Assembly (NCBI GenBank): GCA_018222965.1
Contig: JAAEZH010000027.1
Span: 1 to 64,000, forward strand
Length of the DNA: 64,000 bases
From: Bacteroidota bacterium
GTDB lineage: Bacteria > Bacteroidota > Bacteroidia > Chitinophagales > Saprospiraceae
Direction: 5' to 3'
Below the pieces are notes generated by a model, which was given only the letters and a program-made list of their open reading frames with translations, ran no database searches and was not told the DNA's origin. Shown here one piece after another: positions 1 through 64,000 of this stretch (the stretch's first letter is position 1; each line of letters opens with the position of its first letter). The translations under genes were made by a program, and so were the position numbers.

Positions 1-518
1 AGAGATGTATAAATGTCATCCTTGGGAGTTCCGTTATAGTGTTGGCTTTTAATAGTCTCCAAGTAAATTTTATCAATTTTATTAGCAGTTTTTACGAGAA
101 GGTGAGACTTGAGAAATGACTTGCGATAATAAAAATAGGATTCTGCATTGTTTTCCCAGTAATGATATTGTAATAAAAAGGATGATAACGTTTTGGTTAC
201 CCGGTGAAATCCAAAATCAATAGATGTTTTGATAGTTTCCTCAGCTTTTAAAACAGCCTCCTTAGCCTTGTTATTCTGTTGAAGGGTATTTATTATGGCA
301 ATATTTGATAAGCATTGATAGTAGTTTTTTCTGGTTTTTTGAATTATGTATTTTGGAGTGTTTAGTAATAAGTCAACATATATTAGATTTCTAAGGTGTA
401 TTCTATTACTATGTGTAAGTTCCTTAATGGAAGTTTTTTTTAGGTTTTCCACTAAGAACTTTTGATTTGAATCTCGTATAGCTAAAATCTTGTTATATAT
501 TTCCTTTATTGGGGGCAT
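1..518 (-). CDS. Hypothetical protein, partial at left edge; possible third member of the AT-rich island family
   Basis: From the ATG at 518 the minus strand is open for 172 codons to the window edge, giving a Lys/Asn/Ile-rich, helix-rich protein (MPPIKEIYNKILAIRDSNQ at its start). I recognise no domain. It lies downstream of, and in the same direction as, two related AT-rich genes and has the same composition and helical look, so I infer it belongs with them. The start is uncertain. Another frame begins with an ATG at 582, only 47 bases after the preceding stop codon, and reads MTSTKIILEKLSIQLQT before stopping near 493. A single-base slip in the run of five G/C at 511-515 would join that frame to this one. 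The gene may therefore be frameshifted, or the assembly may hold an indel. Confidence 0.6.
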   Translation of the reverse strand, partial: MPPIKEIYNKILAIRDSNQKFLVENLKKTSIKELTHSNRIHLRNLIYVDLLLNTPKYIIQKTRKNYYQCLSNIAIINTLQQNNKAKEAVLKAEETIKTSIDFGFHRVTKTLSSFLLQYHYWENNAESYFYYRKSFLKSHLLVKTANKIDKIYLETIKSQHYNGTPKDDIYTS

Positions 519-629
519 CAATGTGGTGTTTAGTTTGTAATTGAATGGATAGCTTCTCTAAAATGATTTTTGTGCTGGTCATGAATAAAACTAGGCTTCT
601 TCTATTCTGAGAGTTTATAGCAGGTTCGA

Positions 630-1904
630 TTATTTGATGAAACTCCTCGCTTTTTCTAGAACCATAGATATTAATCGCTCATAGGGGATAATTTCATTTT
701 CGGCTGCTATTATCCTTTGTAAGATCGGTGCATTCTTAAGTTTTACTATTGATTTTTTTGCTTGATTGTTGATTTGAGGGATTGAGGTGCATTGGATGAA
801 TACATTGAATAGCAATTGGGAAAATATAAGGTCTCGGTAGTTTTTATTCTTTCGATGTATTTTTTGAGGGATGAACTTGGGGAGGTTTTGTATGAACTTA
901 GTTTTTTGACCTTTCATTACATACAAGAACAATTCTAAGTTTTTGCTGTATGGTTCATTTGAAAGGAAGTGGTTTTTTAAACTGTTAGTGGAATGGGTTG
1001 AAGTATAGTTAGAGTTGGATATGTTTTTTAGAGTTTGCAGTAATTCATTATCTTTTTTTGTTCTAGCCTTTACTTGGATATTTTCATAATTTAGAATAGA
1101 ATATCTGAAGTTAATCACAGATTTATATTTAATAGGCAAGTCGCTATTTAGTATTGATTTCAAAGTTTTACTAGTGCTCTGATTTATTTTGTATCCGAAG
1201 TTTGTAATTCTACCCAAGCTCAAAAAAATTGTAAACAAATAAGCGTCTTTTTTTGACCAGCTTTTTTTTGGGTTGTTCACCTCTTGGTTGAGAAATTCGA
1301 TGGCAGGGGCTATTTCACCAGAGTACAGTAGTTTCCTTGCTCTGAATAAGATTATTTCTGGCCTAAATTGCTGAATAATTTGTTCGGAATAACTTTCAAT
1401 TGGTGTGTCCTGGAAATAATATTTTGGTGTTAATATTTGATTTAGAGGGTTTGTAATGTCCAGAACTGGTGGAAATAGGTGGGATGTTAAGGTTAGGTTT
1501 GTTAGGGAATTTTCGAATTTTTCAGCTTTTTCAAGTAGAGCAAAATTTTCTTGATTTTCTTTTTTTCTTTCAAGGTGGTGTATTGATAAATTATGCATTC
1601 TTCTAGCTGCTTCAAAAGATGCTGTGGGGATAATTATGGAATTTTTTTTTGTGTATTTTAAGATTTTTTTGTCAATCTCAATTTGAGAGTTATTGAGGCT
1701 GTTTCCAAATAGAATGCGGGATACAATATCTAAAACTTTAATTCTATATCTTTTTAAATCTCTTGTAGCTTTTTGCTTTTTTTGAGAAAGCAGTAGGTTT
1801 ATCTCTTTTGAGTATTTTTCAGATAGACTAAATGAATTTTTCGTTGGGGATGGTAGTATATTGTTATGATCAGATATTAATTGTTTTAGTTTCGATAGCT
1901 TCAT
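630..1904 (-). CDS. Hypothetical helical protein of the AT-rich island (424 aa)
   Basis: Unrecognised protein of 424 residues with no signal peptide or membrane segment, rich in Lys, Asn, Ile and Ser. It looks like an all-helical, TPR-like repeat protein. It resembles its upstream neighbour (1910-3433) at both ends. Near the N terminus both have a basic helix followed by a hydrophobic stretch (RDLKRYRIKVLDIVSRILF here, NRLKRKLTERVLNTMFFID there). At the C terminus both end with an IPYE-(R/E)-L motif (EIIPYERLISMVLEKA against IEYIPYEELWELALQS). The gap to the upstream gene is 5 bases, so the two are probably co-transcribed. Codon use is far more AT-rich than in genes after 4.2 kb, which suggests transfer. 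The function is unknown. Confidence 0.75.
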   Translation of the reverse strand: MKLSKLKQLISDHNNILPSPTKNSFSLSEKYSKEINLLLSQKKQKATRDLKRYRIKVLDIVSRILFGNSLNNSQIEIDKKILKYTKKNSIIIPTASFEAARRMHNLSIHHLERKKENQENFALLEKAEKFENSLTNLTLTSHLFPPVLDITNPLNQILTPKYYFQDTPIESYSEQIIQQFRPEIILFRARKLLYSGEIAPAIEFLNQEVNNPKKSWSKKDAYLFTIFLSLGRITNFGYKINQSTSKTLKSILNSDLPIKYKSVINFRYSILNYENIQVKARTKKDNELLQTLKNISNSNYTSTHSTNSLKNHFLSNEPYSKNLELFLYVMKGQKTKFIQNLPKFIPQKIHRKNKNYRDLIFSQLLFNVFIQCTSIPQINNQAKKSIVKLKNAPILQRIIAAENEIIPYERLISMVLEKARSFIK

Positions 1905-1909
1905 GTTTA

Positions 1910-3433
1910 TTACCTTAATTGAATAATTTTATTGTCAAGAGATTGAAGAGCTAGTTCCCATAATTCCTCATACGGTATATATTCTATTCCACTCTTTTGA
2001 ATGGAGTATTCTAAAGGCATTGATTTAAGCTTAGATATTAGGTGTTCAGCGTTTCTCTTTGCAGCAGTCTTATTAAAATTTGATTTAGGTAATACCAATA
2101 GCATTTTAATAAAACAGTTTGATCTGAATGTGTCATTTCTGCGAAGGTGTCTATGGCAGTATGATTTTAAAGAATCGATCTTGTCGATTATTACCGCATA
2201 TTTTTTTTGTTGTAATAAAAATAGTACCTGAATTATAATGATGGTAATATTTGCACCTCTTTTTTCTCTTGAGAATTTTGGCACATCGTTTACAAATCTG
2301 GATAGTCTAAATTCTCTATGAGATTTAGGTAAAGGTTTTATTTTGCCTAAATGATGCAGATAGTGAATGAAGCCTTCTATAATTTTCCATGGTTCCAAGA
2401 ATGAGTCTTGGAGAGAAGAAAATCTCTTTACAGAAATAGTTTGACTGTATAGGTCACTAGCCTTTTGGTACTCCTTTGCATGTAGATATAGAATAATAAG
2501 TTGTTGGTTTGTAACAAACCAATTATTGCTATGCAGAGTTAAGAGGCTTAATGATTGTTTGGCTATAGATTCTCCCTGAATGTAGTTTCTCTTCGCGATT
2601 ATAATAGGCAGACTTTCGTTTAGGTATAGGGCAATTAAATTTGAAGGTTTATATTTTTTGGATTCTTTGAATTTTGAAATGATTTCTTCGCAGATTTGAA
2701 TTACCATCTCCTGGTTGTTTTCTGCATTATATCGGATCAGTAGAATATAATAATAGAATTGAATAAACCTTAATGAGTCTACACTGTCTTTTATTGGTGC
2801 TAATTTTGTTACAATCTGTTTAGCTTTTGTAGCAACTTTCTGTGGTTGTCTCTTGGAAAGCAATACCAATTCAGTATAATTGTCTTCAACTAAGATCTCA
2901 TGGTTGTAGATTTCTTGATATGCATTTTGTATTGATTTGTATTTATTGAACAGTCTTCTGTTTAACTCCCATTGACCATAATGGGATTTAAGCGTTTTAG
3001 CTAAGTTGACAGTTAAGTCTGTAAATTCAAAAGTGATTGTTTTTTTGATTGTTTGTTCGGATAGTTTTATTGCAGTTTTACGTCCACCCCGTCCTAAAAG
3101 AATTTTTATTTCAGCAAACTTTTTGTGACAATGGTAGTATGCCTTTTGTAGATTGTTGAATTTGGATGATGAAGTGTCAATAAAGAACATGGTGTTCAAT
3201 ACCCTCTCAGTTAACTTCCTTTTAAGTCTATTGTAGTACTTTTTTGCAGTCTTTTGGTCTTTGTCTGGATATATTAGCTCTGCTGCTTCCTGGTCGGTTC
3301 TGACCTTGCCTAATGCTATTAAATCGTAGAGTTCCTTATACTTTGATTCTCTGCTATACCCACTTCCAATTACATCAATTCTCTTTACTTTATTTCGGTT
3401 AACCAGCGATATTAGTTCAGCTAATTCCTTCAT
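1910..3433 (-). CDS. Hypothetical helical protein of the AT-rich island (507 aa)
   Basis: This 507-residue protein appears to be the first gene of the minus-strand island operon. Residues 30-90 (LYDLIALGKVRTDQEAAEL, then a basic helix ending NTMFFID) look like a small helical domain. The rest is a chain of helices that resembles degenerate TPR repeats, with no signal peptide. The C-terminal IPYEELWELAL is shared with the neighbouring 424-residue protein. Proteins of this appearance are known to me only as hypothetical Bacteroidota proteins, and I cannot assign a reaction or partner. The gene is AT-rich and is followed after 5 bases by its paralogue. The upstream region (3434-3620) is also AT-rich, and I could not place a clear -7 box there. 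Confidence 0.8.
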   Translation of the reverse strand: MKELAELISLVNRNKVKRIDVIGSGYSRESKYKELYDLIALGKVRTDQEAAELIYPDKDQKTAKKYYNRLKRKLTERVLNTMFFIDTSSSKFNNLQKAYYHCHKKFAEIKILLGRGGRKTAIKLSEQTIKKTITFEFTDLTVNLAKTLKSHYGQWELNRRLFNKYKSIQNAYQEIYNHEILVEDNYTELVLLSKRQPQKVATKAKQIVTKLAPIKDSVDSLRFIQFYYYILLIRYNAENNQEMVIQICEEIISKFKESKKYKPSNLIALYLNESLPIIIAKRNYIQGESIAKQSLSLLTLHSNNWFVTNQQLIILYLHAKEYQKASDLYSQTISVKRFSSLQDSFLEPWKIIEGFIHYLHHLGKIKPLPKSHREFRLSRFVNDVPKFSREKRGANITIIIIQVLFLLQQKKYAVIIDKIDSLKSYCHRHLRRNDTFRSNCFIKMLLVLPKSNFNKTAAKRNAEHLISKLKSMPLEYSIQKSGIEYIPYEELWELALQSLDNKIIQLR

Positions 3434-3620
3434 GGTTCTTATTTGCTTTAATTAAAGGCTAATATATGTTCCTTTTTATTGATTAGCAATAAGTTATGTG
3501 TTATTTTGTTCGTGTTTTTTGTTTTGTAGGCTGGTTTATTTCGTGTTTTTTGATGGTGACTTGATTGAGAAAGACCATTAGTTTTAAACTGTTTTTAAAA
3601 AAAACTTAAAGTTTAAAACT

Positions 3621-3743
3621 ATGGCAATCTTAATTTCACTTCTTCTTTCGCTGGGGGTTATTGGTTCTGTTGATGAGGCAACTTCAGAGGTTCTTCAGTC
3701 AAACTGCGATCTTATTGTTCAACAGGACATGGACGAAATGTAG
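3621..3743 (+). CDS. Candidate small hydrophobic protein (40 aa)
   Basis: A 40-codon frame starts at ATG 3621 and begins with a hydrophobic segment (MAILISLLLSLGVIGS) followed by an acidic tail ending QQDMDEM. It could be a small membrane or secreted peptide. A hairpin with a T-run (3778-3806) lies 35 bases downstream in the right orientation, which supports a short plus-strand transcript. I see no ribosome binding site, but these are usually absent in this phylum. I do not recognise the sequence, and it could be chance. Confidence 0.35.
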   Translation: MAILISLLLSLGVIGSVDEATSEVLQSNCDLIVQQDMDEM

Positions 3744-3777
3744 TTGTTTGCTTTTTATTGGCATTTTTGGAATTATA

Positions 3778-3807
3778 AACACCTGTTGAACAGGGTGTTA
3801 TGTTTTT
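3778..3807 (+). terminator. Rho-independent terminator after the candidate small gene
   Basis: AACACCTGT pairs with ACAGGGTGTT across a short loop with one bulged G. The stem is followed by a run of seven T. It would end a plus-strand transcript carrying the 3621-3743 frame. Confidence 0.55.
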
Positions 3808-3951
3808 TTACAGGGGTTTCTTGTGAAACCTTGTGGGGTTTTTATTGGGATATTCGAATGTGAGTTCGATGTATCCTCTTATATATTTGTATCACAATCA
3901 GTCTTAAACAAGACTTCATTCCACTTCCATACTTCCGTAAAAACGCTCCGA

Positions 3952-3987
3952 GGGGGCATCAGATCGCTCGATCTGGTGCCCTTTTTC
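3952..3987. terminator. Strong, possibly bidirectional terminator
   Basis: GGGCATCAGATCG (3954-3966) pairs with CGATCTGGTGCCC (3969-3981), with one G-U pair. A T-run follows on the plus strand, and an A-run (3940-3944) lies on the other side. No long gene precedes it on the plus strand, so it may end an RNA or small transcript from the border region. Confidence 0.6.
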
Positions 3988-4244
3988 TTTGTTGCCATTA
4001 AATCAAAGAACATCAACAATGCTTTGCAATTGCATGAATTGCAGAATAGAGGTGGGGGGTAAGTGCTTTTTAGTAAAGGTTGGGTTTAGGCTTAAAGTTC
4101 GAATTCTCCAGACTTTAATGCTCAAGGGAAGAGTACAAATATAATAAGAAACCGGGAATTTGACTCCAGGTTAAGTAGTTGGCCTGAATTTAGAGCAGGA
4201 GATAATGGTGTTTTATCAGTATGAAGCGGTTTGATCGATTGATT

Positions 4245-7022
4245 TTACGGTGCTTTGCCAGAGGTAGCTTCTTCTTTCAGTTGCTCTAGCTTCTCTGCCT
4301 TTTTGTGGCTCCGCCGACTGATATTGCTTGAGGTATGGTATTGGTGACTGGTCAAAAACTTCACCTGAATGTTTAACCAATCTGATTTTGAAAGATTCTG
4401 TCCTCGATTTAATAACTCCTGGTAGAGTTGGGCAGAAATTTGATCATAATCCTCCCTGCCCAAATAGTCGAGATCCGCATCGCAAAGGATACGAGAAAGA
4501 TGATCCTGGGGAGCCTGCGGTACTTTGGTCGCCAAAATCATGCGGACGATTTGCTGTATTTCCGATTCCTTATATCCATAGCCCGGCAGTAAATCAGCTG
4601 CCATACTTGCTCCAATAGCTTCATGATCTCCAGCTTGCTGAAGAAAACCAAGGTCGTGAAGAAGGGCTGCCGTTTGAACCAACCCCTGTTCCGCAAAAGG
4701 AATGCCTTCCAAACTACAGAGCTCTAAAGCTGCCTGTTCTACATCCAGGGTATGCCGATAACTGTGGTATACATATTTCTTGTCCAGCTCATTACTCAGA
4801 CGGTCTAAGACCATCTTCCGGAATCCGTTTAAGTCGTAGTCCAGATTTCTGTCTTCTACAAAATACATCTGCTGTTCCCCTTTGCCCTTGGCCTCCACCA
4901 GTCCCCGGTCGGTGCACTTAAAGTGTGTTTTGACAAGTTCATAGGTTGCCGCTGATATATTGACTTTCCCCGGTTGGCCGCTGGCTTCCATACGAGCCGC
5001 AAGATTTACTGTGTCTCCCCAGATGTCGTAGGCGAATTTTTTATTACCCACTACTCCGGCTACTACCGGACCGCTATGTACCCCAATCCGTACTTCAAAA
5101 GTAGGAAGCCCGGCAGATCGCCTGCGTTCGGAGTAACTTTCCATCCAGGCCCGGATGTCCAGGGCTGCATTGACTATACGGGTCGCATGGTCGGATTGAG
5201 GATCCGGCAGGCCGCTGGCACACATATAGGAGTCCCCAATGGTTTTAATTTTCTCAATGCCATAGCGGTTGGTGATTCGATCGTAGGCGCGAAAGCATTC
5301 ATCCAGCATGCCTACCAGTTCTTCCGCGCTGAGCTCTTCCGCAATGGATGTAAAGGATTTAAAATCGGTGAATAGTACACTCACTTCTTCATAAGATCGA
5401 GCCTCTGCTTTCCCTTTTGTTTTTAGTTCTTCTGCGGTACTCTGCGGCAGAATGTTGAGAAGCAATTCCTCAGAACGCTGACGCTCGGTCTCAATGATCT
5501 CGTTTTTCTCGGCCAGGTCTTTATTGGCCCTGGTTTTAATGCGATTTCGGTTGACGAGCAGGAAAACGACCAGCATCAGCCCCATGGCCCCGCCGATCAG
5601 GGAGTAAAAACGGATCTGCGCCTGCTTCAACTCAGCTTCTTGCAGCTTTAATTCCTGATTCTGACGATCAATTTCGTATTGCTTCTTTCGATCACTGTAC
5701 ATGATCTCCCGTCGCTCATTGTCCTTGATTTGCTTTTCGTTCATTCGGTCATAACGGGTCTCATCGTAGAGCTTCCGAAATTCATAGGCCCGTTCAAATT
5801 CACCGGTTGCTGCGTATACCCGGGCCAGGTCTTTATAGGCATTCTGCAAAGCCTTTTGATCTCCAATATCTTCTGAAAGGTCGAAGGATTTCTGCACATA
5901 GTCCAGGGCGAGGGCGTATTTGCCCTGTCGCCTGTAAACATCTCCAAAGCCGTTGTATAGCTGTAAAATACCTTGCTTATTATCCGATTCCTGCCATATT
6001 TCCAGTGCTTGTTCGAAGAGGTCCAGGGCCAACTGCCATTCCAATTCGGCGGAAGCCGGATCATCCAGCTTGTTGTAAAAAGAGCCTCGGTTCTTATGGG
6101 TTAGACCTATGTTGTTGAAAATCTCTGCCTGGCCTTCCAGGTCGTCCAGGCTTTCGCGAATGACCAGCGCTTGCTCATAGAGCTTTAGCGAATTGTTGGT
6201 CTGTTCCAGCGCCGCTTGGTATTGATCTTCTTCATAGAGGGAGTCTGCCCGGTAATCGAGTACATTTGCCATGTTGTTTAAGACGGAGGACTCTTCCCAG
6301 TCATTGCCGGCATCCTGGTGGAAACTCAGGGCGCGTTCATACCAGCCCCAGGCTTCCCCCTGCCTGTCCAGCTCCATTTTTATATTGCCAATGACGTTGT
6401 AGGCATTCCCCAGATTGTCTTTGTTGCCGGTTGCTTCCACCATCTCCAGATATTGGAAGATAAAATCCAGGGCTTCCGGATAGTTTCCCATGCTCTCCTG
6501 AAGGATGGAAATATTGTAATACAGCCGCATGATTCGACTGGTATCCTGCAAGTCTTCCCGAATGCGCAAACTATTGAGGTAGTTCTCGAGCGCTTCTGTA
6601 AAGTCGCCCAGGTTTTCCCGCACATTGCCAATATTATTGTATAGCGAAGCTACACCCTGTTGGTCACCCAGCGAGTCGCGGATGATCAGGGCTTTTTCAA
6701 AGTAACTAACTGCTTGTTCCCGCTCTCCGTGTATATCTTCTACAACTCCGCGATAATTGAGGGCATCCCCCATGCCTGTTGGGAAACCGATGCTACGGGC
6801 TAATTCGAGGGAAGTACCAAGGATTTTGCGGGCAGAATCGGGATGGTCGAATTTCAACTCCCAGCCCAACTCATTGAGCATCTTGACCCGGTTGGAATCG
6901 GGAGGAGCCGTTTTGAGAACCCGGCCTAAACTGTCTGAATAGCTTTCATCCTGCGAAAAGGCAGTTATCCCGCTGAATAGCAGGACTAAAATGGCTGTAA
7001 AACATAAGACGGGCCGATTCAT
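4245..7022 (-). CDS. TPR - class III adenylate cyclase - HD domain fusion
   Basis: This 925-residue signalling protein has a signal peptide (1-23), about eight TPR-like repeats (60-420), a coiled coil (425-470) and a membrane helix (about 472-491). The cytoplasmic part holds a class III cyclase domain (540-725). Its metal aspartates D553 and D597, adenine-selecting K593 and D666, and transition-state N673 and R677 are all present, so it should make cAMP from ATP. An HD domain follows (735-890), with H753 and H757 in YHSYRHTLDV, H789-D790, and D848/D850. HD domains of this kind often hydrolyse phosphoesters, so it could degrade cAMP or another nucleotide. That point is inferred. The TPR part is predicted to be periplasmic. 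The stop of the neighbouring minus-strand gene and its terminator lie about 20-70 bases upstream, so its own promoter must be compact. Confidence 0.88.
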   Translation of the reverse strand: MNRPVLCFTAILVLLFSGITAFSQDESYSDSLGRVLKTAPPDSNRVKMLNELGWELKFDHPDSARKILGTSLELARSIGFPTGMGDALNYRGVVEDIHGEREQAVSYFEKALIIRDSLGDQQGVASLYNNIGNVRENLGDFTEALENYLNSLRIREDLQDTSRIMRLYYNISILQESMGNYPEALDFIFQYLEMVEATGNKDNLGNAYNVIGNIKMELDRQGEAWGWYERALSFHQDAGNDWEESSVLNNMANVLDYRADSLYEEDQYQAALEQTNNSLKLYEQALVIRESLDDLEGQAEIFNNIGLTHKNRGSFYNKLDDPASAELEWQLALDLFEQALEIWQESDNKQGILQLYNGFGDVYRRQGKYALALDYVQKSFDLSEDIGDQKALQNAYKDLARVYAATGEFERAYEFRKLYDETRYDRMNEKQIKDNERREIMYSDRKKQYEIDRQNQELKLQEAELKQAQIRFYSLIGGAMGLMLVVFLLVNRNRIKTRANKDLAEKNEIIETERQRSEELLLNILPQSTAEELKTKGKAEARSYEEVSVLFTDFKSFTSIAEELSAEELVGMLDECFRAYDRITNRYGIEKIKTIGDSYMCASGLPDPQSDHATRIVNAALDIRAWMESYSERRRSAGLPTFEVRIGVHSGPVVAGVVGNKKFAYDIWGDTVNLAARMEASGQPGKVNISAATYELVKTHFKCTDRGLVEAKGKGEQQMYFVEDRNLDYDLNGFRKMVLDRLSNELDKKYVYHSYRHTLDVEQAALELCSLEGIPFAEQGLVQTAALLHDLGFLQQAGDHEAIGASMAADLLPGYGYKESEIQQIVRMILATKVPQAPQDHLSRILCDADLDYLGREDYDQISAQLYQELLNRGQNLSKSDWLNIQVKFLTSHQYHTSSNISRRSHKKAEKLEQLKEEATSGKAP

Positions 7023-7040
7023 ATGCCAATAATAACAAAA

Positions 7041-7074
7041 AAGGGCTGCCCGAAGGTTCGGTGCAGCCCTTTTT
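7041..7074 (-). terminator. Terminator of the DUF4920 lipoprotein gene
   Basis: GGGCTGC (7043-7049) pairs with GCAGCCC (7063-7069) around an inner CCGAA/TTCGG pair. On the minus strand it is followed by a T-run. It lies between the stop at 7092 and the cyclase start at 7022, so the two genes are probably separate transcripts. Confidence 0.75.
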
Positions 7075-7091
7075 GCTGAAAATGTAAGTTA

Positions 7092-7637
7092 TTATTCAGC
7101 GGTTTCGTCGAGTACAATTACACCCGAAGCCATAAATTTAATGTCTTCGCGTGGCTCAGTGATTTTTTCGATCTCTTCCTGAGAAAGACCCTCGTCTTCC
7201 GCATAGTGGCGGAGATCTTCAACAGAGGTTACTTCGCGGTAAGCATATCCTTCCATTACTACCTGACGGCCGGAGATATCCTTAGGAACGAAAAATCCGT
7301 AGTCTTTGAATTTTACATGCATGCTGGGATCGCCTTCTGTACCGGTAACGATATCCATCCAGCAACCCTTTGCCTGACATACAGCCTCAACCGTTCCTAC
7401 TACTTTTGTCTGAATTGAGTCGCCTTCGTTGATTTCATTTACCAGTTTGGCGTATGGAACCGCCCCCTCTTTGGTGATGGTTTCGCCAAAGCTTTGATCT
7501 CCGCTTTGATCGGTAGATGCTTCCGTTTCTGTATTCTCTGTTTCTGAAGTTTCAGTTTCTTCGGCTGGTGCTTCCGCATTCTGGCAAGCAACGGCAAATA
7601 TTGCCAGGAAGCCGAACATCATAAGTTGTTTGATCAT
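7092..7637 (-). CDS. DUF4920-type lipoprotein
   Basis: A lipoprotein of 181 residues. The signal peptide MIKQLMMFGFLAIFAVACQ ends in a lipobox (AVAC). A Glu/Thr-rich linker (about 22-50) follows, then a globular domain with CQAKGCWM and a KFKDYGFFVP segment typical of the DUF4920 family of Bacteroidota. The role is unknown; a periplasmic or outer-membrane location follows from the lipid anchor. I chose the ATG at 7637 rather than 7703. A -7 box (TATCTTTG on the minus strand, 7676-7669) lies between the two, so the upstream ATG would be outside the transcript, and only the later start gives a proper lipoprotein signal. Its terminator is at 7041-7074. Confidence 0.8.
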   Translation of the reverse strand: MIKQLMMFGFLAIFAVACQNAEAPAEETETSETENTETEASTDQSGDQSFGETITKEGAVPYAKLVNEINEGDSIQTKVVGTVEAVCQAKGCWMDIVTGTEGDPSMHVKFKDYGFFVPKDISGRQVVMEGYAYREVTSVEDLRHYAEDEGLSQEEIEKITEPREDIKFMASGVIVLDETAE

Positions 7638-7668
7638 CTGAAATGTTTTGCTAAAAAAATGATAACCA

Positions 7669-7676
7669 CAAAGATA
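7669..7676 (-). promoter_or_regulatory. -7 promoter box of the DUF4920 gene
   Basis: TATCTTTG on the minus strand matches the Bacteroidota -7 consensus TAnnTTTG exactly and lies about 32 bases before the chosen start codon. No good -33 box is visible at the usual spacing. Confidence 0.55.
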
Positions 7677-7876
7677 CAAAAGCTTATTCCAGAAATTATG
7701 CAATCATCACAATAATCTTAGGTTTATCCCGGTTAATATTAGCAATGATTCAATATGTAATGGGTCATTTTTGAGCGAGAATACACGCTATATTTAAAAC
7801 ATCCAATTGCAAATGCCTATGCTTGTAACGCTACATGTCGAACCGTTTTTCAATCTATCTCTAAACCAGAACCGAC

Positions 7877-9529
7877 ATGGCAGGCATACGCAAGTTTCTG
7901 GCAGCATCTCTGCTGCTCTTATTATCCGTTTCCCTTCAAGCAAATTGTAAAAAAGGAAATTGCCTTAATGGCTATGGCACCTACGTTTATGGCAACGGTG
8001 CCGAATATATAGGCAATTTCAAGGACGGAAATCCACACGGAAAAGGCATTCTATATTTCGCAAACGGCAACAAGTACATCGGGCACTGGGAATCCAGTCA
8101 GCGTCACGGTAAAGGCCGTATGGTATTTAGCGAAGGACATGAGTACCTCGGACAATTTCTTTTTAATAAAATGAACGGCCATGGCGTAATGACTTATGCT
8201 AATGGCGATATCTACGACGGCAACTGGAAGAATGACCGTCCCAATGGTGTTGGGAAATACAAGTTTTCCAATGGCGAACGCTACGAAGGGGACTTTGTCG
8301 ATGGCCGATTTCATGGCCATGGCATTATGTATTACATCGATGGTGGTCGCTACGACGGCCAGTGGGCCAACAACAAAAAACACGGAGCCGGGGTTCTGTT
8401 TGCTTCCGATGGGAAAACCTGGGAAGGGGAATGGGCCAACGGCAATCGCCAGGGCGGTGACTTTGAAGAGCCCATGTTTACTGCGAGTTCATCAGGCAGT
8501 GGCACTGACCGGGATTGCAATACGGTATTCTGTGCCAACGGTAGTGGTTTTTATACTTATCTCGATGGTTCCCGCTATGAAGGAGAGTTCTACAAAGGGG
8601 AGCCCGACGGGAAAGGCATCGTCTACTACGCCAATGGAGACCGCTACGAAGGGGGCTGGAAACATCACGGACCGCATGGAGAAGGCATGATGTATTATGC
8701 CAATGGCCGCGTTCTCGGAGCCGTTTGGGAGTATGGCAAACTCATTAAGACACTTGAAGCTCCTGATGATACCCGTCCGGATACCCGGATCGCCGTGGAT
8801 GAATCAAAAGCTGTAAAAATTTGGGCAGTGGTTATTGGGGTCGGAGAATACGGCCACATGCCTCAATTGAAATATACCGATGATGATGCCTATAAGATCT
8901 ACGCTTTCCTGAAAAGTCCGCAGGGCGGTGCCTTGCCGGATGAGCAGATCAGAGTACTGGTCGACGGAAACGCCACACGAGCTAACATCGTAGATGCCAT
9001 GGAGCAGACTTTCATGCGGGCAGATGCCAATGATGTAGTGATCTTTTATTTCTCCGGGCACGGATTGGAAGGGTCCTTCCTTCCTGTGGATTATGATGGT
9101 TACAACAACCTCCTGAAACACGATGAAATTACCCGCCTGCTGGAGAAAAGCCAGGCCAAGCATAAAATTGTATTGGCCGATGCTTGCCACTCCGGGAGTT
9201 TGCTGGCTATGAAAGCCCCAAATCGTCCGATGTTACAACGCTATTATTCAGCTTTTGAAGACTCTGACGGCGGCATGGCCCTGTTGATGTCTTCCAGAGG
9301 ATCAGAGTTTTCGTTGGAAGACGGCGGATTGCGGTCTGGTGTATTCAGTTACTTCCTGGTGGAAGGGCTGAAGGGAGGTGCAGATGTAGATCAGGATGGG
9401 ATTGTGGTCATTCAGGAGATTTACGATTACGTAAACCAACATGTGGTGAGCTATACCGCCCGAGCCCAGACGCCAACCCTGATGGGTGACTTTGATCCGG
9501 GTATGCCCGTCTCAATACTGAGGAATTAA
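7877..9529 (+). CDS. Secreted MORN-repeat metacaspase (copy 1)
   Basis: This 550-residue protein has a signal peptide (1-22), an N-terminal array of MORN repeats (about 28-200), a spacer containing a second Cys-pair start (DCNTVFCANGSG, about 213), more MORN repeats (to about 285), and a C14-type caspase domain (about 313-545). The catalytic dyad is intact: H395 in FYFSGHG and C437 in LADACHSG. A DVDQDG segment near the end resembles a calcium loop. MORN repeats often bind lipids or form rigid scaffolds, and the caspase domain should cleave after basic or acidic residues as in metacaspases. Substrates are unknown. A paralogue lies 245 bases downstream. The export signal places this protease outside the cytoplasm, unlike most death-related caspases. 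Confidence 0.9.
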   Translation: MAGIRKFLAASLLLLLSVSLQANCKKGNCLNGYGTYVYGNGAEYIGNFKDGNPHGKGILYFANGNKYIGHWESSQRHGKGRMVFSEGHEYLGQFLFNKMNGHGVMTYANGDIYDGNWKNDRPNGVGKYKFSNGERYEGDFVDGRFHGHGIMYYIDGGRYDGQWANNKKHGAGVLFASDGKTWEGEWANGNRQGGDFEEPMFTASSSGSGTDRDCNTVFCANGSGFYTYLDGSRYEGEFYKGEPDGKGIVYYANGDRYEGGWKHHGPHGEGMMYYANGRVLGAVWEYGKLIKTLEAPDDTRPDTRIAVDESKAVKIWAVVIGVGEYGHMPQLKYTDDDAYKIYAFLKSPQGGALPDEQIRVLVDGNATRANIVDAMEQTFMRADANDVVIFYFSGHGLEGSFLPVDYDGYNNLLKHDEITRLLEKSQAKHKIVLADACHSGSLLAMKAPNRPMLQRYYSAFEDSDGGMALLMSSRGSEFSLEDGGLRSGVFSYFLVEGLKGGADVDQDGIVVIQEIYDYVNQHVVSYTARAQTPTLMGDFDPGMPVSILRN

Positions 9530-9587
9530 TAAAATTTGCCGCAACCCCGGGTTTTTTCATGCCTGCAGTGCCTGGGGTTACTGGCGC

Positions 9588-9600
9588 CTTTCGGCGAAAG
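9588..9600. repeat. Full iterated palindrome CTTTCGGCGAAAG (intergenic copy)
   Basis: A perfect copy of the 13-base palindrome that recurs through the window, here between the two metacaspase genes. Its core TTCGGCGAA is one of 18 core copies. Confidence 0.8.
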
Positions 9601-9635
9601 CCCATACAAGAATAAAGAGCCTGTGCTGCCGGGAA

Positions 9636-9666
9636 TTGACTCTCGGACAAAATATTTCTATCTTCG
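9636..9666 (+). promoter_or_regulatory. Candidate promoter of the second metacaspase gene
   Basis: TTG at 9636-9638 is followed after 20 bases by TATCTTCG (9659-9666), one mismatch from TAnnTTTG. It gives a leader of roughly 100 bases before the start at 9775 and suggests the second gene can be expressed on its own. Confidence 0.45.
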
Positions 9667-9774
9667 GGAACGTTTCGGGTGGCAGATGTCATTTTTAAGT
9701 AAGAGAGCTAATCTAAATATGCCCTCTTACTTGTTGAGCCCTGTAGAATGAAGGACAAAATTCCCAACTTTAAT

Positions 9775-11760
9775 ATGAGACGAATAGTATTTCTTTTTCT
9801 TCTGATGAGTGCTTTTGCTTATCAGTCGGCAGACGCCCAGTGCGTTTCCGGTGATTGCCGAAACGGTACGGGTATTTTTCTTTTCCCCAGCGGTGCAAAA
9901 TATGTTGGCCAGTTTCAGGACGGCAAATTGCATGGCATTGGGACCTGTTACTATACCGACGGTTCAAAATACCAGGGACAGTGGCAGGAAGGATATCCGC
10001 AAGGAGACGGGATAAAAACTTTTGCCGACGGATCACAACGCCGTGGAAAGTGGGAGCAGGGCAAACCGAAAGAAGCCGATAAGCCTGTTGTAGCTTCTGC
10101 GGAATCAGAGCCGCCAAGTCCGGATGTAGTCGCGGAACCGGCTTCGCAGGAGGAAGAAGAAGCTCAAACCGGCTGTGTCTCGGGGGATTGTCGAAATGGG
10201 AAAGGCATATATATATACCCAAGTGGTGCCATATATATAGGAGAATTTAAAGATGGAGAAATCCATGGAATTGGTGTTTGTAATTATTCCGATGGAAGCA
10301 AATACCAGGGAAACTGGAAAGCCCGCTACCCACATGGTAAAGGCACTAAAACATTTGCTGATGGAACCAAATGGACCGGTAAATGGGTGCAGGGGCAACC
10401 AGTAGACGACAATGGGGAAGTGATCGTTAATCTGTTTCCGGATAAGGAGCTGGCCCCGGATCAAATCGATATTCAAACCGGTTGTGTAGAAGGAAATTGT
10501 GAGGATGGTACCGGTATCCTCGCTTACGCGGATGGGAGTAAATATGAAGGTAGCTTTCGAGATGGCCATCCGCATGGACAGGGAACTTTCTCTGATGTGA
10601 CCGGCGATCGTTATGTAGGTTATTTCCGAAACGGGCTCCGCCATGGTGATGGAACCCTTTACCTGGCAGCTGGTGACAAGCAAATTGGTCGCTGGAAAGA
10701 AGGGGAGTACATCGGACAACGACAAGATGAATACGGCTGCGTTCAGGGCGATTGCGCCAATGGCCGTGGTTCTTTTGTATATAAAGATGAAGGCGCCAAA
10801 TACGTTGGAGCCTTTCGTTCCAACCAACCACATGGCCAGGGCATTATGTACTATGCCAATGGCGAAGTATATAGTGGTCAGTGGGAAGAAGGCAATTTCC
10901 AGGGACAGGGTAAACTGACACTTACAGACGGCACTATTGTTGACGGCTATTGGGCTGGTGGTGATTATGTGGGCGAAGAAAAACCGGCAGAAGATGTGGA
11001 GTCCATCCGCGATCTGGCAGAATACCGCGAAAAGCAGCAAATGAAAGTTTGGGCGGTGGTGATTGGTATTTCTTCCTACAACCACATGCCTACATTGCGT
11101 TATACAGACGATGATGCCTATAAAATTTACGCCTTCCTGAAAAGTCCGGAAGGAGGGGCATTGGCCGATGATCAAATTCGCATCCTTATCGATGAAGATG
11201 CTACCCGGGATAATATCGTCCAGACAATGAACGATGTTTTTATGCGTGCCGGTGAAAATGACCTGGTCATGCTATATTACTCCGGCCATGGATTGAAAGG
11301 GGCCTTCCTGCCGATCGATTTTGACGGATTCAACAATCGCCTGGAGCATGAAGAGATCAACAGAATCCTCGAAGAGTGTCCTGCAAAATATAAACTCTGC
11401 ATTGCTGATGCCTGCCATTCAGGCAGCTTGTTGGCTATGAAGAGCGGAGAACTTGGCAATGTACTCGGTAAATATTACGAGTCTTTGGCGCAGGCAGATC
11501 CCGGTACTGCCCTGATCATGTCTTCCAAGTCGGAAGAAACCTCACTCGAAAGTAGTGGGTTGCGTCAGGGGGTATTCAGTCACTTTCTTATCCGCGGATT
11601 GAAAGGGGAGGCAGATTCCAATGCCAACGGCATCATCTCCGTACAGGAATTGTACGAATATGTACACCGAAGCGTAAAGAAATATACCGGCAATCGCCAG
11701 TCGCCGATTCTCGAAGGAGAGTTTGATGCAAACATGACGGTGAGTGTTATTCGGGGTTAG
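9775..11760 (+). CDS. Secreted MORN-repeat metacaspase (copy 2)
   Basis: 661 residues: a signal peptide (MRRIVFLFLLMSAFAY...), four modules that each begin with a Cys-pair (CVSGDCRNG, CVSGDCRNG, CVEGNCEDG, CVQGDCANG) followed by MORN repeats, then a C14 caspase domain (from about 425). The dyad is H505 in LYYSGHG and C547 in IADACHSG. The caspase part is closely similar to that of the gene upstream (shared YTDDDAYKIYAFLKSP), so the pair arose by tandem duplication followed by expansion of the MORN array. I chose ATG 9775, which gives a clean signal peptide. ATG 9748 in the same frame would add nine residues. The terminator is at 11795-11834. The physiological role is unknown. Confidence 0.9.
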   Translation: MRRIVFLFLLMSAFAYQSADAQCVSGDCRNGTGIFLFPSGAKYVGQFQDGKLHGIGTCYYTDGSKYQGQWQEGYPQGDGIKTFADGSQRRGKWEQGKPKEADKPVVASAESEPPSPDVVAEPASQEEEEAQTGCVSGDCRNGKGIYIYPSGAIYIGEFKDGEIHGIGVCNYSDGSKYQGNWKARYPHGKGTKTFADGTKWTGKWVQGQPVDDNGEVIVNLFPDKELAPDQIDIQTGCVEGNCEDGTGILAYADGSKYEGSFRDGHPHGQGTFSDVTGDRYVGYFRNGLRHGDGTLYLAAGDKQIGRWKEGEYIGQRQDEYGCVQGDCANGRGSFVYKDEGAKYVGAFRSNQPHGQGIMYYANGEVYSGQWEEGNFQGQGKLTLTDGTIVDGYWAGGDYVGEEKPAEDVESIRDLAEYREKQQMKVWAVVIGISSYNHMPTLRYTDDDAYKIYAFLKSPEGGALADDQIRILIDEDATRDNIVQTMNDVFMRAGENDLVMLYYSGHGLKGAFLPIDFDGFNNRLEHEEINRILEECPAKYKLCIADACHSGSLLAMKSGELGNVLGKYYESLAQADPGTALIMSSKSEETSLESSGLRQGVFSHFLIRGLKGEADSNANGIISVQELYEYVHRSVKKYTGNRQSPILEGEFDANMTVSVIRG

Positions 11761-11794
11761 GAAGTTCTTTGCCTGGTCGGTATAGTTGGATTGG

Positions 11795-11834
11795 AAAAGA
11801 GGCTTTCACTTTGGTGGCAGCCTCTTTTCTTTTG
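11795..11834 (+). terminator. Terminator after the metacaspase pair
   Basis: AAAAGAGGCT (11795-11804) pairs with AGCCTCTTTT (11819-11828), followed by a T-rich tail. Confidence 0.7.
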
Positions 11835-11926
11835 GCAAAGCCCTTCTCACAGAATCCCTTTTATTATGGAGCCAGGCAGCCAATATTTCATCTGCAAATA
11901 AACTTCCATAATTATTAGAAAAAGAC

Positions 11927-11934
11927 TACCTTTG
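11927..11934 (+). promoter_or_regulatory. -7 box of the ribosomal protein operon
   Basis: TACCTTTG matches TAnnTTTG exactly and lies 53 bases before the rpsF start. The -33 region (near 11903, CTTC) is a weak match. Confidence 0.6.
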
Positions 11935-11987
11935 CGTCCGCTTTATTGGAAAGCGATATTGTTCTAATTTAATTTTATGTCTGATTC

Positions 11988-12491
11988 ATGAAAAATTACG
12001 AAGTAACGTTCATCGTCGATCCGGTGCTGTCGGGCGATGAAATCAAAGCGACAGCTCAGACATATGTAGATCACCTCACAAAAGAGGGTTGCACGATCGT
12101 ACATGTGGATGAGATGGGGCTGCGGCAACTGGCCTATCCGATTAACAAACGGACCTCAGGCGTCTATTACTGCATCGAATTCTCATCCGAAACTGGTGAG
12201 TTAATCTCCAGCCTCGAACTGGCATTGTACCGGGACGAGCGCGTAATGCGCTTCCTCTCTGTTAAGCTTGACAAATATGGTGTGAAATACAACCAGGACA
12301 AGCGAGACGGAAAGATCGGTAAGGTTAAGAAGAAGGAGAAAAAATCCAAAGGCCGTGGCCAGGACAGCAGAAGCAACAGCAATAGCAACAAAGCTAAAGC
12401 ACCTGCCAAACCTGCTCCTAAAAAAGCCGCTCCTGCTCCCGCACCAAAAGCGGAAGTGAAAGCAGAGGCAAAAGCTGAAGAGGAGGAATAA
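11988..12491 (+). CDS. rpsF: Small ribosomal subunit protein bS6
   Basis: bS6 binds 16S rRNA together with bS18 in the platform of the 30S subunit. The N-terminal 110 residues match the family (start MKNYEVTFIVDPVLSGDE, with YPINKRTSGVYYCIEF in the middle). The total of 167 residues is longer than usual because of a tail of Lys, Ala and Pro (from about residue 105) with KAPAKPAPKKAAPAPAPKA-like repeats and an acidic end. Such low-complexity extensions are seen in Bacteroidota, and their role is not known to me. First gene of rpsF-rpsR-rplI, a standard bacterial order. Confidence 0.97.
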   Translation: MKNYEVTFIVDPVLSGDEIKATAQTYVDHLTKEGCTIVHVDEMGLRQLAYPINKRTSGVYYCIEFSSETGELISSLELALYRDERVMRFLSVKLDKYGVKYNQDKRDGKIGKVKKKEKKSKGRGQDSRSNSNSNKAKAPAKPAPKKAAPAPAPKAEVKAEAKAEEEE

Positions 12492-12521
12492 CCCCATTCT
12501 TAACTAAAAAAACAAACGATC

Positions 12522-12788
12522 ATGGCATCTCGTGATGATATAAAGTTTCTTTCAAATCCGAACATCGGTAAAAAGCGTCAGAAGTACTGCCGCTTTCGTA
12601 AATACGGGATCAAGTACATTGATTACAAAGATCCTGATTTCTTACTCCAATTTGTTAACGATCAAGGTAAGGTTCTGCCTCGCCGGATTACCGGAAATTC
12701 GCTGAAATACCAACGTAAAGTTGCTACAGCGGTTAAACGGGCGCGTCACCTGGCTATGATGCCATACGTGACTGACCTTTTGAAGTAA
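12522..12788 (+). CDS. rpsR: Small ribosomal subunit protein bS18
   Basis: An 88-residue basic protein of normal length for bS18, with the family core KYCRFRKYGIKYIDYKD and RRITGNSLKYQRKVATAVK. It forms a heterodimer with bS6 on 16S rRNA. It follows rpsF after 30 bases and precedes rplI by 29, so the three are one operon. Confidence 0.97.
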   Translation: MASRDDIKFLSNPNIGKKRQKYCRFRKYGIKYIDYKDPDFLLQFVNDQGKVLPRRITGNSLKYQRKVATAVKRARHLAMMPYVTDLLK

Positions 12789-12817
12789 AATTCCATTCAT
12801 CCTAAAATTTATCAACA

Positions 12818-13264
12818 ATGGAAATCATCTTGTTGGAAGATATCGATAAGGTGGGTGGCAAGTTTGAAATTGTCAAGGTAAAGCCCGGATACGGACGCAA
12901 TTACCTGATCCCACAGGGCATGGCAATTATTGCCAACAATGCCAACCTTCGCCGTCTCGACGATTATAAACGTCGCGAGACCGCAAAAACTGAGGCTATG
13001 CTCGGAGAAATCCAGGCTATCGCCGAAAAACTGTCTAACGAAGTTCTTAAAATTGGTGCTAAATCAGGTACCAGCGGCAAGATCTTTGGTAGCGTAACCA
13101 GCGTTCAGATCATTAAAGCGCTCAAAGAGCATTTTGATATCGACATCGAGCGCCGGAAAGTAATCATGCCTGATGAAGTTAAAACGCTCGGTGAATACGA
13201 AGCCGAACTCAAACTTCACCCGGATGTTGAAGCAAAAGTGAAATTTGAAGTGGTTTCTGAGTAA
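12818..13264 (+). CDS. rplI: Large ribosomal subunit protein bL9
   Basis: bL9 binds 23S rRNA near the L1 stalk base. The 148-residue length and two-domain layout are typical: an N-terminal domain (MEIILLEDIDKVGGKFEIV, GYGRNYLIPQGMA), a connecting helix, and a C-terminal domain (from about 75, GKIFGSVTSVQI). Last gene of the operon, followed by a strong terminator. Confidence 0.97.
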   Translation: MEIILLEDIDKVGGKFEIVKVKPGYGRNYLIPQGMAIIANNANLRRLDDYKRRETAKTEAMLGEIQAIAEKLSNEVLKIGAKSGTSGKIFGSVTSVQIIKALKEHFDIDIERRKVIMPDEVKTLGEYEAELKLHPDVEAKVKFEVVSE

Positions 13265-13288
13265 TTCAGTCCAGCTTTAGAAAAATAA

Positions 13289-13326
13289 AAAAGGCCGCTC
13301 CGAGCAATCGGAAGCGGCCTTTTTTG
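13289..13326. terminator. Bidirectional terminator between rplI and porW
   Basis: GGCCGCTCCGA (13293-13303) pairs with TCGGAAGCGGCC (13308-13319), with an A-run before and a T-run after. It can serve both converging transcripts. Confidence 0.85.
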
Positions 13327-13341
13327 ATGCGCCCTCAGGAA

Positions 13342-16263
13342 TTAGTTTAGATAATTTGCATAGAAGAAGGCATCATAACCTGCTACCGATTTGGCACGAA
13401 GCACATGTCGGTAATTGGTCTGTGAGATCGGATATACCTGATATTCAAAATCCTCGCCCAGGAATTCTCCCATGTTTTGCTGTACCGTTTGGTAGTACTC
13501 CATAGCTTTATCTGTTCCGTTAAACTTCCGCACAACTACTACTGGTACTCGCTCATCCGCATTACCGAGATACATGTTGGCTACCTTCAAACGATCTACC
13601 TTGAAGTATTCCTGGTTGAAATCAGAAATTTCCACCTTAGCCTCCGACAACTGAATGTCTCCGGTGAATACCACTATCACATAGTGCATGGAAGTGGCAT
13701 CTTCATCTACTTCGAATGGAACGTCCGAACTTGTCAGATCAGATGGGTTGACTTCCTGACGTCCGGGGCCGGAAGCTACAGCAGCACCCAACAAACGCAG
13801 GATCTCCCGGGCACGGGTAGATTCAGGGCTGTCCGGATAGCGTGCAATCACATCTTTTAAAGCAGATACATAAACCTCTTTGCCTTGTTTATTACCGGCG
13901 ATCATTGCCTCTAATAGCGCAAATCGTGCCTGCAGCATATTATTCGAACCAAATTCTTCTTTGGTCTGAGCGATCAGCTGACCCGCTTCCTGGTAATTGC
14001 CGGCAGTAAACTTAGCATAGACCTGATTGTACGCCTGATTCAAACGCCCCTGCTCGTCCAGCATCTTACTCGCATAGCTCGGATCCGTCAGGATCTTGGC
14101 AAAAGTTGAATTTGGATTGTTGGTTACAATCAGATCATAATATTTTTGGGCTTCCGCCGAATGGCCGAGATCGGTGTGTGCCAGATGTAGATAGTACCAG
14201 GCTTCTACACGCTGATCCGAATCCGGATAACGGCGGAGCATTTCCTCCAGAGACTCGATAGACTTTTCATTGTTTTCCAATCGATCCCTGTAGAGTCGGC
14301 CAAGGGCAAATAAAGCACCCTCAATTTTACGGTTTGCCAATGTAACATCAGCTTCGCTGCGCGGGACATCTTCCAGGACTTCATCAATGTCTTCGTCAGT
14401 AATTACCTGAGAAGCAATTTCCAGCTCTTCCTGATTTTCGATCACTTCGTTGTTGTCGATGGTTGCTGATCGACGCCAGTTATCTACCAGCGGACGATCT
14501 GCCCAGTTTCGTTCGAAGTCGCGTTCGCCTCGTTTTAAAGCCCGATCATTGTAGGCAAAGAAGGCACTTTCTCCGGCTGCCGAAGGCCCCACGGAAGGAC
14601 CTGGTCTTCTCGGTCCTTTGGTAGGATTATCCTTGTTTAACAGTGCCTGTCGGCGAGCCTCATTCTCTTTCTGCCGTTGCTCAAACGCAAATGCCCGCAT
14701 CTCATCTTCACTCATTGAGCTAATGGCAAGCAGGCTGTCCTGCAACTGAATGATCTGGATATTGCTTGCAATGTCTTTCAGGTTTTCCGACAGTTTTTTA
14801 ACGCGCAGGAAATTGTCGTCGCGATCATTCATAACGGTAAGCGTGCTGTCGTAGTAGCTTTTGGCATTCACGAAATCTTCCGCTTCAAAATACAGATCGG
14901 CCAGGGTAAGGTAGGAATCGGCCTTCTGCGAACTTTTAGCCGAACTCTTGTTCAGCGACTTGCGCAAATTGGCGATGGCTTCCTCTTTATTTCCTTCCTG
15001 AAGATCAATGGTAGCCAGCGTAAAGTAAATGCGATCCAGATAATCAATATTCTTGATGTCTTTGGTCATTTTCTCCAGATCCTTCCGGGCTTCATCCGAA
15101 GTGGTAAGTCCGTTGGCCCAGGAACTGCGAATGGTATTCAGCTGTGCGCTAAAGGTCATTTCATATCCAGGTCTCAGTTTGAGAACGCGCGCATAAGCTT
15201 CATAGGCCGCCGCATTGCGACCCTTCATTTCATGGATCTGAGCTACAATAAAAGTATATCGGGCTTTTTTGAGTTTGTCTTTCTCCAGGTCAATGGCCCG
15301 CTCCAGGTGTTCAACGGCATTTTCGTAAGTCTTCCGCTTGATATGATAATGCGCCTGAAGGGCTGCCAGATCTCTGCGCACATCTTCGAACGTATTGGGA
15401 GAGCGATCCAGCTGTCCCATAATACGCTCTGCCGCCGGATAGTCCTGGCGCTCCACATAGGTTTTGGCAAGCCATAAGAGGCCTTCCTGGTGGGAAGGGC
15501 GGTGCTTTAGCCCGTACTTTTCGCCATCACCTACATCGTCGTAATTCCCCTGGTCGATGCCCAAAGAAATCATACCAATTTCCTGGTCTTTGTTTTCGCC
15601 CTCTTCGCCGCCTTCTGAGCTCCCTTCTTCCTTGTCATTCTCGGTTGTCAATTCCCCGGAAGCTTTTTGCTCCTCGCGTTCTTTGCGGAGGATTTTGGCT
15701 CGTCTTTTGGGATTCATTTTGCGGAGCCGCTTCTTTCGCTTCAATTCTTTACGGCGCTCTTTATCGGCTTGCGCTTTTTTAGCCTTTTTAGATTTCTTGC
15801 TGTTGCTGCTTGCCTTTTTACTGGCGAGGGTACCCGGATTGAACTCAGCAATCATGTATTCAAAGGTTTCCTCCGCTGCCTCAAAATCCTGCTTTACAAA
15901 TTGAGCCTGCCCCATGAGCAGGTAGCAGTCGTCTGTCCAATGACTGTAAGGGTGCAGGGAAACAACAACCGTAACCTTTTCAATAGCCTGATCCAGCGGG
16001 CCGGCAACTGCACGCGGATTTTCAGCGGCCTGATATTTATATACAGGCAGTATTTTATTGTAATTGTCCTGATAGCTTTGTTCCAGCGAAAGCATACTTT
16101 CGGTAAGCAGGACATCCGCATTAAAATAGCCGTTAAATTCGGCTGTAGTATTGTGGTAAAACTTGCTGATCGGACCAATATCCCCACGCTTTTTCTGCGT
16201 CTTACAGGCAGAAAAAGTAAAGAACAATACCAGCGATAAAACTGTAAGTGACCGTATTTTCAA
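13342..16263 (-). CDS. porW: Type IX secretion TPR lipoprotein PorW/SprE
   Basis: 973 residues. A lipoprotein signal with lipobox TFSAC leads into the sequence KFYHNTTAEFNGYFNA, which is the hallmark of PorW (SprE in gliding flavobacteria). TPR repeats cover most of the protein. Two low-complexity stretches interrupt it: a very basic Lys/Arg block near 155-200 followed by an acidic one, and a Gln/Arg-rich block near 525-560. In the known systems PorW is an outer-membrane lipoprotein needed for T9SS secretion and gliding, and it links the motor complex to the outer-membrane translocon. It fits the two probable T9SS cargo proteins in this window (28107-29435 and 56489-62455). It is not next to other T9SS genes. 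Confidence 0.88.
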   Translation of the reverse strand: MKIRSLTVLSLVLFFTFSACKTQKKRGDIGPISKFYHNTTAEFNGYFNADVLLTESMLSLEQSYQDNYNKILPVYKYQAAENPRAVAGPLDQAIEKVTVVVSLHPYSHWTDDCYLLMGQAQFVKQDFEAAEETFEYMIAEFNPGTLASKKASSNSKKSKKAKKAQADKERRKELKRKKRLRKMNPKRRAKILRKEREEQKASGELTTENDKEEGSSEGGEEGENKDQEIGMISLGIDQGNYDDVGDGEKYGLKHRPSHQEGLLWLAKTYVERQDYPAAERIMGQLDRSPNTFEDVRRDLAALQAHYHIKRKTYENAVEHLERAIDLEKDKLKKARYTFIVAQIHEMKGRNAAAYEAYARVLKLRPGYEMTFSAQLNTIRSSWANGLTTSDEARKDLEKMTKDIKNIDYLDRIYFTLATIDLQEGNKEEAIANLRKSLNKSSAKSSQKADSYLTLADLYFEAEDFVNAKSYYDSTLTVMNDRDDNFLRVKKLSENLKDIASNIQIIQLQDSLLAISSMSEDEMRAFAFEQRQKENEARRQALLNKDNPTKGPRRPGPSVGPSAAGESAFFAYNDRALKRGERDFERNWADRPLVDNWRRSATIDNNEVIENQEELEIASQVITDEDIDEVLEDVPRSEADVTLANRKIEGALFALGRLYRDRLENNEKSIESLEEMLRRYPDSDQRVEAWYYLHLAHTDLGHSAEAQKYYDLIVTNNPNSTFAKILTDPSYASKMLDEQGRLNQAYNQVYAKFTAGNYQEAGQLIAQTKEEFGSNNMLQARFALLEAMIAGNKQGKEVYVSALKDVIARYPDSPESTRAREILRLLGAAVASGPGRQEVNPSDLTSSDVPFEVDEDATSMHYVIVVFTGDIQLSEAKVEISDFNQEYFKVDRLKVANMYLGNADERVPVVVVRKFNGTDKAMEYYQTVQQNMGEFLGEDFEYQVYPISQTNYRHVLRAKSVAGYDAFFYANYLN

Positions 16264-16823
16264 ACTTCCACGCTTTTATCCCGTTTGCGGATTTCCCCTC
16301 TTGCCCTAAAAAGACATATTCGGCGAAAGCCCGACCCACGGTGAAAATTTTCAATCAAATTATTTGCAGAGCAATTTATAAGCTTGCTTTGGAGTTTCCT
16401 AAACAAGCCTCTTGCCGGCAATTTGGCAGCAGAATATGCTTAGTTCAGGATTTTACTGCTTAAAAAAGCATCTGATTCCCAAAGTTTTGCGAATTTTGCC
16501 GCCGGATTCGCGAAATTACGGAAATACTCAAACTCCGGCGAATCTTGTTTGTCTTTCTGTTTCCCCTAGTGGGGAAGGGGAGGCAGACAATTACCAACGG
16601 ATGAAATACCCTGACTATAACTGTCAAAAGGCAAATTTATTTTATTCCTTAATGACAGTTACAGCCTTTAAAAGTGGTATCGTTCATAGTGGAGAATGGC
16701 AAGCCGGTCGGATGCCTTACATTTGTAAAATCCAGCCGTCTGAATGGAGACTTCCAGGCCGTCCTCCCCAATCAGAGGGTAGTGTACCGACAATCGCTGC
16801 CCGGCTAAGTGAGAAATAAAAGC
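16264..16823. other. 560-base intergenic region between porW and the M23 peptidase
   Basis: This divergent promoter region has no believable gene. It contains one copy of the iterated palindrome (TTCGGCGAA at 16319-16327) and a CCCCTAGTGGGG hairpin near 16564. Neither start has an obvious TAnnTTTG box close by. The reading frames that run through it have no family signature. Confidence 0.5.
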
Positions 16824-17702
16824 ATGTCTGAAGAAAAAGCAAAAAAGGAGAGCCTCCTCGATCGTCTGCAGCATACCTACCGCCTGGTAGTTATGAATAA
16901 TGAAACATTCGAGGAAGTCGGATCATACAGACTAAGCCTGTTGAATGTGTATGTCGCGATCAGTATCCTGATGGTGGTTGTGGCCCTTATCGTTATCAGT
17001 CTAATCGTCTTTACCCCGCTCAAACGATATATTCCTGGTTACGCGGATGTGGATTCCCTGCCGGAAATGGTTGCCATCAATGAAGAAATTGATGCCCTTA
17101 GCGCTCAATTAGAAGCCCGCGATACTTATATTTTAAACCTGCGTCGCATGTTGGCGGGAGAGGTGGAAACGGTGGAGGAAATCCCGGAAGATGCTTATGA
17201 AGCCGACGATAGTACCCTCGTTGTTGCCCCCATTAAAGAAGAAGAAGAGATACGTGAAGAAGTGAAGCTGGAGGAAATAGCCCAACGGAGTCGCTCCGGT
17301 AATTTCCCCGAGCAGCAGCTTGATCCGGCGCAGCAATATTTTACGGCTCCTCTTACAGGCGAAGTAAGTGCGGGCTTTATGCCGGGGAAAAAACATTACG
17401 GAGTGGATATTCTCGCTCCCCGCAATACCCCGATCAAAGCGTCACTAGATGGTTGGGTAATTACGTCCGACTGGACACTGGAAACAGGCTATACTATTGG
17501 CATTCAGCATCCAAACAATATCATTACCTTCTACAAACACAATTCAGCTTTGCTCAAGAAGACGGGCGAATATGTGAAAGCCGGAGAGGCGGTCGCCATA
17601 ATAGGCAATACAGGAACGCTTTCAGATGGGCCCCATTTGCATTTCGAACTTTGGTTTAACGGCCAGCCACTTGATCCTGCGGAGTACGTGAATTTTCACT
17701 AA
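16824..17702 (+). CDS. M23/LytM-type peptidoglycan endopeptidase, membrane-anchored
   Basis: A 292-residue protein with one N-terminal membrane helix (about 40-65), a periplasmic coiled coil (85-110), an acidic linker, and a C-terminal M23 domain (about 180-290). The zinc motifs are present: HYGVDILAP (HxxxD) and PHLHFELW (HxH). It should cut peptide cross-links of peptidoglycan or act on cell division or shape. I chose the ATG at 16824 over a GTG at 16809 because MSEEKAKKESLLDRLQHTY is the typical family start. A perfect GTACATTAATGTAC palindrome lies just downstream (17713-17726). Confidence 0.88.
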   Translation: MSEEKAKKESLLDRLQHTYRLVVMNNETFEEVGSYRLSLLNVYVAISILMVVVALIVISLIVFTPLKRYIPGYADVDSLPEMVAINEEIDALSAQLEARDTYILNLRRMLAGEVETVEEIPEDAYEADDSTLVVAPIKEEEEIREEVKLEEIAQRSRSGNFPEQQLDPAQQYFTAPLTGEVSAGFMPGKKHYGVDILAPRNTPIKASLDGWVITSDWTLETGYTIGIQHPNNIITFYKHNSALLKKTGEYVKAGEAVAIIGNTGTLSDGPHLHFELWFNGQPLDPAEYVNFH

Positions 17703-17867
17703 ATTTGTGGCTGTACATTAATGTACCAGCTCCGACTTCTGCCAAATTTAACCAATCAATAAAAAGGAATAAGAACAATGCCCTGCATTTTAGGGTTATG
17801 ATTGTTCATTCAGTCAACAGACCCTGGTAAACAAGCTGTTATTCGGCTTGTACAAATTTTATATAGC

Positions 17868-18293
17868 ATGACTATAAAAGACCTAAAAGAGGCCTACAAC
17901 GAAAAAGGTGAAGCGGTCAGCCCGATACTGCCGGAAGAAGTGAAAAACTTCCTGATCGATATTGATGGAACCATCTGTGACGATATTCCAAACGAAGAAC
18001 CGGAACGCATGGGCACGGCGCTTCCTTATCCGGATGCCCTGCAAATGGTCAATAAGTGGTATGACGAAGGCCATATAATTACCTTCTTCACTTCCCGCAC
18101 CGAAGATCATCGCGAAGTAACAGAAGCCTGGCTCAAAAAAAATGGCTTTAAATACCAGGCCCTTTTGATGGGGAAACCTCGTGGAGGTAACTATCATTGG
18201 ATCGATAACCACATTGTGAAAGCAACCCGCTTTAAAGGGAAGTTTACCGATTTGGTAGTCGAAACCCGTGAAATTGAGGTGTTTAAAGACTAA
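17868..18293 (+). CDS. HAD-like phosphatase family protein
   Basis: 141 residues with the HAD motif I NFLIDIDGTICDD, motif II in ITFFTSRTEDH, and a late NYHWIDNHIVKATRF segment that could hold the acidic motif. It lacks a cap domain. Small HAD proteins of this type in Bacteroidota are often given misleading names, and the substrate is unknown. I use the ATG at 17868, which gives MTIKDLKEAYNEKGEA; earlier in-frame starts lie in non-coding-looking sequence. It converges on the next gene with only 14 bases between the stops. Confidence 0.75.
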   Translation: MTIKDLKEAYNEKGEAVSPILPEEVKNFLIDIDGTICDDIPNEEPERMGTALPYPDALQMVNKWYDEGHIITFFTSRTEDHREVTEAWLKKNGFKYQALLMGKPRGGNYHWIDNHIVKATRFKGKFTDLVVETREIEVFKD

Positions 18294-18307
18294 GCCGATC
18301 CATCGTC

Positions 18308-19216
18308 TTATCTTTTTGTTTCCAATAAGTCTTTTAGCGCTGGCATTAAGGTTGGATACTCAAATTTGAATCCGGCTTTTTCGGCTTTCGCCGAACTGAC
18401 CTTTGTGCTGGAGAACAACACATCTGCCATTTCACCCATCGGAATGCGCATCAGAAATTCGGGAATGGGAAGCATTAATCCGGGGATGCCTACTGATTTT
18501 CGAATGCCCGCTACCAACTCCCTGAGCCGGGCAGGGTTTGGCCCCACGCCATTTACAGGCCCATTTATGGTATCATTTTCCAGTACAAACAGAAAGAGAC
18601 GACACAAGTCGGAAATATGGATCCAGGAGAACCATTGTTTCCCGTTTCCAAAATAGGTCGCCACACCATATTTGGCCGGGAGAATCAGTTTTTCCAGGGC
18701 CCCTCCCTGGGTAGAGGAAACAATACCGATGCGCACGGCCGCTGTTCGAATATTTTCAGGGCCGGAAAAAATAGCGTCTTCCCATTGTTTGGTACTCTCG
18801 GATAAAAAGCCATCGCCGGGAGTTGCATCCTCAGTCATTAATGCTTCGCCGCGATCCCCGTAATAGCCAACTGCCGATGCAGATACATAGGCCTTTAACG
18901 GCAACTCCATTTCCCGAATGTATTTCCAAAGCAGACGAGTGGTCTCTACCCGGCTGTCAATAATGAGCTTTTTTCGCGCATCAGACCAGCGTTTATCAGC
19001 AATACCGGCACCCGCTAAATTGATCACATAATCGAGGTCCCGAAAGGCCTCCGGGTCAATAGTGCCTGCCTTTACATCCCATTGGAAAACTTCATAGGGA
19101 AGATTGGATCTTTTTTTTCTACTGAGAAGCCTGACTTCATATCCGGACTTCTGTAACATTTGAGCAAGTTGCAGACCGATCAGTCCGCTGCCACCACCAA
19201 TTAATATCTTTTTCAT
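18308..19216 (-). CDS. TIGR01777-family NAD(P)-dependent epimerase (YfcH-like)
   Basis: 302 residues of the extended short-chain dehydrogenase fold. The N-terminal nucleotide-binding motif is GGGSGLIG, the active-site region holds ASAVGYYGDRGEA, and the C-terminal part (PEFLMRIPMGEMADVLFSS) is the DUF1731 region of the family. The substrate is unknown in bacteria; a sugar-nucleotide-like ligand is usually assumed. I chose ATG 19216, directly before the Rossmann motif (MKKILIGGGSG); the in-frame ATG at 19258 adds 14 unlikely residues. One copy of the iterated palindrome lies inside the gene at 18387. Confidence 0.85.
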   Translation of the reverse strand: MKKILIGGGSGLIGLQLAQMLQKSGYEVRLLSRKKRSNLPYEVFQWDVKAGTIDPEAFRDLDYVINLAGAGIADKRWSDARKKLIIDSRVETTRLLWKYIREMELPLKAYVSASAVGYYGDRGEALMTEDATPGDGFLSESTKQWEDAIFSGPENIRTAAVRIGIVSSTQGGALEKLILPAKYGVATYFGNGKQWFSWIHISDLCRLFLFVLENDTINGPVNGVGPNPARLRELVAGIRKSVGIPGLMLPIPEFLMRIPMGEMADVLFSSTKVSSAKAEKAGFKFEYPTLMPALKDLLETKR

Positions 19217-19434
19217 ACGGGAATTTCGCGTGATTTGGTCATTGGGAAAACACGACATTCACCGAAAGGTTTACAGCCAGACTTTCAGAAATCTGGAATT
19301 AAACCTAACTTGTCTTCATCTTTTGGCAGGTAGCCGGGCCAGGGTCATTCGGAAGTACCTTAATGCAACCAACCTGCTTAATACACCCCCGGTCTAATTA
19401 CCTGTTACCAGCCATAACTTGTTAAAGCATTTAC

Positions 19435-21240
19435 ATGAAAACCTGTCTAGCAAAAAGAATGAACCGATTTTTTCCCCTGTTTCTATTCACTGTTTTAATA
19501 TTGGCCAACGCTTGTAAAACCGATCCCAAGACCGAGGATCAAACCGATTGGAAGCGAAGTGGCAACGAAATGGTCATTCGCCTGGAAAGCGAGCCAAACG
19601 GACTAAACCCTGTAATAAATGTTTTCAATCGATATTCTTCCCAGGTGATCCAGGATATGTTTCAGTACCTGATGATCATTGATCCGGTCGAACTGGAATT
19701 GATTCCCGTTTTGCTGAAATCAAAGCCGGAAATGGAAGTGATCGCGGAAGGCCCCATGGCAGGAGGTACCGTTTATCATTTTGAAATTTTAGAAGAAGCT
19801 GTCTGGACAGATGGGAAACCCGTCACCGCCAAAGATTACGAATTTACCCTGAAGGCCGTACTCAATCCGGCACTGCCGCTTCAACAACTCCGGGCTTACT
19901 TTTCCTCCGTAGCGGATATGAAGATCGACCCGGACAATCCGAAGAAATTCTCTGTATTCCTGGATGAGAAATACATCATTGCAGAAGAAGTACTGGTAGG
20001 CGGAGCTCCTGTAATTCCCGCCCATGTTTTTGACCCGGAAGGCTTGTTGGAAAACTTCTCTGTGGCTCAGTTAGCAGAAGAGGAAAATCTCAAAGCGCTG
20101 GAAGAGGATGCCGATCTCAAGGCTTTCGCCGAATTGTTTACCAGCGATGCTTACAGCCGCGATCTGGATAAGTTGGTCGGTAGCGGCCCGTATAAGCTAA
20201 CCAAATGGGAATCGGGCCAGCAACTGGTGCTGGAGAAAAAAGAAAACTGGTGGGGCGATGCTTTGAGCAGTAATCAAAAAGGGCTTCAGGCTCATGCCGA
20301 CAAAATCATTTATAAGCCTGTAAACGATGTGGTGGCAGCAGCTACCCTTACCCGTTCCGAAGAATTTGATATCGTACCCCTGCTGGACTCCAAAGATTTT
20401 ACCAGTATGCGGGATGATGAAAAGATGAATAGCATCTACGAGTTTTTGACTCCGACTCAAATGATCTTCTATCTGACCTACATCAACACAAAGGATGAAA
20501 AGCTGGAAGATAAACGCGTTAGAAGAGCGCTGGCTCACCTAATGGACCTGGATGAAATCATTGAGGAACTTTTTTATGGGATGGGAGAACGCATCATCGG
20601 CCCCATTCATCCTTCCAAAGATTATTACAACAGAGATCTGAAACCGGTTGAATACAATACAGAAATGGCAGCACAATTGCTGACCGAAGCCGGTTGGGAA
20701 GATTCCAACGGAAATGGAACCGTCGACAAAACAATCAACGGCGAAGTAGTGGAGATGCGCCTGGAGTATATGACTACCCAAACGCCTGCTTCTCAAAACA
20801 TCGCACTGGCATTTGTTGAAAATGCTAAAAAGGTAGGTGTTGAAGTCGAACTGGTAACCAAGGAGTTCCAAACCTGGCGCGAGGAAATGAATCAACGCAA
20901 CTACGATCTGGCAGGAGCCGGTCTGGGCGCTCAACCAATACTCGATGATCTGTATCAGGTCTGGCATACGAGCAGCGATACACCAACGGGATATAACCGG
21001 ATGGGATTTGGAAATGCGCGCTCTGATGAGCTTCTGGAAGAAATTCGCGTCACCTTCGACAAAACCGAAAGAGATAAACTCTACATGGAATTGCAGGAGA
21101 TTATTTATGAGGAACAACCGGTGATTTTCCTGCTGGCTCCTCAGGGCCGGGTAATGATCCACAAGCGCTGGGATGCCTTTGCTTCTGTGGTTCGTCCGGG
21201 CTATTTTCCACACTTTTATTCTTTGAAAGAGTCAAATTAG
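19435..21240 (+). CDS. Peptide/nickel-type ABC transporter substrate-binding lipoprotein
   Basis: 601 residues with a lipoprotein signal (lipobox LANAC at about residue 27) and the family 5 solute-binding fold: MVIRLESEPNGLNPV at the start, WTDGKPVTAKDYEFTLKAV in the first domain, LVGSGPYKLTKWESGQ, and RRALAHLMDLDEII in the second. It should bind oligopeptides or similar ligands for import. It is the first gene of an operon with two permeases (17 bases to the next start). An in-frame ATG at 19459 is an equally possible start. Confidence 0.88.
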   Translation: MKTCLAKRMNRFFPLFLFTVLILANACKTDPKTEDQTDWKRSGNEMVIRLESEPNGLNPVINVFNRYSSQVIQDMFQYLMIIDPVELELIPVLLKSKPEMEVIAEGPMAGGTVYHFEILEEAVWTDGKPVTAKDYEFTLKAVLNPALPLQQLRAYFSSVADMKIDPDNPKKFSVFLDEKYIIAEEVLVGGAPVIPAHVFDPEGLLENFSVAQLAEEENLKALEEDADLKAFAELFTSDAYSRDLDKLVGSGPYKLTKWESGQQLVLEKKENWWGDALSSNQKGLQAHADKIIYKPVNDVVAAATLTRSEEFDIVPLLDSKDFTSMRDDEKMNSIYEFLTPTQMIFYLTYINTKDEKLEDKRVRRALAHLMDLDEIIEELFYGMGERIIGPIHPSKDYYNRDLKPVEYNTEMAAQLLTEAGWEDSNGNGTVDKTINGEVVEMRLEYMTTQTPASQNIALAFVENAKKVGVEVELVTKEFQTWREEMNQRNYDLAGAGLGAQPILDDLYQVWHTSSDTPTGYNRMGFGNARSDELLEEIRVTFDKTERDKLYMELQEIIYEEQPVIFLLAPQGRVMIHKRWDAFASVVRPGYFPHFYSLKESN

Positions 21241-21256
21241 TGTTTAATGCCTTCAA

Positions 21257-22675
21257 ATGGGGAGTTATGTATTAAGGCGGATCCTGATCTTTATTCCGGT
21301 GCTGATCGTCATCTCGATGATCACATTCTGGCTGAGTGAAAAGGCTCCCGGAGACCGGGTACAGGATCGATGTGGAGAAGGACTGTCCAGGTCGGAGTAC
21401 AATCGTTGTGCCCGGCTCTATGGACTGGATCAGGCCTCTTTCTATTTTAGCATTCAGCCAAAAGCTTATCCGGATAGCCTTTATCGCTTTGTTCGTCCGA
21501 ATCGCATCGACCGCATTAAATCGTATTGCAGACAAACAGGCGACTGGGATGCGGTAGAGCAGTGGGAACAAAACCTGTGGAACTTTAATGAAGCACTTTC
21601 AGCCTTGCCCGATTCCATCGACAGGCAGCTCGGTATTGACATTCGAGCTGTTTATACCAACCTGCAACTTACCCGGGACCTAAAACGCGTTAAGCAGGAA
21701 TTATCCCAATTGAAAGCCTATGCTGACACCCTGGGGATAACAGCCTTTTCGACGAAAGTCGGAGCACTCACTGCTGCATCAGAGCCTCTTTTTTCGGTCC
21801 GAAATTCCCGGGCTATGTACATTCCCCGATTTGTCTGGCATGGTGTAGACAATCGATATCACCGCTGGTTTAGTAGCTTTATCCGGCTCGATTTTGGAGT
21901 ATCGCTGAAAGACAGCCAGCCGGTGAGTCGAAAATTAGGTCATGCTTTATATTGGACCCTGTTGTTAAACGGATTTTCCTTTTTCCTGGCATTCCTGATT
22001 GCTATTCCCGTCGGTGTGCGGGCTGCTCTCAAAGTAGGCGGCCGTTTTGATCGAATCAGCAGCAGCTTGTTCTTTATGCTGTATTCCCTGCCCCGCTTTT
22101 GGATAGCCACTATTCTGGTGGTCTTTTTTACGACGAGTTACTATGGGGACTGGATGGATATTTTTGCTTCCATCGGGATGGGATCTGTTCCCGATGATGC
22201 CTCCTGGATGGAGGCTTTCCGGATCCGTGCCGGGCATTTTGTACTTCCGGTTATTTGCCAGACCTATGGTTTGCTGGCCTACATAAGCCGCCAGATGCGA
22301 GGCGGAATGCTGGAGACTATTCGAAAGGATTATATCCGCACCGCCCGTGCGAAAGGCTTGCCCGAAAATAAGGTGATCTGGAAGCATGCCCTGCGCAATG
22401 CCTTGTTTCCAATGATTACGATTTTTGGGGCTGTATTACCAGCTGCCATTGCCGGTTCGGTGATTATCGAAGTGATATTCTCCATTCCCGGCATGGGTTT
22501 ATTGATGTTTGAGGCTGTCTTTGCCAATGACTGGCCGGTACTTTTTGCCGGTTTGATGCTGGGCGCTTTGCTCACCCTTCTTGGGGTATTGTTGGCCGAC
22601 CTTATGTATGCCTGGGCCGATCCGGCCGTGCGATTTGCTGGTGGAACGAAAAGCAAGGGACATGGCGGAAATTGA
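21257..22675 (+). CDS. ABC transporter permease, DppB-like, with a large extracytoplasmic insert
   Basis: 472 residues against about 310-340 for usual DppB/OppB. The N-terminal helix (1-27), the LxxPGD region (PGDRVQ) and YGLDQ are normal. A charged, helical segment of about 130 residues (65-195) then follows before the usual LDFGVSL motif and the remaining five membrane helices. The coupling loop is intact (YIRTARAKGLPENKVIWKHA). The insert would sit on the periplasmic side and could touch the binding protein. The end overlaps the next permease by 14 bases. No ATPase gene is adjacent, so ATPase subunits must come from elsewhere. Confidence 0.88.
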   Translation: MGSYVLRRILIFIPVLIVISMITFWLSEKAPGDRVQDRCGEGLSRSEYNRCARLYGLDQASFYFSIQPKAYPDSLYRFVRPNRIDRIKSYCRQTGDWDAVEQWEQNLWNFNEALSALPDSIDRQLGIDIRAVYTNLQLTRDLKRVKQELSQLKAYADTLGITAFSTKVGALTAASEPLFSVRNSRAMYIPRFVWHGVDNRYHRWFSSFIRLDFGVSLKDSQPVSRKLGHALYWTLLLNGFSFFLAFLIAIPVGVRAALKVGGRFDRISSSLFFMLYSLPRFWIATILVVFFTTSYYGDWMDIFASIGMGSVPDDASWMEAFRIRAGHFVLPVICQTYGLLAYISRQMRGGMLETIRKDYIRTARAKGLPENKVIWKHALRNALFPMITIFGAVLPAAIAGSVIIEVIFSIPGMGLLMFEAVFANDWPVLFAGLMLGALLTLLGVLLADLMYAWADPAVRFAGGTKSKGHGGN

Positions 22676-23939
22676 TCCAATTAGAAATATCAGTCCGGGA
22701 AAGTTGGTCTGGAAGCGTTTCAGATCCAGTCGCAGCGTTCGCTGGTCGCTTCGCTTATTGTACTTCTTCCTGTTTGTGGCCTTATTTGGGGACTTTATTT
22801 CCAACGACAAGCCCCTGTACTGTAAGATTGAGGGTGCTTCCTATTTCCCGGTTCTTCGTTCTTATGCCGTTTCGGCCGGACTGGCGAAATGGCCTGCGGT
22901 ATTTCAGCGCGTGGATGATTGGCAGGAACTGGATTATGACCGGGTCGTTTTCGCACCGATTCCCTACAGTGCTACATCTATAGATATTTCTAATTCCTTT
23001 GTCTCGCCCTTTGAAGAGCAGCGTGTCTCCGATTCGCGCTTTCATCATTTGTTGGGTACCGATGAATTGGGAAGAGATGTCGCTGCCGGATTGGTAGCGG
23101 GCACCAGGGTGGCGATACTGGTTGGATTATTATCCATGGGGATTGCGATTATAATAGGTATTCTGCTGGGCGGACTAGCCGGATTTTTTGGAGATCGGGG
23201 ACTAAGAGTGCCCTGGATAAGATTATTGGTGCTAGGCTTTTCGGTGTTTCTGGGCGGATTTTGGGCTTTCAGCAGCCGCAGCGGCCAATTGCTGGCAGCC
23301 GGAGAAGAAGGCTGGTTTTTATCCGCTCTTTTGGGAAGCTTGATTGTTTGGATACTAACTATAGGCGTTGGATATCTGCTAAGCAGGGGGCTGGAGTTTA
23401 TTCCTGCCTTTCGGCGAAGCTTGCCCTTGCCTGTTGATTTGATGGTGGTGCGATTGATAGAAGTTATTCAATCAGTACCGGGCCTTTTGCTTATTCTTTC
23501 TGTGGCAGCTGTTTTGCGAAAGCCCAACATCTTTTATATAATGATTCTGATTGGATTGATTCGTTGGACAACCATAGCCCGCTTTGTTCGGGCCGAACTG
23601 CTTCGGATACGGGAGATGGAATTTATAGATGCAGCTCGGGTAATGGGGTTTCGTCGCCGTAGGATTTTGTTTAGACATGCCTTACCCAACGCCCTGGGGC
23701 CGGTACTGATAACCATCGCCTTTGGTGTAGCCAGCGCTATTTTGCTGGAGGCGTCTTTATCTTTTCTGGGAATTGGACTAAGTGCTCAGGATGTCACCTG
23801 GGGATCCATGTTAAATATGGCGCGTCGCAACTTTACAGCCTGGTGGCTTGCATTACTCCCCGGTATTGCAATCTTCCTTATGGTAACCATCTTTAACCTG
23901 CTTGGGCAGGGATTGACCGATGCCCTGGATTCGAGATAG
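22662..23939 (+). CDS. ABC transporter permease, DppC-like
   Basis: 425 residues starting MAEIDPIRNISPGKLVWKRF, which is the N-terminal layout of DppC/OppC. The HLLGTDELGRDVAAGLVAGTR motif and the coupling loop (MEFIDAARVMGFRRRRILFRHA) are present. Between them (about 195-260) is an additional stretch with two hydrophobic segments that ordinary family members lack. Start chosen at 22662, overlapping the upstream gene, which indicates translational coupling. It forms the heterodimeric channel with the preceding gene. Confidence 0.88.
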   Translation: MAEIDPIRNISPGKLVWKRFRSSRSVRWSLRLLYFFLFVALFGDFISNDKPLYCKIEGASYFPVLRSYAVSAGLAKWPAVFQRVDDWQELDYDRVVFAPIPYSATSIDISNSFVSPFEEQRVSDSRFHHLLGTDELGRDVAAGLVAGTRVAILVGLLSMGIAIIIGILLGGLAGFFGDRGLRVPWIRLLVLGFSVFLGGFWAFSSRSGQLLAAGEEGWFLSALLGSLIVWILTIGVGYLLSRGLEFIPAFRRSLPLPVDLMVVRLIEVIQSVPGLLLILSVAAVLRKPNIFYIMILIGLIRWTTIARFVRAELLRIREMEFIDAARVMGFRRRRILFRHALPNALGPVLITIAFGVASAILLEASLSFLGIGLSAQDVTWGSMLNMARRNFTAWWLALLPGIAIFLMVTIFNLLGQGLTDALDSR

Positions 23940-24050
23940 GGGGGAGGTAGTAAAATGGTGGATTGGTATAGGGGAGGGAGTGGTTGGTTTCGCTGAGGTC
24001 CCCAACCATTCAATTAAAAATTAAAACCAAAAAATTATTACTTCCTAAAT

Positions 24051-24224
24051 CTAGTTTCTCTTCCGCCGCATGTGTTTTGGGAAGAGGTTAGAGTTGCCTC
24101 CTTTGGAGTTTTCCAGGCTGGAGTGTGTATCCTGATTCATTTCACAGCCATATTTAGGGCTGCAGGAAGTAGCTGCAAAGGCCAAAAAGAGAAGAAAAGC
24201 GGCACCAAGAATGAATTTACGCAT
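24051..24224 (-). CDS. Small lipoprotein (57 aa)
   Basis: A 57-codon minus-strand gene. A signal peptide (MRKFILGAAFLLFLAFA) ends in a lipobox ATSC. The mature part is CSPKYGCEMNQDTHSSLEN, then a basic tail ending PKHMRRKRN. Small lipoproteins with a second Cys shortly after the lipidated one and a basic tail are common in Bacteroidota and have no known function. The clean signal peptide makes a real gene likely despite its size. Confidence 0.7.
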   Translation of the reverse strand: MRKFILGAAFLLFLAFAATSCSPKYGCEMNQDTHSSLENSKGGNSNLFPKHMRRKRN

Positions 24225-24260
24225 GATATGTAAGGCAGATTTTGCTGTAAAATGAATGAA

Positions 24261-24273
24261 TTTTCGCCGAAAG
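24261..24273. repeat. Iterated palindrome TTTTCGCCGAAAG (intergenic copy)
   Basis: Core TTCGCCGAA at 24263-24271. It forms the left arm of a hairpin with TTTCGGC at 24292-24298, followed by a T-run, so this copy may also act as a terminator. Confidence 0.65.
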
Positions 24274-24532
24274 GCATGTAAAACTACACATTTTCGGCCT
24301 TTTTGAATGTTAACGTTTGGATGCTGGCATTTAGTTGACCTAAGGGGAGACTTTATGATAAGGTTAAAGTTTAATCCAGAATACCTATCTCTGTTTATAA
24401 CAGCTAGTTATGATTTGGGAGTAAACATTGAAAGCGGAGCCGGAAAAGATAGATCATGAAGCATTTTTTTGCCGAAAAAAGTCCAAATAGCCCGAAAATA
24501 AAGGGTTTTCACTCTTTTTTTATTGGAGAATG

Positions 24533-24564
24533 CTTGGTTATGAAATTGCTGCCGCATAACTTAG
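24533..24564 (+). promoter_or_regulatory. Candidate promoter of the HU gene
   Basis: CTTG (24533-24536) is followed after 20 bases by TAACTTAG (24557-24564), one mismatch from TAnnTTTG. The leader would be about 25-30 bases. Confidence 0.4.
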
Positions 24565-24597
24565 CGACCGATTTATTTAATTCCAAAATTTCTCGTA

Positions 24598-24870
24598 ATG
24601 AATAAAGGAGATCTTGTAAACAAGGTAGCAGAATCTGCAAATATTTCTAAGAATCAAGCAGGTGATGCGGTGAACTCTGTTCTCGACGCAATTGCTGATG
24701 CATTGAAAGATGGCGACAAAGCGACTTTGATCGGATTCGGTACCTTCTCTGTATCTCACCGCGCAGCACGCGCTGGTCGTAACCCACAAACTGGTGAAAC
24801 TATCCAAATTGCTGCACGCAACGTGGTGAAGTTTAAGCCAGGTAAGGAGCTTACAGAGTCTGTAAACTAA
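24598..24870 (+). CDS. HU-family DNA-binding protein
   Basis: A 90-residue nucleoid protein with the complete HU signature (GFGTFSVSHRAARAGRNPQTGE, with the DNA-intercalating arm RNPQTGETIQ). It binds and bends DNA as a dimer. The length is normal. It has its own promoter and terminator and is monocistronic. Codon use looks highly optimised, as expected for an abundant protein. Confidence 0.95.
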   Translation: MNKGDLVNKVAESANISKNQAGDAVNSVLDAIADALKDGDKATLIGFGTFSVSHRAARAGRNPQTGETIQIAARNVVKFKPGKELTESVN

Positions 24871-24902
24871 TCACTCCTCAGGACTGATTGAATAAACCTC
24901 GG

Positions 24903-24942
24903 AGAGGCAATTCAGGGCAATGCCCGGATTGCCTCTTTTCTT
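24903..24942 (+). terminator. Terminator of the HU gene
   Basis: AGAGGCAAT (24903-24911) pairs with ATTGCCTCT (24928-24936) around an inner GGGCAATGCCC, followed by a T-rich run. Confidence 0.8.
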
Positions 24943-24986
24943 TTGGATTCAATGGCTTTGAAACCTTATTCTCCGTAAGAAATTCC

Positions 24987-24994
24987 TACTTTTG
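24987..24994 (+). promoter_or_regulatory. -7 box of the transketolase operon
   Basis: TACTTTTG matches TAnnTTTG exactly and lies 37 bases before the start at 25032. It rules out the upstream in-frame ATG at 24888 as the true start. Confidence 0.55.
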
Positions 24995-25031
24995 CGGCGG
25001 CATTACATTATTCAATTCACCTTATTCCATT

Positions 25032-25889
25032 ATGGCTGACATTCAGGAACTCCGGCGCATTGCCTCACAGGTACGCCGGGATATCGTGCGTCAAACGCAC
25101 TTTGCTTCTTCCGGACATCCGGGAGGCTCATTGGGCTGTGCAGACTTTTTTACAGCGCTTTACTTCCATATTATGGAGCACGACCCTTCATTCAATATGG
25201 ATGGAAAGGGAGAAGATGTTTTCGTGTTGTCGAATGGACACATATCTCCGGTCTTTTACAGTGTCCTGGCACACAGTGGGTATTTCCCAACTGAAGAGCT
25301 GGCCACCTTTCGCAAAATTGGAAGCCGTTTGCAGGGGCACCCGGCAACGCACGAAGGACTTCCAGGAGTGCGGGTAGCTACTGGCTCCCTCGGTCAGGGG
25401 CTCAGCGTAGCGCTGGGTATCGCACTGAGTAAAAAAATGGAAGGCGACGACCGAATGGTGTATTGCCTGTGTGGAGACGGAGAACTCCAGGAAGGACAGA
25501 TCTGGGAAGCTGCCATGTTTGCTCCACATAACAAGGTGGACAACCTGATCCTTACCGTAGATTGGAACGGTGTTCAGATCGATGGACCCAATGAAGAGGT
25601 TCTTTCTCTGGGTGATTTGCCTAAAAAATGGGAAGCATTCGGATGGGATGTCATGCACATGAATGGCAACGACATGGAAGATGTAGTGAATACGCTGGAA
25701 GATGCAAAAGGCCATACCGGCAGAGGCAAACCAGTGGTCATTTTAATGAAAACCGGAATGGGCTACCCCGTCGACTTTATGATGGGTACTCATAAGTGGC
25801 ATGGTGTTGCACCAAATGCCGAACAACTGGAAACAGCATTAGCTCAGCTGGAAGAAACACTGGGCGATTATCCATATCCTGCTAAGTAA
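25032..25889 (+). CDS. Transketolase, N-terminal (thiamine diphosphate) subunit
   Basis: 285 residues forming the first half of a split transketolase. The GHPGGSLGCADF motif, the thiamine diphosphate and metal motif GDGELQEGQIWEA, and the late GTHKWHGVAP are all present. Together with the next gene it should transfer two-carbon units in the non-oxidative pentose phosphate pathway. Two-gene transketolases of this type are common in Bacteroidota and archaea. I chose ATG 25032 because it lies after a -7 box and starts the family sequence MADIQELRRIASQ. Confidence 0.92.
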   Translation: MADIQELRRIASQVRRDIVRQTHFASSGHPGGSLGCADFFTALYFHIMEHDPSFNMDGKGEDVFVLSNGHISPVFYSVLAHSGYFPTEELATFRKIGSRLQGHPATHEGLPGVRVATGSLGQGLSVALGIALSKKMEGDDRMVYCLCGDGELQEGQIWEAAMFAPHNKVDNLILTVDWNGVQIDGPNEEVLSLGDLPKKWEAFGWDVMHMNGNDMEDVVNTLEDAKGHTGRGKPVVILMKTGMGYPVDFMMGTHKWHGVAPNAEQLETALAQLEETLGDYPYPAK

Positions 25890-25906
25890 GATAAAACAGA
25901 CGAAAC

Positions 25907-26866
25907 ATGCTTGATAAACTCGTAGCAACAGATAAGAAGGCCACTCGTGATGGTTTTGGAGCAGGATTGCTGGAAGTGGGAAAGAAAAACCCGGATGTTG
26001 TAGCGCTCTGTGCCGACCTCGTAGGCTCCCTCAAAATGCAGGGATTTATTAATGAATTTCCCGACCGCTTTATCCAGGTGGGTATTGCTGAGGCCAATAT
26101 GATGGGCCTGGCAGCCGGATTGGCAACAGGAGGCAAAATTCCCTATACCGGAACTTTTGCCAATTTTTCCACCGGTCGCGTTTATGACCAGATCCGCCAA
26201 TCCATTGCTTACTCTCACAAGAATGTAAAGATCTGTGCATCACATGCCGGACTGACCCTTGGAGAAGACGGTGCCACACACCAGATCCTGGAGGATATGG
26301 GAATGATGCAAATGCTTCCGGGAATGACCGTGATCAATCCGTGTGATTACAATCAGACGAAAGCAGCAACCATTGCGATCGCTGATCATGAAGGGCCTGT
26401 ATATCTGCGATTTGGCCGCCCGGGATGGCCGGTGTTTATTCCGGAAGATATGCCCTTTGAAATTGGCAAAGCCCTGAAATTAAAAGAGGGGAGCGACGTC
26501 AGTGTCTTTGCTACCGGACACCTGGTTTGGAATGCAGTTGAAGCTGCCCGCCAACTGGAAAAAGAAGAAGGAATCAGTGTAGAGCTGATCAACATACATA
26601 CCATCAAACCGCTTGATGAGGCGGCCATTCTGGAATCTGTGCGCAAGACTGGTTGCGCGGTTACTGCTGAAGAACATCAGCGGCTTGGCGGACTGGGAAG
26701 CAGTGTGGCAGAAGTATTGGCAGAAAATCATCCGACACCGCTTGAGATCGTTGCCGTTCAGGATTCCTTTGGCGAAAGCGGAAAGCCCGATCAATTACTA
26801 CCGAAGTACGGACTGGGTGTGGAGGATGTGAAGGCCGCCATCAAAAGAGCGATCAAACGTAAATAG
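25907..26866 (+). CDS. Transketolase, C-terminal subunit
   Basis: 319 residues: pyrimidine-binding domain with the catalytic glutamate in [17 protein letters not shown], and a C-terminal regulatory domain from about 190 ([14 protein letters not shown]). It pairs with the preceding gene (17 bases away) to form an active enzyme. The stop is 4 bases before the next start, so the PLP enzyme downstream is likely in the same operon. Confidence 0.92.
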
Positions 26867-26870
26867 TACC

Positions 26871-28010
26871 ATGAAGTTTGGCACGAAAGTTATCCATGCC
26901 GGCATCTACCCCGATAAGGCGACAGGTGCTGTGATGACGCCTATTTATCAGACTTCTACTTATGCCCAGGAATCTCCGGGTAAGCACAAGGGATATGAGT
27001 ATTCCCGTACTCAAAATCCAACGCGTGCGGTGCTTGAAGCTAATCTGGCAGCCCTTGAAAATGCCGAATATGGCCTTTGTTTTGCCAGTGGATTGGCTGC
27101 AATGGATGCCATCTTTCGCCTCCTAAACCCGGGCGATGAGATTGTGGCTTCCAATGATTTGTATGGTGGATCTTACCGGCAAATTACCAAAGTACACGAG
27201 CGTTATGGCCTGAAAGGTCATTTTGTGCCTATGAATGACCTCTCCAATATAAAAGAGGCTGTCAATGAAAATACCAGGCTCATCTGGGTAGAAACGCCTA
27301 CCAATCCGATGCTCAATATTGTGGATATCAAAGAGATCTGCGATTTTGGGCGCGAAGCTGGTATTTGGGTTTGTGTAGACAATACATTCGCATCGCCTTA
27401 TCTCCAGAATCCTATCGACCTCGGTGCTGATATGGTTTTGCACTCCGCCACTAAATACCTGGGCGGACATTCTGATGTAGTGATGGGAGCTGTAGTAGTG
27501 AAAGATGGTGCTGTTGCCGAACAACTGGCGTTTATCCAGAATTCCGTAGGTGCAATACCTGGTCCACAGGACTGTTTCCTCGTTCTTCGGGGTATAAAGA
27601 CGCTGCATTTGCGTGTACAACGCGCCTGTGATAATGCGGCAATGATTGCTGCGTTTCTGGCAGACCATCCAAAAGTTAAGCATGTTTACTGGCCGGGTTT
27701 CAAAGACCATCCTAACCACGAGATTGCCAAATCGCAAATGCGTGATTTTGGAGGAATGGTTTCTTTCAACCTGATAGAAGATAGTACGGAAGCTGCCAAC
27801 AGGGTTTTGAGTAATACAGCTATATTCACGTTGGCTGAATCACTGGGTGGTGTCGAATCCCTCATTGGTCATCCGGCTAGCATGACCCATGCCGCCATTC
27901 CCCGGGAAGAGCGCATGAAAGTAGGACTCACCGATTCTTTGATCCGACTCAGCGTTGGCGTAGAAGATGTCGACGATCTAATCCAGGACCTGAAGAAGGC
28001 CATCGGATAG
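26871..28010 (+). CDS. Cystathionine gamma-synthase/lyase family PLP enzyme
   Basis: 379 residues, the usual length of the Cys/Met metabolism PLP family. The family markers are YEYSRTQNPTRAVLE, the aromatic-rich LYGGSYRQ, ETPTNPMLNI, DNTFASPYLQNP, and the PLP lysine K195 in SATKYLGGHSD. It should act in transsulfuration, either joining cysteine to an activated homoserine or cleaving cystathionine. Sequence alone does not separate these. It is encoded 4 bases after the transketolase subunit and ends in a strong terminator. Confidence 0.9.
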   Translation: MKFGTKVIHAGIYPDKATGAVMTPIYQTSTYAQESPGKHKGYEYSRTQNPTRAVLEANLAALENAEYGLCFASGLAAMDAIFRLLNPGDEIVASNDLYGGSYRQITKVHERYGLKGHFVPMNDLSNIKEAVNENTRLIWVETPTNPMLNIVDIKEICDFGREAGIWVCVDNTFASPYLQNPIDLGADMVLHSATKYLGGHSDVVMGAVVVKDGAVAEQLAFIQNSVGAIPGPQDCFLVLRGIKTLHLRVQRACDNAAMIAAFLADHPKVKHVYWPGFKDHPNHEIAKSQMRDFGGMVSFNLIEDSTEAANRVLSNTAIFTLAESLGGVESLIGHPASMTHAAIPREERMKVGLTDSLIRLSVGVEDVDDLIQDLKKAIG

Positions 28011-28030
28011 AGAATATCAATCGATTTGAT

Positions 28031-28067
28031 ATCCCGAATTTCGCAGCAGCGGAATTCGGGATTTTTT
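28031..28067 (+). terminator. Terminator of the transketolase - PLP enzyme operon
   Basis: ATCCCGAATT (28031-28040) pairs with AATTCGGGAT (28053-28062), followed by five T. Confidence 0.8.
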
Positions 28068-28106
28068 GTGGCTAAACTTTTTGGAATAAAAAGCGTCAAA
28101 GTGACC

Positions 28107-29435
28107 ATGATAAGAAATATACTTACCAGCACATTTATCATCGCACTTATGGGGACATCGCTCGTTGCCCAGAATGATTATTATTTTCCACCTCTGACCG
28201 GAGACGAATGGGAAAGTAAGGACCCTTCTGAATTGGGATGGTGTGCGGAAAAACTGGATAGCTTATACGCATTTCTGGAAGAAAAAAACAGCCGCTCTTT
28301 CATCATACTGCACGAAGGGAAGATCGTGGTCGAATACTACTTTGGCAATGCCGACCAGAGTTCCTTTTGGTACCTGGCTTCCGCCGGAAAGAGTATTGCA
28401 GGTTTTATGACCGGCATGGCTCAGGAACAGGGATTGCTTGATATCACCGATCCCGTATCCACCTACCTGGGGCAAGGGTGGACGGACTGTCCGCCAGATA
28501 AAGAAGACCTGATTACGGTGTATCATCAAATAAGTATGTCTACAGGGCTGGATGATGATCCGACTGTACCGGGAGTTCCCGATCCGGCAAATTGTCTGGA
28601 TCCGGAGTGTTTATTATATCTGGAAAATGCCGGGCAGCGTTGGGCATATCACAATGCTCCTTATCGACTGGTACAGGATGTTTTGGCCAATGCCAGCGGT
28701 ATGAGTATCAACCAGTATACCAATGCAAATTTGAATAATAACATTGACAGTAGTTTGTTTTGGCTGGATTATGTGTGCTGGGGCCGGGCGCGCGATGCGG
28801 CTCGTTTTGGGTTGTTGGCCCTCAATCGGGGTGTCTGGGATATGGATACCCTGATGCATGACCAGCAATATTTTGAGGAAATGACGACTCCTTCGCAGGG
28901 TTTAAACAATGCATACGGGTATTTATGGTGGTTGAATGGACAGGAAAGTTTTATGCTTCCTGGTTTGCAGACCGTACTCCCGGGCTATATGTTTCCGGAT
29001 GCTCCTGCAGATATGTTTTCTGCTCTGGGTCTGAATGATCAGAAAATCTACGTCGTGCCCAGTCTGGATATGGTGGTTATTCGCCAGGGAGATGCGGCTG
29101 GTGATCCCGTTGCTGCCGGGTCTTCTTTCGACAATCAATTATGGATCAAACTCAATGACCTGGCCTGTGAAACCGTCGGGTTTAAAGACATTGCATCTTA
29201 TGATCTGAGTCTATATCCACAACCGGCAACTGATCGTCTTTTTATAGAGTGGGAAGGGCTTTCGCCGAATGGTGTTAGGATACTGGATACACAGGGAAGG
29301 GTGATTAACGAACTGCCATTGGGAGGAAACGCAGGAAAGAGGGAAATTTTAATAGAGGGGAATCCTCCCGGGCTGTATATGTTTCAATTCATTACAGATA
29401 GAGGAATTATAGTAAAAAAGGTGGTGATCCAGTAA
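28107..29435 (+). CDS. Secreted serine hydrolase (class C beta-lactamase fold) with T9SS sorting tail
   Basis: 442 residues. A signal peptide (MIRNILTSTFIIALMGTS) is followed by a beta-lactamase/penicillin-binding-type hydrolase domain, with the serine in YLASAGKSIAG (SxxK) and a YHNAP element that fits the YxN motif. The last 75 residues (from SLYPQPATDRLFIEW to KKVVIQ) are a type A T9SS sorting domain, so the enzyme is probably exported by the PorW-dependent system and attached or released at the surface. The substrate is unknown; relatives include esterases and D-amino-acid peptidases. I chose ATG 28107, which gives the signal peptide; the longer frame overlaps the upstream terminator. Confidence 0.87.
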   Translation: MIRNILTSTFIIALMGTSLVAQNDYYFPPLTGDEWESKDPSELGWCAEKLDSLYAFLEEKNSRSFIILHEGKIVVEYYFGNADQSSFWYLASAGKSIAGFMTGMAQEQGLLDITDPVSTYLGQGWTDCPPDKEDLITVYHQISMSTGLDDDPTVPGVPDPANCLDPECLLYLENAGQRWAYHNAPYRLVQDVLANASGMSINQYTNANLNNNIDSSLFWLDYVCWGRARDAARFGLLALNRGVWDMDTLMHDQQYFEEMTTPSQGLNNAYGYLWWLNGQESFMLPGLQTVLPGYMFPDAPADMFSALGLNDQKIYVVPSLDMVVIRQGDAAGDPVAAGSSFDNQLWIKLNDLACETVGFKDIASYDLSLYPQPATDRLFIEWEGLSPNGVRILDTQGRVINELPLGGNAGKREILIEGNPPGLYMFQFITDRGIIVKKVVIQ

Positions 29436-29464
29436 GTTAGCATTTAACTGTACCAGCACCCAAT

Positions 29465-29669
29465 CTTAGGGTCAAAACAGGGAATACGAATTGGTATCGC
29501 TTCGCTGGAGCTTACCATCAAAATCGCAAAAAGTGTTACAAAGGTTTGGCTCCTCTGGAGCCATTAACCGCATATACAGTAATGCCTCCAGAGGAGGCAC
29601 ACCTATGTAACAAAAAATATCGGATTCACTTTAAGCGCCGTAGGTGCGGCACCTGGTTTTGTCCCTAAG
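29465..29669. mobile_element. MITE-like palindromic element (205 bp)
   Basis: The ends are imperfect inverted repeats (CTTAGGGTCAAAACAGG at 29465-29481 against CCTGGTTTTGTCCCTAAG at 29652-29669). Inside, a 32-base arm at 29534-29565 is repeated inverted at 29581-29612 with 28 matches, and each arm is itself a hairpin (GGCTCCTCTGGAGCC; GCCTCCAGAGGAGGC). There is no coding capacity. The right end lies one base before the acylphosphatase stop codon. Confidence 0.55.
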
Positions 29670-29670
29670 T

Positions 29671-29958
29671 TTATGTGACACTACGTTTAATCACGAAGCC
29701 ATCCTCTTCCTGCAAGGAAATTTCCGCGTGGGTGACAGCATCCACCCGGGCAAATTCAGGACCTTTCTCACACCATTTTAAGAGGGCTAGAAGTTGGGGT
29801 TCTGGTCCCTGAGCTTCTGCTTCAACACTGCCATCTGCTTTATTCCTGACCCAACCACTTAGGTTTAAGGATTGCGCCTGTCGTTGAGTGCTGGCCCTGT
29901 AATATACGCCTTGTACTCGTCCGGTGATTGTAATACGGTATCGTTTTTCCATCTCCAT
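29671..29958 (-). CDS. acyP: Acylphosphatase
   Basis: A 95-residue protein of normal family length. It carries the signature GRVQGVYYRASTQRQAQ, which holds the phosphate-binding loop and catalytic Arg, and GWVRNKADGSVEAEAQGP, which holds the catalytic Asn. It hydrolyses acyl phosphates in the cytoplasm. The usual loop has VGFR in place of VYYR, so the residue before the catalytic Arg is Tyr. The ATG at 29958 or the one two codons later (MEKRYRI) could be the start. Confidence 0.9.
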   Translation of the reverse strand: MEMEKRYRITITGRVQGVYYRASTQRQAQSLNLSGWVRNKADGSVEAEAQGPEPQLLALLKWCEKGPEFARVDAVTHAEISLQEEDGFVIKRSVT

Positions 29959-30050
29959 AAAGGTGAAAAAAAATCTTTTTTTTCTTTAAAAAATGGGTGT
30001 AATTATTTGGTTTTTAGCGATTTAGGTCCGAAATTTTTCAATTATTTGCT

Positions 30051-30108
30051 CAGGTTGCCGACCCGTCAGGTTGCCGACCCGTCAGGTTGCCGACCCGTCA
30101 GGTTGCCG
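30051..30108. repeat. Tandem repeat, 3.6 copies of a 16-base unit
   Basis: CAGGTTGCCGACCCGT is repeated exactly at 30051, 30067 and 30083, with a partial copy at 30099 followed by T8. It ends 8 bases before the stop of the ATP-grasp gene. A related sequence forms a palindrome at 62526-62572, so this is a dispersed family rather than a CRISPR. Confidence 0.9.
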
Positions 30109-30115
30109 TTTTTTT

Positions 30116-31315
30116 TCAATCCAGAGAACGGTCGGGGGGAGGGGCACTGGCGTGGAAATCGCGGGCTACAATTTCGGCGTATTTATCCAGGAGATCGGAA
30201 ACTCTTTTGCGGTCATTGGATGCGATAATCATTCCTACATGGTATTCCTTGTTGATTTTCCAGACCACCTCGGGATCATTGAATACAGCCATATCCGGCC
30301 ATTGATACCTGGATAGAGAAACAAGGATTCCGGCATGTTTTTCCTCGACTTTTGGGAGCTTGTATGTGCGGTCGCCCGCCATGTCGGATTCGAGTTTTGC
30401 CCATTCCTTCCACAAACTTATTCCGGCCGAGAATTCAACCATTTCGGCCAGGTGAGCTCCACCCACCCTTGATGAGGTTTCCAGGAAATAAAAGGTGCCG
30501 TCTGCGGTTCTAATGAACTCGGTATGAGCCGCGCTGTACTGCATGCCAAAAGCAGTCATTACCCGACTGGTCAGGTCTTTGAGAGCTTTGTCTTCCATTT
30601 CGCCGAAAGGCAAGGTTTGCGACCGAAAAATGCCACCGCCATGTGCAACTTCAAAGGGCGTATTTAGATACTTGCTGTTTCTGCAAAAAACGACCTGGCC
30701 GTCTTTACACAGAGCGTCGGTGTGGTACACATCTCCTGGCTTAAATTGCTCAATAAGGTATGTGTGTCTTTTATCTCCCAACTCATGGATGACCGACCAG
30801 CTTTCCTCCGGCGTGTGCACCTTGCGAATCCCTGTTGCTGAAGCTTCTCCCCTTGGTTTAATGACCCAGGGCGCAGAAACACTGGTGTGAAAGTGGTTGA
30901 TTTCTTCGTCGTTGAAAAGCGCACTAAAAGGAGGTACCGCTATGCCGGCATCAGCCGCCTTCATGCGCATAGCCAGCTTGTCGCGAAAGTAGCGTGCCGT
31001 CGTTTGCCCCATACCGGGAATGCGAAATTCCTCCCGCAACCAGGCCGCTTTCTCCACATCAAAATCATCCATCGCAACGATGCGATCGATGTTTCGTTGA
31101 CGCATGAGGTGACTCATGCCCTGGACCAGTGTCTGAAAGTTTTCCGGTGTATTGACATCCGATTCCATGAAAAAGAATTCATCAATGGAGTCGTGTGGCC
31201 AATCAGCGTCCCGGAGGCTCTCTTTGGTAAGCAGATAAATGGTATTGCCTGCTTCTTTGCAGGCCCGTAAAAAATCTTGTCCCTTGAGGAAACAGGAGAT
31301 GCACAGAATTGTCAT
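30116..31315 (-). CDS. ATP-grasp family protein, ligase of unknown substrate
   Basis: 399 residues with an ATP-grasp fold. The N-terminal domain begins MTILCISCFLKGQDF, the middle contains the ATP-binding VIKPRGEASATGIRKV and the adenine-binding YLIEQFKPGDVYHTDAL, and the metal-binding part is FLETSSRVGGAHLAEMVEF. Proteins of this group join a carboxylate to an amine through an acyl phosphate, as in carbamoyl-phosphate synthase or D-Ala ligase. No neighbour suggests the substrates. It stands alone. The C terminus is Pro/Ala-rich (ASAPPPDRSLD) and ends beside the 16-base tandem repeat. Confidence 0.8.
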   Translation of the reverse strand: MTILCISCFLKGQDFLRACKEAGNTIYLLTKESLRDADWPHDSIDEFFFMESDVNTPENFQTLVQGMSHLMRQRNIDRIVAMDDFDVEKAAWLREEFRIPGMGQTTARYFRDKLAMRMKAADAGIAVPPFSALFNDEEINHFHTSVSAPWVIKPRGEASATGIRKVHTPEESWSVIHELGDKRHTYLIEQFKPGDVYHTDALCKDGQVVFCRNSKYLNTPFEVAHGGGIFRSQTLPFGEMEDKALKDLTSRVMTAFGMQYSAAHTEFIRTADGTFYFLETSSRVGGAHLAEMVEFSAGISLWKEWAKLESDMAGDRTYKLPKVEEKHAGILVSLSRYQWPDMAVFNDPEVVWKINKEYHVGMIIASNDRKRVSDLLDKYAEIVARDFHASAPPPDRSLD

Positions 31316-31409
31316 ACAAACAATTTGAAAATGAAGGCACAGCCCACCAAAAAGATGGGTGCTGAAATAGTTATTCCTTGTTTGGTCAGGACAAAATACG
31401 AATCTCTGT

Positions 31410-32888
31410 TTATAAGTTTTCCAGGAAATCGGTCAGCAGACGAACACCAAAGGCGGTGGCGCTTTTCTGCATACTAAACTCCATGTCAGACATTGCTACG
31501 CCAGCGATATCCAGGTGTGCCCAACAAGCGTGCTCGTGGGTGAAATGTTCGAGGAATTTTGCTGCCGTAATGGCTCCGGCCATAGGTTTTCCGCTGAAAT
31601 TCTTTACATCGGCCACATCCGAACGAATCATTTCTCCATAGTCTTCCCAAATGGGGAACGACCACAGGCGTTCTCCGGTTCTGGTGCCGGCATTGAGCAA
31701 TTGTTTGCTCAAACTTTCATTGGCGGTGAACAGGCCTCCAGCCACATAGCCTAGTGCTCGAATGACAGAACCTGTGAGCGTAGCCAGATCAATGAGAATC
31801 TCCGGCTCGTAGTTTTGCACCATGTAGGAAAGCCCGTCGGCAAGAATCAAGCGGCCTTCTGCATCGGTATCGATGATCTCTATAGATTTTCCACTGTAGG
31901 AAGAAATAACATCGCTGGGCTTGATGGCAAGGGCATCAACAGAGTTGTCTGTAGCCGGTACAATCCCAATAAGATGTATCGGCAATTTAAGGCGGGCCGC
32001 CATAGCCATTGTGCCAAAAACAGCTGCTGCACCTCCCATATCACTTTTCATGAAGTGCATGTTGGTGGAAGGCTTTATAGATAAACCACCGGTGTCGAAA
32101 GTTACGCCTTTTCCGACCAGCCCTACTTTTTTCAGGGCTGTTCCTTCCGGCTTGTATTCCATGATGGTAAAAGTGGCCGGGTATTCGCTGCCGCGATTGA
32201 CAGCCAGTACGCCGTGTAAGCCGATCTCCTCCATGTCTTCTTTCTCAATAACTTTGGCTGTAAAGCCATAGCGCTGAGCGGCTTGTTTAGCCCAGTTTGA
32301 CAGATCAACCGGATTTTTGTGATTGCTTGGTGCATTGACCAGCTTGATCATTTCGATCTGGATTTCGGCGAAAGCCTGACCTCGCTTAACGGCTTCATCT
32401 ACACGCTCTTTGTTTTCAGCTTCTACCAGCACTTCGAGACTGGTTTCAACAGCTGCAACAAGATCCTCATCCGTCTTGAACCGGCCGATATTATACTCGC
32501 CCAGGCAAAAGCCATTGATCAGGGCTTCGGCACTTCGAATCAGGTCGTCGGCAAGATTGCCATAGGCAAAGCTTAGTTGTAATTGGAGGGGAAGTTTCTT
32601 TTTTCGGTTGTGGATAAAGGCCCGGGCCGACTGGATCATTTTGGAAATACCCGGATTTTCTCCAAGGCCCAGCAGGAACAGGCGTTGTTTTCCATTTTCC
32701 GAATTCTTTCCCTGCAGATTCAACACTTCTTTCGCGGAAGCGGAAAAATCGAGTCGCAAGAGATCTGCATCCAGATCGAATGCCGCAGCAATGCGATCCA
32801 AAATAATATCTTTCTCATCTGATTGGGCGATCGGTATGATCAGTCCGGCGTCTTTATTGACAGATTGGGTTGTTGTGGTTATTTGCAT
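31410..32888 (-). CDS. Leucyl aminopeptidase (family M17)
   Basis: 492 residues, normal for M17. The C-terminal catalytic domain has the metal-binding VGKGVTFDTGGLSIKPS, the conserved KSDMGGAAAV, and the family signature DTDAEGRL (catalytic Arg). The N-terminal macro-like domain is present. It should remove N-terminal residues from peptides in the cytoplasm as a zinc/manganese hexamer. There is no signal peptide. It is monocistronic as far as I can see. The iterated palindrome occurs at 32364, where it encodes AFAEI. Confidence 0.93.
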   Translation of the reverse strand: MQITTTTQSVNKDAGLIIPIAQSDEKDIILDRIAAAFDLDADLLRLDFSASAKEVLNLQGKNSENGKQRLFLLGLGENPGISKMIQSARAFIHNRKKKLPLQLQLSFAYGNLADDLIRSAEALINGFCLGEYNIGRFKTDEDLVAAVETSLEVLVEAENKERVDEAVKRGQAFAEIQIEMIKLVNAPSNHKNPVDLSNWAKQAAQRYGFTAKVIEKEDMEEIGLHGVLAVNRGSEYPATFTIMEYKPEGTALKKVGLVGKGVTFDTGGLSIKPSTNMHFMKSDMGGAAAVFGTMAMAARLKLPIHLIGIVPATDNSVDALAIKPSDVISSYSGKSIEIIDTDAEGRLILADGLSYMVQNYEPEILIDLATLTGSVIRALGYVAGGLFTANESLSKQLLNAGTRTGERLWSFPIWEDYGEMIRSDVADVKNFSGKPMAGAITAAKFLEHFTHEHACWAHLDIAGVAMSDMEFSMQKSATAFGVRLLTDFLENL

Positions 32889-33054
32889 CTACATTCAAAT
32901 AATTAGCTGTACAGATCTCGTCTTAATGTTCTGAGGGATGGTATACCCGGTTTAACCCAGCCATGGAGCGATCAATGGCGAAGTCCGGGTAGTTGATATG
33001 ACAGGCTCAGACAAGTATGGCCATAAGATTGCAAAAGTACTATAAGTGCCTATC

Positions 33055-34170
33055 TTATAAAACTTTAGTCCAGAAATTTTCTCCTGTAGCCGGATATGGG
33101 CCAAAAAGCCAGTTGGCAGCTTCTGGAAATGCTTTCCCCCAATCGGTTTCCCGATGTTTGCCTTTCGGCGAAATAACTCTCCGCAAAGTGATGGCATCCG
33201 GGTTATTTGCATCCATGCCCTGAGAGAATTGTTCTACCAGGGGAACCATATTTTCACTTTCATCGCCGCCGGCATAGACATATATCTGGGTGGGGTATAG
33301 CATATGTGTTTGCAGGGCTTTTCGATAAATTTCGGGAGCAACCCACAGCGAAGGGGAGAAGATCATCTGTTTGCCATAGACCTCCGGATATAGAGATCCC
33401 GCATAAATACTAATTAGTCCGCCCATCGAACTGCCTCCAATACCGGTGTGCTGTCGGTCAGGGAGTGTACGAAAATGCTTATCGACATAGGGTTTGAGGG
33501 TATCGGCCAGAAAGCGTACATATTTTTTGCCATCTCCGGGGCCCAGCTTGGTTTGGTAGGAAGGCGTGTATTCGGAGATGCGTTCATTTTCGGCATGATC
33601 AATGGCAATTACGATCAGATCTGCCCATCCATTTTCGGCCATGGTAGCCAGTTTTTTATCTAATCCCCAACTGCCAAATGGGGCATAGTCGTCAAACAGG
33701 TTTTGCCCGTCCTGCAGGTATAAGACCGGGTATCTTTTATCTGATTGGTCATAGTCCCAGGGGAGGAGCGCAGCAATCCGCCGGGTTTTTATCAATTGCG
33801 GGATTTCAAAACGCTCGTGAATTATTTCAATTTTTGGAAGGTACTCGTCTTTCCAGTACTGCCCGTTGATTTTCCAGCGAGGCACATGAATACGAATGTG
33901 TTCCTGTGGCTTCTCCAGGCGATGATTGTCAACATGACCGCCATAAGCATCCGTTTCAACTTGTTTCCAATTGCCCCTTGTTGCTTTAAATTCCAGGGGA
34001 AAGTCCAGGTCCGCTACATTTGGAAAGGTATAAGAGTAGTAGCCGGGTATATCAGGCTTCATCCTGTAAGCTTCCTGCGCGGACTGCCAATCGTTGAAGG
34101 TGCCGGCCAGAAATACTGGTCTGCTATCGGTAGCATTAGTTTCTACTTCTATTTGCAGCGTCTGAGACAT
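33055..34170 (-). CDS. Putative esterase (Fes/IroE-like alpha/beta hydrolase) with starch-binding-like N terminus
   Basis: 371 residues without a signal peptide. Residues 1-95 resemble a carbohydrate-binding module 48/20 fold (VFLAGTFNDWQSAQE, GYYSYTFPNV). The rest is an esterase D/enterobactin esterase-type hydrolase with the nucleophile in GIGGSSMGGLISI, an acidic residue in YVYAGGDESENMV, and the histidine in KGKHRETDWGKAFPEAANWLF. In this group the N-terminal module often positions the ligand. The substrate is not predictable; siderophore, sugar-ester or acyl-ester are all possible. Confidence 0.82.
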   Translation of the reverse strand: MSQTLQIEVETNATDSRPVFLAGTFNDWQSAQEAYRMKPDIPGYYSYTFPNVADLDFPLEFKATRGNWKQVETDAYGGHVDNHRLEKPQEHIRIHVPRWKINGQYWKDEYLPKIEIIHERFEIPQLIKTRRIAALLPWDYDQSDKRYPVLYLQDGQNLFDDYAPFGSWGLDKKLATMAENGWADLIVIAIDHAENERISEYTPSYQTKLGPGDGKKYVRFLADTLKPYVDKHFRTLPDRQHTGIGGSSMGGLISIYAGSLYPEVYGKQMIFSPSLWVAPEIYRKALQTHMLYPTQIYVYAGGDESENMVPLVEQFSQGMDANNPDAITLRRVISPKGKHRETDWGKAFPEAANWLFGPYPATGENFWTKVL

Positions 34171-34267
34171 GAGAAATGATGAGGCTAACGGATTAAATAA
34201 TCTTTAAAGTGCAAAAATAGTTTTCCCGGCAGAATGCTCGTCAGGTCAGGTTTTTTTTCTTTCATAA

Positions 34268-34299
34268 AAAAAAGGCTGCACCATAAATGGGCAGCCTTC
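34268..34299 (-). terminator. Terminator of the lytic transglycosylase gene
   Basis: AAGGCTGC (34272-34279) pairs with GCAGCCTT (34291-34298). On the minus strand the stem is followed by a run of eight T. Confidence 0.75.
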
Positions 34300-34326
34300 A
34301 AAATTAGCATTTTGTAAAGTCGATTC

Positions 34327-35469
34327 TTATACAGAACCCGGACGTTGGTCGAGGTACAGCACCAGTGCTTGCTGGAAATATACATCGGCATTGGCCGGGA
34401 TGTTGTTCCATTCGCGGACGGATTGTACGGGAACCCGATAGTCAGCGGCGATTTGAGCGAGTGTTTCGCCCGGACGAATCACAACTGTAATCGGAATTTT
34501 CGGGGTATTTCCGTCGGCTTTCAAAACCGTTTTAACCATTGGCAAATCAGTCTCGATTCCGAGGCTGTTTGACCAACGTTGGTAGTCGGTAAGAACACGC
34601 ATTGCCATTTCTGGAAGTACAATGAGGTGTCCTTTATTGCTTTCCGGAATATAAGACCGGAGGTAAGCAGGATTCAATTCGCGGATAGTGCTGATGCTGG
34701 CGCCGGTAATGGTGGCCAGTTTTTTGAAGCTAATACCAGAATGAATTCGGGTAGCACGGGTAAATTGCATATCGTATGACTGCATTTCCGGCTCCAGATT
34801 GTGTTCTGTGTAAAAGCTTGCCACATAGCTGGCAGCAATGTACCGCGGGATATAGTTTTGTGTTTCTTTTGGAAGCAGGTGTTGGATTTTCCAGTAATCT
34901 GTACTTCCACCATTGCGGATGGCCTTACGTACGTTGCCAGGTCCACAGTTATAGGCAGCAAGTGCCAATTCCCAGCTACCAAAACGGCCATACAGCTCGT
35001 TGAGATATTTAAGCGCAGCCTCTGTTGCAAGGTGTGGGTTCAATCGTTCATCGACATAAGTGCCGACGGAGAGACCCAGTTCTTGTGCTGTTCCGCTCAT
35101 CAACTGCCAGAGTCCGGCTGCACCTGCATGGGAGCGAACGCCTGGTTTCAAAGAAGACTCAACTATTGGCAGGAATTTTAATGATTCCGGCATTTGGTTG
35201 ATCTTCAGGTAATGTTCGAAAATGGGGAAAAAGCGGTCGGAGCGGCCGAGCATATACTCAGCATCGCGGTAACCGTAGGTTACATACCGCCGTACCATGT
35301 CGCTAACCTGACTGTTGTAGATACTTGCTACGGGCAGGTTCATGGTTTCGATTCGTTCTTGGATCAGAGCCTCTTCAGCTTTGTTCCAGGCACTGGGCCC
35401 GGCAAGGGAAGGGGTAGTAAATGACAGCGTAATAGCTGCCATCAGGCTCAATGTACATGGGATTTTCAT
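34327..35469 (-). CDS. Lytic transglycosylase with LysM domain (MltD-like)
   Basis: 380 residues: signal peptide (MKIPCTLSLMAAITLSF...), a family 1 transglycosylase domain (about 75-230) with the catalytic glutamate in FLPIVESSLKPG and the conserved GAAGLWQLMSGTAQELGL and ALAAYNCGPGNV, and a C-terminal LysM (from about 325, VVIRPGETLAQIAADYRVP) for glycan binding. It cleaves peptidoglycan glycan strands in the periplasm. The start is at 35469, which begins the signal peptide. A promoter with TTG and TACCTTTG 20 bases apart lies about 210 bases upstream. Monocistronic with its own terminator. Confidence 0.9.
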   Translation of the reverse strand: MKIPCTLSLMAAITLSFTTPSLAGPSAWNKAEEALIQERIETMNLPVASIYNSQVSDMVRRYVTYGYRDAEYMLGRSDRFFPIFEHYLKINQMPESLKFLPIVESSLKPGVRSHAGAAGLWQLMSGTAQELGLSVGTYVDERLNPHLATEAALKYLNELYGRFGSWELALAAYNCGPGNVRKAIRNGGSTDYWKIQHLLPKETQNYIPRYIAASYVASFYTEHNLEPEMQSYDMQFTRATRIHSGISFKKLATITGASISTIRELNPAYLRSYIPESNKGHLIVLPEMAMRVLTDYQRWSNSLGIETDLPMVKTVLKADGNTPKIPITVVIRPGETLAQIAADYRVPVQSVREWNNIPANADVYFQQALVLYLDQRPGSV

Positions 35470-36088
35470 CTTACTTTCATTTTCCCGGATTGCCACTTAA
35501 ACGCGCACTCTGACTGCACTATGTTGCCATATGCACCATAGGGGGAAGCAGCCGGAGAATCCGGAGTTTTAAGTCTAAGGGTTGCCTTTAATTGTAAATG
35601 TTAGGAAACTCTAGTGGCGGGAATTTTGGTTTTTGGATTAATGAGTTGATATTATGTTCATGTCGTTTTACTAACGCAAAGGTAGTCCGGCATGTTTGGG
35701 CTGTCAAGCCAAAAATTAACCTGAATTTGTGGTTTAGAATATAATTTCTTAACACAGCGCTTTTTTGCACCTTTATTTGGAGTCTTTGGTTGGTTTTGGC
35801 CGAATCATTCCGATTTATATGTCAGATCAGAATGTTAAAGTTTTCTTAAAATTTTTAACACCTGTGGATTTTGGCCAATTTTCACTCAAATAAGCGGATG
35901 CCGCTTTCTGGCTGTTGACTACCGTTCTCTTTCAATTTAACACCGATGCCTTAGCAGGGTGCTTGTAGTTCTAAATACCGCAGGAAGCAATAAGGTTACC
36001 AGCCAAACAGCATTTTTTTCAATAAATATGCCCTTTTGACGTAAAGTCAGAAAATAGTAACAGGATTTTCTATGCCGATTTCGGTATG
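35470..36088. other. Region of about 620 bases between the transglycosylase and bestrophin genes
   Basis: AT-rich, with no credible gene. It contains the minus-strand promoter at 35677-35707 and the transglycosylase leader. The stretch 35720-36088 has no open frame with a family signature and no clear terminator for the bestrophin gene. Confidence 0.45.
35677..35707 (-). promoter_or_regulatory. Promoter of the lytic transglycosylase gene
   Basis: On the minus strand TTG (35707-35705) is followed after 20 bases by TACCTTTG (35684-35677), an exact -7 consensus with the preferred spacing. It predicts a leader of roughly 200 bases before the start at 35469. Confidence 0.6.
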
Positions 36089-37018
36089 TCAGAAGACCTT
36101 TTCGTATAACTCTCTTTCTTTGGATTTGCCAATACTGCTGCGATCTTCCAGAATTTCGAATACATTGTTTCGAATCGTATGTGCAATATCTCCCGTAGGA
36201 AGATCATTACAATCCAGTCCGAAGGGATCTTCGATTTCCTCTCCAAGAAGTTCTACGCCCAGCAAGGCAAAGAAAATGAACATGACCAGAGGTATGGTCG
36301 CATAGTGGAAGGTGTTGATAAGGGCAAAGGGCAGCAACACGGCATAAGCAGAGATGAAAATCTTCAAATAAACACTGTAGGAAAAAGGAATAGGTGTTTT
36401 TTTGATCCGTTCACAGGCTCCCAGAATATCTAATAAGGCCTGATGTTGGGCTTTGATATTAATATAATCGCCTTCATTGATCTCTCCTTCGCGATGCCCC
36501 TGTGCGATACGGTCAAATATCTGCATGGATATGTGGTTCGGAACATGTCCTTTTTTTTCGTACTCCGCTCGTTCCACATCCTTCAGATAGATCAGCTTAT
36601 CCAATTTGGTGCCATCACGGAGGTGTTCTGCCAGTGCGTAACAAAAGTTGGAAATGTGTTTGGCAAAGAAATGTCGAACCCGCTCGTTCTTTTTGGGGAA
36701 CATGGTATTGGCATAGATCGCCAGGTTACGAGAGTGGTTTACCAGCGCACCCCATTGTTTCCGACCTTCCCACCAGCGATCATAGGCCGTATTCGTTCTG
36801 AATACCAGGAAAATACTCAGAATTACACCAAGTAAGGAAAAAACAGAGGTATTCATAGAGATGTATTCGCCCCATTCAAATTGTTCAATAAGGACGCAAA
36901 CAATAAGGGCATATACACCTATGCCTATTACTGCCCGCGAAATTCTTACCATAGTCCAGCTGGTGGCTAAATGCCGAATGTCTCCCAGCCAGTTATCGTT
37001 CGTTTTGTAATTGATCAT
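36089..37018 (-). CDS. Bestrophin-family ion channel
   Basis: 309 residues with four membrane segments. The bestrophin signatures are FRTNTAYDRWWEGR near 75 and GEEIEDPFGLDCNDLP near 265. Bacterial bestrophins form pentameric pores, usually for cations, in the inner membrane. It lies downstream of the receiver-flavoprotein gene in the same direction, with 112 bases and a direct repeat between them, so co-transcription is possible but not shown. Confidence 0.9.
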   Translation of the reverse strand: MINYKTNDNWLGDIRHLATSWTMVRISRAVIGIGVYALIVCVLIEQFEWGEYISMNTSVFSLLGVILSIFLVFRTNTAYDRWWEGRKQWGALVNHSRNLAIYANTMFPKKNERVRHFFAKHISNFCYALAEHLRDGTKLDKLIYLKDVERAEYEKKGHVPNHISMQIFDRIAQGHREGEINEGDYINIKAQHQALLDILGACERIKKTPIPFSYSVYLKIFISAYAVLLPFALINTFHYATIPLVMFIFFALLGVELLGEEIEDPFGLDCNDLPTGDIAHTIRNNVFEILEDRSSIGKSKERELYEKVF

Positions 37019-37022
37019 ATTT

Positions 37023-37074
37023 ACGTTTGATAGGTTTTATGCGTTTGACACGTTTGATAGGTTTTATGCGTTTA
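37023..37074. repeat. Two-copy direct repeat (27-base unit)
   Basis: A 27-base unit beginning ACGTTTGATAGGTTTTATGC at 37023 is repeated at 37050 for 25 bases. It lies just upstream of the bestrophin start codon, so it may carry a regulatory site. Confidence 0.75.
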
Positions 37075-37130
37075 ATGCGGAACCAACCATTTCACCTTTC
37101 ACAGGTACATCAATAACTTTCTCAAAGCCC

Positions 37131-38801
37131 TCAACTTTCTGCTAAATACTCGTGTACAAATTTTATAGCCATCGCTCCTTCTCCTACAGCGGATGCCACC
37201 CGATTCATAGCACCCGAACGTACATCCCCTGCCGCAAAGATTCCGGCTTCACTGGTTTCCAGCAGGAAGGGTTCTCTGTTTCTCTTCCAGGCTTTTGCAA
37301 ACTGGTCTCTTCTAATTAATTCCTTTCCGGTTTCTATATAACCTTTTTCATCCCGGAGCAGATTATCGGGTACCCAGTCTGTATATGGTTTGGCCCCGAT
37401 GAAAATAAAGAGTGCATCAGCGGGTACTTCTGAATAACCTCCCTGCTCCATATCTTCTATACAAAGCTTCTCCAAATGTTTTTCTCCAAAAGCTTCCTTT
37501 ACTTGTCGGTAGCCGTGTACACCAATATTGGGAATGCTGTTTATCTGATCTATCAGATAGGAAGACATGGTTGCTGTCAGGTCTGGTTTGCGTATTAATA
37601 TGTGTACTTCTTTAGCAAAGCGAGACAGGTACACCGCTCCTTGCCCGGCCGAGTTTCCTCCGCCAATAATGTACACGATCCGATCACGACAAGCATTCGC
37701 TTCGGTCATAGCTGCCCCGTAATAGATACCCGCCCCGGTGAATTTTTCAATTCCTGCTGTGGGAAGGGTACGGTAAGAAACCCCGGTAGCTAAAACGACT
37801 GCACGGGTGTTGACAGTATTGCCGTCGGCCATGAGGATCTTCTTATACTGCCCGGCAGATTCAATGCCTTTCACTTCGGTTGGAGAGAGGAACTCGACTC
37901 CAAAACGAGTCGCCTGCGTAATGGCCCTTCTCGAAAGGTCTGCGCCGCTTAAGCCATTGGGAAACCCCAGGTAGTTTTCAATCCTCGAGCTGGTTCCCGC
38001 CTGACCACCGGGAGCATGTCTTTCTACCAGTAAGGTTTTTAGCCCTTCAGAACCTCCATAAACAGCTGCTGCCAACCCGGCCGGACCTGCTCCAATAATA
38101 ACGACATCGTATAATTCGTGTTCGGCAGAAGATCGGAGCCCGACTTTCTCTGCTACTACTTTTATGTCCGGATCCTCCTCCCAGCTGCCGTCTTCAAAAA
38201 CAACGACCGGGAATTTTTCCGCTCCGATTTGCATGACTTCCATGATCTCTCCGGCTTTCCGGTCCAGGCTGATGTCCAGCCAGTGGTAGGGCACCAGGTT
38301 GCCCGCCAGAAAGTCTTTAACCTTATGAGACTTTGGAGAATATTGATATCCGATAACTTTGATGCCCGATAATTCGGGAATGTGATCCAATTGCCACTCC
38401 TCCAATAGCTCATCCAGCACCGGATACATTTTCTCTTCCGGGGGGTCCCAGGGTTTCATCAGGTAATAATCCAGATTAACATCATTAATGGCCCGGATAG
38501 CAATATCCTTATCAGAATAAGCAGTAAGCAACACCCGCTTTGCCTGCGGATAAAATTTGCGGGCCTTATCCAGAAAATCTACTCCCATCATTCCCGGCAT
38601 CCGTTGATCGGAGAGAAACAAAGCAATATCTGCGCCTTGTTTTTTGAGTGCTTCAACCGCTTCAAGTGCTCGTTCGGGAGATTCTTCGTTTAGAATGCGG
38701 TATTCTTTCTTATATCGGTTCCGAAGATCTCGCTTGATCGACCGAATCACCTGCGGATCGTCATCGATCGAAAATATAATAGGTTTCTTATCAGTGGCCA
38801 T
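37131..38801 (-). CDS. Receiver - glutaredoxin-like - thioredoxin-reductase-like flavoprotein fusion
   Basis: 556 residues. Receiver domain (8-130): acidic pocket SIDDDP, phospho-acceptor D65 in LFLSDQRMPG, and K116. A thioredoxin/glutaredoxin-like domain follows (145-225), whose active site reads SPKS in place of CPxC. The C-terminal half is a thioredoxin-reductase-like FAD/NAD(P)H module (230-556) with GAGPAG, GGGNSAGQGAVYLSRFA and AGDVRSGAMNRVA, but no CxxC disulfide. It is probably a flavoprotein whose electron output or affinity is set by phosphorylation; the reaction is unknown. The cognate kinase is almost certainly the gene immediately upstream (38892-40298). No CxxC pair remains anywhere, so classical thioredoxin reduction is unlikely. 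Confidence 0.9.
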   Translation of the reverse strand: MATDKKPIIFSIDDDPQVIRSIKRDLRNRYKKEYRILNEESPERALEAVEALKKQGADIALFLSDQRMPGMMGVDFLDKARKFYPQAKRVLLTAYSDKDIAIRAINDVNLDYYLMKPWDPPEEKMYPVLDELLEEWQLDHIPELSGIKVIGYQYSPKSHKVKDFLAGNLVPYHWLDISLDRKAGEIMEVMQIGAEKFPVVVFEDGSWEEDPDIKVVAEKVGLRSSAEHELYDVVIIGAGPAGLAAAVYGGSEGLKTLLVERHAPGGQAGTSSRIENYLGFPNGLSGADLSRRAITQATRFGVEFLSPTEVKGIESAGQYKKILMADGNTVNTRAVVLATGVSYRTLPTAGIEKFTGAGIYYGAAMTEANACRDRIVYIIGGGNSAGQGAVYLSRFAKEVHILIRKPDLTATMSSYLIDQINSIPNIGVHGYRQVKEAFGEKHLEKLCIEDMEQGGYSEVPADALFIFIGAKPYTDWVPDNLLRDEKGYIETGKELIRRDQFAKAWKRNREPFLLETSEAGIFAAGDVRSGAMNRVASAVGEGAMAIKFVHEYLAES

Positions 38802-38818
38802 GAGGGGGAAATAGTTTG

Positions 38819-38882
38819 TCCCGATAGCTATCGGGATGAGTTTGGGTTTGGGTTTGGGTTTGGGTTTGAGTTTGGGTTTGAG
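38819..38882. repeat. Palindrome plus (GGGTTT)n telomere-like tract
   Basis: The 18-base perfect palindrome TCCCGATAGCTATCGGGA (38819-38836) is followed by six-base repeats of the type TTTGGG/TTTGAG up to 38882. It lies between the kinase stop (38892) and the receiver-flavoprotein start (38801). The palindrome is a motif I have often seen between genes in Bacteroidota. Confidence 0.85.
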
Positions 38883-38891
38883 AGTGAGGAT

Positions 38892-40298
38892 TTATTCTGT
38901 TGGTATCATGATTCGGAAAGTAGTCTTGCCTGGCTCAGATTCAACCTCAATGCGTCCTTTCATGCGATCCACGATTCTTTTGGTAATATCCAGCCCCATA
39001 CCGGTTCCTTCTCCAATTCCTTTAGTCGTGAAAAAAGGATCATAGATTCGACTCAAGACTTCATCCGGAATGCCCGGGCCGTTGTCGGTGATTTCCACAC
39101 AGACGTATTGTCTTACTGCTTCGGCGCGAATGCTGAGGGTTCCTTTTTCCGGGAGTGCATCCAGCGCGTTGTCAATGATATTGGTCCAAACCTGATTGAG
39201 TTCATTGACATGCGCCTTGACCGTAGGGAGGTCTTCCGGAAAAGATTTCTCCAGTATTACCTGCTTTCGTTTAATCTTGTGTTTTAGGATCATCAGCGTA
39301 GAATAGATCCCCTCTTTTACCTGAATAGAATCCTTCGCCCCGGATTTGTCCATGTGTGAATAATCTTTTATGGAGCGAACCAGGTTAGAAATGCGATCTG
39401 CCGCTTCCCGAATTTCACCGATAAGGGTTTCCAGACTCAGGGTGCTTTCGAGCCACCACAGGATAGCCGGAAGATCCTTGCCCTGGATAATTCCCTCAAT
39501 TTTCTCCAGATCATCTGTTGAAAGCGAGTAATCGGCAAACGTATTAGCGAGGTCATCCCCGTCATCGATCCCGTGGTCCTCGAGCCAATCGATAAGGTCG
39601 TCCTCAATTTCGGAACGTTCTAAAACGGATAAATCTTCATTTATTCCGGCTTCAACCTTAGCAAAAAGCAGATCGTTTACCTGGTCGGTCTGTTCGGGGG
39701 TGACCCTCATGTTCATGATGGCCTTAAATTTTTCGGGAGTGCTATGTACTTTCCCATGTAGTTCTCTGGCTGTACGTACCATCGCAGAGGCAGGGTTATT
39801 GAGCTCATGGGCCAATCCGGCAGACAGCTTACCCAACGCCAGGAGTTTCTCATTTTGCGTGCGCATCTGGGTGAAGTTCCGGATGCGGTTAGACATGAGT
39901 GCCACCAGGTTTTGTACCAGGTCGTAATCGACATTGACCAATTCGATAAAATGATCGCGATGCAATTCCAGGACATAGGTATCCTGGAGTGCACGGCCAT
40001 TTGCCCGGGATTCCTGCATGCGGGAAAAGGGCAGTACACCGGTGGTATAGCCTGCTTCATTGGTACCAAATTCGCGGTATTCTCCGCCTTGTTCAAATTC
40101 AATGATGTATTCGCCCTCCATAATAATCTGCATACTGGTAGTAGGCTTTTCAGGGTAAAACAGCAGATCTCCTGCCGGATAGAGGAGGTATTCAGATTTA
40201 CTGATCAGCCAGCTCAGACTTTCGTCGGATATTCCTTTATATCCTTCAAAGTTGCGCAGGCGTTCCAGCAAATCAGCGGGTTTATCGATTTGCTTCAT
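38892..40298 (-). CDS. Sensor histidine kinase with N-terminal cyclic-nucleotide-binding domain
   Basis: 468 residues, no membrane segment, so cytoplasmic. Residues 20-125 form a cNMP-binding (CAP-like) domain, including YPAGDLLFYPEKP and a segment with the phosphate-binding-cassette position RMQESRANGRALQ. A HisKA helix carries H164 in GLAHELNNPASA, and the ATPase part has N377 (NIIDNALDA), DNGPGIP and GEGTGMGLDI. About 130 residues lie between the His helix and the ATPase. It should autophosphorylate and pass phosphate to the receiver of the next gene (38801-37131). The nearest cyclase gene is divergent, starting 227 bases away. I infer cAMP, or a related nucleotide, as its ligand. Confidence 0.9.
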   Translation of the reverse strand: MKQIDKPADLLERLRNFEGYKGISDESLSWLISKSEYLLYPAGDLLFYPEKPTTSMQIIMEGEYIIEFEQGGEYREFGTNEAGYTTGVLPFSRMQESRANGRALQDTYVLELHRDHFIELVNVDYDLVQNLVALMSNRIRNFTQMRTQNEKLLALGKLSAGLAHELNNPASAMVRTARELHGKVHSTPEKFKAIMNMRVTPEQTDQVNDLLFAKVEAGINEDLSVLERSEIEDDLIDWLEDHGIDDGDDLANTFADYSLSTDDLEKIEGIIQGKDLPAILWWLESTLSLETLIGEIREAADRISNLVRSIKDYSHMDKSGAKDSIQVKEGIYSTLMILKHKIKRKQVILEKSFPEDLPTVKAHVNELNQVWTNIIDNALDALPEKGTLSIRAEAVRQYVCVEITDNGPGIPDEVLSRIYDPFFTTKGIGEGTGMGLDITKRIVDRMKGRIEVESEPGKTTFRIMIPTE

Positions 40299-40524
40299 TC
40301 GTTTAGGTTGATAGTCTGCTTAGGAGGATTCCATTATGCACAGACTGTAAGGCAAACAACAAAATGGAAAATATAGTTTTTCCGGCAAATTGTCAGGCAA
40401 CTTCGAGTTTTAAGTAAATTCCCCGAAAGGGGGCAAAAAACCCAATCAGATAAGCGATATTGAGACAGGTTTTGCAATCCGACGGCTGTTTGCCATTTTT
40501 GCAATAGTAGTGTTATGATCTGAA
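40299..40524. promoter_or_regulatory. Divergent promoter region of the kinase and the sensor cyclase
   Basis: 226 bases between two divergent start codons. A CCCCGAAAGGGGG hairpin lies near 40421. I could not place exact TAnnTTTG boxes, so promoters are inferred only from the gene layout. Confidence 0.4.
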
Positions 40525-43500
40525 ATGAACCGAAAATTCTTATATCCGTTGTTTTGCCTGTTTCTTCAGGCTGCTATTCTGTCGGGACAGACTACCGACT
40601 GGCAGTTGCGGATCTATGGATTTGAGGAAGGCTTGTCTCATCGAAATGTTTTTTGCGTACAGCAAGACAGCAGCGGATATTTGTGGATTGCTACGGTTAA
40701 TGGACTGAATCGCTACGACGGCTATGAATTTACACAGATAAATAATAATACCCGACCGGATCTCCTGGCACAGGACTATGTATCGGATATTTATTGCGAC
40801 AAGGAGAACCACCTGTGGCTGGCACATCCAAACTTCCTCACCGGACTAAACTCGGTCGAGTTTACTTCAGAAAAATTAACGGTTAATCCGCACTCTTTGG
40901 CTCGCGGGGCTGAATGGAGTCCCAATTACATAGCAGCAGATGCTGCCGGCAATTTATGGATCAGCACTTTCGCCGAATTGGAAGGGCTGGCGTTCCTGCA
41001 ATGCTTTTCGCCGGAAGGCGAATTACTTCTTGAACGCAAGTTGGACGGGCGTTTTGAAAAACGGCCATTGTTGATCCACAATGGAGAAGTTTATGTAAGT
41101 GGGAGTGAAAATGAGGTATGGCGTATCACTATGTATGGAACGCTGGAAGAAAAATACACTTTCTCTTTTCAGGGAAATGATCCCTCTGCTTCCCGAATCG
41201 TTGAAATCAAAGAAGATTATGAAGGACGTTTGTTGGTCCTGCTGGCCAATGGTTCGATCTATTTCAAAAATCCGGGAAGCGATGAATTTATCGTTCATCC
41301 GATTAGCGCCTCCTTAGCCGGAACAGACGTATTTGAAACCCTGCTGGCAACCCCGGAAGGCGATCTTTGGCTGGCATCCAAAAACGGATTAATCCTTTTT
41401 GAAGGGAAAACGGGCAATTGGTGGGATTTTCACCGCGATATCCGGGAGCAAACCCGACATGATCTTCAATACAGACAGATTTATTCAGATGCTTCCGGTG
41501 TGGTATGGGTCGCTTCCGATTTTGGCCTGATAAAACTGGTGCGCCGGCGGCAGTTCTTTTATTCACATCTGAGTGGCGGCAATTCTTATTGCAGCAGTGG
41601 CTTTTGCAGTATTCGCGGAATCACGGAAGACAATCAGGGGCAGATCTATTTTTCTTATTACAACTCGGTTCACCGGCTGGATCCCAACTCCGGAATTAGC
41701 AGCCCCTTGTTTCCGGATAATGAATTTGTAAATGCGCCTTTTGGTTTGCAGTGGTATGAAAACAAACTATATACCGGAAATGGCATGCGCATCGACCCGG
41801 TCAGCCTGGCGGTAGATACGTTGTTTGAAGGTAAAATTACCGATGCAGGACATCCGATTATCGGGCCTTCCGGCAAATTGTGGATCGGGTACCAAAATAA
41901 GCTCCATGTTGTGGATAAGGGAGGGAAGCCCGAAAGATATATGGATGTAGAAGAGGTGCTTGATACCTTTACGCTCCAAATTACGCACCTTCACTTTGGT
42001 CAGCGAAGTGGCCAGTTGTGGGTGGGTACCGTGAAAGGAGGCTTGTTTCAGCTGGATGTAGAATCGGGCGATTTTAAATCATTCAGGACTACTGAGAATG
42101 GCTTGCAGCACAACCGCATATTAGCAACATATGAAGACCCAAACGGCCATCTCTGGATAGCTACCGCTTCGGGTTTGCACGAAATAGATCTGGTCAATGA
42201 ATCCATTCAGATTTGGGATATGGAACGCGGGCTGCCGAATAACTTTATCAACGGGATATTACCGGAGGGGGATTCCTGCTTGTGGGTTAGCACAGACAAT
42301 GGTATGTCGAGGATCAGTTTGGAAACCGAACGTTGTTTCAATTTCTATCGGGAAGATGGCCTTCCGGCGAATGAATTTAACCGCATCTCCTTTTACCGCG
42401 CTACATCCGGACGGCTGTACTTTGGCGGCTTAAACGGGGTAGTTTCTTTCTTTCCGGACCCTGAATTTGTCTGGGCTCGAAATCGGCGTCAGGCCAAGTT
42501 GCTGCTGACCAATTTTTCCAAGTTTGACGGGGATATTGATTCTATGATCAGCCTGCCGGTGCGCTCAAATCCGGGCACCCCCATTCACTTGTCCTGGAGG
42601 GATAAGTTCTTCACTTTCAGTTTTGCCCTGGCAGACTATGTGAGCCCGCGTGAAAATCGATACTCTTATCGACTCCGGGGCTATGACCGCGAATGGTCGG
42701 AACCTACCACCGTGCCTACTGCCCGATACAATAATATACCTGCCGGCGATTATACTTTCGAAGTGCGGGCGGCATCCGGTAATAATGCATGGAGTCCGCA
42801 AGTGCTGGAAGTACCTCTCAAAATAGAGCAGGCCTATTACAAAAGTTTATGGTTTATCGGGATGTGCGGCTTATTGTTGGCCGGAATGGTCTATGGCTTC
42901 ATGCGCTATCGCATCTATACCATCCGCAAGCGGGAACGGGAGCTGGAGGAAGAGGTGCGCCGCCGTACCCTGGAACTGGAAGAAGAAAAAGCCAAATCGG
43001 ATGACCTGCTGCTCAATATTCTACCCGCAGAAACTGCCGAAGAGCTCAAGAGTAATGGTTCGGCGAAAGCCCAGCGATTTGAATCGGTGACTGTCATGTT
43101 TTCTGATTTTATCGGCTTTACCAATATTGCCGAAAAGCTCGAACCGGAGCAACTCGTAAAAGAAATCGATTATTGCTTTCGGGCCTTTGATGAGATCATG
43201 GAGATGTATGGGGTCGAGAAAATCAAGACCATCGGAGATGCATATATGTGTGTGGGCGGATTGCCTGGAACTTCCCAAAAGGCAGCCGTTCAGGTAGTCA
43301 AAGCTGCTTTGGAAATGCAATCTTTTATGCATGCAATTGCTGTGGAGCGAGACCTCTCCGGTAAGCCCCACTTTGAAGCGCGGATCGGCATCCATTCGGG
43401 ACCGGTTGTTGCCGGGATTGTCGGAATAAAGAAATTTGCCTACGATATTTGGGGGGATACCGTAAATATTGCCGCCAGATTGGAAAGCAAAGGGAAATCC

Positions 43501-43641
43501 GGAAAAGTAAACATCAGCAAATCGACCTATGAACTGGTAAAAGATGTTTTCAATTGTAGTCCTCGCGGAAAGATCAAGGTGAAGAACAAAGGAGATATTG
43601 AAATGTATTATGTGGAGGGACTGAAAATGAAAGAAGTATGA
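40525..43641 (+). CDS. Beta-propeller (HTCS-like) sensor fused to class III adenylate cyclase
   Basis: 1038 residues. A signal peptide (1-22) is followed by two seven-bladed-type propellers built from Reg_prop repeats (30-650; e.g. GLSHRNVFCVQQDSSGYLWIA and HLWIATASGLHEID), a Y_Y_Y domain (about 700-765), a membrane helix (773-793), a coiled coil (800-825) and a cyclase domain. Cyclase residues D861 and D905 (metal), K901 and D974 (adenine), and N981 and R985 are all present, so cAMP is the predicted product. Hybrid two-component sensors of Bacteroidota have this outer part with a kinase; here the output is a cyclase. The periplasmic ligand is unknown. It is divergent from the cNMP-binding kinase and overlaps moaD by four bases. 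Confidence 0.92.
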   Translation: MNRKFLYPLFCLFLQAAILSGQTTDWQLRIYGFEEGLSHRNVFCVQQDSSGYLWIATVNGLNRYDGYEFTQINNNTRPDLLAQDYVSDIYCDKENHLWLAHPNFLTGLNSVEFTSEKLTVNPHSLARGAEWSPNYIAADAAGNLWISTFAELEGLAFLQCFSPEGELLLERKLDGRFEKRPLLIHNGEVYVSGSENEVWRITMYGTLEEKYTFSFQGNDPSASRIVEIKEDYEGRLLVLLANGSIYFKNPGSDEFIVHPISASLAGTDVFETLLATPEGDLWLASKNGLILFEGKTGNWWDFHRDIREQTRHDLQYRQIYSDASGVVWVASDFGLIKLVRRRQFFYSHLSGGNSYCSSGFCSIRGITEDNQGQIYFSYYNSVHRLDPNSGISSPLFPDNEFVNAPFGLQWYENKLYTGNGMRIDPVSLAVDTLFEGKITDAGHPIIGPSGKLWIGYQNKLHVVDKGGKPERYMDVEEVLDTFTLQITHLHFGQRSGQLWVGTVKGGLFQLDVESGDFKSFRTTENGLQHNRILATYEDPNGHLWIATASGLHEIDLVNESIQIWDMERGLPNNFINGILPEGDSCLWVSTDNGMSRISLETERCFNFYREDGLPANEFNRISFYRATSGRLYFGGLNGVVSFFPDPEFVWARNRRQAKLLLTNFSKFDGDIDSMISLPVRSNPGTPIHLSWRDKFFTFSFALADYVSPRENRYSYRLRGYDREWSEPTTVPTARYNNIPAGDYTFEVRAASGNNAWSPQVLEVPLKIEQAYYKSLWFIGMCGLLLAGMVYGFMRYRIYTIRKRERELEEEVRRRTLELEEEKAKSDDLLLNILPAETAEELKSNGSAKAQRFESVTVMFSDFIGFTNIAEKLEPEQLVKEIDYCFRAFDEIMEMYGVEKIKTIGDAYMCVGGLPGTSQKAAVQVVKAALEMQSFMHAIAVERDLSGKPHFEARIGIHSGPVVAGIVGIKKFAYDIWGDTVNIAARLESKGKSGKVNISKSTYELVKDVFNCSPRGKIKVKNKGDIEMYYVEGLKMKEV

Positions 43642-43886
43642 ATGTAAATATTTTGGCTTTCGGCATCACCAAAGAAATTCTGGGCAGTCGCAGCCTGAAT
43701 CTGGACCTGCCACTCGACAATGGTGCGACCGTGGAAGATCTGCGGGAATATCTATTTGAGAAATATCCCGAACTAAAAAAACTCAATTCGCTGGGAATAG
43801 CTCAGGGAACCGTATATGCCCAGGACGATGATCGCCTAAATCCGGCAGAGGAGATTGCATTAATTCCACCCGTTAGTGGAGGCTAG
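43638..43886 (+). CDS. moaD: Molybdopterin synthase sulfur-carrier subunit MoaD
   Basis: 82 residues, ubiquitin-like fold (start MNVNILAFGITKEILG), with the required C-terminal Gly-Gly (IPPVSGG). The terminal glycine is adenylated and thiolated to donate sulfur for the molybdenum cofactor. It overlaps the cyclase stop by four bases and is followed by moaE after 11 bases. Confidence 0.93.
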   Translation: MNVNILAFGITKEILGSRSLNLDLPLDNGATVEDLREYLFEKYPELKKLNSLGIAQGTVYAQDDDRLNPAEEIALIPPVSGG

Positions 43887-43897
43887 TTCATATTTTT

Positions 43898-44317
43898 ATG
43901 GAAATTGACATTATTATATCTGATCAGCCCCTGGATGTACAATCTTGTCTGAATAAGGTTGCCGATAATGCAGCAGGTGGAATCGACATCTTCGTAGGAA
44001 CCGTCCGGGAATGGACCCGTGGCCGAAAGGTGGTCCGTCTGGAGTTTGAAGCCTACGAAAAGATGGCCGTTCAGGAGATGCGCAAGATCGCCGAAAAAGC
44101 AGTCGATGAATACGAGCTTTGTAAAATGGCGATCTACCACCGGGTTGGCCGTCTGGATATTGGCGAAATTCCGGTTATTATTGCTGCTTCAGCGCCCCAC
44201 CGGGGAGCGGCTTTCGAAGCTTGCCGCTATGCCATTGATACCTTAAAAGAAACGGTTCCGATCTGGAAGAAGGAAATTTTTTCAGACGGCGAGGTCTGGG
44301 TATCGGCTACGCCCTGA
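43898..44317 (+). CDS. moaE: Molybdopterin synthase catalytic subunit MoaE
   Basis: 139 residues of usual length. The family core is present: FVGTVREWTRGRKVVRLEFEA, the HRVGRLDIGE segment, and the ETVPIWKKEIFSDGEVW end that forms the MoaD-binding and active site. It converts precursor Z to molybdopterin with MoaD. It converges with the mobA gene, with only two bases between the stops. Confidence 0.95.
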   Translation: MEIDIIISDQPLDVQSCLNKVADNAAGGIDIFVGTVREWTRGRKVVRLEFEAYEKMAVQEMRKIAEKAVDEYELCKMAIYHRVGRLDIGEIPVIIAASAPHRGAAFEACRYAIDTLKETVPIWKKEIFSDGEVWVSATP

Positions 44318-44319
44318 TT

Positions 44320-45453
44320 TTATTTGATCTCCTCCATCGCCTGTTTCAATTCTTCCGGGGTATTGACATTTCTGATCCAGTTTAGGTTTTCTGCCTGGAT
44401 TTCTTCAACATCTGTATTGATCAAAACTTTCCGCGGACAGCTGTATCCCAGTGATAAGAAACTGAGCAAATCGGGATAAGCGCGTGGCTCCCAGATCGTG
44501 ATTAGTGGTTCGGGAAATCCGGAATCCGGGTTGTGGAAAGCAGTGGCGTTCATGGATGGATTGCGTGCCTGTATCAATGTATCAATGGCTTGTTCACTAA
44601 CGAAGGGTAAATCGCAGGCCACCACCAGCCAGGCTGCATTCGGATCTGATTGAAAAGCACTTAAAATAGCCGCAAAAGGACCCAGTCCGCTGAGCTTATC
44701 GGGCAGGGTTTGAAAATCGGCTGAAAGTTCCTGCACCTGATCCTCCCGGCAAGAAAGGTATACCTGATCGCAACGTCCCTGTAGCAAGTCGTAGACAAAC
44801 TTTCGTTGGCTTTGGCCTTCATGGTAGACCAATTCTCCTTTGTCCTTTCCCATACGGGTGCTTTTTCCACCGGCCAGCACCAATCCCTTAAGGGGGATAT
44901 GCTTTTGATTTTGCTGGAGGAAACTGGCAATGCCTTTAGTATCCTCAATGCCCAACCGCGGAATATCTGCATGGCCATCAATATGATCCTGGAGGAAATC
45001 GGGCAGTTGGTCCAGTTCCGGAGTGGTCAGGATCAATTGTACATCTGTAAGCCGGTCTTTTTTTCGCTGCAGCGAATCAAATTTCCGTTCATCCAGAATG
45101 AGAATCTGTTTGTTGCCGAGGAAGTGATTGCCGTTGACCAGCAGCATGTCCAGTTTTCGGAAAGCGATTTTCGCTTCAAAGTCGGTCGGTGGATTTTTAC
45201 AATCCCAGCGGTGGTACTCAATCTTATTGGTGTAAGCCATGAAAGCTCCTTCCTGTACCGAATCCGCTGAAGGATCTTTGGCCTGATGGTCTGCATCAAT
45301 GTAACCGATTCGGAATTCGGCCGAGAGGTGCTGGGTCAGTCGGCTTACGAGTTCGTCGATCCGTCCGCAGGGTGCTCCCAGGATGGCCCATTCATTTCTA
45401 TGATAATGCCCAATATCCGGGCGGGTAATTTTGGCATGTTTTTGATGTGCCAT
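44320..45453 (-). CDS. mobA: MobA (molybdenum cofactor guanylyltransferase) with a degenerate MobB-like N terminus
   Basis: 377 residues, about twice the length of MobA alone. The C-terminal half (from about 185) has the nucleotide-transfer core LVLAGGKSTRMGKDKGEL and the LVVACDLPFVS segment, and should attach GMP to the molybdenum cofactor. The N-terminal 180 residues look like MobB, a P-loop GTPase, but the expected nucleotide-binding loop reads GAPCGRIDELVSR with no GKS/GKT, so GTP binding is doubtful. The start overlaps the meaB stop by one base (TAATG), so the two are translationally linked. It faces moaD-moaE. Confidence 0.87.
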   Translation of the reverse strand: MAHQKHAKITRPDIGHYHRNEWAILGAPCGRIDELVSRLTQHLSAEFRIGYIDADHQAKDPSADSVQEGAFMAYTNKIEYHRWDCKNPPTDFEAKIAFRKLDMLLVNGNHFLGNKQILILDERKFDSLQRKKDRLTDVQLILTTPELDQLPDFLQDHIDGHADIPRLGIEDTKGIASFLQQNQKHIPLKGLVLAGGKSTRMGKDKGELVYHEGQSQRKFVYDLLQGRCDQVYLSCREDQVQELSADFQTLPDKLSGLGPFAAILSAFQSDPNAAWLVVACDLPFVSEQAIDTLIQARNPSMNATAFHNPDSGFPEPLITIWEPRAYPDLLSFLSLGYSCPRKVLINTDVEEIQAENLNWIRNVNTPEELKQAMEEIK

Positions 45454-46502
45454 TACTTGCGGTTTTTAGTAAAGAAGAGGTCCATTAACTCCATTGCTCC
45501 CCGAAACGGAGACAAGTTGGCCGCTTCTACTTTCTCTTTAATGTCTTCCCAGGCATTTTTTAGCTCGGGGTCTGCCAGGAAGGCTTGTTTCCAGCTGTTA
45601 TTAAGTGTTTCCTCCAGCCAGTAGCCTGCTTGTTTTCGGCGCTTTTCAGCGAAAAAACCATTGTCTTTGGTTTGCGTCTCATACTGGAGCATTACATCCC
45701 ATATATCCGGGATGCCAGTACCTTCAAGGGCCGAGCAAGTCTTCACGGCAGGAATCCAGCCGCTTTCCTGTGGAGGGAAGAGGTGCAGGGCATTTCTGTA
45801 TTCCCTTTTGGCTTTCTTTGCCAAATCAACACCTTCGCCGTCGGCTTTGTTGACGGCAATGAGGTCGGCCATTTCCACGATGCCCCTTTTAATTCCCTGC
45901 AGTTCATCACCGGCACCTGGAAGGAGCAATAACAGGAAAAAGTCGGTCATGGAGTGGACGGCAATTTCAGACTGCCCGACTCCCACGGTTTCCACCAAAA
46001 TATAATCGTATCCGGCAGCTTCGCAGAGGATCATGGTTTCCCGGCTTTGGCGGGCTACACCGCCGAGTGCATCTCCGGCAGGGGAGGGGCGTATGAATGC
46101 ATTGGCTTTCGCCGAAAGGCCGGCCATGCGTGTCTTATCTCCCAGGATGCTGCCATGACTTTTTTGCGAACTGGGATCTATGGCGAGTACAGCTATCTTT
46201 TTACCCCCATCCAGAATGTGATTACCGAGTGCTTCCACGAAAGTGCTTTTGCCAACGCCGGGTGTGCCGGTAATTCCAATTCGTAAAGCATTGCCACTGT
46301 GGGGCAGGCAGCCTTCGATTACATCCCGGGCGATTTGCTGGTGTTCGGGCTTTTTGCTTTCGATCATGGTGATGGCACGCCCGAGCATGACGCGATTTCC
46401 GCTAAGGACACCTTCTGTGAGTTCTTTAGCTGAAATAGGCTGTCTTCGCTTGCCTGCACCACGGAAATTTGGATTTACAGCGGGTCTCTTTTTCTCATCC
46501 AT
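45453..46502 (-). CDS. meaB: Methylmalonyl-CoA mutase-associated GTPase MeaB
   Basis: 349 residues of normal length. The P-loop GITGTPGVGKSTFVEAL, the switch region and IDPSSQKSHGSILGDKTRM, and the VNKADGEG base-binding motif are complete. MeaB guards the adenosylcobalamin-dependent mutase and helps exchange damaged cofactor. The mutase genes are not in this window. It is followed by mobA with an overlapping TAATG. A full copy of the iterated palindrome (46108 core) lies inside, encoding SAKA in the minus direction. Confidence 0.94.
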   Translation of the reverse strand: MDEKKRPAVNPNFRGAGKRRQPISAKELTEGVLSGNRVMLGRAITMIESKKPEHQQIARDVIEGCLPHSGNALRIGITGTPGVGKSTFVEALGNHILDGGKKIAVLAIDPSSQKSHGSILGDKTRMAGLSAKANAFIRPSPAGDALGGVARQSRETMILCEAAGYDYILVETVGVGQSEIAVHSMTDFFLLLLLPGAGDELQGIKRGIVEMADLIAVNKADGEGVDLAKKAKREYRNALHLFPPQESGWIPAVKTCSALEGTGIPDIWDVMLQYETQTKDNGFFAEKRRKQAGYWLEETLNNSWKQAFLADPELKNAWEDIKEKVEAANLSPFRGAMELMDLFFTKNRK

Positions 46503-46782
46503 AGATCAAAATAGGCCTGTTAAGGAAATTAACGCAGTAAAAAGTCAAATGTTAACAGCTTGTAAGTATTTGCTTTTCAGTACTTTGTGATTTTAACATT
46601 CTTAACAAGCTGTCTTCGTCTGCTATTTGTAAAGTTAAACAATATTAAAGTCCCTGCCCGTTTTATGGAACATATTGCAGGAACCAGAAAATGGGTTTTT
46701 ATTTGTGACATACATACAACGAATCCAAAATTCCATCAATCATTAAACTGCATTATTGCAAATACCTTTAACAATTACCAAA

Positions 46783-47304
46783 ATGAAATTAATCACCCAA
46801 TTATTGACCCTAAGCCTGATCTTTTGTTTTAGCCTCTCCACACAGGCTGTTCCTGTTTCCACTTCTTCAGCTCCTGTACAGGAAGAAGCCTACATGAATG
46901 ACATGAGTCTGAATGATCTGACTCAAATCTCCCGCGAAGATATTGAAGCACAACTTGGCCGAAAACTCACCATAGGAGAAAGAGTATCGCTTGCCGTAAT
47001 GAAGCGCAAAGCCAAAAAAGCAGCGAAAAAAGCGGGAAGAGATTTTGAAGAAACAAAGACTGACGGATTGGCTATTGCCGCATTAGTGCTGGGAATCCTT
47101 GGTTTTTTCACCTTTCTGGTATGCTCCATCCTGGCAGTAATATTTGGAAGTATTGCCAAAAGACGCATAGAGGAGAACCCGGAGCTGAAAGGCTATGGCA
47201 TGGCGCAGGCAGGCTATGTGTTGGGTATTATCGCCCTGGCACTGGCTGCATTGGGACTAATCATTATCCTGCTGCTGTTGGCTACAGGTGTACTGATTTT
47301 CTAA
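46783..47304 (+). CDS. DUF4190-type membrane protein with signal peptide
   Basis: 173 residues. A signal peptide (MKLITQLLTLSLIFCFSL...) is followed by a short soluble part, a basic coiled stretch (VMKRKAKKAAKKAGRDF) and two hydrophobic segments with the DUF4190 pattern (DGLAIAALVLGILGFF... GSIAKRRIEENPELKGYGMA). The function is unknown. I chose ATG 46783 because the longer frame lacks a signal peptide. An AT-rich leader upstream has a weak TACCTTTA box near 46763. Confidence 0.8.
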   Translation: MKLITQLLTLSLIFCFSLSTQAVPVSTSSAPVQEEAYMNDMSLNDLTQISREDIEAQLGRKLTIGERVSLAVMKRKAKKAAKKAGRDFEETKTDGLAIAALVLGILGFFTFLVCSILAVIFGSIAKRRIEENPELKGYGMAQAGYVLGIIALALAALGLIIILLLLATGVLIF

Positions 47305-47323
47305 AACAACCTCTACATCCGAC

Positions 47324-47398
47324 GGTGGTTCTCTGCCAACCTGGAATTATTTGTTAATTCAAGTGATTGCCAAGCTCTCTTACCTGGCAGAGGCCACC
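47324..47398. repeat. Imperfect hairpin element
   Basis: GGTGGTTCTCTGCCA (47324-47338) pairs with TGGCAGAGGCCACC (47385-47398), with a second short GGAATT/AATTC pair inside. It sits just downstream of the DUF4190 stop. Confidence 0.5.
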
Positions 47399-47419
47399 CT
47401 CGAATGAAACTCTAAACGC

Positions 47420-47458
47420 ATCCGGTTATTGCATTAATATGCCATTAGCCGGATTTTT
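47420..47458. terminator. Imperfect terminator between converging genes
   Basis: ATCCGGTTATTGCAT pairs imperfectly with ATGCCATTAGCCGGAT, followed by a T-run on the plus strand. It may serve the DUF4190 gene. Confidence 0.5.
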
Positions 47459-48236
47459 ATTTTCCTTTAAACGCAGGCTTCCGTTTTTCCAGAAATGCCT
47501 GTACCCCTTCGGCATAGTCTTCTGTCTTCCCAGCCTTGGTTTGTAGCTCGTCTTCCAACATCAATTGACTTTCCAATCCTCCGGTGAAGCTGGCATTAAG
47601 GGCCCGCTTGGTGAGCCCCAATCCAATGGTTGGCATATTGGCCAGTTTTTGGGCGATCCCCATGGCTGTATCCTCCAACTCTGCATCCGAACAGACCTTA
47701 TAAATCATGCCCATGCGCTCGGCATCGGTCGCCGACACTTTTTCTCCCAACATCATCAATGCAGATGCTTTTTGCCAGCCAATCAGCCGTGGCAAGGTAT
47801 AAGTGCCCCCACTGTCCGGAATCAATCCGATCTTGCTAAATGCCTGAATAAAGCTGGCTGATTCGCCTGCGATTGTGATATCGCAAGCCAGCGCTATATT
47901 GGCCCCGGCACCAGCCGCTACACCATTGATGGCACAAATGACAGGCTTTTCAATGGCGCGGAGACGCACGATGATGGGATTGTAGTGTTCCGTGAGGATG
48001 GTGGTCAGTGCTGGTCCGTCGGCGGCAATTACTTCCTGCAGGTCTTGTCCGGCGCAAAAAGCTTTGCCGGCACCTGTGAGATAGATCGCCCGGATCTTTG
48101 GATCTTTGTTGCAGGTATCCAGCGCCTCCTGCATGGCAAGGGCCATCGCACGGTTAAAACTGTTGTATACTTTTGGCCGATTGAGGGTGATGTGGCCTAT
48201 GTTTCCTTTTTTCTCAAATAGAATAAGATCTTCCAT
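47457..48236 (-). CDS. Enoyl-CoA hydratase/isomerase family protein (PaaG-like)
   Basis: 259 residues, crotonase fold: GKAFCAGQDLQEV, the oxyanion-hole segment GVAAGAGANIALACD, and KIGLIPDSGGTYTLPRLIG. The Asp-Ser-Gly pattern in place of the second hydratase glutamate resembles PaaG, the ring-epoxide isomerase of phenylacetate breakdown, but no other paa gene is nearby, so the substrate is open. I chose ATG 48236 (MEDLILFEKKGNIGHITL); the longer frame to 48305 has no family sequence. Confidence 0.85.
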   Translation of the reverse strand: MEDLILFEKKGNIGHITLNRPKVYNSFNRAMALAMQEALDTCNKDPKIRAIYLTGAGKAFCAGQDLQEVIAADGPALTTILTEHYNPIIVRLRAIEKPVICAINGVAAGAGANIALACDITIAGESASFIQAFSKIGLIPDSGGTYTLPRLIGWQKASALMMLGEKVSATDAERMGMIYKVCSDAELEDTAMGIAQKLANMPTIGLGLTKRALNASFTGGLESQLMLEDELQTKAGKTEDYAEGVQAFLEKRKPAFKGK

Positions 48237-48314
48237 ATTTAATTTTACTTGGCGTTTGGCTATAAAGATAGGGGGCTTTTGAATAAATTCGAACCCAGAA
48301 GACAAACAGAAACA

Positions 48315-48773
48315 ATGAACAAACTTATTCGTCGCATTTTACTTGGCCTACTGGCTGTTTTAGTCATTATTCAACTGATTCCTGTTGATCGCTCCGTTCC
48401 GGAAAACATGGATGGCCGTCAGGATTTTATCACTATGATGAATCCGCCGGCAGAGATAGCTACGCTGCTTACAGATGCCTGCTACGATTGCCATTCCTAC
48501 AAGACCAAATACCCCTGGTATTCGAAAGTTGCCCCGGTAAAATGGTGGATACAGGATCACATCAACGAAGGCCGGGAACACTTGAATTTCTCAGTTTGGG
48601 GAAGCTACGAAGCCAAAAAGGCCGATCACAAACTGGAAGAATGTGTGGAAGAGGTGGAGGAAAATAAGATGCCCCTGGATTCATACATCAATATGCACCC
48701 GGAGGCAGATCTTACCACTGAGCAAAGAGCGCAAATGACAGCCTGGTTTGATGGCTTACGCCGAAAGGGTTAA
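48315..48773 (+). CDS. Haem-binding domain protein (c-type, one CxxCH)
   Basis: 152 residues with an N-terminal membrane helix (MNKLIRRILLGLLAVLV...) and one haem attachment motif CYDCHSYKTKYPWYS, typical of the small Haem_bd family in Bacteroidota. A possible axial ligand is the His in the later IQDHINEGREHLNF. Periplasmic electron transfer or haem sensing is likely. I chose ATG 48315, where the signal helix begins. The stop overlaps that of the converging lipoprotein gene by four bases. Confidence 0.83.
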   Translation: MNKLIRRILLGLLAVLVIIQLIPVDRSVPENMDGRQDFITMMNPPAEIATLLTDACYDCHSYKTKYPWYSKVAPVKWWIQDHINEGREHLNFSVWGSYEAKKADHKLEECVEEVEENKMPLDSYINMHPEADLTTEQRAQMTAWFDGLRRKG

Positions 48774-49525
48774 ATCGAAAGAAATCCCTCAGGGACTTGA
48801 AAGAGCTCTTCAGTTAGCTTTTCAAAGGTGAAATTACGCAGGCTGGCATTACCCAACTTCCGGGTAAGGCCGGCTTCATCACGCCATTCCCAAAATACCC
48901 AATAATTGGCCAGGGGGATGCCCTCCACCAACTGATAGGCTCTGTACTCGATCGCGTGTGGATCCTCCTCTGCTTTCTCAACGCTTTTATTGGCCGTTAC
49001 GATGTAGGCACCTACCTGAAGCAAGTTGCTCTCCGGGTCTGCATAAGCGATGTACCAGTCGTCAGGCGCATCACCGGTGCCGGGCGCAAAGCTTAACTTT
49101 TCGGCCAGGTATTGCTTTCCGTTCAAAGTGTCTTTGGGCCAGTCATTCCATTGGGTGCCGGGATCTGTCAGCTTGAAAGGGAATAAAAAGAAGTAAGACC
49201 AGGTATAAGCATCAAAGCGAATTCGATCTGTATTTTCAAAACCGGGACTGTAGAACACACTGTCTTTGATCACTATGATCTCCCGGCCATCTTTGTATTT
49301 TATCCGGGCCCGGTTTGAATTGGTTTCCAGATACAGGCGGGCATTCATGCGCTCTTTGCCTCCAAACTCCAGCAAGAAGTCAAAGGAGATCACTTCCTTT
49401 TTCAGGAATGCGTCTTTGTGGTGCGCCATTTCCACGCTTTTCGCGAAAGCGGCATCATCAGAACCAGACTGGCAGGAAAATAATAGCAGGAAAAAAGGTA
49501 AAACCCAAAAGACTGTGTGTTGCAT
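48770..49525 (-). CDS. Lipoprotein of the DUF6503-like group
   Basis: 251 residues. The signal (MQHTVFWVLPFFLLLFSC) has lipobox LFSC. The mature part is a beta-rich domain (FDFLLEFGGKERMNARLYL, KDGREIIVIKD, WYIAYADPESNLLQVGAYIV, ANYWVFWEWRDE) that I associate with the DUF6503 family of Bacteroidota, though only tentatively. The function is unknown. It ends convergent with, and overlapping by four bases, the haem-binding protein gene. Confidence 0.7.
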   Translation of the reverse strand: MQHTVFWVLPFFLLLFSCQSGSDDAAFAKSVEMAHHKDAFLKKEVISFDFLLEFGGKERMNARLYLETNSNRARIKYKDGREIIVIKDSVFYSPGFENTDRIRFDAYTWSYFFLFPFKLTDPGTQWNDWPKDTLNGKQYLAEKLSFAPGTGDAPDDWYIAYADPESNLLQVGAYIVTANKSVEKAEEDPHAIEYRAYQLVEGIPLANYWVFWEWRDEAGLTRKLGNASLRNFTFEKLTEELFQVPEGFLSI

Positions 49526-49586
49526 AAGATGTAAGTTTTATAGCTCATGAAACACTCCCTGTCTGTATGAAGTTCTGCATCAAGTG

Positions 49587-50864
49587 TCAGCTTACGGATG
49601 TTTCTTCCTGATTCTTTTTCCGCTCTTCCCGTGCCAGTCTTTTTACTAGTGGTTGAATGGTCAATCCCTGGCCGACTATCGAGAATAATACGATCAAATA
49701 AGTAACCGTAATCAGCAGATCGCGGGCCATAAATGGTTCCAGACTGAGCGCCAGCGCTATGGAAATACCACCGCGCAAGCCTCCCCATGTCATTACGAGG
49801 GTCGTATTTGGGACAAATTGAAGCCGCTTTTGCAACAGTCGAATGGGTATTCCAATCGCCACAAAACGGGCCAATAATGTAATTGGTATCATCAATACAC
49901 CGGCGAGGATATACTGCCCGCTGAATGTCAGGATGATGATCTCCAATCCGATAAGGACAAAGAGCACCGCATTGAGCAAAATGTCCAGTACCTCCCAAAA
50001 TTTATCAATGTACTGCTCGGTGACATCCGACATACTGGTGGTCCGGAAACGATCTGTGCCGATAAACAGACCGGCAACTACCATTGCCAGTGGCGCAGAG
50101 AAATGGAAGTTGGATGCAATGAGCGTACCACCCATTACCACGGCCAGACTGATCATGATTTCGGTATCGTAATTATCGATAGTACGCATCAGGTACCAGG
50201 CGAGGTAACCGAGCAGGAGCCCGAGTCCAATACCACCCAGGACTTCTTCGATGAAGAGGAGCCCGACTTCATTCCATTCGATATGTGCACCGGAAGCCCG
50301 GGCAATATTGAAGATGGTCAGGAAGATCACTACGCCAATACCATCGTTAAACAAACTTTCTCCCACAATCTTGGTCTCCAGCTTTTTGGGGACACCTGCA
50401 GACTTCAAAAGAGAAAGTACGGCAATCGGATCAGTAGGTGAGATCAGCGATCCAAATAACAGGCAATAAATAAAAGCAACATCCAGCCCGAGCAGACTAA
50501 AAATGGCGTAGCTGAGTCCGCCGATAATAAAGGTCGATAACAATACCCCAAAGGTGGCAAAGAGCAGGATGGGCCATCGCATCTCTTTCAATTTGCTGAA
50601 ATCGGTGTGCAGCGCTCCGGCAAAAAGCAGGAAGCTCAGCATGATATCCATCAAGACCTGCTGAAAATCAACCTGCTCAATAAGGCTTCGAGCTGCTTCC
50701 GGTACTGCCGGAATAAAAGCACCTACCCCCATTACCCCCAACGTAAACAGGAGGGAAATGACCATTAGGCCAATAGTGTCGGGTAACTTTAAAAAACGGG
50801 CATTCACATAGCCGAAAATCGCGGCCAGTACTATGAGCAGGGTGATAATGGTGTATAAAGACAT
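49587..50864 (-). CDS. Sodium/proton antiporter (CPA1 family)
   Basis: 425 residues with about 12 membrane helices and a short C-terminal tail (LAREERKKNQEETSVS). The CPA1 marks are the FAGALHTDFSKL loop, SPTDPIAVLSLLKSAGVP, and the ion-binding FNDGIGVVIFLTI helix. It should exchange Na+ for H+ at the inner membrane. I chose ATG 50864 (MSLYTIITLLIVLAA), the beginning of helix 1; the in-frame ATG at 50927 lies in upstream sequence. Confidence 0.9.
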   Translation of the reverse strand: MSLYTIITLLIVLAAIFGYVNARFLKLPDTIGLMVISLLFTLGVMGVGAFIPAVPEAARSLIEQVDFQQVLMDIMLSFLLFAGALHTDFSKLKEMRWPILLFATFGVLLSTFIIGGLSYAIFSLLGLDVAFIYCLLFGSLISPTDPIAVLSLLKSAGVPKKLETKIVGESLFNDGIGVVIFLTIFNIARASGAHIEWNEVGLLFIEEVLGGIGLGLLLGYLAWYLMRTIDNYDTEIMISLAVVMGGTLIASNFHFSAPLAMVVAGLFIGTDRFRTTSMSDVTEQYIDKFWEVLDILLNAVLFVLIGLEIIILTFSGQYILAGVLMIPITLLARFVAIGIPIRLLQKRLQFVPNTTLVMTWGGLRGGISIALALSLEPFMARDLLITVTYLIVLFSIVGQGLTIQPLVKRLAREERKKNQEETSVS

Positions 50865-51011
50865 AGGATGTTGCAGACTTTTTTGTGGTAGACAAATATA
50901 TACTACTCTTATCCCGAATTCAGACATTCACCGCAATTTTTTGATTCGATTATTCCTCCATTAAAAAATCGGGCGGCAAACCTGTATCTTAACGGTGTTT
51001 CCTAATCAAAA

Positions 51012-54000
51012 ATGAAGAGAACACGTATGAGAAAAGGAATACTCCTGGTACTCGCACTGGTATTTTGCAGTGTGAACCTTACCTACGCACAAAAATCCAA
51101 AAAAGACAAATCTTCCGATGAGGAAGAGTCGTATTACCTCGATGACATCTCCCTCAGCGGACTGTCCTTTCGATCGGTCGGACCAGCCCTGACTTCCGGG
51201 CGGATCTCTGATGTGGCTGTACATCCCGATAATCGGGCCATCTATTATGTGGCAACATCCTCCGGCGGAGTCTGGAAAACGGAAAATGCAGGAACCACCT
51301 ACGAACCCATTTTTGACGGGCAGGGATCCTACTCCATTGGTTGTATTACTATGGATCCCAATAATCCCAATGTCATTTGGGTCGGGACCGGCGAAAATAA
51401 CAACCAGCGCTCGGTCGCTTACGGCGACGGCATCTACAAATCGGAAGACGGCGGTGCCTCCTGGACCCACATGGGACTCAAAGAAAGTGAGCACATCGGT
51501 CGCATCATTGTCGATCCGCGCGACAGCCGCACCGTTTATGTAGCAGCCATTGGCCCGCTTTGGAGCGAAGGCGGCGATCGGGGCGTATATAAAACCACCG
51601 ATGGCGGGGAGAACTGGGAAGCCGTTTTGACCATCGATGAGCACACAGGAGTTACAGACATTGTGATGGATCCCCGCGATCCGGATGTGATTTATGCGGC
51701 TGCTTTTCAGCGTCGTCGGCATGTATTTACCTATGTAGGTGGTGGCCCGGAAAGCGGCATGTACAAAACCTCAGATGGTGGCGAAAACTGGAAAAAGATA
51801 AATAAAGGCCTGCCTGGGGGGGATATTGGCCGCATCGGACTGGCAATATCACCTGCCGACCCGGAAATAATTTACGCCATGGTCGAGGCAGCCGGAAATA
51901 CCAGCGGCTTTTTCAAGTCCACCAATCGCGGTGCCAGCTGGCAGAAACAATCTGGCTATTTCACCCGGGGAAATTATTATTCAGAGATTGTAGCGCATCC
52001 TACCGATCCGGATATCGTTTATGCAATGGATACCTGGATGCATGTGACCCACGATGGCGGAAAGTCCTTCGAAAGGGTAGGAGAGCGCACCAAACACGTA
52101 GACAATCACTCCTTGTACATTGATCCGGATTATCCCAACTACCTGCTCGCCGGTTGTGATGGCGGCTTGTACGAAACCTTTGATGCGGGCAAAACCTGGG
52201 AGTTTAAAGACAATCTGCCGGTAACGCAATTCTACAAAGTGGAGGTCGACAATGCCCAGCCTTTTTATAACATTTACGGCGGTACGCAAGACAATTTCAG
52301 CCTGGGCGGACCATCCCGCACGTCCTCTGCACACGGCATTACGAATGAAGACTGGTACGTGACAAATGGCGGCGATGGCTTCGAAAGCCAGATCGATCCC
52401 AACAATCCAAATATCGTTTATGCCCAGTCGCAATACGGTAATCTGGTTCGTTACGATGTGGCCAGTGGCGAGCGCATGGGCATCCAACCCAAACCGGAAG
52501 AAGGCGAAGATGCCTATCGTTGGAATTGGGACGCGCCGCTTGCTGTTTCCGCACACCAGCCTACCCGCATTTATTTTGCGGCCAATAAACTCTTCCGCTC
52601 AGACGACCGGGGCAACACCTGGGAGACCATCTCTCCCGATCTGACTCGCCAGATCGACCGGAATACCCTGCCTGTGATGGGGCGTATCCAGAGCATCGAT
52701 GCCGTAGCAAAGAATGCTTCCACTTCCGAGTATGGTACGATTGTGGCTTTCGCCGAAAGTCCACACGATCCGGATCACCTGTATGTTGGAACTGATGACG
52801 GATTGATCCAGATCACCACAGACGGTGGTGCCAACTGGACCGAAGTGGGTTCCTTCCCCGGTGTGCCGGAGCATACCTACGTGAATCACCTCCTGGTTAG
52901 CCAGCACGATGAAAATACTGTTTATGCAACTTTCAATAACCACAAACGGGGTGATTTTAAGCCTTATGTATATGTGAGCCGGGATGGCGGTAGTAGTTGG
53001 CAGTCGATCAGTTCCGATTTACCGGAGCGGGGTTCGACTTACAGCCTGGCAGAAGATCATGTGGAGGCTGATCTTTTGTTTGTCGGTACGGAGTTTGGTT
53101 GTTTCACCAGCCTGGATGGCGGTGGCCATTGGAAAGCGCTCAAGGCAGGACTTCCTACTATAGCCGTGCGAGATATAGCCATTCAAAAGCGTGAGAACGA
53201 CCTGGTGCTCGGTACTTTCGGTCGCGGCTTTTATGTAATGGACGATTACAGTCCGCTGCGGGAAATCGACGAAGAACTTGCCGAGGATGACGGGGTGATC
53301 TTTCCAATCCGCGATGGATTGTTATATGTGGAAAGCCGTCGCCTTGGACTGGACGGAAAAGCCTTTATGGGCGACAGTTATTTTACGGCTCCCAATCCCG
53401 AGATGGGCGTAACTTTTACCTGGTATTTGCCAGAGACACCTCAGACGCTGGAGCAAAAGCGCAAGAAAGAAGAAAAAGAAAAGATCAAGGAAGGGGAGGA
53501 GATACGCTATCCGACCTATGAAGAACGATTGGCGGAGAAGCGGGAAGAGGATCCCCGAATGATGTTTGTAATCCAGGATGCTTCCGGAGAAATTATACGT
53601 TTCCTGGAAACCAAACCACGCAAAGGCGTAAACCGCACCACCTGGGACGGCAGATATCCTTCCAAACGTCCGGTGCGATTAGGCGGATCGGGGCAATACA
53701 ACCCGTTTAGCAACGCACCCGTGGGAATCATGGCCATGCCCGGAGAGTATACCGTATTTATGGCTTTGGAAACCGATGGAGAGCCCCGGCAACTTACAGA
53801 ACCCGTTTCTTTCCGCCTGGAGAGTCTTGGCGGTGTGACCCTGCCTGCTGCAAGCCGCGAAGGGTTGGTGGAGTTTCAGGCAGAAGCAGCAGAACTTCAG
53901 CGGCAATACATGGGGGCTACCCGTCGCCTCAGCGAAATGTCGGATCGCCTTAAGTACATGGAAGTAGCAGCCCTGGCGGTCGACCAGCCGATGGATGAAG

Positions 54001-54308
54001 TGCTCTTTGAGATCGCGGAGTTTGAAGAAGATCTGTATGATTTGCGTACTCAAATCTTTGGCGACAGAGTAGCCAGTGAATTGGATCAACCGCAACCTTA
54101 TTCTATCAGCAGCCGGATTGGTTATTTGTCGTATGAGATGTTTAGTTCGACTTCTGCACCGACAAATACACAGCGGGAAGCGCTTCGCATCGCATCCAAA
54201 GAATTTGCGCCGGTAAAAGAGCAAATCGACCGTTTCTACACCGAGCGTATTGAAATGATTGAAACGCAATTGGAAGAAGCGGGGGCTCCTTATACAAAAG
54301 GAAGGTAA
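51012..54308 (+). CDS. Secreted BNR/sortilin-type propeller protein
   Basis: 1098 residues: signal peptide (1-27), then a long array of Asp-box (BNR) repeats with the pattern S/T-x-D-G-G-x-x-W (SEDGGASW, TTDGGENW, TSDGGENW, SRDGGSSW), forming one or two ten-bladed propellers to about residue 740. The C-terminal 300 residues hold an Ig-like or helical region with a charged coiled part. Relatives are often labelled glycosyl hydrolase, but no catalytic acid is recognisable. No T9SS tail is visible. The role is unknown; protein or glycan binding outside the cell is likely. The iterated palindrome occurs at 52749. Confidence 0.85.
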   Translation: MKRTRMRKGILLVLALVFCSVNLTYAQKSKKDKSSDEEESYYLDDISLSGLSFRSVGPALTSGRISDVAVHPDNRAIYYVATSSGGVWKTENAGTTYEPIFDGQGSYSIGCITMDPNNPNVIWVGTGENNNQRSVAYGDGIYKSEDGGASWTHMGLKESEHIGRIIVDPRDSRTVYVAAIGPLWSEGGDRGVYKTTDGGENWEAVLTIDEHTGVTDIVMDPRDPDVIYAAAFQRRRHVFTYVGGGPESGMYKTSDGGENWKKINKGLPGGDIGRIGLAISPADPEIIYAMVEAAGNTSGFFKSTNRGASWQKQSGYFTRGNYYSEIVAHPTDPDIVYAMDTWMHVTHDGGKSFERVGERTKHVDNHSLYIDPDYPNYLLAGCDGGLYETFDAGKTWEFKDNLPVTQFYKVEVDNAQPFYNIYGGTQDNFSLGGPSRTSSAHGITNEDWYVTNGGDGFESQIDPNNPNIVYAQSQYGNLVRYDVASGERMGIQPKPEEGEDAYRWNWDAPLAVSAHQPTRIYFAANKLFRSDDRGNTWETISPDLTRQIDRNTLPVMGRIQSIDAVAKNASTSEYGTIVAFAESPHDPDHLYVGTDDGLIQITTDGGANWTEVGSFPGVPEHTYVNHLLVSQHDENTVYATFNNHKRGDFKPYVYVSRDGGSSWQSISSDLPERGSTYSLAEDHVEADLLFVGTEFGCFTSLDGGGHWKALKAGLPTIAVRDIAIQKRENDLVLGTFGRGFYVMDDYSPLREIDEELAEDDGVIFPIRDGLLYVESRRLGLDGKAFMGDSYFTAPNPEMGVTFTWYLPETPQTLEQKRKKEEKEKIKEGEEIRYPTYEERLAEKREEDPRMMFVIQDASGEIIRFLETKPRKGVNRTTWDGRYPSKRPVRLGGSGQYNPFSNAPVGIMAMPGEYTVFMALETDGEPRQLTEPVSFRLESLGGVTLPAASREGLVEFQAEAAELQRQYMGATRRLSEMSDRLKYMEVAALAVDQPMDEVLFEIAEFEEDLYDLRTQIFGDRVASELDQPQPYSISSRIGYLSYEMFSSTSAPTNTQREALRIASKEFAPVKEQIDRFYTERIEMIETQLEEAGAPYTKGR

Positions 54309-54310
54309 GG

Positions 54311-54474
54311 AAGTACCTGGACAATATTAATCAATAAAAAATGACTGAATCTTTTTGGGCTACTCTTCGTTAAGTCCTCGCCTTGATAGCTATGGCTATC
54401 AGGCTCCGGGCTTGCCTCGATTAGCTCAAAAATTTTTCTGGTCATTTAGTATCATCAATGTTGTCCAGGTACTT
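54311..54474. mobile_element. MITE-like hairpin element (164 bp)
   Basis: Perfect 14-base terminal inverted repeats, AAGTACCTGGACAA (54311-54324) and TTGTCCAGGTACTT (54461-54474). The interior is also imperfectly inverted (TTTTTGGGCTA against TAGCTCAAAAA, and a central TGATAGCTATGGCTATCA). There is no coding capacity. It begins two bases after the BNR gene stop. Confidence 0.6.
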
Positions 54475-54492
54475 AAGTGGATTTTATAAAGC

Positions 54493-54505
54493 CTTTCGGC
54501 GAAAG
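54493..54505. repeat. Full iterated palindrome CTTTCGGCGAAAG (intergenic copy)
   Basis: A perfect 13-base copy just outside the MITE-like element. It is extended to GCCTTTCGGCGAAAGCCGGC in this place. Confidence 0.8.
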
Positions 54506-54529
54506 CCGGCATTATAAACGTAATGAAAG

Positions 54530-54560
54530 AGACTGTCTCGAGCCGGGGCAGTCTCTTTTT
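54530..54560 (+). terminator. Terminator downstream of the BNR gene
   Basis: GAGACTG (54530-54536) pairs with CAGTCTC (54549-54555), followed by a T-run. It would end transcripts from the BNR gene before the phosphorylase promoter. Confidence 0.65.
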
Positions 54561-54584
54561 AATTAGATATTGTACTTTTTACGC

Positions 54585-54592
54585 TATCTTTG
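54585..54592 (+). promoter_or_regulatory. -7 box of the phosphorylase gene
   Basis: TATCTTTG matches TAnnTTTG exactly, 62 bases before the start codon. The -33 match is weak. Confidence 0.55.
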
Positions 54593-54654
54593 TCGGGTTC
54601 AACTTGTTTCAGCTATTGCCGGGACGAGTTGTTTTTTTAGATTAAACAACTATC

Positions 54655-56337
54655 ATGGAAACGTTTGAAAAATTCCAGGTGCCGTATAAGGTGGCATCTA
54701 AGTATAAGAAACGTGTAGCTTACTTCTGCATGGAATTTGGCATTGACCAGGCACTGAAGATCTTTTCCGGCGGCTTGGGTTTTCTGGCAGGTTCTCATAT
54801 GCGGGCGGCTTACGCCGAAAAGCAAAACCTTATCGGTATTGGCATCTTGTGGAAGTATGGTTATTACGATCAGGTTCGCCGCGGAAAAGGGGAGATGGAT
54901 GTATTGTTTCGGGAGCGGCTTTACAATTTTTTGGAAGACACGGGGATCCGTTTTCAAATTGATGTAAATGGACACGGTGTTTGGGTGAAAGCCATGTACC
55001 TGGCTCCTTCTGTCTTTAGTACAGCGCCCATTTTCCTGCTGAGTACAGACGTGCCGGAAAACGACTATCTGGCGCAGACCATTTCACATCGCCTTTACGA
55101 TAATAATACCGAAGCCAAGATCGCACAATATATGTTGCTGGGTTTGGGAGGTGCCAAATTGCTGGAGGCCCTCAACTGGGATCCGGAAGTATACCATCTG
55201 AATGAGGCACACGGTTTGCCGGCTGCTTTCCATGTCTACCAGCAAGAGCGGAGCCTGGAAACATTGAAGTCCAAATTTATCTTTACGACACATACACCGG
55301 TGGAAGCCGGAAATGAAAAGCACGATATCCGCATGCTGGATAAGCTGGGATTCTTTGGCGATCTGTCGCTGGAGGAAGCCCGAAACCTGACGGGTATGGA
55401 CGGGCAGATCTTCAATCAATCACTGGCCGCCTTGCGTCTTGCCGGACTGGCCAATGGCGTTTCGAAAAAGCACGGCGAAATAAGCCGCAAAATGTGGGGC
55501 GATTTTGAAGGGATTTGTCCGATCGGGCATATCACCAATTCGCAAAACCACGCGTACTGGCACGATCCTGAATTGGATGCAGCCCTGCAAAATAAAACAG
55601 ACAAAGCCCTCATTCGCCGAAAGGCAGAAATGAAAAAGGCCCTTTTTGATGAAGTGGTTGATCAAACCGGCAAGCAATTTGATCCGAATGTACTGACTGT
55701 GGTATGGGCGCGTCGTCTGGCCGGATATAAGCGTGCAGATCTGATCACCCGCGATATTGAGCGATTTGAAAGACTGCTTTCCCGTCCGGGACAACCCATT
55801 CAGATTATCTGGGCGGGCAAGCCTTATCCGATGGATTATTCGGCTGTAGATACCTTCAATCATCTGATTCAACTGGTGCGGAAATACCCGAGCACGGCCG
55901 TGCTTACCGGCTACGAACTGAAGCTTTCCAAACTGATGAAAGGCGGTGCCGATGTGTGGCTCAATAATCCACGTGTACCTCGTGAAGCTTCCGGAACATC
56001 AGGCATGACAGCAGCCATGAACGGCGCACTTAACCTGTCTACCTGGGATGGCTGGGTGATTGAATTTGCCAAACACGGGCACAATGGTTTTGTGGTACCG
56101 GAACACGATCCGGCTATGCCTTATGAGCAGCAGGATATTCTGGACCGGGACAATTTGTTGACCGTGCTGGAAGACGAGATCATACCGACTTATTACGAGC
56201 AGCCCGATAAGTGGTGGCAGTTGGTACGCAATAGTATGACGGAAGTAGTGCCGTTTTTCGATTCTGATCGAATGGCTGCTGAATATTACGATAAGCTATA
56301 CAAGAAATTGAAAAAGCAGAAAGCCGTAATGGGCTAA
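54655..56337 (+). CDS. Alpha-glucan phosphorylase family protein (GT35) lacking the PLP lysine
   Basis: 560 residues, the short form of family GT35. Many family landmarks are present: YFCMEFGIDQALKIFSGGLG, EVYHLNEAHGLPAAF, TTHTPVEAGNEKHD, ARRLAGYKRADLITRD, and NNPRVPREASGTSGM. The residue after this methionine should be the lysine that holds pyridoxal phosphate, but codon 452 is ACA (Thr). Without it the enzyme should not phosphorolyse glucan in the classical way. It may use another mechanism or bind glucan without turnover. The reading frame is intact around it, and the base context is clear. The promoter is at 54585 and the terminator at 56364-56398. Confidence 0.85.
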   Translation: METFEKFQVPYKVASKYKKRVAYFCMEFGIDQALKIFSGGLGFLAGSHMRAAYAEKQNLIGIGILWKYGYYDQVRRGKGEMDVLFRERLYNFLEDTGIRFQIDVNGHGVWVKAMYLAPSVFSTAPIFLLSTDVPENDYLAQTISHRLYDNNTEAKIAQYMLLGLGGAKLLEALNWDPEVYHLNEAHGLPAAFHVYQQERSLETLKSKFIFTTHTPVEAGNEKHDIRMLDKLGFFGDLSLEEARNLTGMDGQIFNQSLAALRLAGLANGVSKKHGEISRKMWGDFEGICPIGHITNSQNHAYWHDPELDAALQNKTDKALIRRKAEMKKALFDEVVDQTGKQFDPNVLTVVWARRLAGYKRADLITRDIERFERLLSRPGQPIQIIWAGKPYPMDYSAVDTFNHLIQLVRKYPSTAVLTGYELKLSKLMKGGADVWLNNPRVPREASGTSGMTAAMNGALNLSTWDGWVIEFAKHGHNGFVVPEHDPAMPYEQQDILDRDNLLTVLEDEIIPTYYEQPDKWWQLVRNSMTEVVPFFDSDRMAAEYYDKLYKKLKKQKAVMG

Positions 56338-56363
56338 AGAAAATAGACAGCAATAAATCCTCT

Positions 56364-56398
56364 AATGCCGGACTTTCGTAGTCTGGCATTTTTTTTGT
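56364..56398 (+). terminator. Terminator of the phosphorylase gene
   Basis: AATGCCGGACT (56364-56374) pairs with AGTCTGGCATT (56380-56390) with one mismatch, followed by eight T. Confidence 0.85.
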
Positions 56399-56488
56399 CA
56401 TTTATTTAGCAAATTGAAATGGATTTGGTAGATAAGGCAACGCCTGAATCCATTTTGGTATCTAAGATCTAAATAAATACCCAAAAGC

Positions 56489-59400
56489 ATGTCCAGAAGA
56501 CCCAATACGCTAATTCCTGTTGTTTCTTTTTTATTTCTTTTCCTTTCCTTTAATAGTCTGGCACAGATTGATACGATGTATGTCATACCTGGCGACATTG
56601 AAGTTTGTGTAGGCGAGTGTCTCGATTTTTTCCTGGAACCTGGTGTCGCTCAGGGGCCTGTCGAATGGATCGTTTCTACCGGGGAAACCTTTATTGATCC
56701 AAATGGTGGTCAGGGGTTTACCTACTGTTTTCAGGAAGAAGGAACTTATGAGATTACGGCATATGTCGATTCAGTGACCGTCGTATTTCCAGCTTTTATT
56801 TTTGCATTTTTCGAACCCGGTCCTGAAATTATTACCATTTCGGATGCATTTTGTCCGGCCAATGATAATCCGGGCGGCGGGCCCTCAAATGGATGCCAGA
56901 AAGTCTGTTCCAATTCGAGTATAACCTATGAGGTGTTATTGCCTCCAACGGGGGTACAACCCTTTTGGACCATTAGTGGTGCAGAAAATTATACCATAAG
57001 CGATGATGGTACACAGGTCGTCGTTGAATGGGGATCCCCCGGCCAGGGATTTGTGGAAGTGATCACCAGTGGTTTTTGTACCTCCACCAGTTCTTTATGT
57101 GTCGATATTATCCCCGATCCAACCGCAGTCATGTCAACCCTCCCGGCAGCTGTCAATGATGTCGTTACGATTTGCGAAGGCCAGACCGTTTACTTCGATA
57201 ATTTAAGTAGCGGTGCTGATACCTACATCTGGGATTTCGGACCTTTAGGAGCCAACTCGCTTACGGCTCCGGAAATGACCTTTCCAACGGCCGGTACCTA
57301 CGAGGTGGCGCTGATTGCGCGGAATGCCTGTTTTTGTGCAGACACCACTATGGTAACGATCGAAGTGCTGGATCTGGATGCTCCAGTGATCGATTGTGCC
57401 GGAACGGTTTGTCCGGGAGAAGTAGTAACCTATACCACGTCTGCCGATTGTGGCACCTATACCTGGTCCATCATTGGAAGTGGAACCGTGGTAGATGGAG
57501 GGGGTACTGCTGATGATTATATTACCATCGAATGGACCGACGGACCGGAAGCTTACATCCAGTTGGAAGTCGCCGGTTGTACCGGTTCTACCTGTACAGA
57601 ACCACTCTATGAATTGATTCCGATCATCGATGGGGATGCTACGATTGAAGGCCCGGATGAAGTGTGCCGCGGCGAAATCGTTTCTTATACCATTACACCC
57701 TATGACGGGACGGAATACAATTGGACTGTTTCGCCTTACGGAGCCATTCTGGAAGGGCAGGGAACCAACACCATTCGGGTAGAATGGGCCGATATTGCAA
57801 CCACTGTAAATGATCAGTGGGTAGAAGTCGATTATCAAAACTGTTACCTGGAATGCGGCGGAGATGACCATCTGGATGTGGGAATCCTCAATGAATTTTA
57901 CGTTTCCGGCCCCTTAGAAGTTTGTGAAAACGGGCAAGGTACTTTCGACGCCAACAATGTTTTACCCGGACCAAGTTTTGGCTGGGACTGGGAATTGTTT
58001 GATGCTTCCGGCAACAGCGTTTGGACCTCCGCGGGGGCTGTTTTTTCCGCGACGATAGATTTTACTTTTGGTTCGGGAGCCTTTACGCTGTTGGCTACCC
58101 CCACAAACCCGACAGATTATTGTGATGACGAATACCGGGTGGCTTTAAACGTGCGTCAGGCACCGGGGCAGCCAGACGGAATCCTGGGTGTTAATGAGAT
58201 TTGCCCGGGCAATGTATATACTTATGAAGTAGACAATCCGTTACCGGGTGCCGATTACCGCTGGTATATTAATGACGGCGGCAGTATGAACTCCATCGAC
58301 GGCAATCCCATTGCGCTTAGCTGGGGACCAGCCGGTCCTTATGAGTTGAGTGTGGTGCAGGTATCTACCGATGGGCTGGACTGTGAGTCTGACCCGGTAC
58401 AGATCAGTTTGCAACAAATAGGCGTTCCGACACTAACCGGACCGACATCAGCTTGTCGGGAAGATATCAGTCAAATCGACGCGACCTTTTTTGGTGGCAT
58501 TACGTACAATTGGAGCATCAGCCCTTCAGATGCCGGTACGATAATCAGTGGCCAGGGAAGTGCCAGCATCGGGGTAAACTGGAATGCAGCAGGTCCGGCA
58601 GTAGTGACCCTGGATTTGTGTGGAAACACCTATGACCACAACATTTTAATCAACCAGTTGCCTGAGCCAATGGTCGTAGCGCCAACGGGTTTGTGTGAAG
58701 GCGAGACCGGACAGGTTCTTACCTCCGTCTCTTACGATGCTTATGAGTGGCTGGATGAAGATGGTAATTTGCTTTCGACAGCTCCTGATCCAATGCTTGC
58801 ACCCGGGTTCTATGAAGTTATAGTTACCGATCTGCAGGGCTGTTCCGGCAATGTAACCTTCGAAATTCTCGGGTATCCTTTACCGGATGCCAGTGTGAGT
58901 AGTCCGAACAGCAATGGATACTGTGAGGGTGTTGATCCGACGCCCATGTTGTATGCATTGGATACAGAAGCCGGATATTCTTATCAGTGGTATTACAATG
59001 GTCTGCCTTTCGGCGGAAATTCATCGTCTATTCTTTCGATTGGATACGGCGATTATCATGTGGAAGTTACCGACGCCAATGGTTGTTTCTCTTCCTCTGC
59101 TTCCAGTATCTTTACCACCTTTGAATATTGCAACGGTGTGCCGGGCGGTATTTGTACCGGTGGCGGTGGCGGAGCCGGTTTACTATGTGATCCCAATACA
59201 GATATGACATTCACCTGGGCCGCCGATGTAGACAATTGTAACACCGTTGAGTTTACCAATACTTCGGTAAGCTTCACTCCCGGCACCGAGTTTTGGCTGT
59301 TTGGCGATGGTACTTCATCTACAGACCCTGCACCAGTGCATACCTATTCGGAGGCCGGATTTTATTATGTAGAGCTATACGGAGAGAATGCGAGTGGTGA

Positions 59401-62400
59401 CGATTGTTGGGCTTTTGCTCCGGTAGAGGTACCGATTGCGGCCAAGTTTAATTACGATCAGGCCTGTGAAGGAGAACCTATGCAGTTTAATGATCTGTCG
59501 ACTTTTGTTCCGACTACAACTATTGCAGTCTGGAATTGGGATTTCGGCGATCCGGCGAGCGGGGTTCAGAATTCGTCTTTCGACGAAAATCCGACCCATA
59601 CTTTTGCTACAGCGGGTACGTATACAGTAACCCTGGAGATTACAGATATTGGCGGTTGCCACTCTACTTTCGTGATGAATGTGGATGTAACAGAGCCACC
59701 GATGGTGGATTATATGCTGCCTGCTTTTGATTGTGAAGGAACGGCCTTGTTCTTCCAGGCTAATGTCTCGGCCGATGTAACCGATGTGGTTTGGGATTTT
59801 GGTGATCCTGCCAGCGGACAGGCCAATACCTCCGATCAATTTGATGCTTTTCATGCATTTGACGCTCCCGGAAATTACAATGTATCTGTAACCGCAACCA
59901 GTGTGTATGGCTGTAGTACGACCTACACTGATGTCGTAGTCGTTGAGCCCAACACACTCAGCGGCCCGATTACAGCCAACCCCGGAAGTACCATTTGCGA
60001 AGGAGAAACAACCGATCTTACCGCTCCGGCTGGAGGCATCAGTTGGGAGTGGTCTACCGGCGAAATGACAGAGACCATTACGGTATCAGAAGGAGGGTCG
60101 TATGAGGTGACCATTACAGACATAGACGGCTGTACCTATACACCTGCTCCGATGGAAGTGCAGGTGAATCCGGCTCCAACCAATGAGATTTTTGCCGTTG
60201 AATATGATGAATACGGCCAGGCTGTAAATTACCAGTTTGGTTCCCTGACTATTTGCGAGGGCGAAGATGTATACCTGAATGTTTTCCAGGCCGAAAATCA
60301 GTCCTGGGTATGGTCAAACGGAGAACCCGGCTTTGAAAATATTTTCGCCGAATGGCGCGACAACGAACTGGTAGCAGGGGTATACAATTTTGATGTTACC
60401 GTTACCAATACCATTACCGGTTGTACCAATAATGTTGGTCCATTTGAAGTAACCGTAAATCCGGTTCCGGATGCATTTACCATTACGGCCGCACCAAACC
60501 CTCCCTGTGATGGCGAATTGACAAATATCAGTGTTGACAGTCCGGATCCGGCATTAACCTATGTATGGAATACCGGTCAGGGTGGTACGAGTATCACGGC
60601 CCAGGCCGCCGGCGAATATTTTGTAACAGCCTACAATGCTTCCGGTTGTTCAATGGAGAGTAACCGGGTAAATATTCTGCCCGGACCGGATAAGACCAAG
60701 ATTCCTTCAGGCTGTTACCAGCGGTGTAATCCGGATACGATCTGTTTGCCAACGCTGGCGAATGTGGCAAGTTATCAATGGTATTTCAATGGAAATCCGA
60801 TCCCGGCACCGGAAGGAACCGTAAGTGATTACATCGCTACTCAAAGCGGTACCTACTATGTGGAGATGACCGATAACTTTGGTTGTACCCAAATCTCAGA
60901 TCCCCTCAATCTCGACCTGATTAACGGGGTAGGAGACATAAACGGGGAGGTGTATTTGGATGTAAATGAAAACGGTGTATTTGATGCCGGAGATACCCCA
61001 TTATCGGGGATAGATTTTAACCTGTTGGACCTGGGCGGAGCCATTATTGGCAATACCTCTTCCAATGGATCGGGATTGTTTGATTTCCCGGATATTCCTT
61101 CTTCGACCGATTATACGGTGGAGCTGGATACTTTCAGCCTTCCGGCGAATACCACTTATATCGTGTTCCAGGAACTGGCTTCTCTGGTGGGCTGTGACGA
61201 TGAGGTACAGCAGATTTGGCTGATCGTGCCCAACTGTCCTACCACTATTGGCAGTTTGGATGTTTCCGCCTGTGAAGGCGAATTTTACGATTACAATGGG
61301 ACGCAGATTCCGGCGGGAGGGATGCTTGACGTTACCCTTACAAATGTGGCGGGCTGTGACAGCATCCTGACCATTACCGTGGCTGAGCTTCAGCGGGATT
61401 CCACCAGCTTTACTACGGTGGCCTGTGATGGAGAACCCTTTGTCTTTGACGGGGTACCATTATTCGGCGGAAGCCAGACAGACTTTAATTATACCAATAC
61501 GGTGGGATGTGATTCCATTATTACGGTCATTGTGCAGGGCGCTGCCTCCAGTACTACGCTGATAGATCTGGATGTTTGTCCGGGCGAAGGAGTAGATTAC
61601 AACGGTACGCTTTATTACGAAGGAACCGATGAGACCTTTGTCTATCAGGATATCAACGGATGTGATTCAACGGTGCAATTGACGGTGGCGGCTTTCGCCG
61701 AAGTGGACTTTTCACTGGATGGCGAAGCTGTTTGCTGGAATGCGGTAGACGGAAGCCTGGAAGTGGTTGCTCCAAGTGGAGGTACGGGTCCATATGAGTA
61801 CTCCCTGAATGGAGGCCCCTTCCAAAGTGTAGAAACTTTTGCCGGACTGGCGCCGGGAGATTACACCGTTACTGTACGCGATGCCAATGGTTGCGAGTAT
61901 GAAGACGATTTCTATTTGGAGTCGGTAGATCCGATTGAAGTGGAAGTTGTTGCAGACTTTTTGCCTTGCTCCGGAGCAGGAGTGCTTGCTCGTCCGGAAA
62001 TGACCAGCGGAGATTGGGGCAGCACGATCTTTACCTGGCCGGATGGCAGTCAGGATACCGAGTGGGAAGTAGTTGATCCGGGTACCTACCTGATGACAGC
62101 AGAAAACGAATGCGAAAAAATCACGCGTGAGTTTACGATTGATTTGGAGCCGGACGGGAGGGTATCTTACTTCTACTATCCAAACGTATTCTCGCCGGAT
62201 AATGATGGTATCAATGATCTGTGGCAGGTATTCCCGGCTGATGGCATTCAGGTGAATTACCTGGAGGTGAAGATTTTTGACCGCTGGGGTAACATGATGC
62301 GAGAATTCTATGATGTCCATCAAGGCTGGGACGGCTCCTTCAAGGGAAAAGAGATGAATCCGGGGGTATATGTTTACTACGTCATCGCGAATGTGGTAAG

Positions 62401-62455
62401 CTGTGGCCGGGAGATTGAAGTGTTTAAGGAAGGAGATATTACGATATTAAGATAA
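56489..62455 (+). CDS. Large secreted PKD-domain protein with gliding-motility C-terminal domain
   Basis: 1988 residues. A signal peptide (1-25) is followed by repeated Ig/PKD-like domains; WDFG motifs mark PKD units (e.g. WNWDFGDP and VVWDFGDP near 1030 and 1110). There are many Cys-containing repeats (pattern CxGE ... GCDS), an SdrD-B-like segment near 1490 (GEVYLDVNENGVFDAG), and a final CHU_C domain (YPNVFSPDNDGINDLW, IFDRWGNMM, KEMNPGVYVYYV), a type B T9SS sorting signal. It is probably a surface adhesin or matrix protein exported through the PorW-dependent system. No catalytic domain is visible. The codon for the start is ATG 56489, right before the signal peptide. The iterated palindrome occurs at 60344 and 61694. 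Confidence 0.92.
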   Translation: MSRRPNTLIPVVSFLFLFLSFNSLAQIDTMYVIPGDIEVCVGECLDFFLEPGVAQGPVEWIVSTGETFIDPNGGQGFTYCFQEEGTYEITAYVDSVTVVFPAFIFAFFEPGPEIITISDAFCPANDNPGGGPSNGCQKVCSNSSITYEVLLPPTGVQPFWTISGAENYTISDDGTQVVVEWGSPGQGFVEVITSGFCTSTSSLCVDIIPDPTAVMSTLPAAVNDVVTICEGQTVYFDNLSSGADTYIWDFGPLGANSLTAPEMTFPTAGTYEVALIARNACFCADTTMVTIEVLDLDAPVIDCAGTVCPGEVVTYTTSADCGTYTWSIIGSGTVVDGGGTADDYITIEWTDGPEAYIQLEVAGCTGSTCTEPLYELIPIIDGDATIEGPDEVCRGEIVSYTITPYDGTEYNWTVSPYGAILEGQGTNTIRVEWADIATTVNDQWVEVDYQNCYLECGGDDHLDVGILNEFYVSGPLEVCENGQGTFDANNVLPGPSFGWDWELFDASGNSVWTSAGAVFSATIDFTFGSGAFTLLATPTNPTDYCDDEYRVALNVRQAPGQPDGILGVNEICPGNVYTYEVDNPLPGADYRWYINDGGSMNSIDGNPIALSWGPAGPYELSVVQVSTDGLDCESDPVQISLQQIGVPTLTGPTSACREDISQIDATFFGGITYNWSISPSDAGTIISGQGSASIGVNWNAAGPAVVTLDLCGNTYDHNILINQLPEPMVVAPTGLCEGETGQVLTSVSYDAYEWLDEDGNLLSTAPDPMLAPGFYEVIVTDLQGCSGNVTFEILGYPLPDASVSSPNSNGYCEGVDPTPMLYALDTEAGYSYQWYYNGLPFGGNSSSILSIGYGDYHVEVTDANGCFSSSASSIFTTFEYCNGVPGGICTGGGGGAGLLCDPNTDMTFTWAADVDNCNTVEFTNTSVSFTPGTEFWLFGDGTSSTDPAPVHTYSEAGFYYVELYGENASGDDCWAFAPVEVPIAAKFNYDQACEGEPMQFNDLSTFVPTTTIAVWNWDFGDPASGVQNSSFDENPTHTFATAGTYTVTLEITDIGGCHSTFVMNVDVTEPPMVDYMLPAFDCEGTALFFQANVSADVTDVVWDFGDPASGQANTSDQFDAFHAFDAPGNYNVSVTATSVYGCSTTYTDVVVVEPNTLSGPITANPGSTICEGETTDLTAPAGGISWEWSTGEMTETITVSEGGSYEVTITDIDGCTYTPAPMEVQVNPAPTNEIFAVEYDEYGQAVNYQFGSLTICEGEDVYLNVFQAENQSWVWSNGEPGFENIFAEWRDNELVAGVYNFDVTVTNTITGCTNNVGPFEVTVNPVPDAFTITAAPNPPCDGELTNISVDSPDPALTYVWNTGQGGTSITAQAAGEYFVTAYNASGCSMESNRVNILPGPDKTKIPSGCYQRCNPDTICLPTLANVASYQWYFNGNPIPAPEGTVSDYIATQSGTYYVEMTDNFGCTQISDPLNLDLINGVGDINGEVYLDVNENGVFDAGDTPLSGIDFNLLDLGGAIIGNTSSNGSGLFDFPDIPSSTDYTVELDTFSLPANTTYIVFQELASLVGCDDEVQQIWLIVPNCPTTIGSLDVSACEGEFYDYNGTQIPAGGMLDVTLTNVAGCDSILTITVAELQRDSTSFTTVACDGEPFVFDGVPLFGGSQTDFNYTNTVGCDSIITVIVQGAASSTTLIDLDVCPGEGVDYNGTLYYEGTDETFVYQDINGCDSTVQLTVAAFAEVDFSLDGEAVCWNAVDGSLEVVAPSGGTGPYEYSLNGGPFQSVETFAGLAPGDYTVTVRDANGCEYEDDFYLESVDPIEVEVVADFLPCSGAGVLARPEMTSGDWGSTIFTWPDGSQDTEWEVVDPGTYLMTAENECEKITREFTIDLEPDGRVSYFYYPNVFSPDNDGINDLWQVFPADGIQVNYLEVKIFDRWGNMMREFYDVHQGWDGSFKGKEMNPGVYVYYVIANVVSCGREIEVFKEGDITILR

Positions 62456-62483
62456 CATTCTAAACGCATTAGAATGGGCATGT

Positions 62484-62520
62484 AGCCACTGGAGATTTGT
62501 TAGTCTCCAGTGGCTTTTTT
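62484..62520 (+). terminator. Terminator of the large secreted protein gene
   Basis: AGCCACTGGAGA (62484-62495) pairs perfectly with TCTCCAGTGGCT (62504-62515), followed by a T-run. Confidence 0.9.
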
Positions 62521-62525
62521 GTTTT

Positions 62526-62572
62526 CAACCTGACAGGTCGGCGACCCGTCAGGTCGCCGACCTGTCAGGTTG
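62526..62572. repeat. Perfect 21-base inverted repeat
   Basis: Arms 62526-62546 and 62552-62572 are exact inverted copies (outer end CAACCTGACAGG) around a five-base loop CGTCA. The sequence shares GCCGACC(T/C)GT with the tandem repeat at 30051-30108, so the two belong to one dispersed family. Confidence 0.9.
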
Positions 62573-62602
62573 AAATAAACGTTTAGCAATTTTGAAAGGC
62601 AT

Positions 62603-62640
62603 AAAAAAGGGAGCAACCATTGCAGGAAGCTCCCTTTTTT
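62603..62640. terminator. Bidirectional terminator before the LEA-like gene
   Basis: AAAAAAGGGAGC (62603-62614) pairs perfectly with GCTCCCTTTTTT (62629-62640). On the minus strand it ends the gene at 62666. Confidence 0.8.
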
Positions 62641-62665
62641 CTATTTGATCAAAGCCTTTTAAAGC

Positions 62666-63718
62666 CTATTCTTCTTCGTCGATCAGGATAGCATCGTCGA
62701 TGATCTCATTGCCATCGCCATCTTCATCGGTGAATCCTTTTACCGTTCCTTCATTCTTAGGTTTTTCAGCATCAGATTCGGAGATGGTGATCTTTGGTTT
62801 TCCGCTAAAACTGTGGTAGTCTCCATCGGCATAGCGTTCTGCTTTGGAAAAGAAATCATCCTTGCCCTCCAATTCGCTTTTTTTGAGTTTCTCCTGTCGG
62901 CTTTTAGCCTGCGCTACCTCACTTTCGATATCATCGGCCATGTCTTTTGCTTTGTCGGCCAGGTCATCCAGCGTTTCAGAGGTGTCTTTTACGGCATCTT
63001 TTGCTTTGTCGGCCAGGTCATCGCCACTTTCTTTAGCCGCTTCCTCCTGCGCTTTATCGTAAAAAGATTTGCCTTTTTCGCGGAGTTTGTCTCCGATATC
63101 TTCAGCGCGGTCTTTAAACTTATCGACCATCTCGCCGCCGGTTTTTAGTACTTTTTCTCCTACATCTTCGGTGAAGTCTTTGGCTTTTTCAAGGGCATCA
63201 CCGCCTTTGTCCAGCACTTGACCACCCACCTTTTCGGTAAAGTTTTTGGCCTTCTCCACAACGTCTTCTCCTACATCCAACACTTTGTCTCCTACTTTTT
63301 CAGCGGTATCTTTGGCTTTGTCTACATAGGGGGCAGCCTTGGAGCGCAGATTTTCCCGGGCGCCTCCTTCCACGGGCTCATCAGCGGGCTCAGAATCTGT
63401 CGCTTCGGTTTTTCCAGGGGCATCCGCTTCCTCATCGTCATCGAATGCTTTTGAGGTGAGGTCGCTGGCAAAATCTTTGGCAGAGTTATACATTTCAGAA
63501 CTTTTCTCCCGGATTTTCTCCCCGGTGTCTTCTGCAAAATCTTTGGTTTTATCCCAGGCCTCTTCAGCCCGGTCCTTAACTTTGTCGTATACTTCTTCCG
63601 TTTTTTCAGAAATATCTTCGCCTACATCCCTGGCTTTATCAGCGGCTTTTCGAGCGCCTGATTTGCCAACAGATTTGGCTCCAAACAGAAGTTTCTTAAA
63701 ATCGTTGATCAATCCCAT
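62666..63718 (-). CDS. LEA/apolipoprotein-like amphipathic repeat protein
   Basis: 350 residues with almost no hydrophobic core. It is made of amphipathic helical repeats, about 22 residues apart, with the pattern DKAKDFTEDVGEKVL, full of alternating Lys and Asp/Glu. The N-terminal MGLINDFKKLLFGAKSVGK is also seen in other proteins of this group, and the C-terminal tail is very acidic. Such proteins resemble plant LEA group 3 and some bacterial stress proteins; protection in drying or membrane association is plausible but unproven. The start is ATG 63718; the frame continues upstream to 63838 without family-like sequence. Confidence 0.75.
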   Translation of the reverse strand: MGLINDFKKLLFGAKSVGKSGARKAADKARDVGEDISEKTEEVYDKVKDRAEEAWDKTKDFAEDTGEKIREKSSEMYNSAKDFASDLTSKAFDDDEEADAPGKTEATDSEPADEPVEGGARENLRSKAAPYVDKAKDTAEKVGDKVLDVGEDVVEKAKNFTEKVGGQVLDKGGDALEKAKDFTEDVGEKVLKTGGEMVDKFKDRAEDIGDKLREKGKSFYDKAQEEAAKESGDDLADKAKDAVKDTSETLDDLADKAKDMADDIESEVAQAKSRQEKLKKSELEGKDDFFSKAERYADGDYHSFSGKPKITISESDAEKPKNEGTVKGFTDEDGDGNEIIDDAILIDEEE

Positions 63719-63910
63719 GTCGGTTTTTATTTTTCTTAAAGTTACGGTTTTTAGGACGCAAAATCGAGGGGCGGGTTTCATCCTGCATGATTTTTTCGTT
63801 AAAAAACAGCTTTGACAGGACGAAATTCCGCTTCGCATATACGACCTTAGCTTATGAAGCTGCTTTCAATTATATTGATAGCTTCTAACTGACGGAAAAT
63901 ACCCTAATCT

Positions 63911-64000
63911 ATGTTTGAATCCAGTGTTTACACCAACCGAAGAAACCGCCTTTTAGATTATATCGATAACGGACTGATCCTGTTGCCGGGCAATGAAGAG
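63911..64000 (+). CDS. Aminopeptidase P-like (Xaa-Pro aminopeptidase) N terminus, partial
   Basis: The first 30 codons, cut at the right edge. The peptide MFESSVYTNRRNRLLDYIDN and the following GLILLPGNEE are the N-terminal pattern of Bacteroidota aminopeptidase P (family M24B). The catalytic domain is outside the window. It is divergent from the LEA-like gene. Confidence 0.65.
   Translation, partial: MFESSVYTNRRNRLLDYIDNGLILLPGNEE

Follow-up and report, generated by a model that had tools for sequence, protein, structure and literature searches.

Gene order and sequence conservation indicate that the histidine kinase and the receiver-flavoprotein encoded side by side in the stretch of Saprospiraceae DNA analyzed here (64,000 nucleotides, hereafter the window) are a real, ancient two-component pair. 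In the best reading of this pair, to which we give slightly better than even chances, a two-component system has as its output a non-thiol NAD(P)H flavoprotein under the control of phosphorylation.

The open reading frames at the locus are all real and intact, three of its four genes are conserved well beyond the genus, and ORFs and profile matches located the genes and domains where the initial annotation had described them. The receiver-flavoprotein (556 aa; 37131..38801, minus strand) consists of a receiver domain (residues 9-121; 38439..38777, minus; PF00072, E 3e-14), a glutaredoxin-like domain that was absent from the initial annotation (residues about 146-222; 38136..38366, minus; mycoredoxin model, E 2e-7) and a thioredoxin reductase (TrxR)-like FAD/NAD(P)H domain (residues 229-555; 37137..38117, minus; TIGR01292, E 4e-69, with a score under the family cut-off). 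Its partner kinase (468 aa; 38892..40298, minus), made up of a cNMP-type domain, a DHp domain with a helical insertion and a HATPase domain, is separated from it by 90 bp. A gene for a bestrophin-family channel (36089..37018, minus; profile E 5e-75) does follow in the same direction, 112 bp downstream of the receiver-flavoprotein, and a gene combining a Reg_prop propeller, Y_Y_Y and a membrane class III adenylyl cyclase (40525..43641, plus strand; PF00211, E 8e-57) is, as had been reported, divergent from the kinase. No Bacteroidetes-type promoter was found with a strict pattern in the 226-bp divergent gap. Within the kinase/flavoprotein intergenic stretch lies a perfect palindrome, CCCGATAGCTATCGGG (38820-38835), adjoined by a run of GGGTTT hexamers and present in 34 copies in the genome and none in a reversed control. 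Elsewhere in the window, GC content is 31-33% at 1-4000, possibly acquired DNA, vs about 47% in the rest.

Among 99 full-length receiver-flavoprotein homologues, 83 proved to have a kinase of the same family no more than 9 kb away, and for 75 of them the distance was 600 bp or less. This sample favoured close homologues and counted one contig twice (L039, L063); at the other 16 loci no family kinase was present within the surveyed flank. Paired homologues span Bacteroidota, Cyanobacteria, Actinomycetota, Deinococcota, Acidobacteria, Chloroflexota and Burkholderiales, and a scan restricted to one genome per species resulted in 80 loci over many phyla. On plasmids of Gloeothece, Streptomyces, Tsukamurella, Deinococcus and Caballeronia the two genes adjoin one another, and in Nostoc they are close together. 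In Saprospirales relatives the orthologous kinase usually precedes the receiver-flavoprotein; the upstream position holds for Bacteroidota more broadly, and in most other phyla the kinase is downstream, a difference in order which argues that the pair outlived rearrangement. Additionally, the distance matrices of the 75 kinase/flavoprotein pairs correlated at r 0.82 vs a permutation maximum of 0.12, part of which is accounted for by species phylogeny. The proposed link from kinase to receiver-flavoprotein is thus supported by adjacency in many phyla, by correlated evolution and by conserved phosphotransfer residues. Other genes also recur around the system: a UBP-type zinc-finger gene in actinobacteria (L056 9119-9472, L057 9146-9496, L061 5283-5549), EgtB-/EgtD-like genes (ergothioneine synthesis) whose median gaps range over 1.6-2.6 kb (L074, L076, L081, L088) and an msrA-like gene (L053, L072, L077, L112), the Egt- and msrA-like genes being named by sequence reading.

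The receiver carries the acidic pair, phospho-acceptor Asp, Thr/Ser and Lys of response regulators, with D13 and T93 present in all 99 full-length homologues, D14 in 98, and D65 and K116 each in 97; D65, the residue that the initial annotation had named for phosphotransfer, is the conserved phospho-acceptor. The FAD motifs (GxGxxG/GGQ) and NAD(P)H motif (GGGNSA) of TrxRs are near-invariant (alignments A3 and A6). The redox-active CxxC of low-Mr thioredoxin reductases is absent from the NAD(P)H domain, its place being taken in the window protein by YYGAAMT (residues 360-366; 37704..37724, minus) and family-wide by YYG[AS], with Cys at positions 363 and 366 in 0 of the 99 homologues. The CPYC site of the glutaredoxin-like domain is replaced by S-P-x-S-H, and neither the CxxC nor the CxxS of glutaredoxins and mycoredoxins is retained (Cys at the first position in 0/99, at the second in 3/99). 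As controls, the separate canonical TrxR of the same genome carries CAVC, and Grx-Grx-TrxR fusions of other Saprospirales (L051, L052) keep every CxxC (WCPDC, CATC), so the dithiol loss is specific to the receiver-flavoprotein family. The residue C371, which is Cys in 83 of the 99 homologues, might do single-thiol chemistry. Of the description of this output as thioredoxin-reductase-like, the fold and the FAD/NAD(P)H motifs therefore stand, and the dithiol centres of that family are gone.

In an AlphaFold model of the receiver-flavoprotein (mean pLDDT 87), residues 147-219 follow the order strand-helix-strand-helix-strand-strand-helix, which is of thioredoxin type, and the protein has a TrxR fold, with matches reaching Z 34. 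The model superposed at about 2 Å on flavin-reducing TrxRs (5mh4, Z 34.0, rmsd 2.2, 302 aligned; 1f6m, 2.5 Å), whereas flavin-oxidizing TrxRs differed by more than 7 Å (5mjk, 7.4; 1tde, 7.7). This is suggestive of a conformation of the flavin-reducing type, the conformation being AlphaFold's choice. The flavin-reducing conformation of TrxRs sets NADPH against the flavin. With no dithiol in the flavoprotein, electrons must exit by another route.

The partner kinase has the H-box, N-box and G-boxes of HisKA-type kinases (HATPase_c, E 6e-26), and H164, N377, D405, G407, G409, G433 and G435 are invariant in the 75 kinases; H164 (39807..39809, minus), within the H-box GLAHELNNP, is the predicted phosphorylated His. 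In the kinase model the first DHp helix is continuous from the cNMP-type domain (125-185) and is followed by a helical insertion (187-270) and then by the second helix (273-314). The insertion (residues 187-271; 39486..39740, minus) is all-helical, is retained in each of the 75 aligned kinases, contains no Pfam match, and lies in a stretch (186-290) that spans 101-108 residues in 75 of 75 kinases; such an insertion in the DHp hairpin may mark a separate kinase class. The cNMP-binding-type domain (residues 20-125; 39924..40241, minus) has the non-canonical cassette TTGVLPFSRMQESRA, and matches PF00027 at E 2e-6 with a score of 27.9 bits, where the cut-off is 27.5. Matches to PF00027 were found in 71 of the 75 kinases; in two others a receiver takes its place, and L048, where a different N-terminus is aligned, has neither. 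The cassette G-x-[LIVM]-P-[FY]-S-R is present in 53 of the 75, the Glu that contacts the cAMP ribose is kept in 16 (the window kinase, P0002, has V88, or G87, there), and the phosphate-contact Arg at column 98 is found in 5, with its placement in P0002 ambiguous by one residue (S97 or R98) and neither column conserved. A canonical in-register E..RSA cassette occurs in none of the 75, the single pattern match (L086) being out of register, and by sequence the domain lacks the cassette Glu and Arg-Ser/Thr of CRP-type cAMP-binding domains. It ranks 16th by score among 17 such domains in the genome. We rejected the cassette loss as a peculiarity of the kinase: several other CNB domains of the same genome are likewise without a canonical cassette, so the loss removes support for cAMP only. 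These residues suggest that the domain more likely senses a ligand other than cAMP or serves protein interaction.

Starting from the gene order, the pairing, the conserved residues, the loss of both CxxC sites and the predicted fold, we infer phosphotransfer, flavin turnover and the direction of control. A cytoplasmic kinase, with its cNMP-fold sensor and DHp helical insertion, would autophosphorylate on H164 and pass the phosphate to D65 of the receiver-flavoprotein, where the receiver would act via the cysteine-less glutaredoxin-like domain to control the TrxR-fold domain. This last domain is predicted to bind FAD and NAD(P)H and to be able to reduce its own flavin; thioredoxin reduction by a dithiol route should be impossible for it, and electrons would most likely pass to a non-disulfide acceptor.

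That the FAD and NAD(P)H motifs are conserved is no proof of turnover, and the flavoprotein could have a sensor role. As a pseudo-enzyme it would be an NAD(P)H/FAD redox sensor in which a protein-protein output depends jointly on receiver phosphorylation and on flavin state, an explanation that we consider possible, if doubtful. Loss of both dithiol centres alongside strict conservation of the nucleotide motifs would fit such a sensor, as would relatives in which the same flavoprotein is placed under a cNMP-type domain, in the manner of a regulatory module; however, the NAD(P)H-to-flavin geometry is intact in the flavin-reducing-like model, and a conserved partner-binding output is not known. 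The flavoprotein as a phosphorylation-controlled thioredoxin or glutaredoxin reductase is, by comparison, extremely improbable. TrxR is its best match in sequence as well as a close one in fold, and cNMP-fused relatives bear the name thioredoxin-disulfide reductase at NCBI, but both CxxC sites are gone family-wide, a Cys-containing version of the same domain order exists elsewhere, and the genome already has a canonical TrxR. We therefore rejected thioredoxin reductase activity on these residues and on their retention in the Grx-Grx-TrxR fusions.

The initial annotation had an outside ligand drive the cyclase, cAMP bind the kinase, and the phosphorylated receiver control the flavoprotein. For this there is the divergent adjacency of cyclase and kinase, seen both in the window and in a single congeneric genome, a kinase domain that just passes the PF00027 cut-off, and a cyclase (P0003) that reads as adenylyl type, its class III catalytic residues (metal Asp, Lys/Asp specificity residues, Asn/Arg) all being present in the translation as read by eye. 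Synteny with the congeneric genome extends over the entire compared stretch, so the cyclase linkage there says little, and a cyclase beside the pair is found in the window's genus only. A profile search of 1.74 Mb around the homologues recovered only the two cyclases of the window itself (the second, also of class III, a 925 aa ORF at 4245-7022, minus), the congeneric locus, and one fragment adjoining a protein outside the receiver-flavoprotein family. Furthermore, a cyclase ortholog (42-46% identical) and the receiver-flavoprotein lie on different contigs in six Saprospirales genomes (G015, G016, G017, G019, G021, G030), two genomes (G002, G024) carry the ortholog and no receiver-flavoprotein, cyclase genes number five and cNMP-type domains 17 in the window's genome, and in some relatives the sensor domain of the kinase is swapped. 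The synteny check thus found relatives outside the genus that are never near a cyclase, and together with the missing cAMP contacts in the kinase cassette this leads us to reject the link from cyclase to kinase; the complete circuit is very improbable, and the cyclase is judged an unrelated neighbour outside the two-component system. The bestrophin gene is an occasional partner, and a better supported one. It occurs near the pair in seven loci, on the same strand in six of the seven with a median gap of 235 bp, and in Nostoc it is situated between flavoprotein and kinase. Outside the window, six such loci were observed vs 0.44 expected (P about 7e-6), or five when the congener is left out (P about 9e-5), the expectation being drawn from bestrophin density in Saprospirales and hence a background rate of one order only. 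These loci would suit a three-gene module in which anion flux is coupled to redox or energy state. We nevertheless think this module unlikely, with bestrophin missing beside the pair in more than 90% of loci and a close bestrophin encoded on another contig in several pair-bearing genomes.

The two-component system with a non-thiol flavoprotein output resembles several known proteins in part. TrxR-type ferredoxin-NADP reductases and YpdA-like flavoproteins have a TrxR-like fold without CxxC; the model matches one of them, Bacillus cereus FNR1 (8c3m), at Z 27.8 (rmsd 5.0, 303 aligned), but these proteins lack the receiver and glutaredoxin-like domains, and the window protein is closer to TrxR in sequence. 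Low-Mr thioredoxin reductase (TrxB) shares the FAD and NAD(P)H domains; the window protein differs from it by its receiver and its lack of CxxC. AhpF has these domains together with an N-terminal thioredoxin-fold region; there, however, the thioredoxin folds are tandem and carry CxxC, whereas the window protein has one glutaredoxin-like fold, no CxxC and an added receiver. Proteins named at NCBI as cyclic nucleotide-binding domain-containing thioredoxin-disulfide reductase share the Cys-less glutaredoxin-like and TrxR-like body, with about 43-48% identity across residues 145-556, and differ in having a cNMP-type input, with no adjoining kinase in the two loci read. Relatives from Deinococcus and Rhodococcus have this flavoprotein body with a cNMP-type input in place of the receiver, and the Rhodococcus version sits with dnaK, grpE, clpB and trxA.

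Fusions of a receiver to TrxR (REC-TrxR) appear in a census, which gives them as a Mycobacterium-like combination (PMC5847659), and the window protein, with a receiver N-terminal to a TrxR-fold flavoprotein, belongs to that architecture; the census passage that lists it does not mention missing Cys centres, a glutaredoxin-like linker domain or a conserved kinase partner. The literature searched yielded no functional study of the REC-TrxR family, which is annotated but uncharacterised and to which the window protein belongs. Whether the broader description holds, that of a multi-phylum system in which a Grx-TrxR flavoprotein without dithiols acts as a phosphorylation-gated NAD(P)H flavoenzyme or sensor under a DHp-insertion kinase whose cNMP fold has been adapted to another ligand, we regard as an even call. 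The points worth following are the family-wide dithiol loss and the conserved kinase partner. Judging from its residues, the database name thioredoxin-disulfide reductase, given to relatives, probably misnames the entire family, and correcting it points to a testable link from phosphorylation to NAD(P)H. An enzymatic redox output is rare among response regulators, and this family occurs in many phyla.
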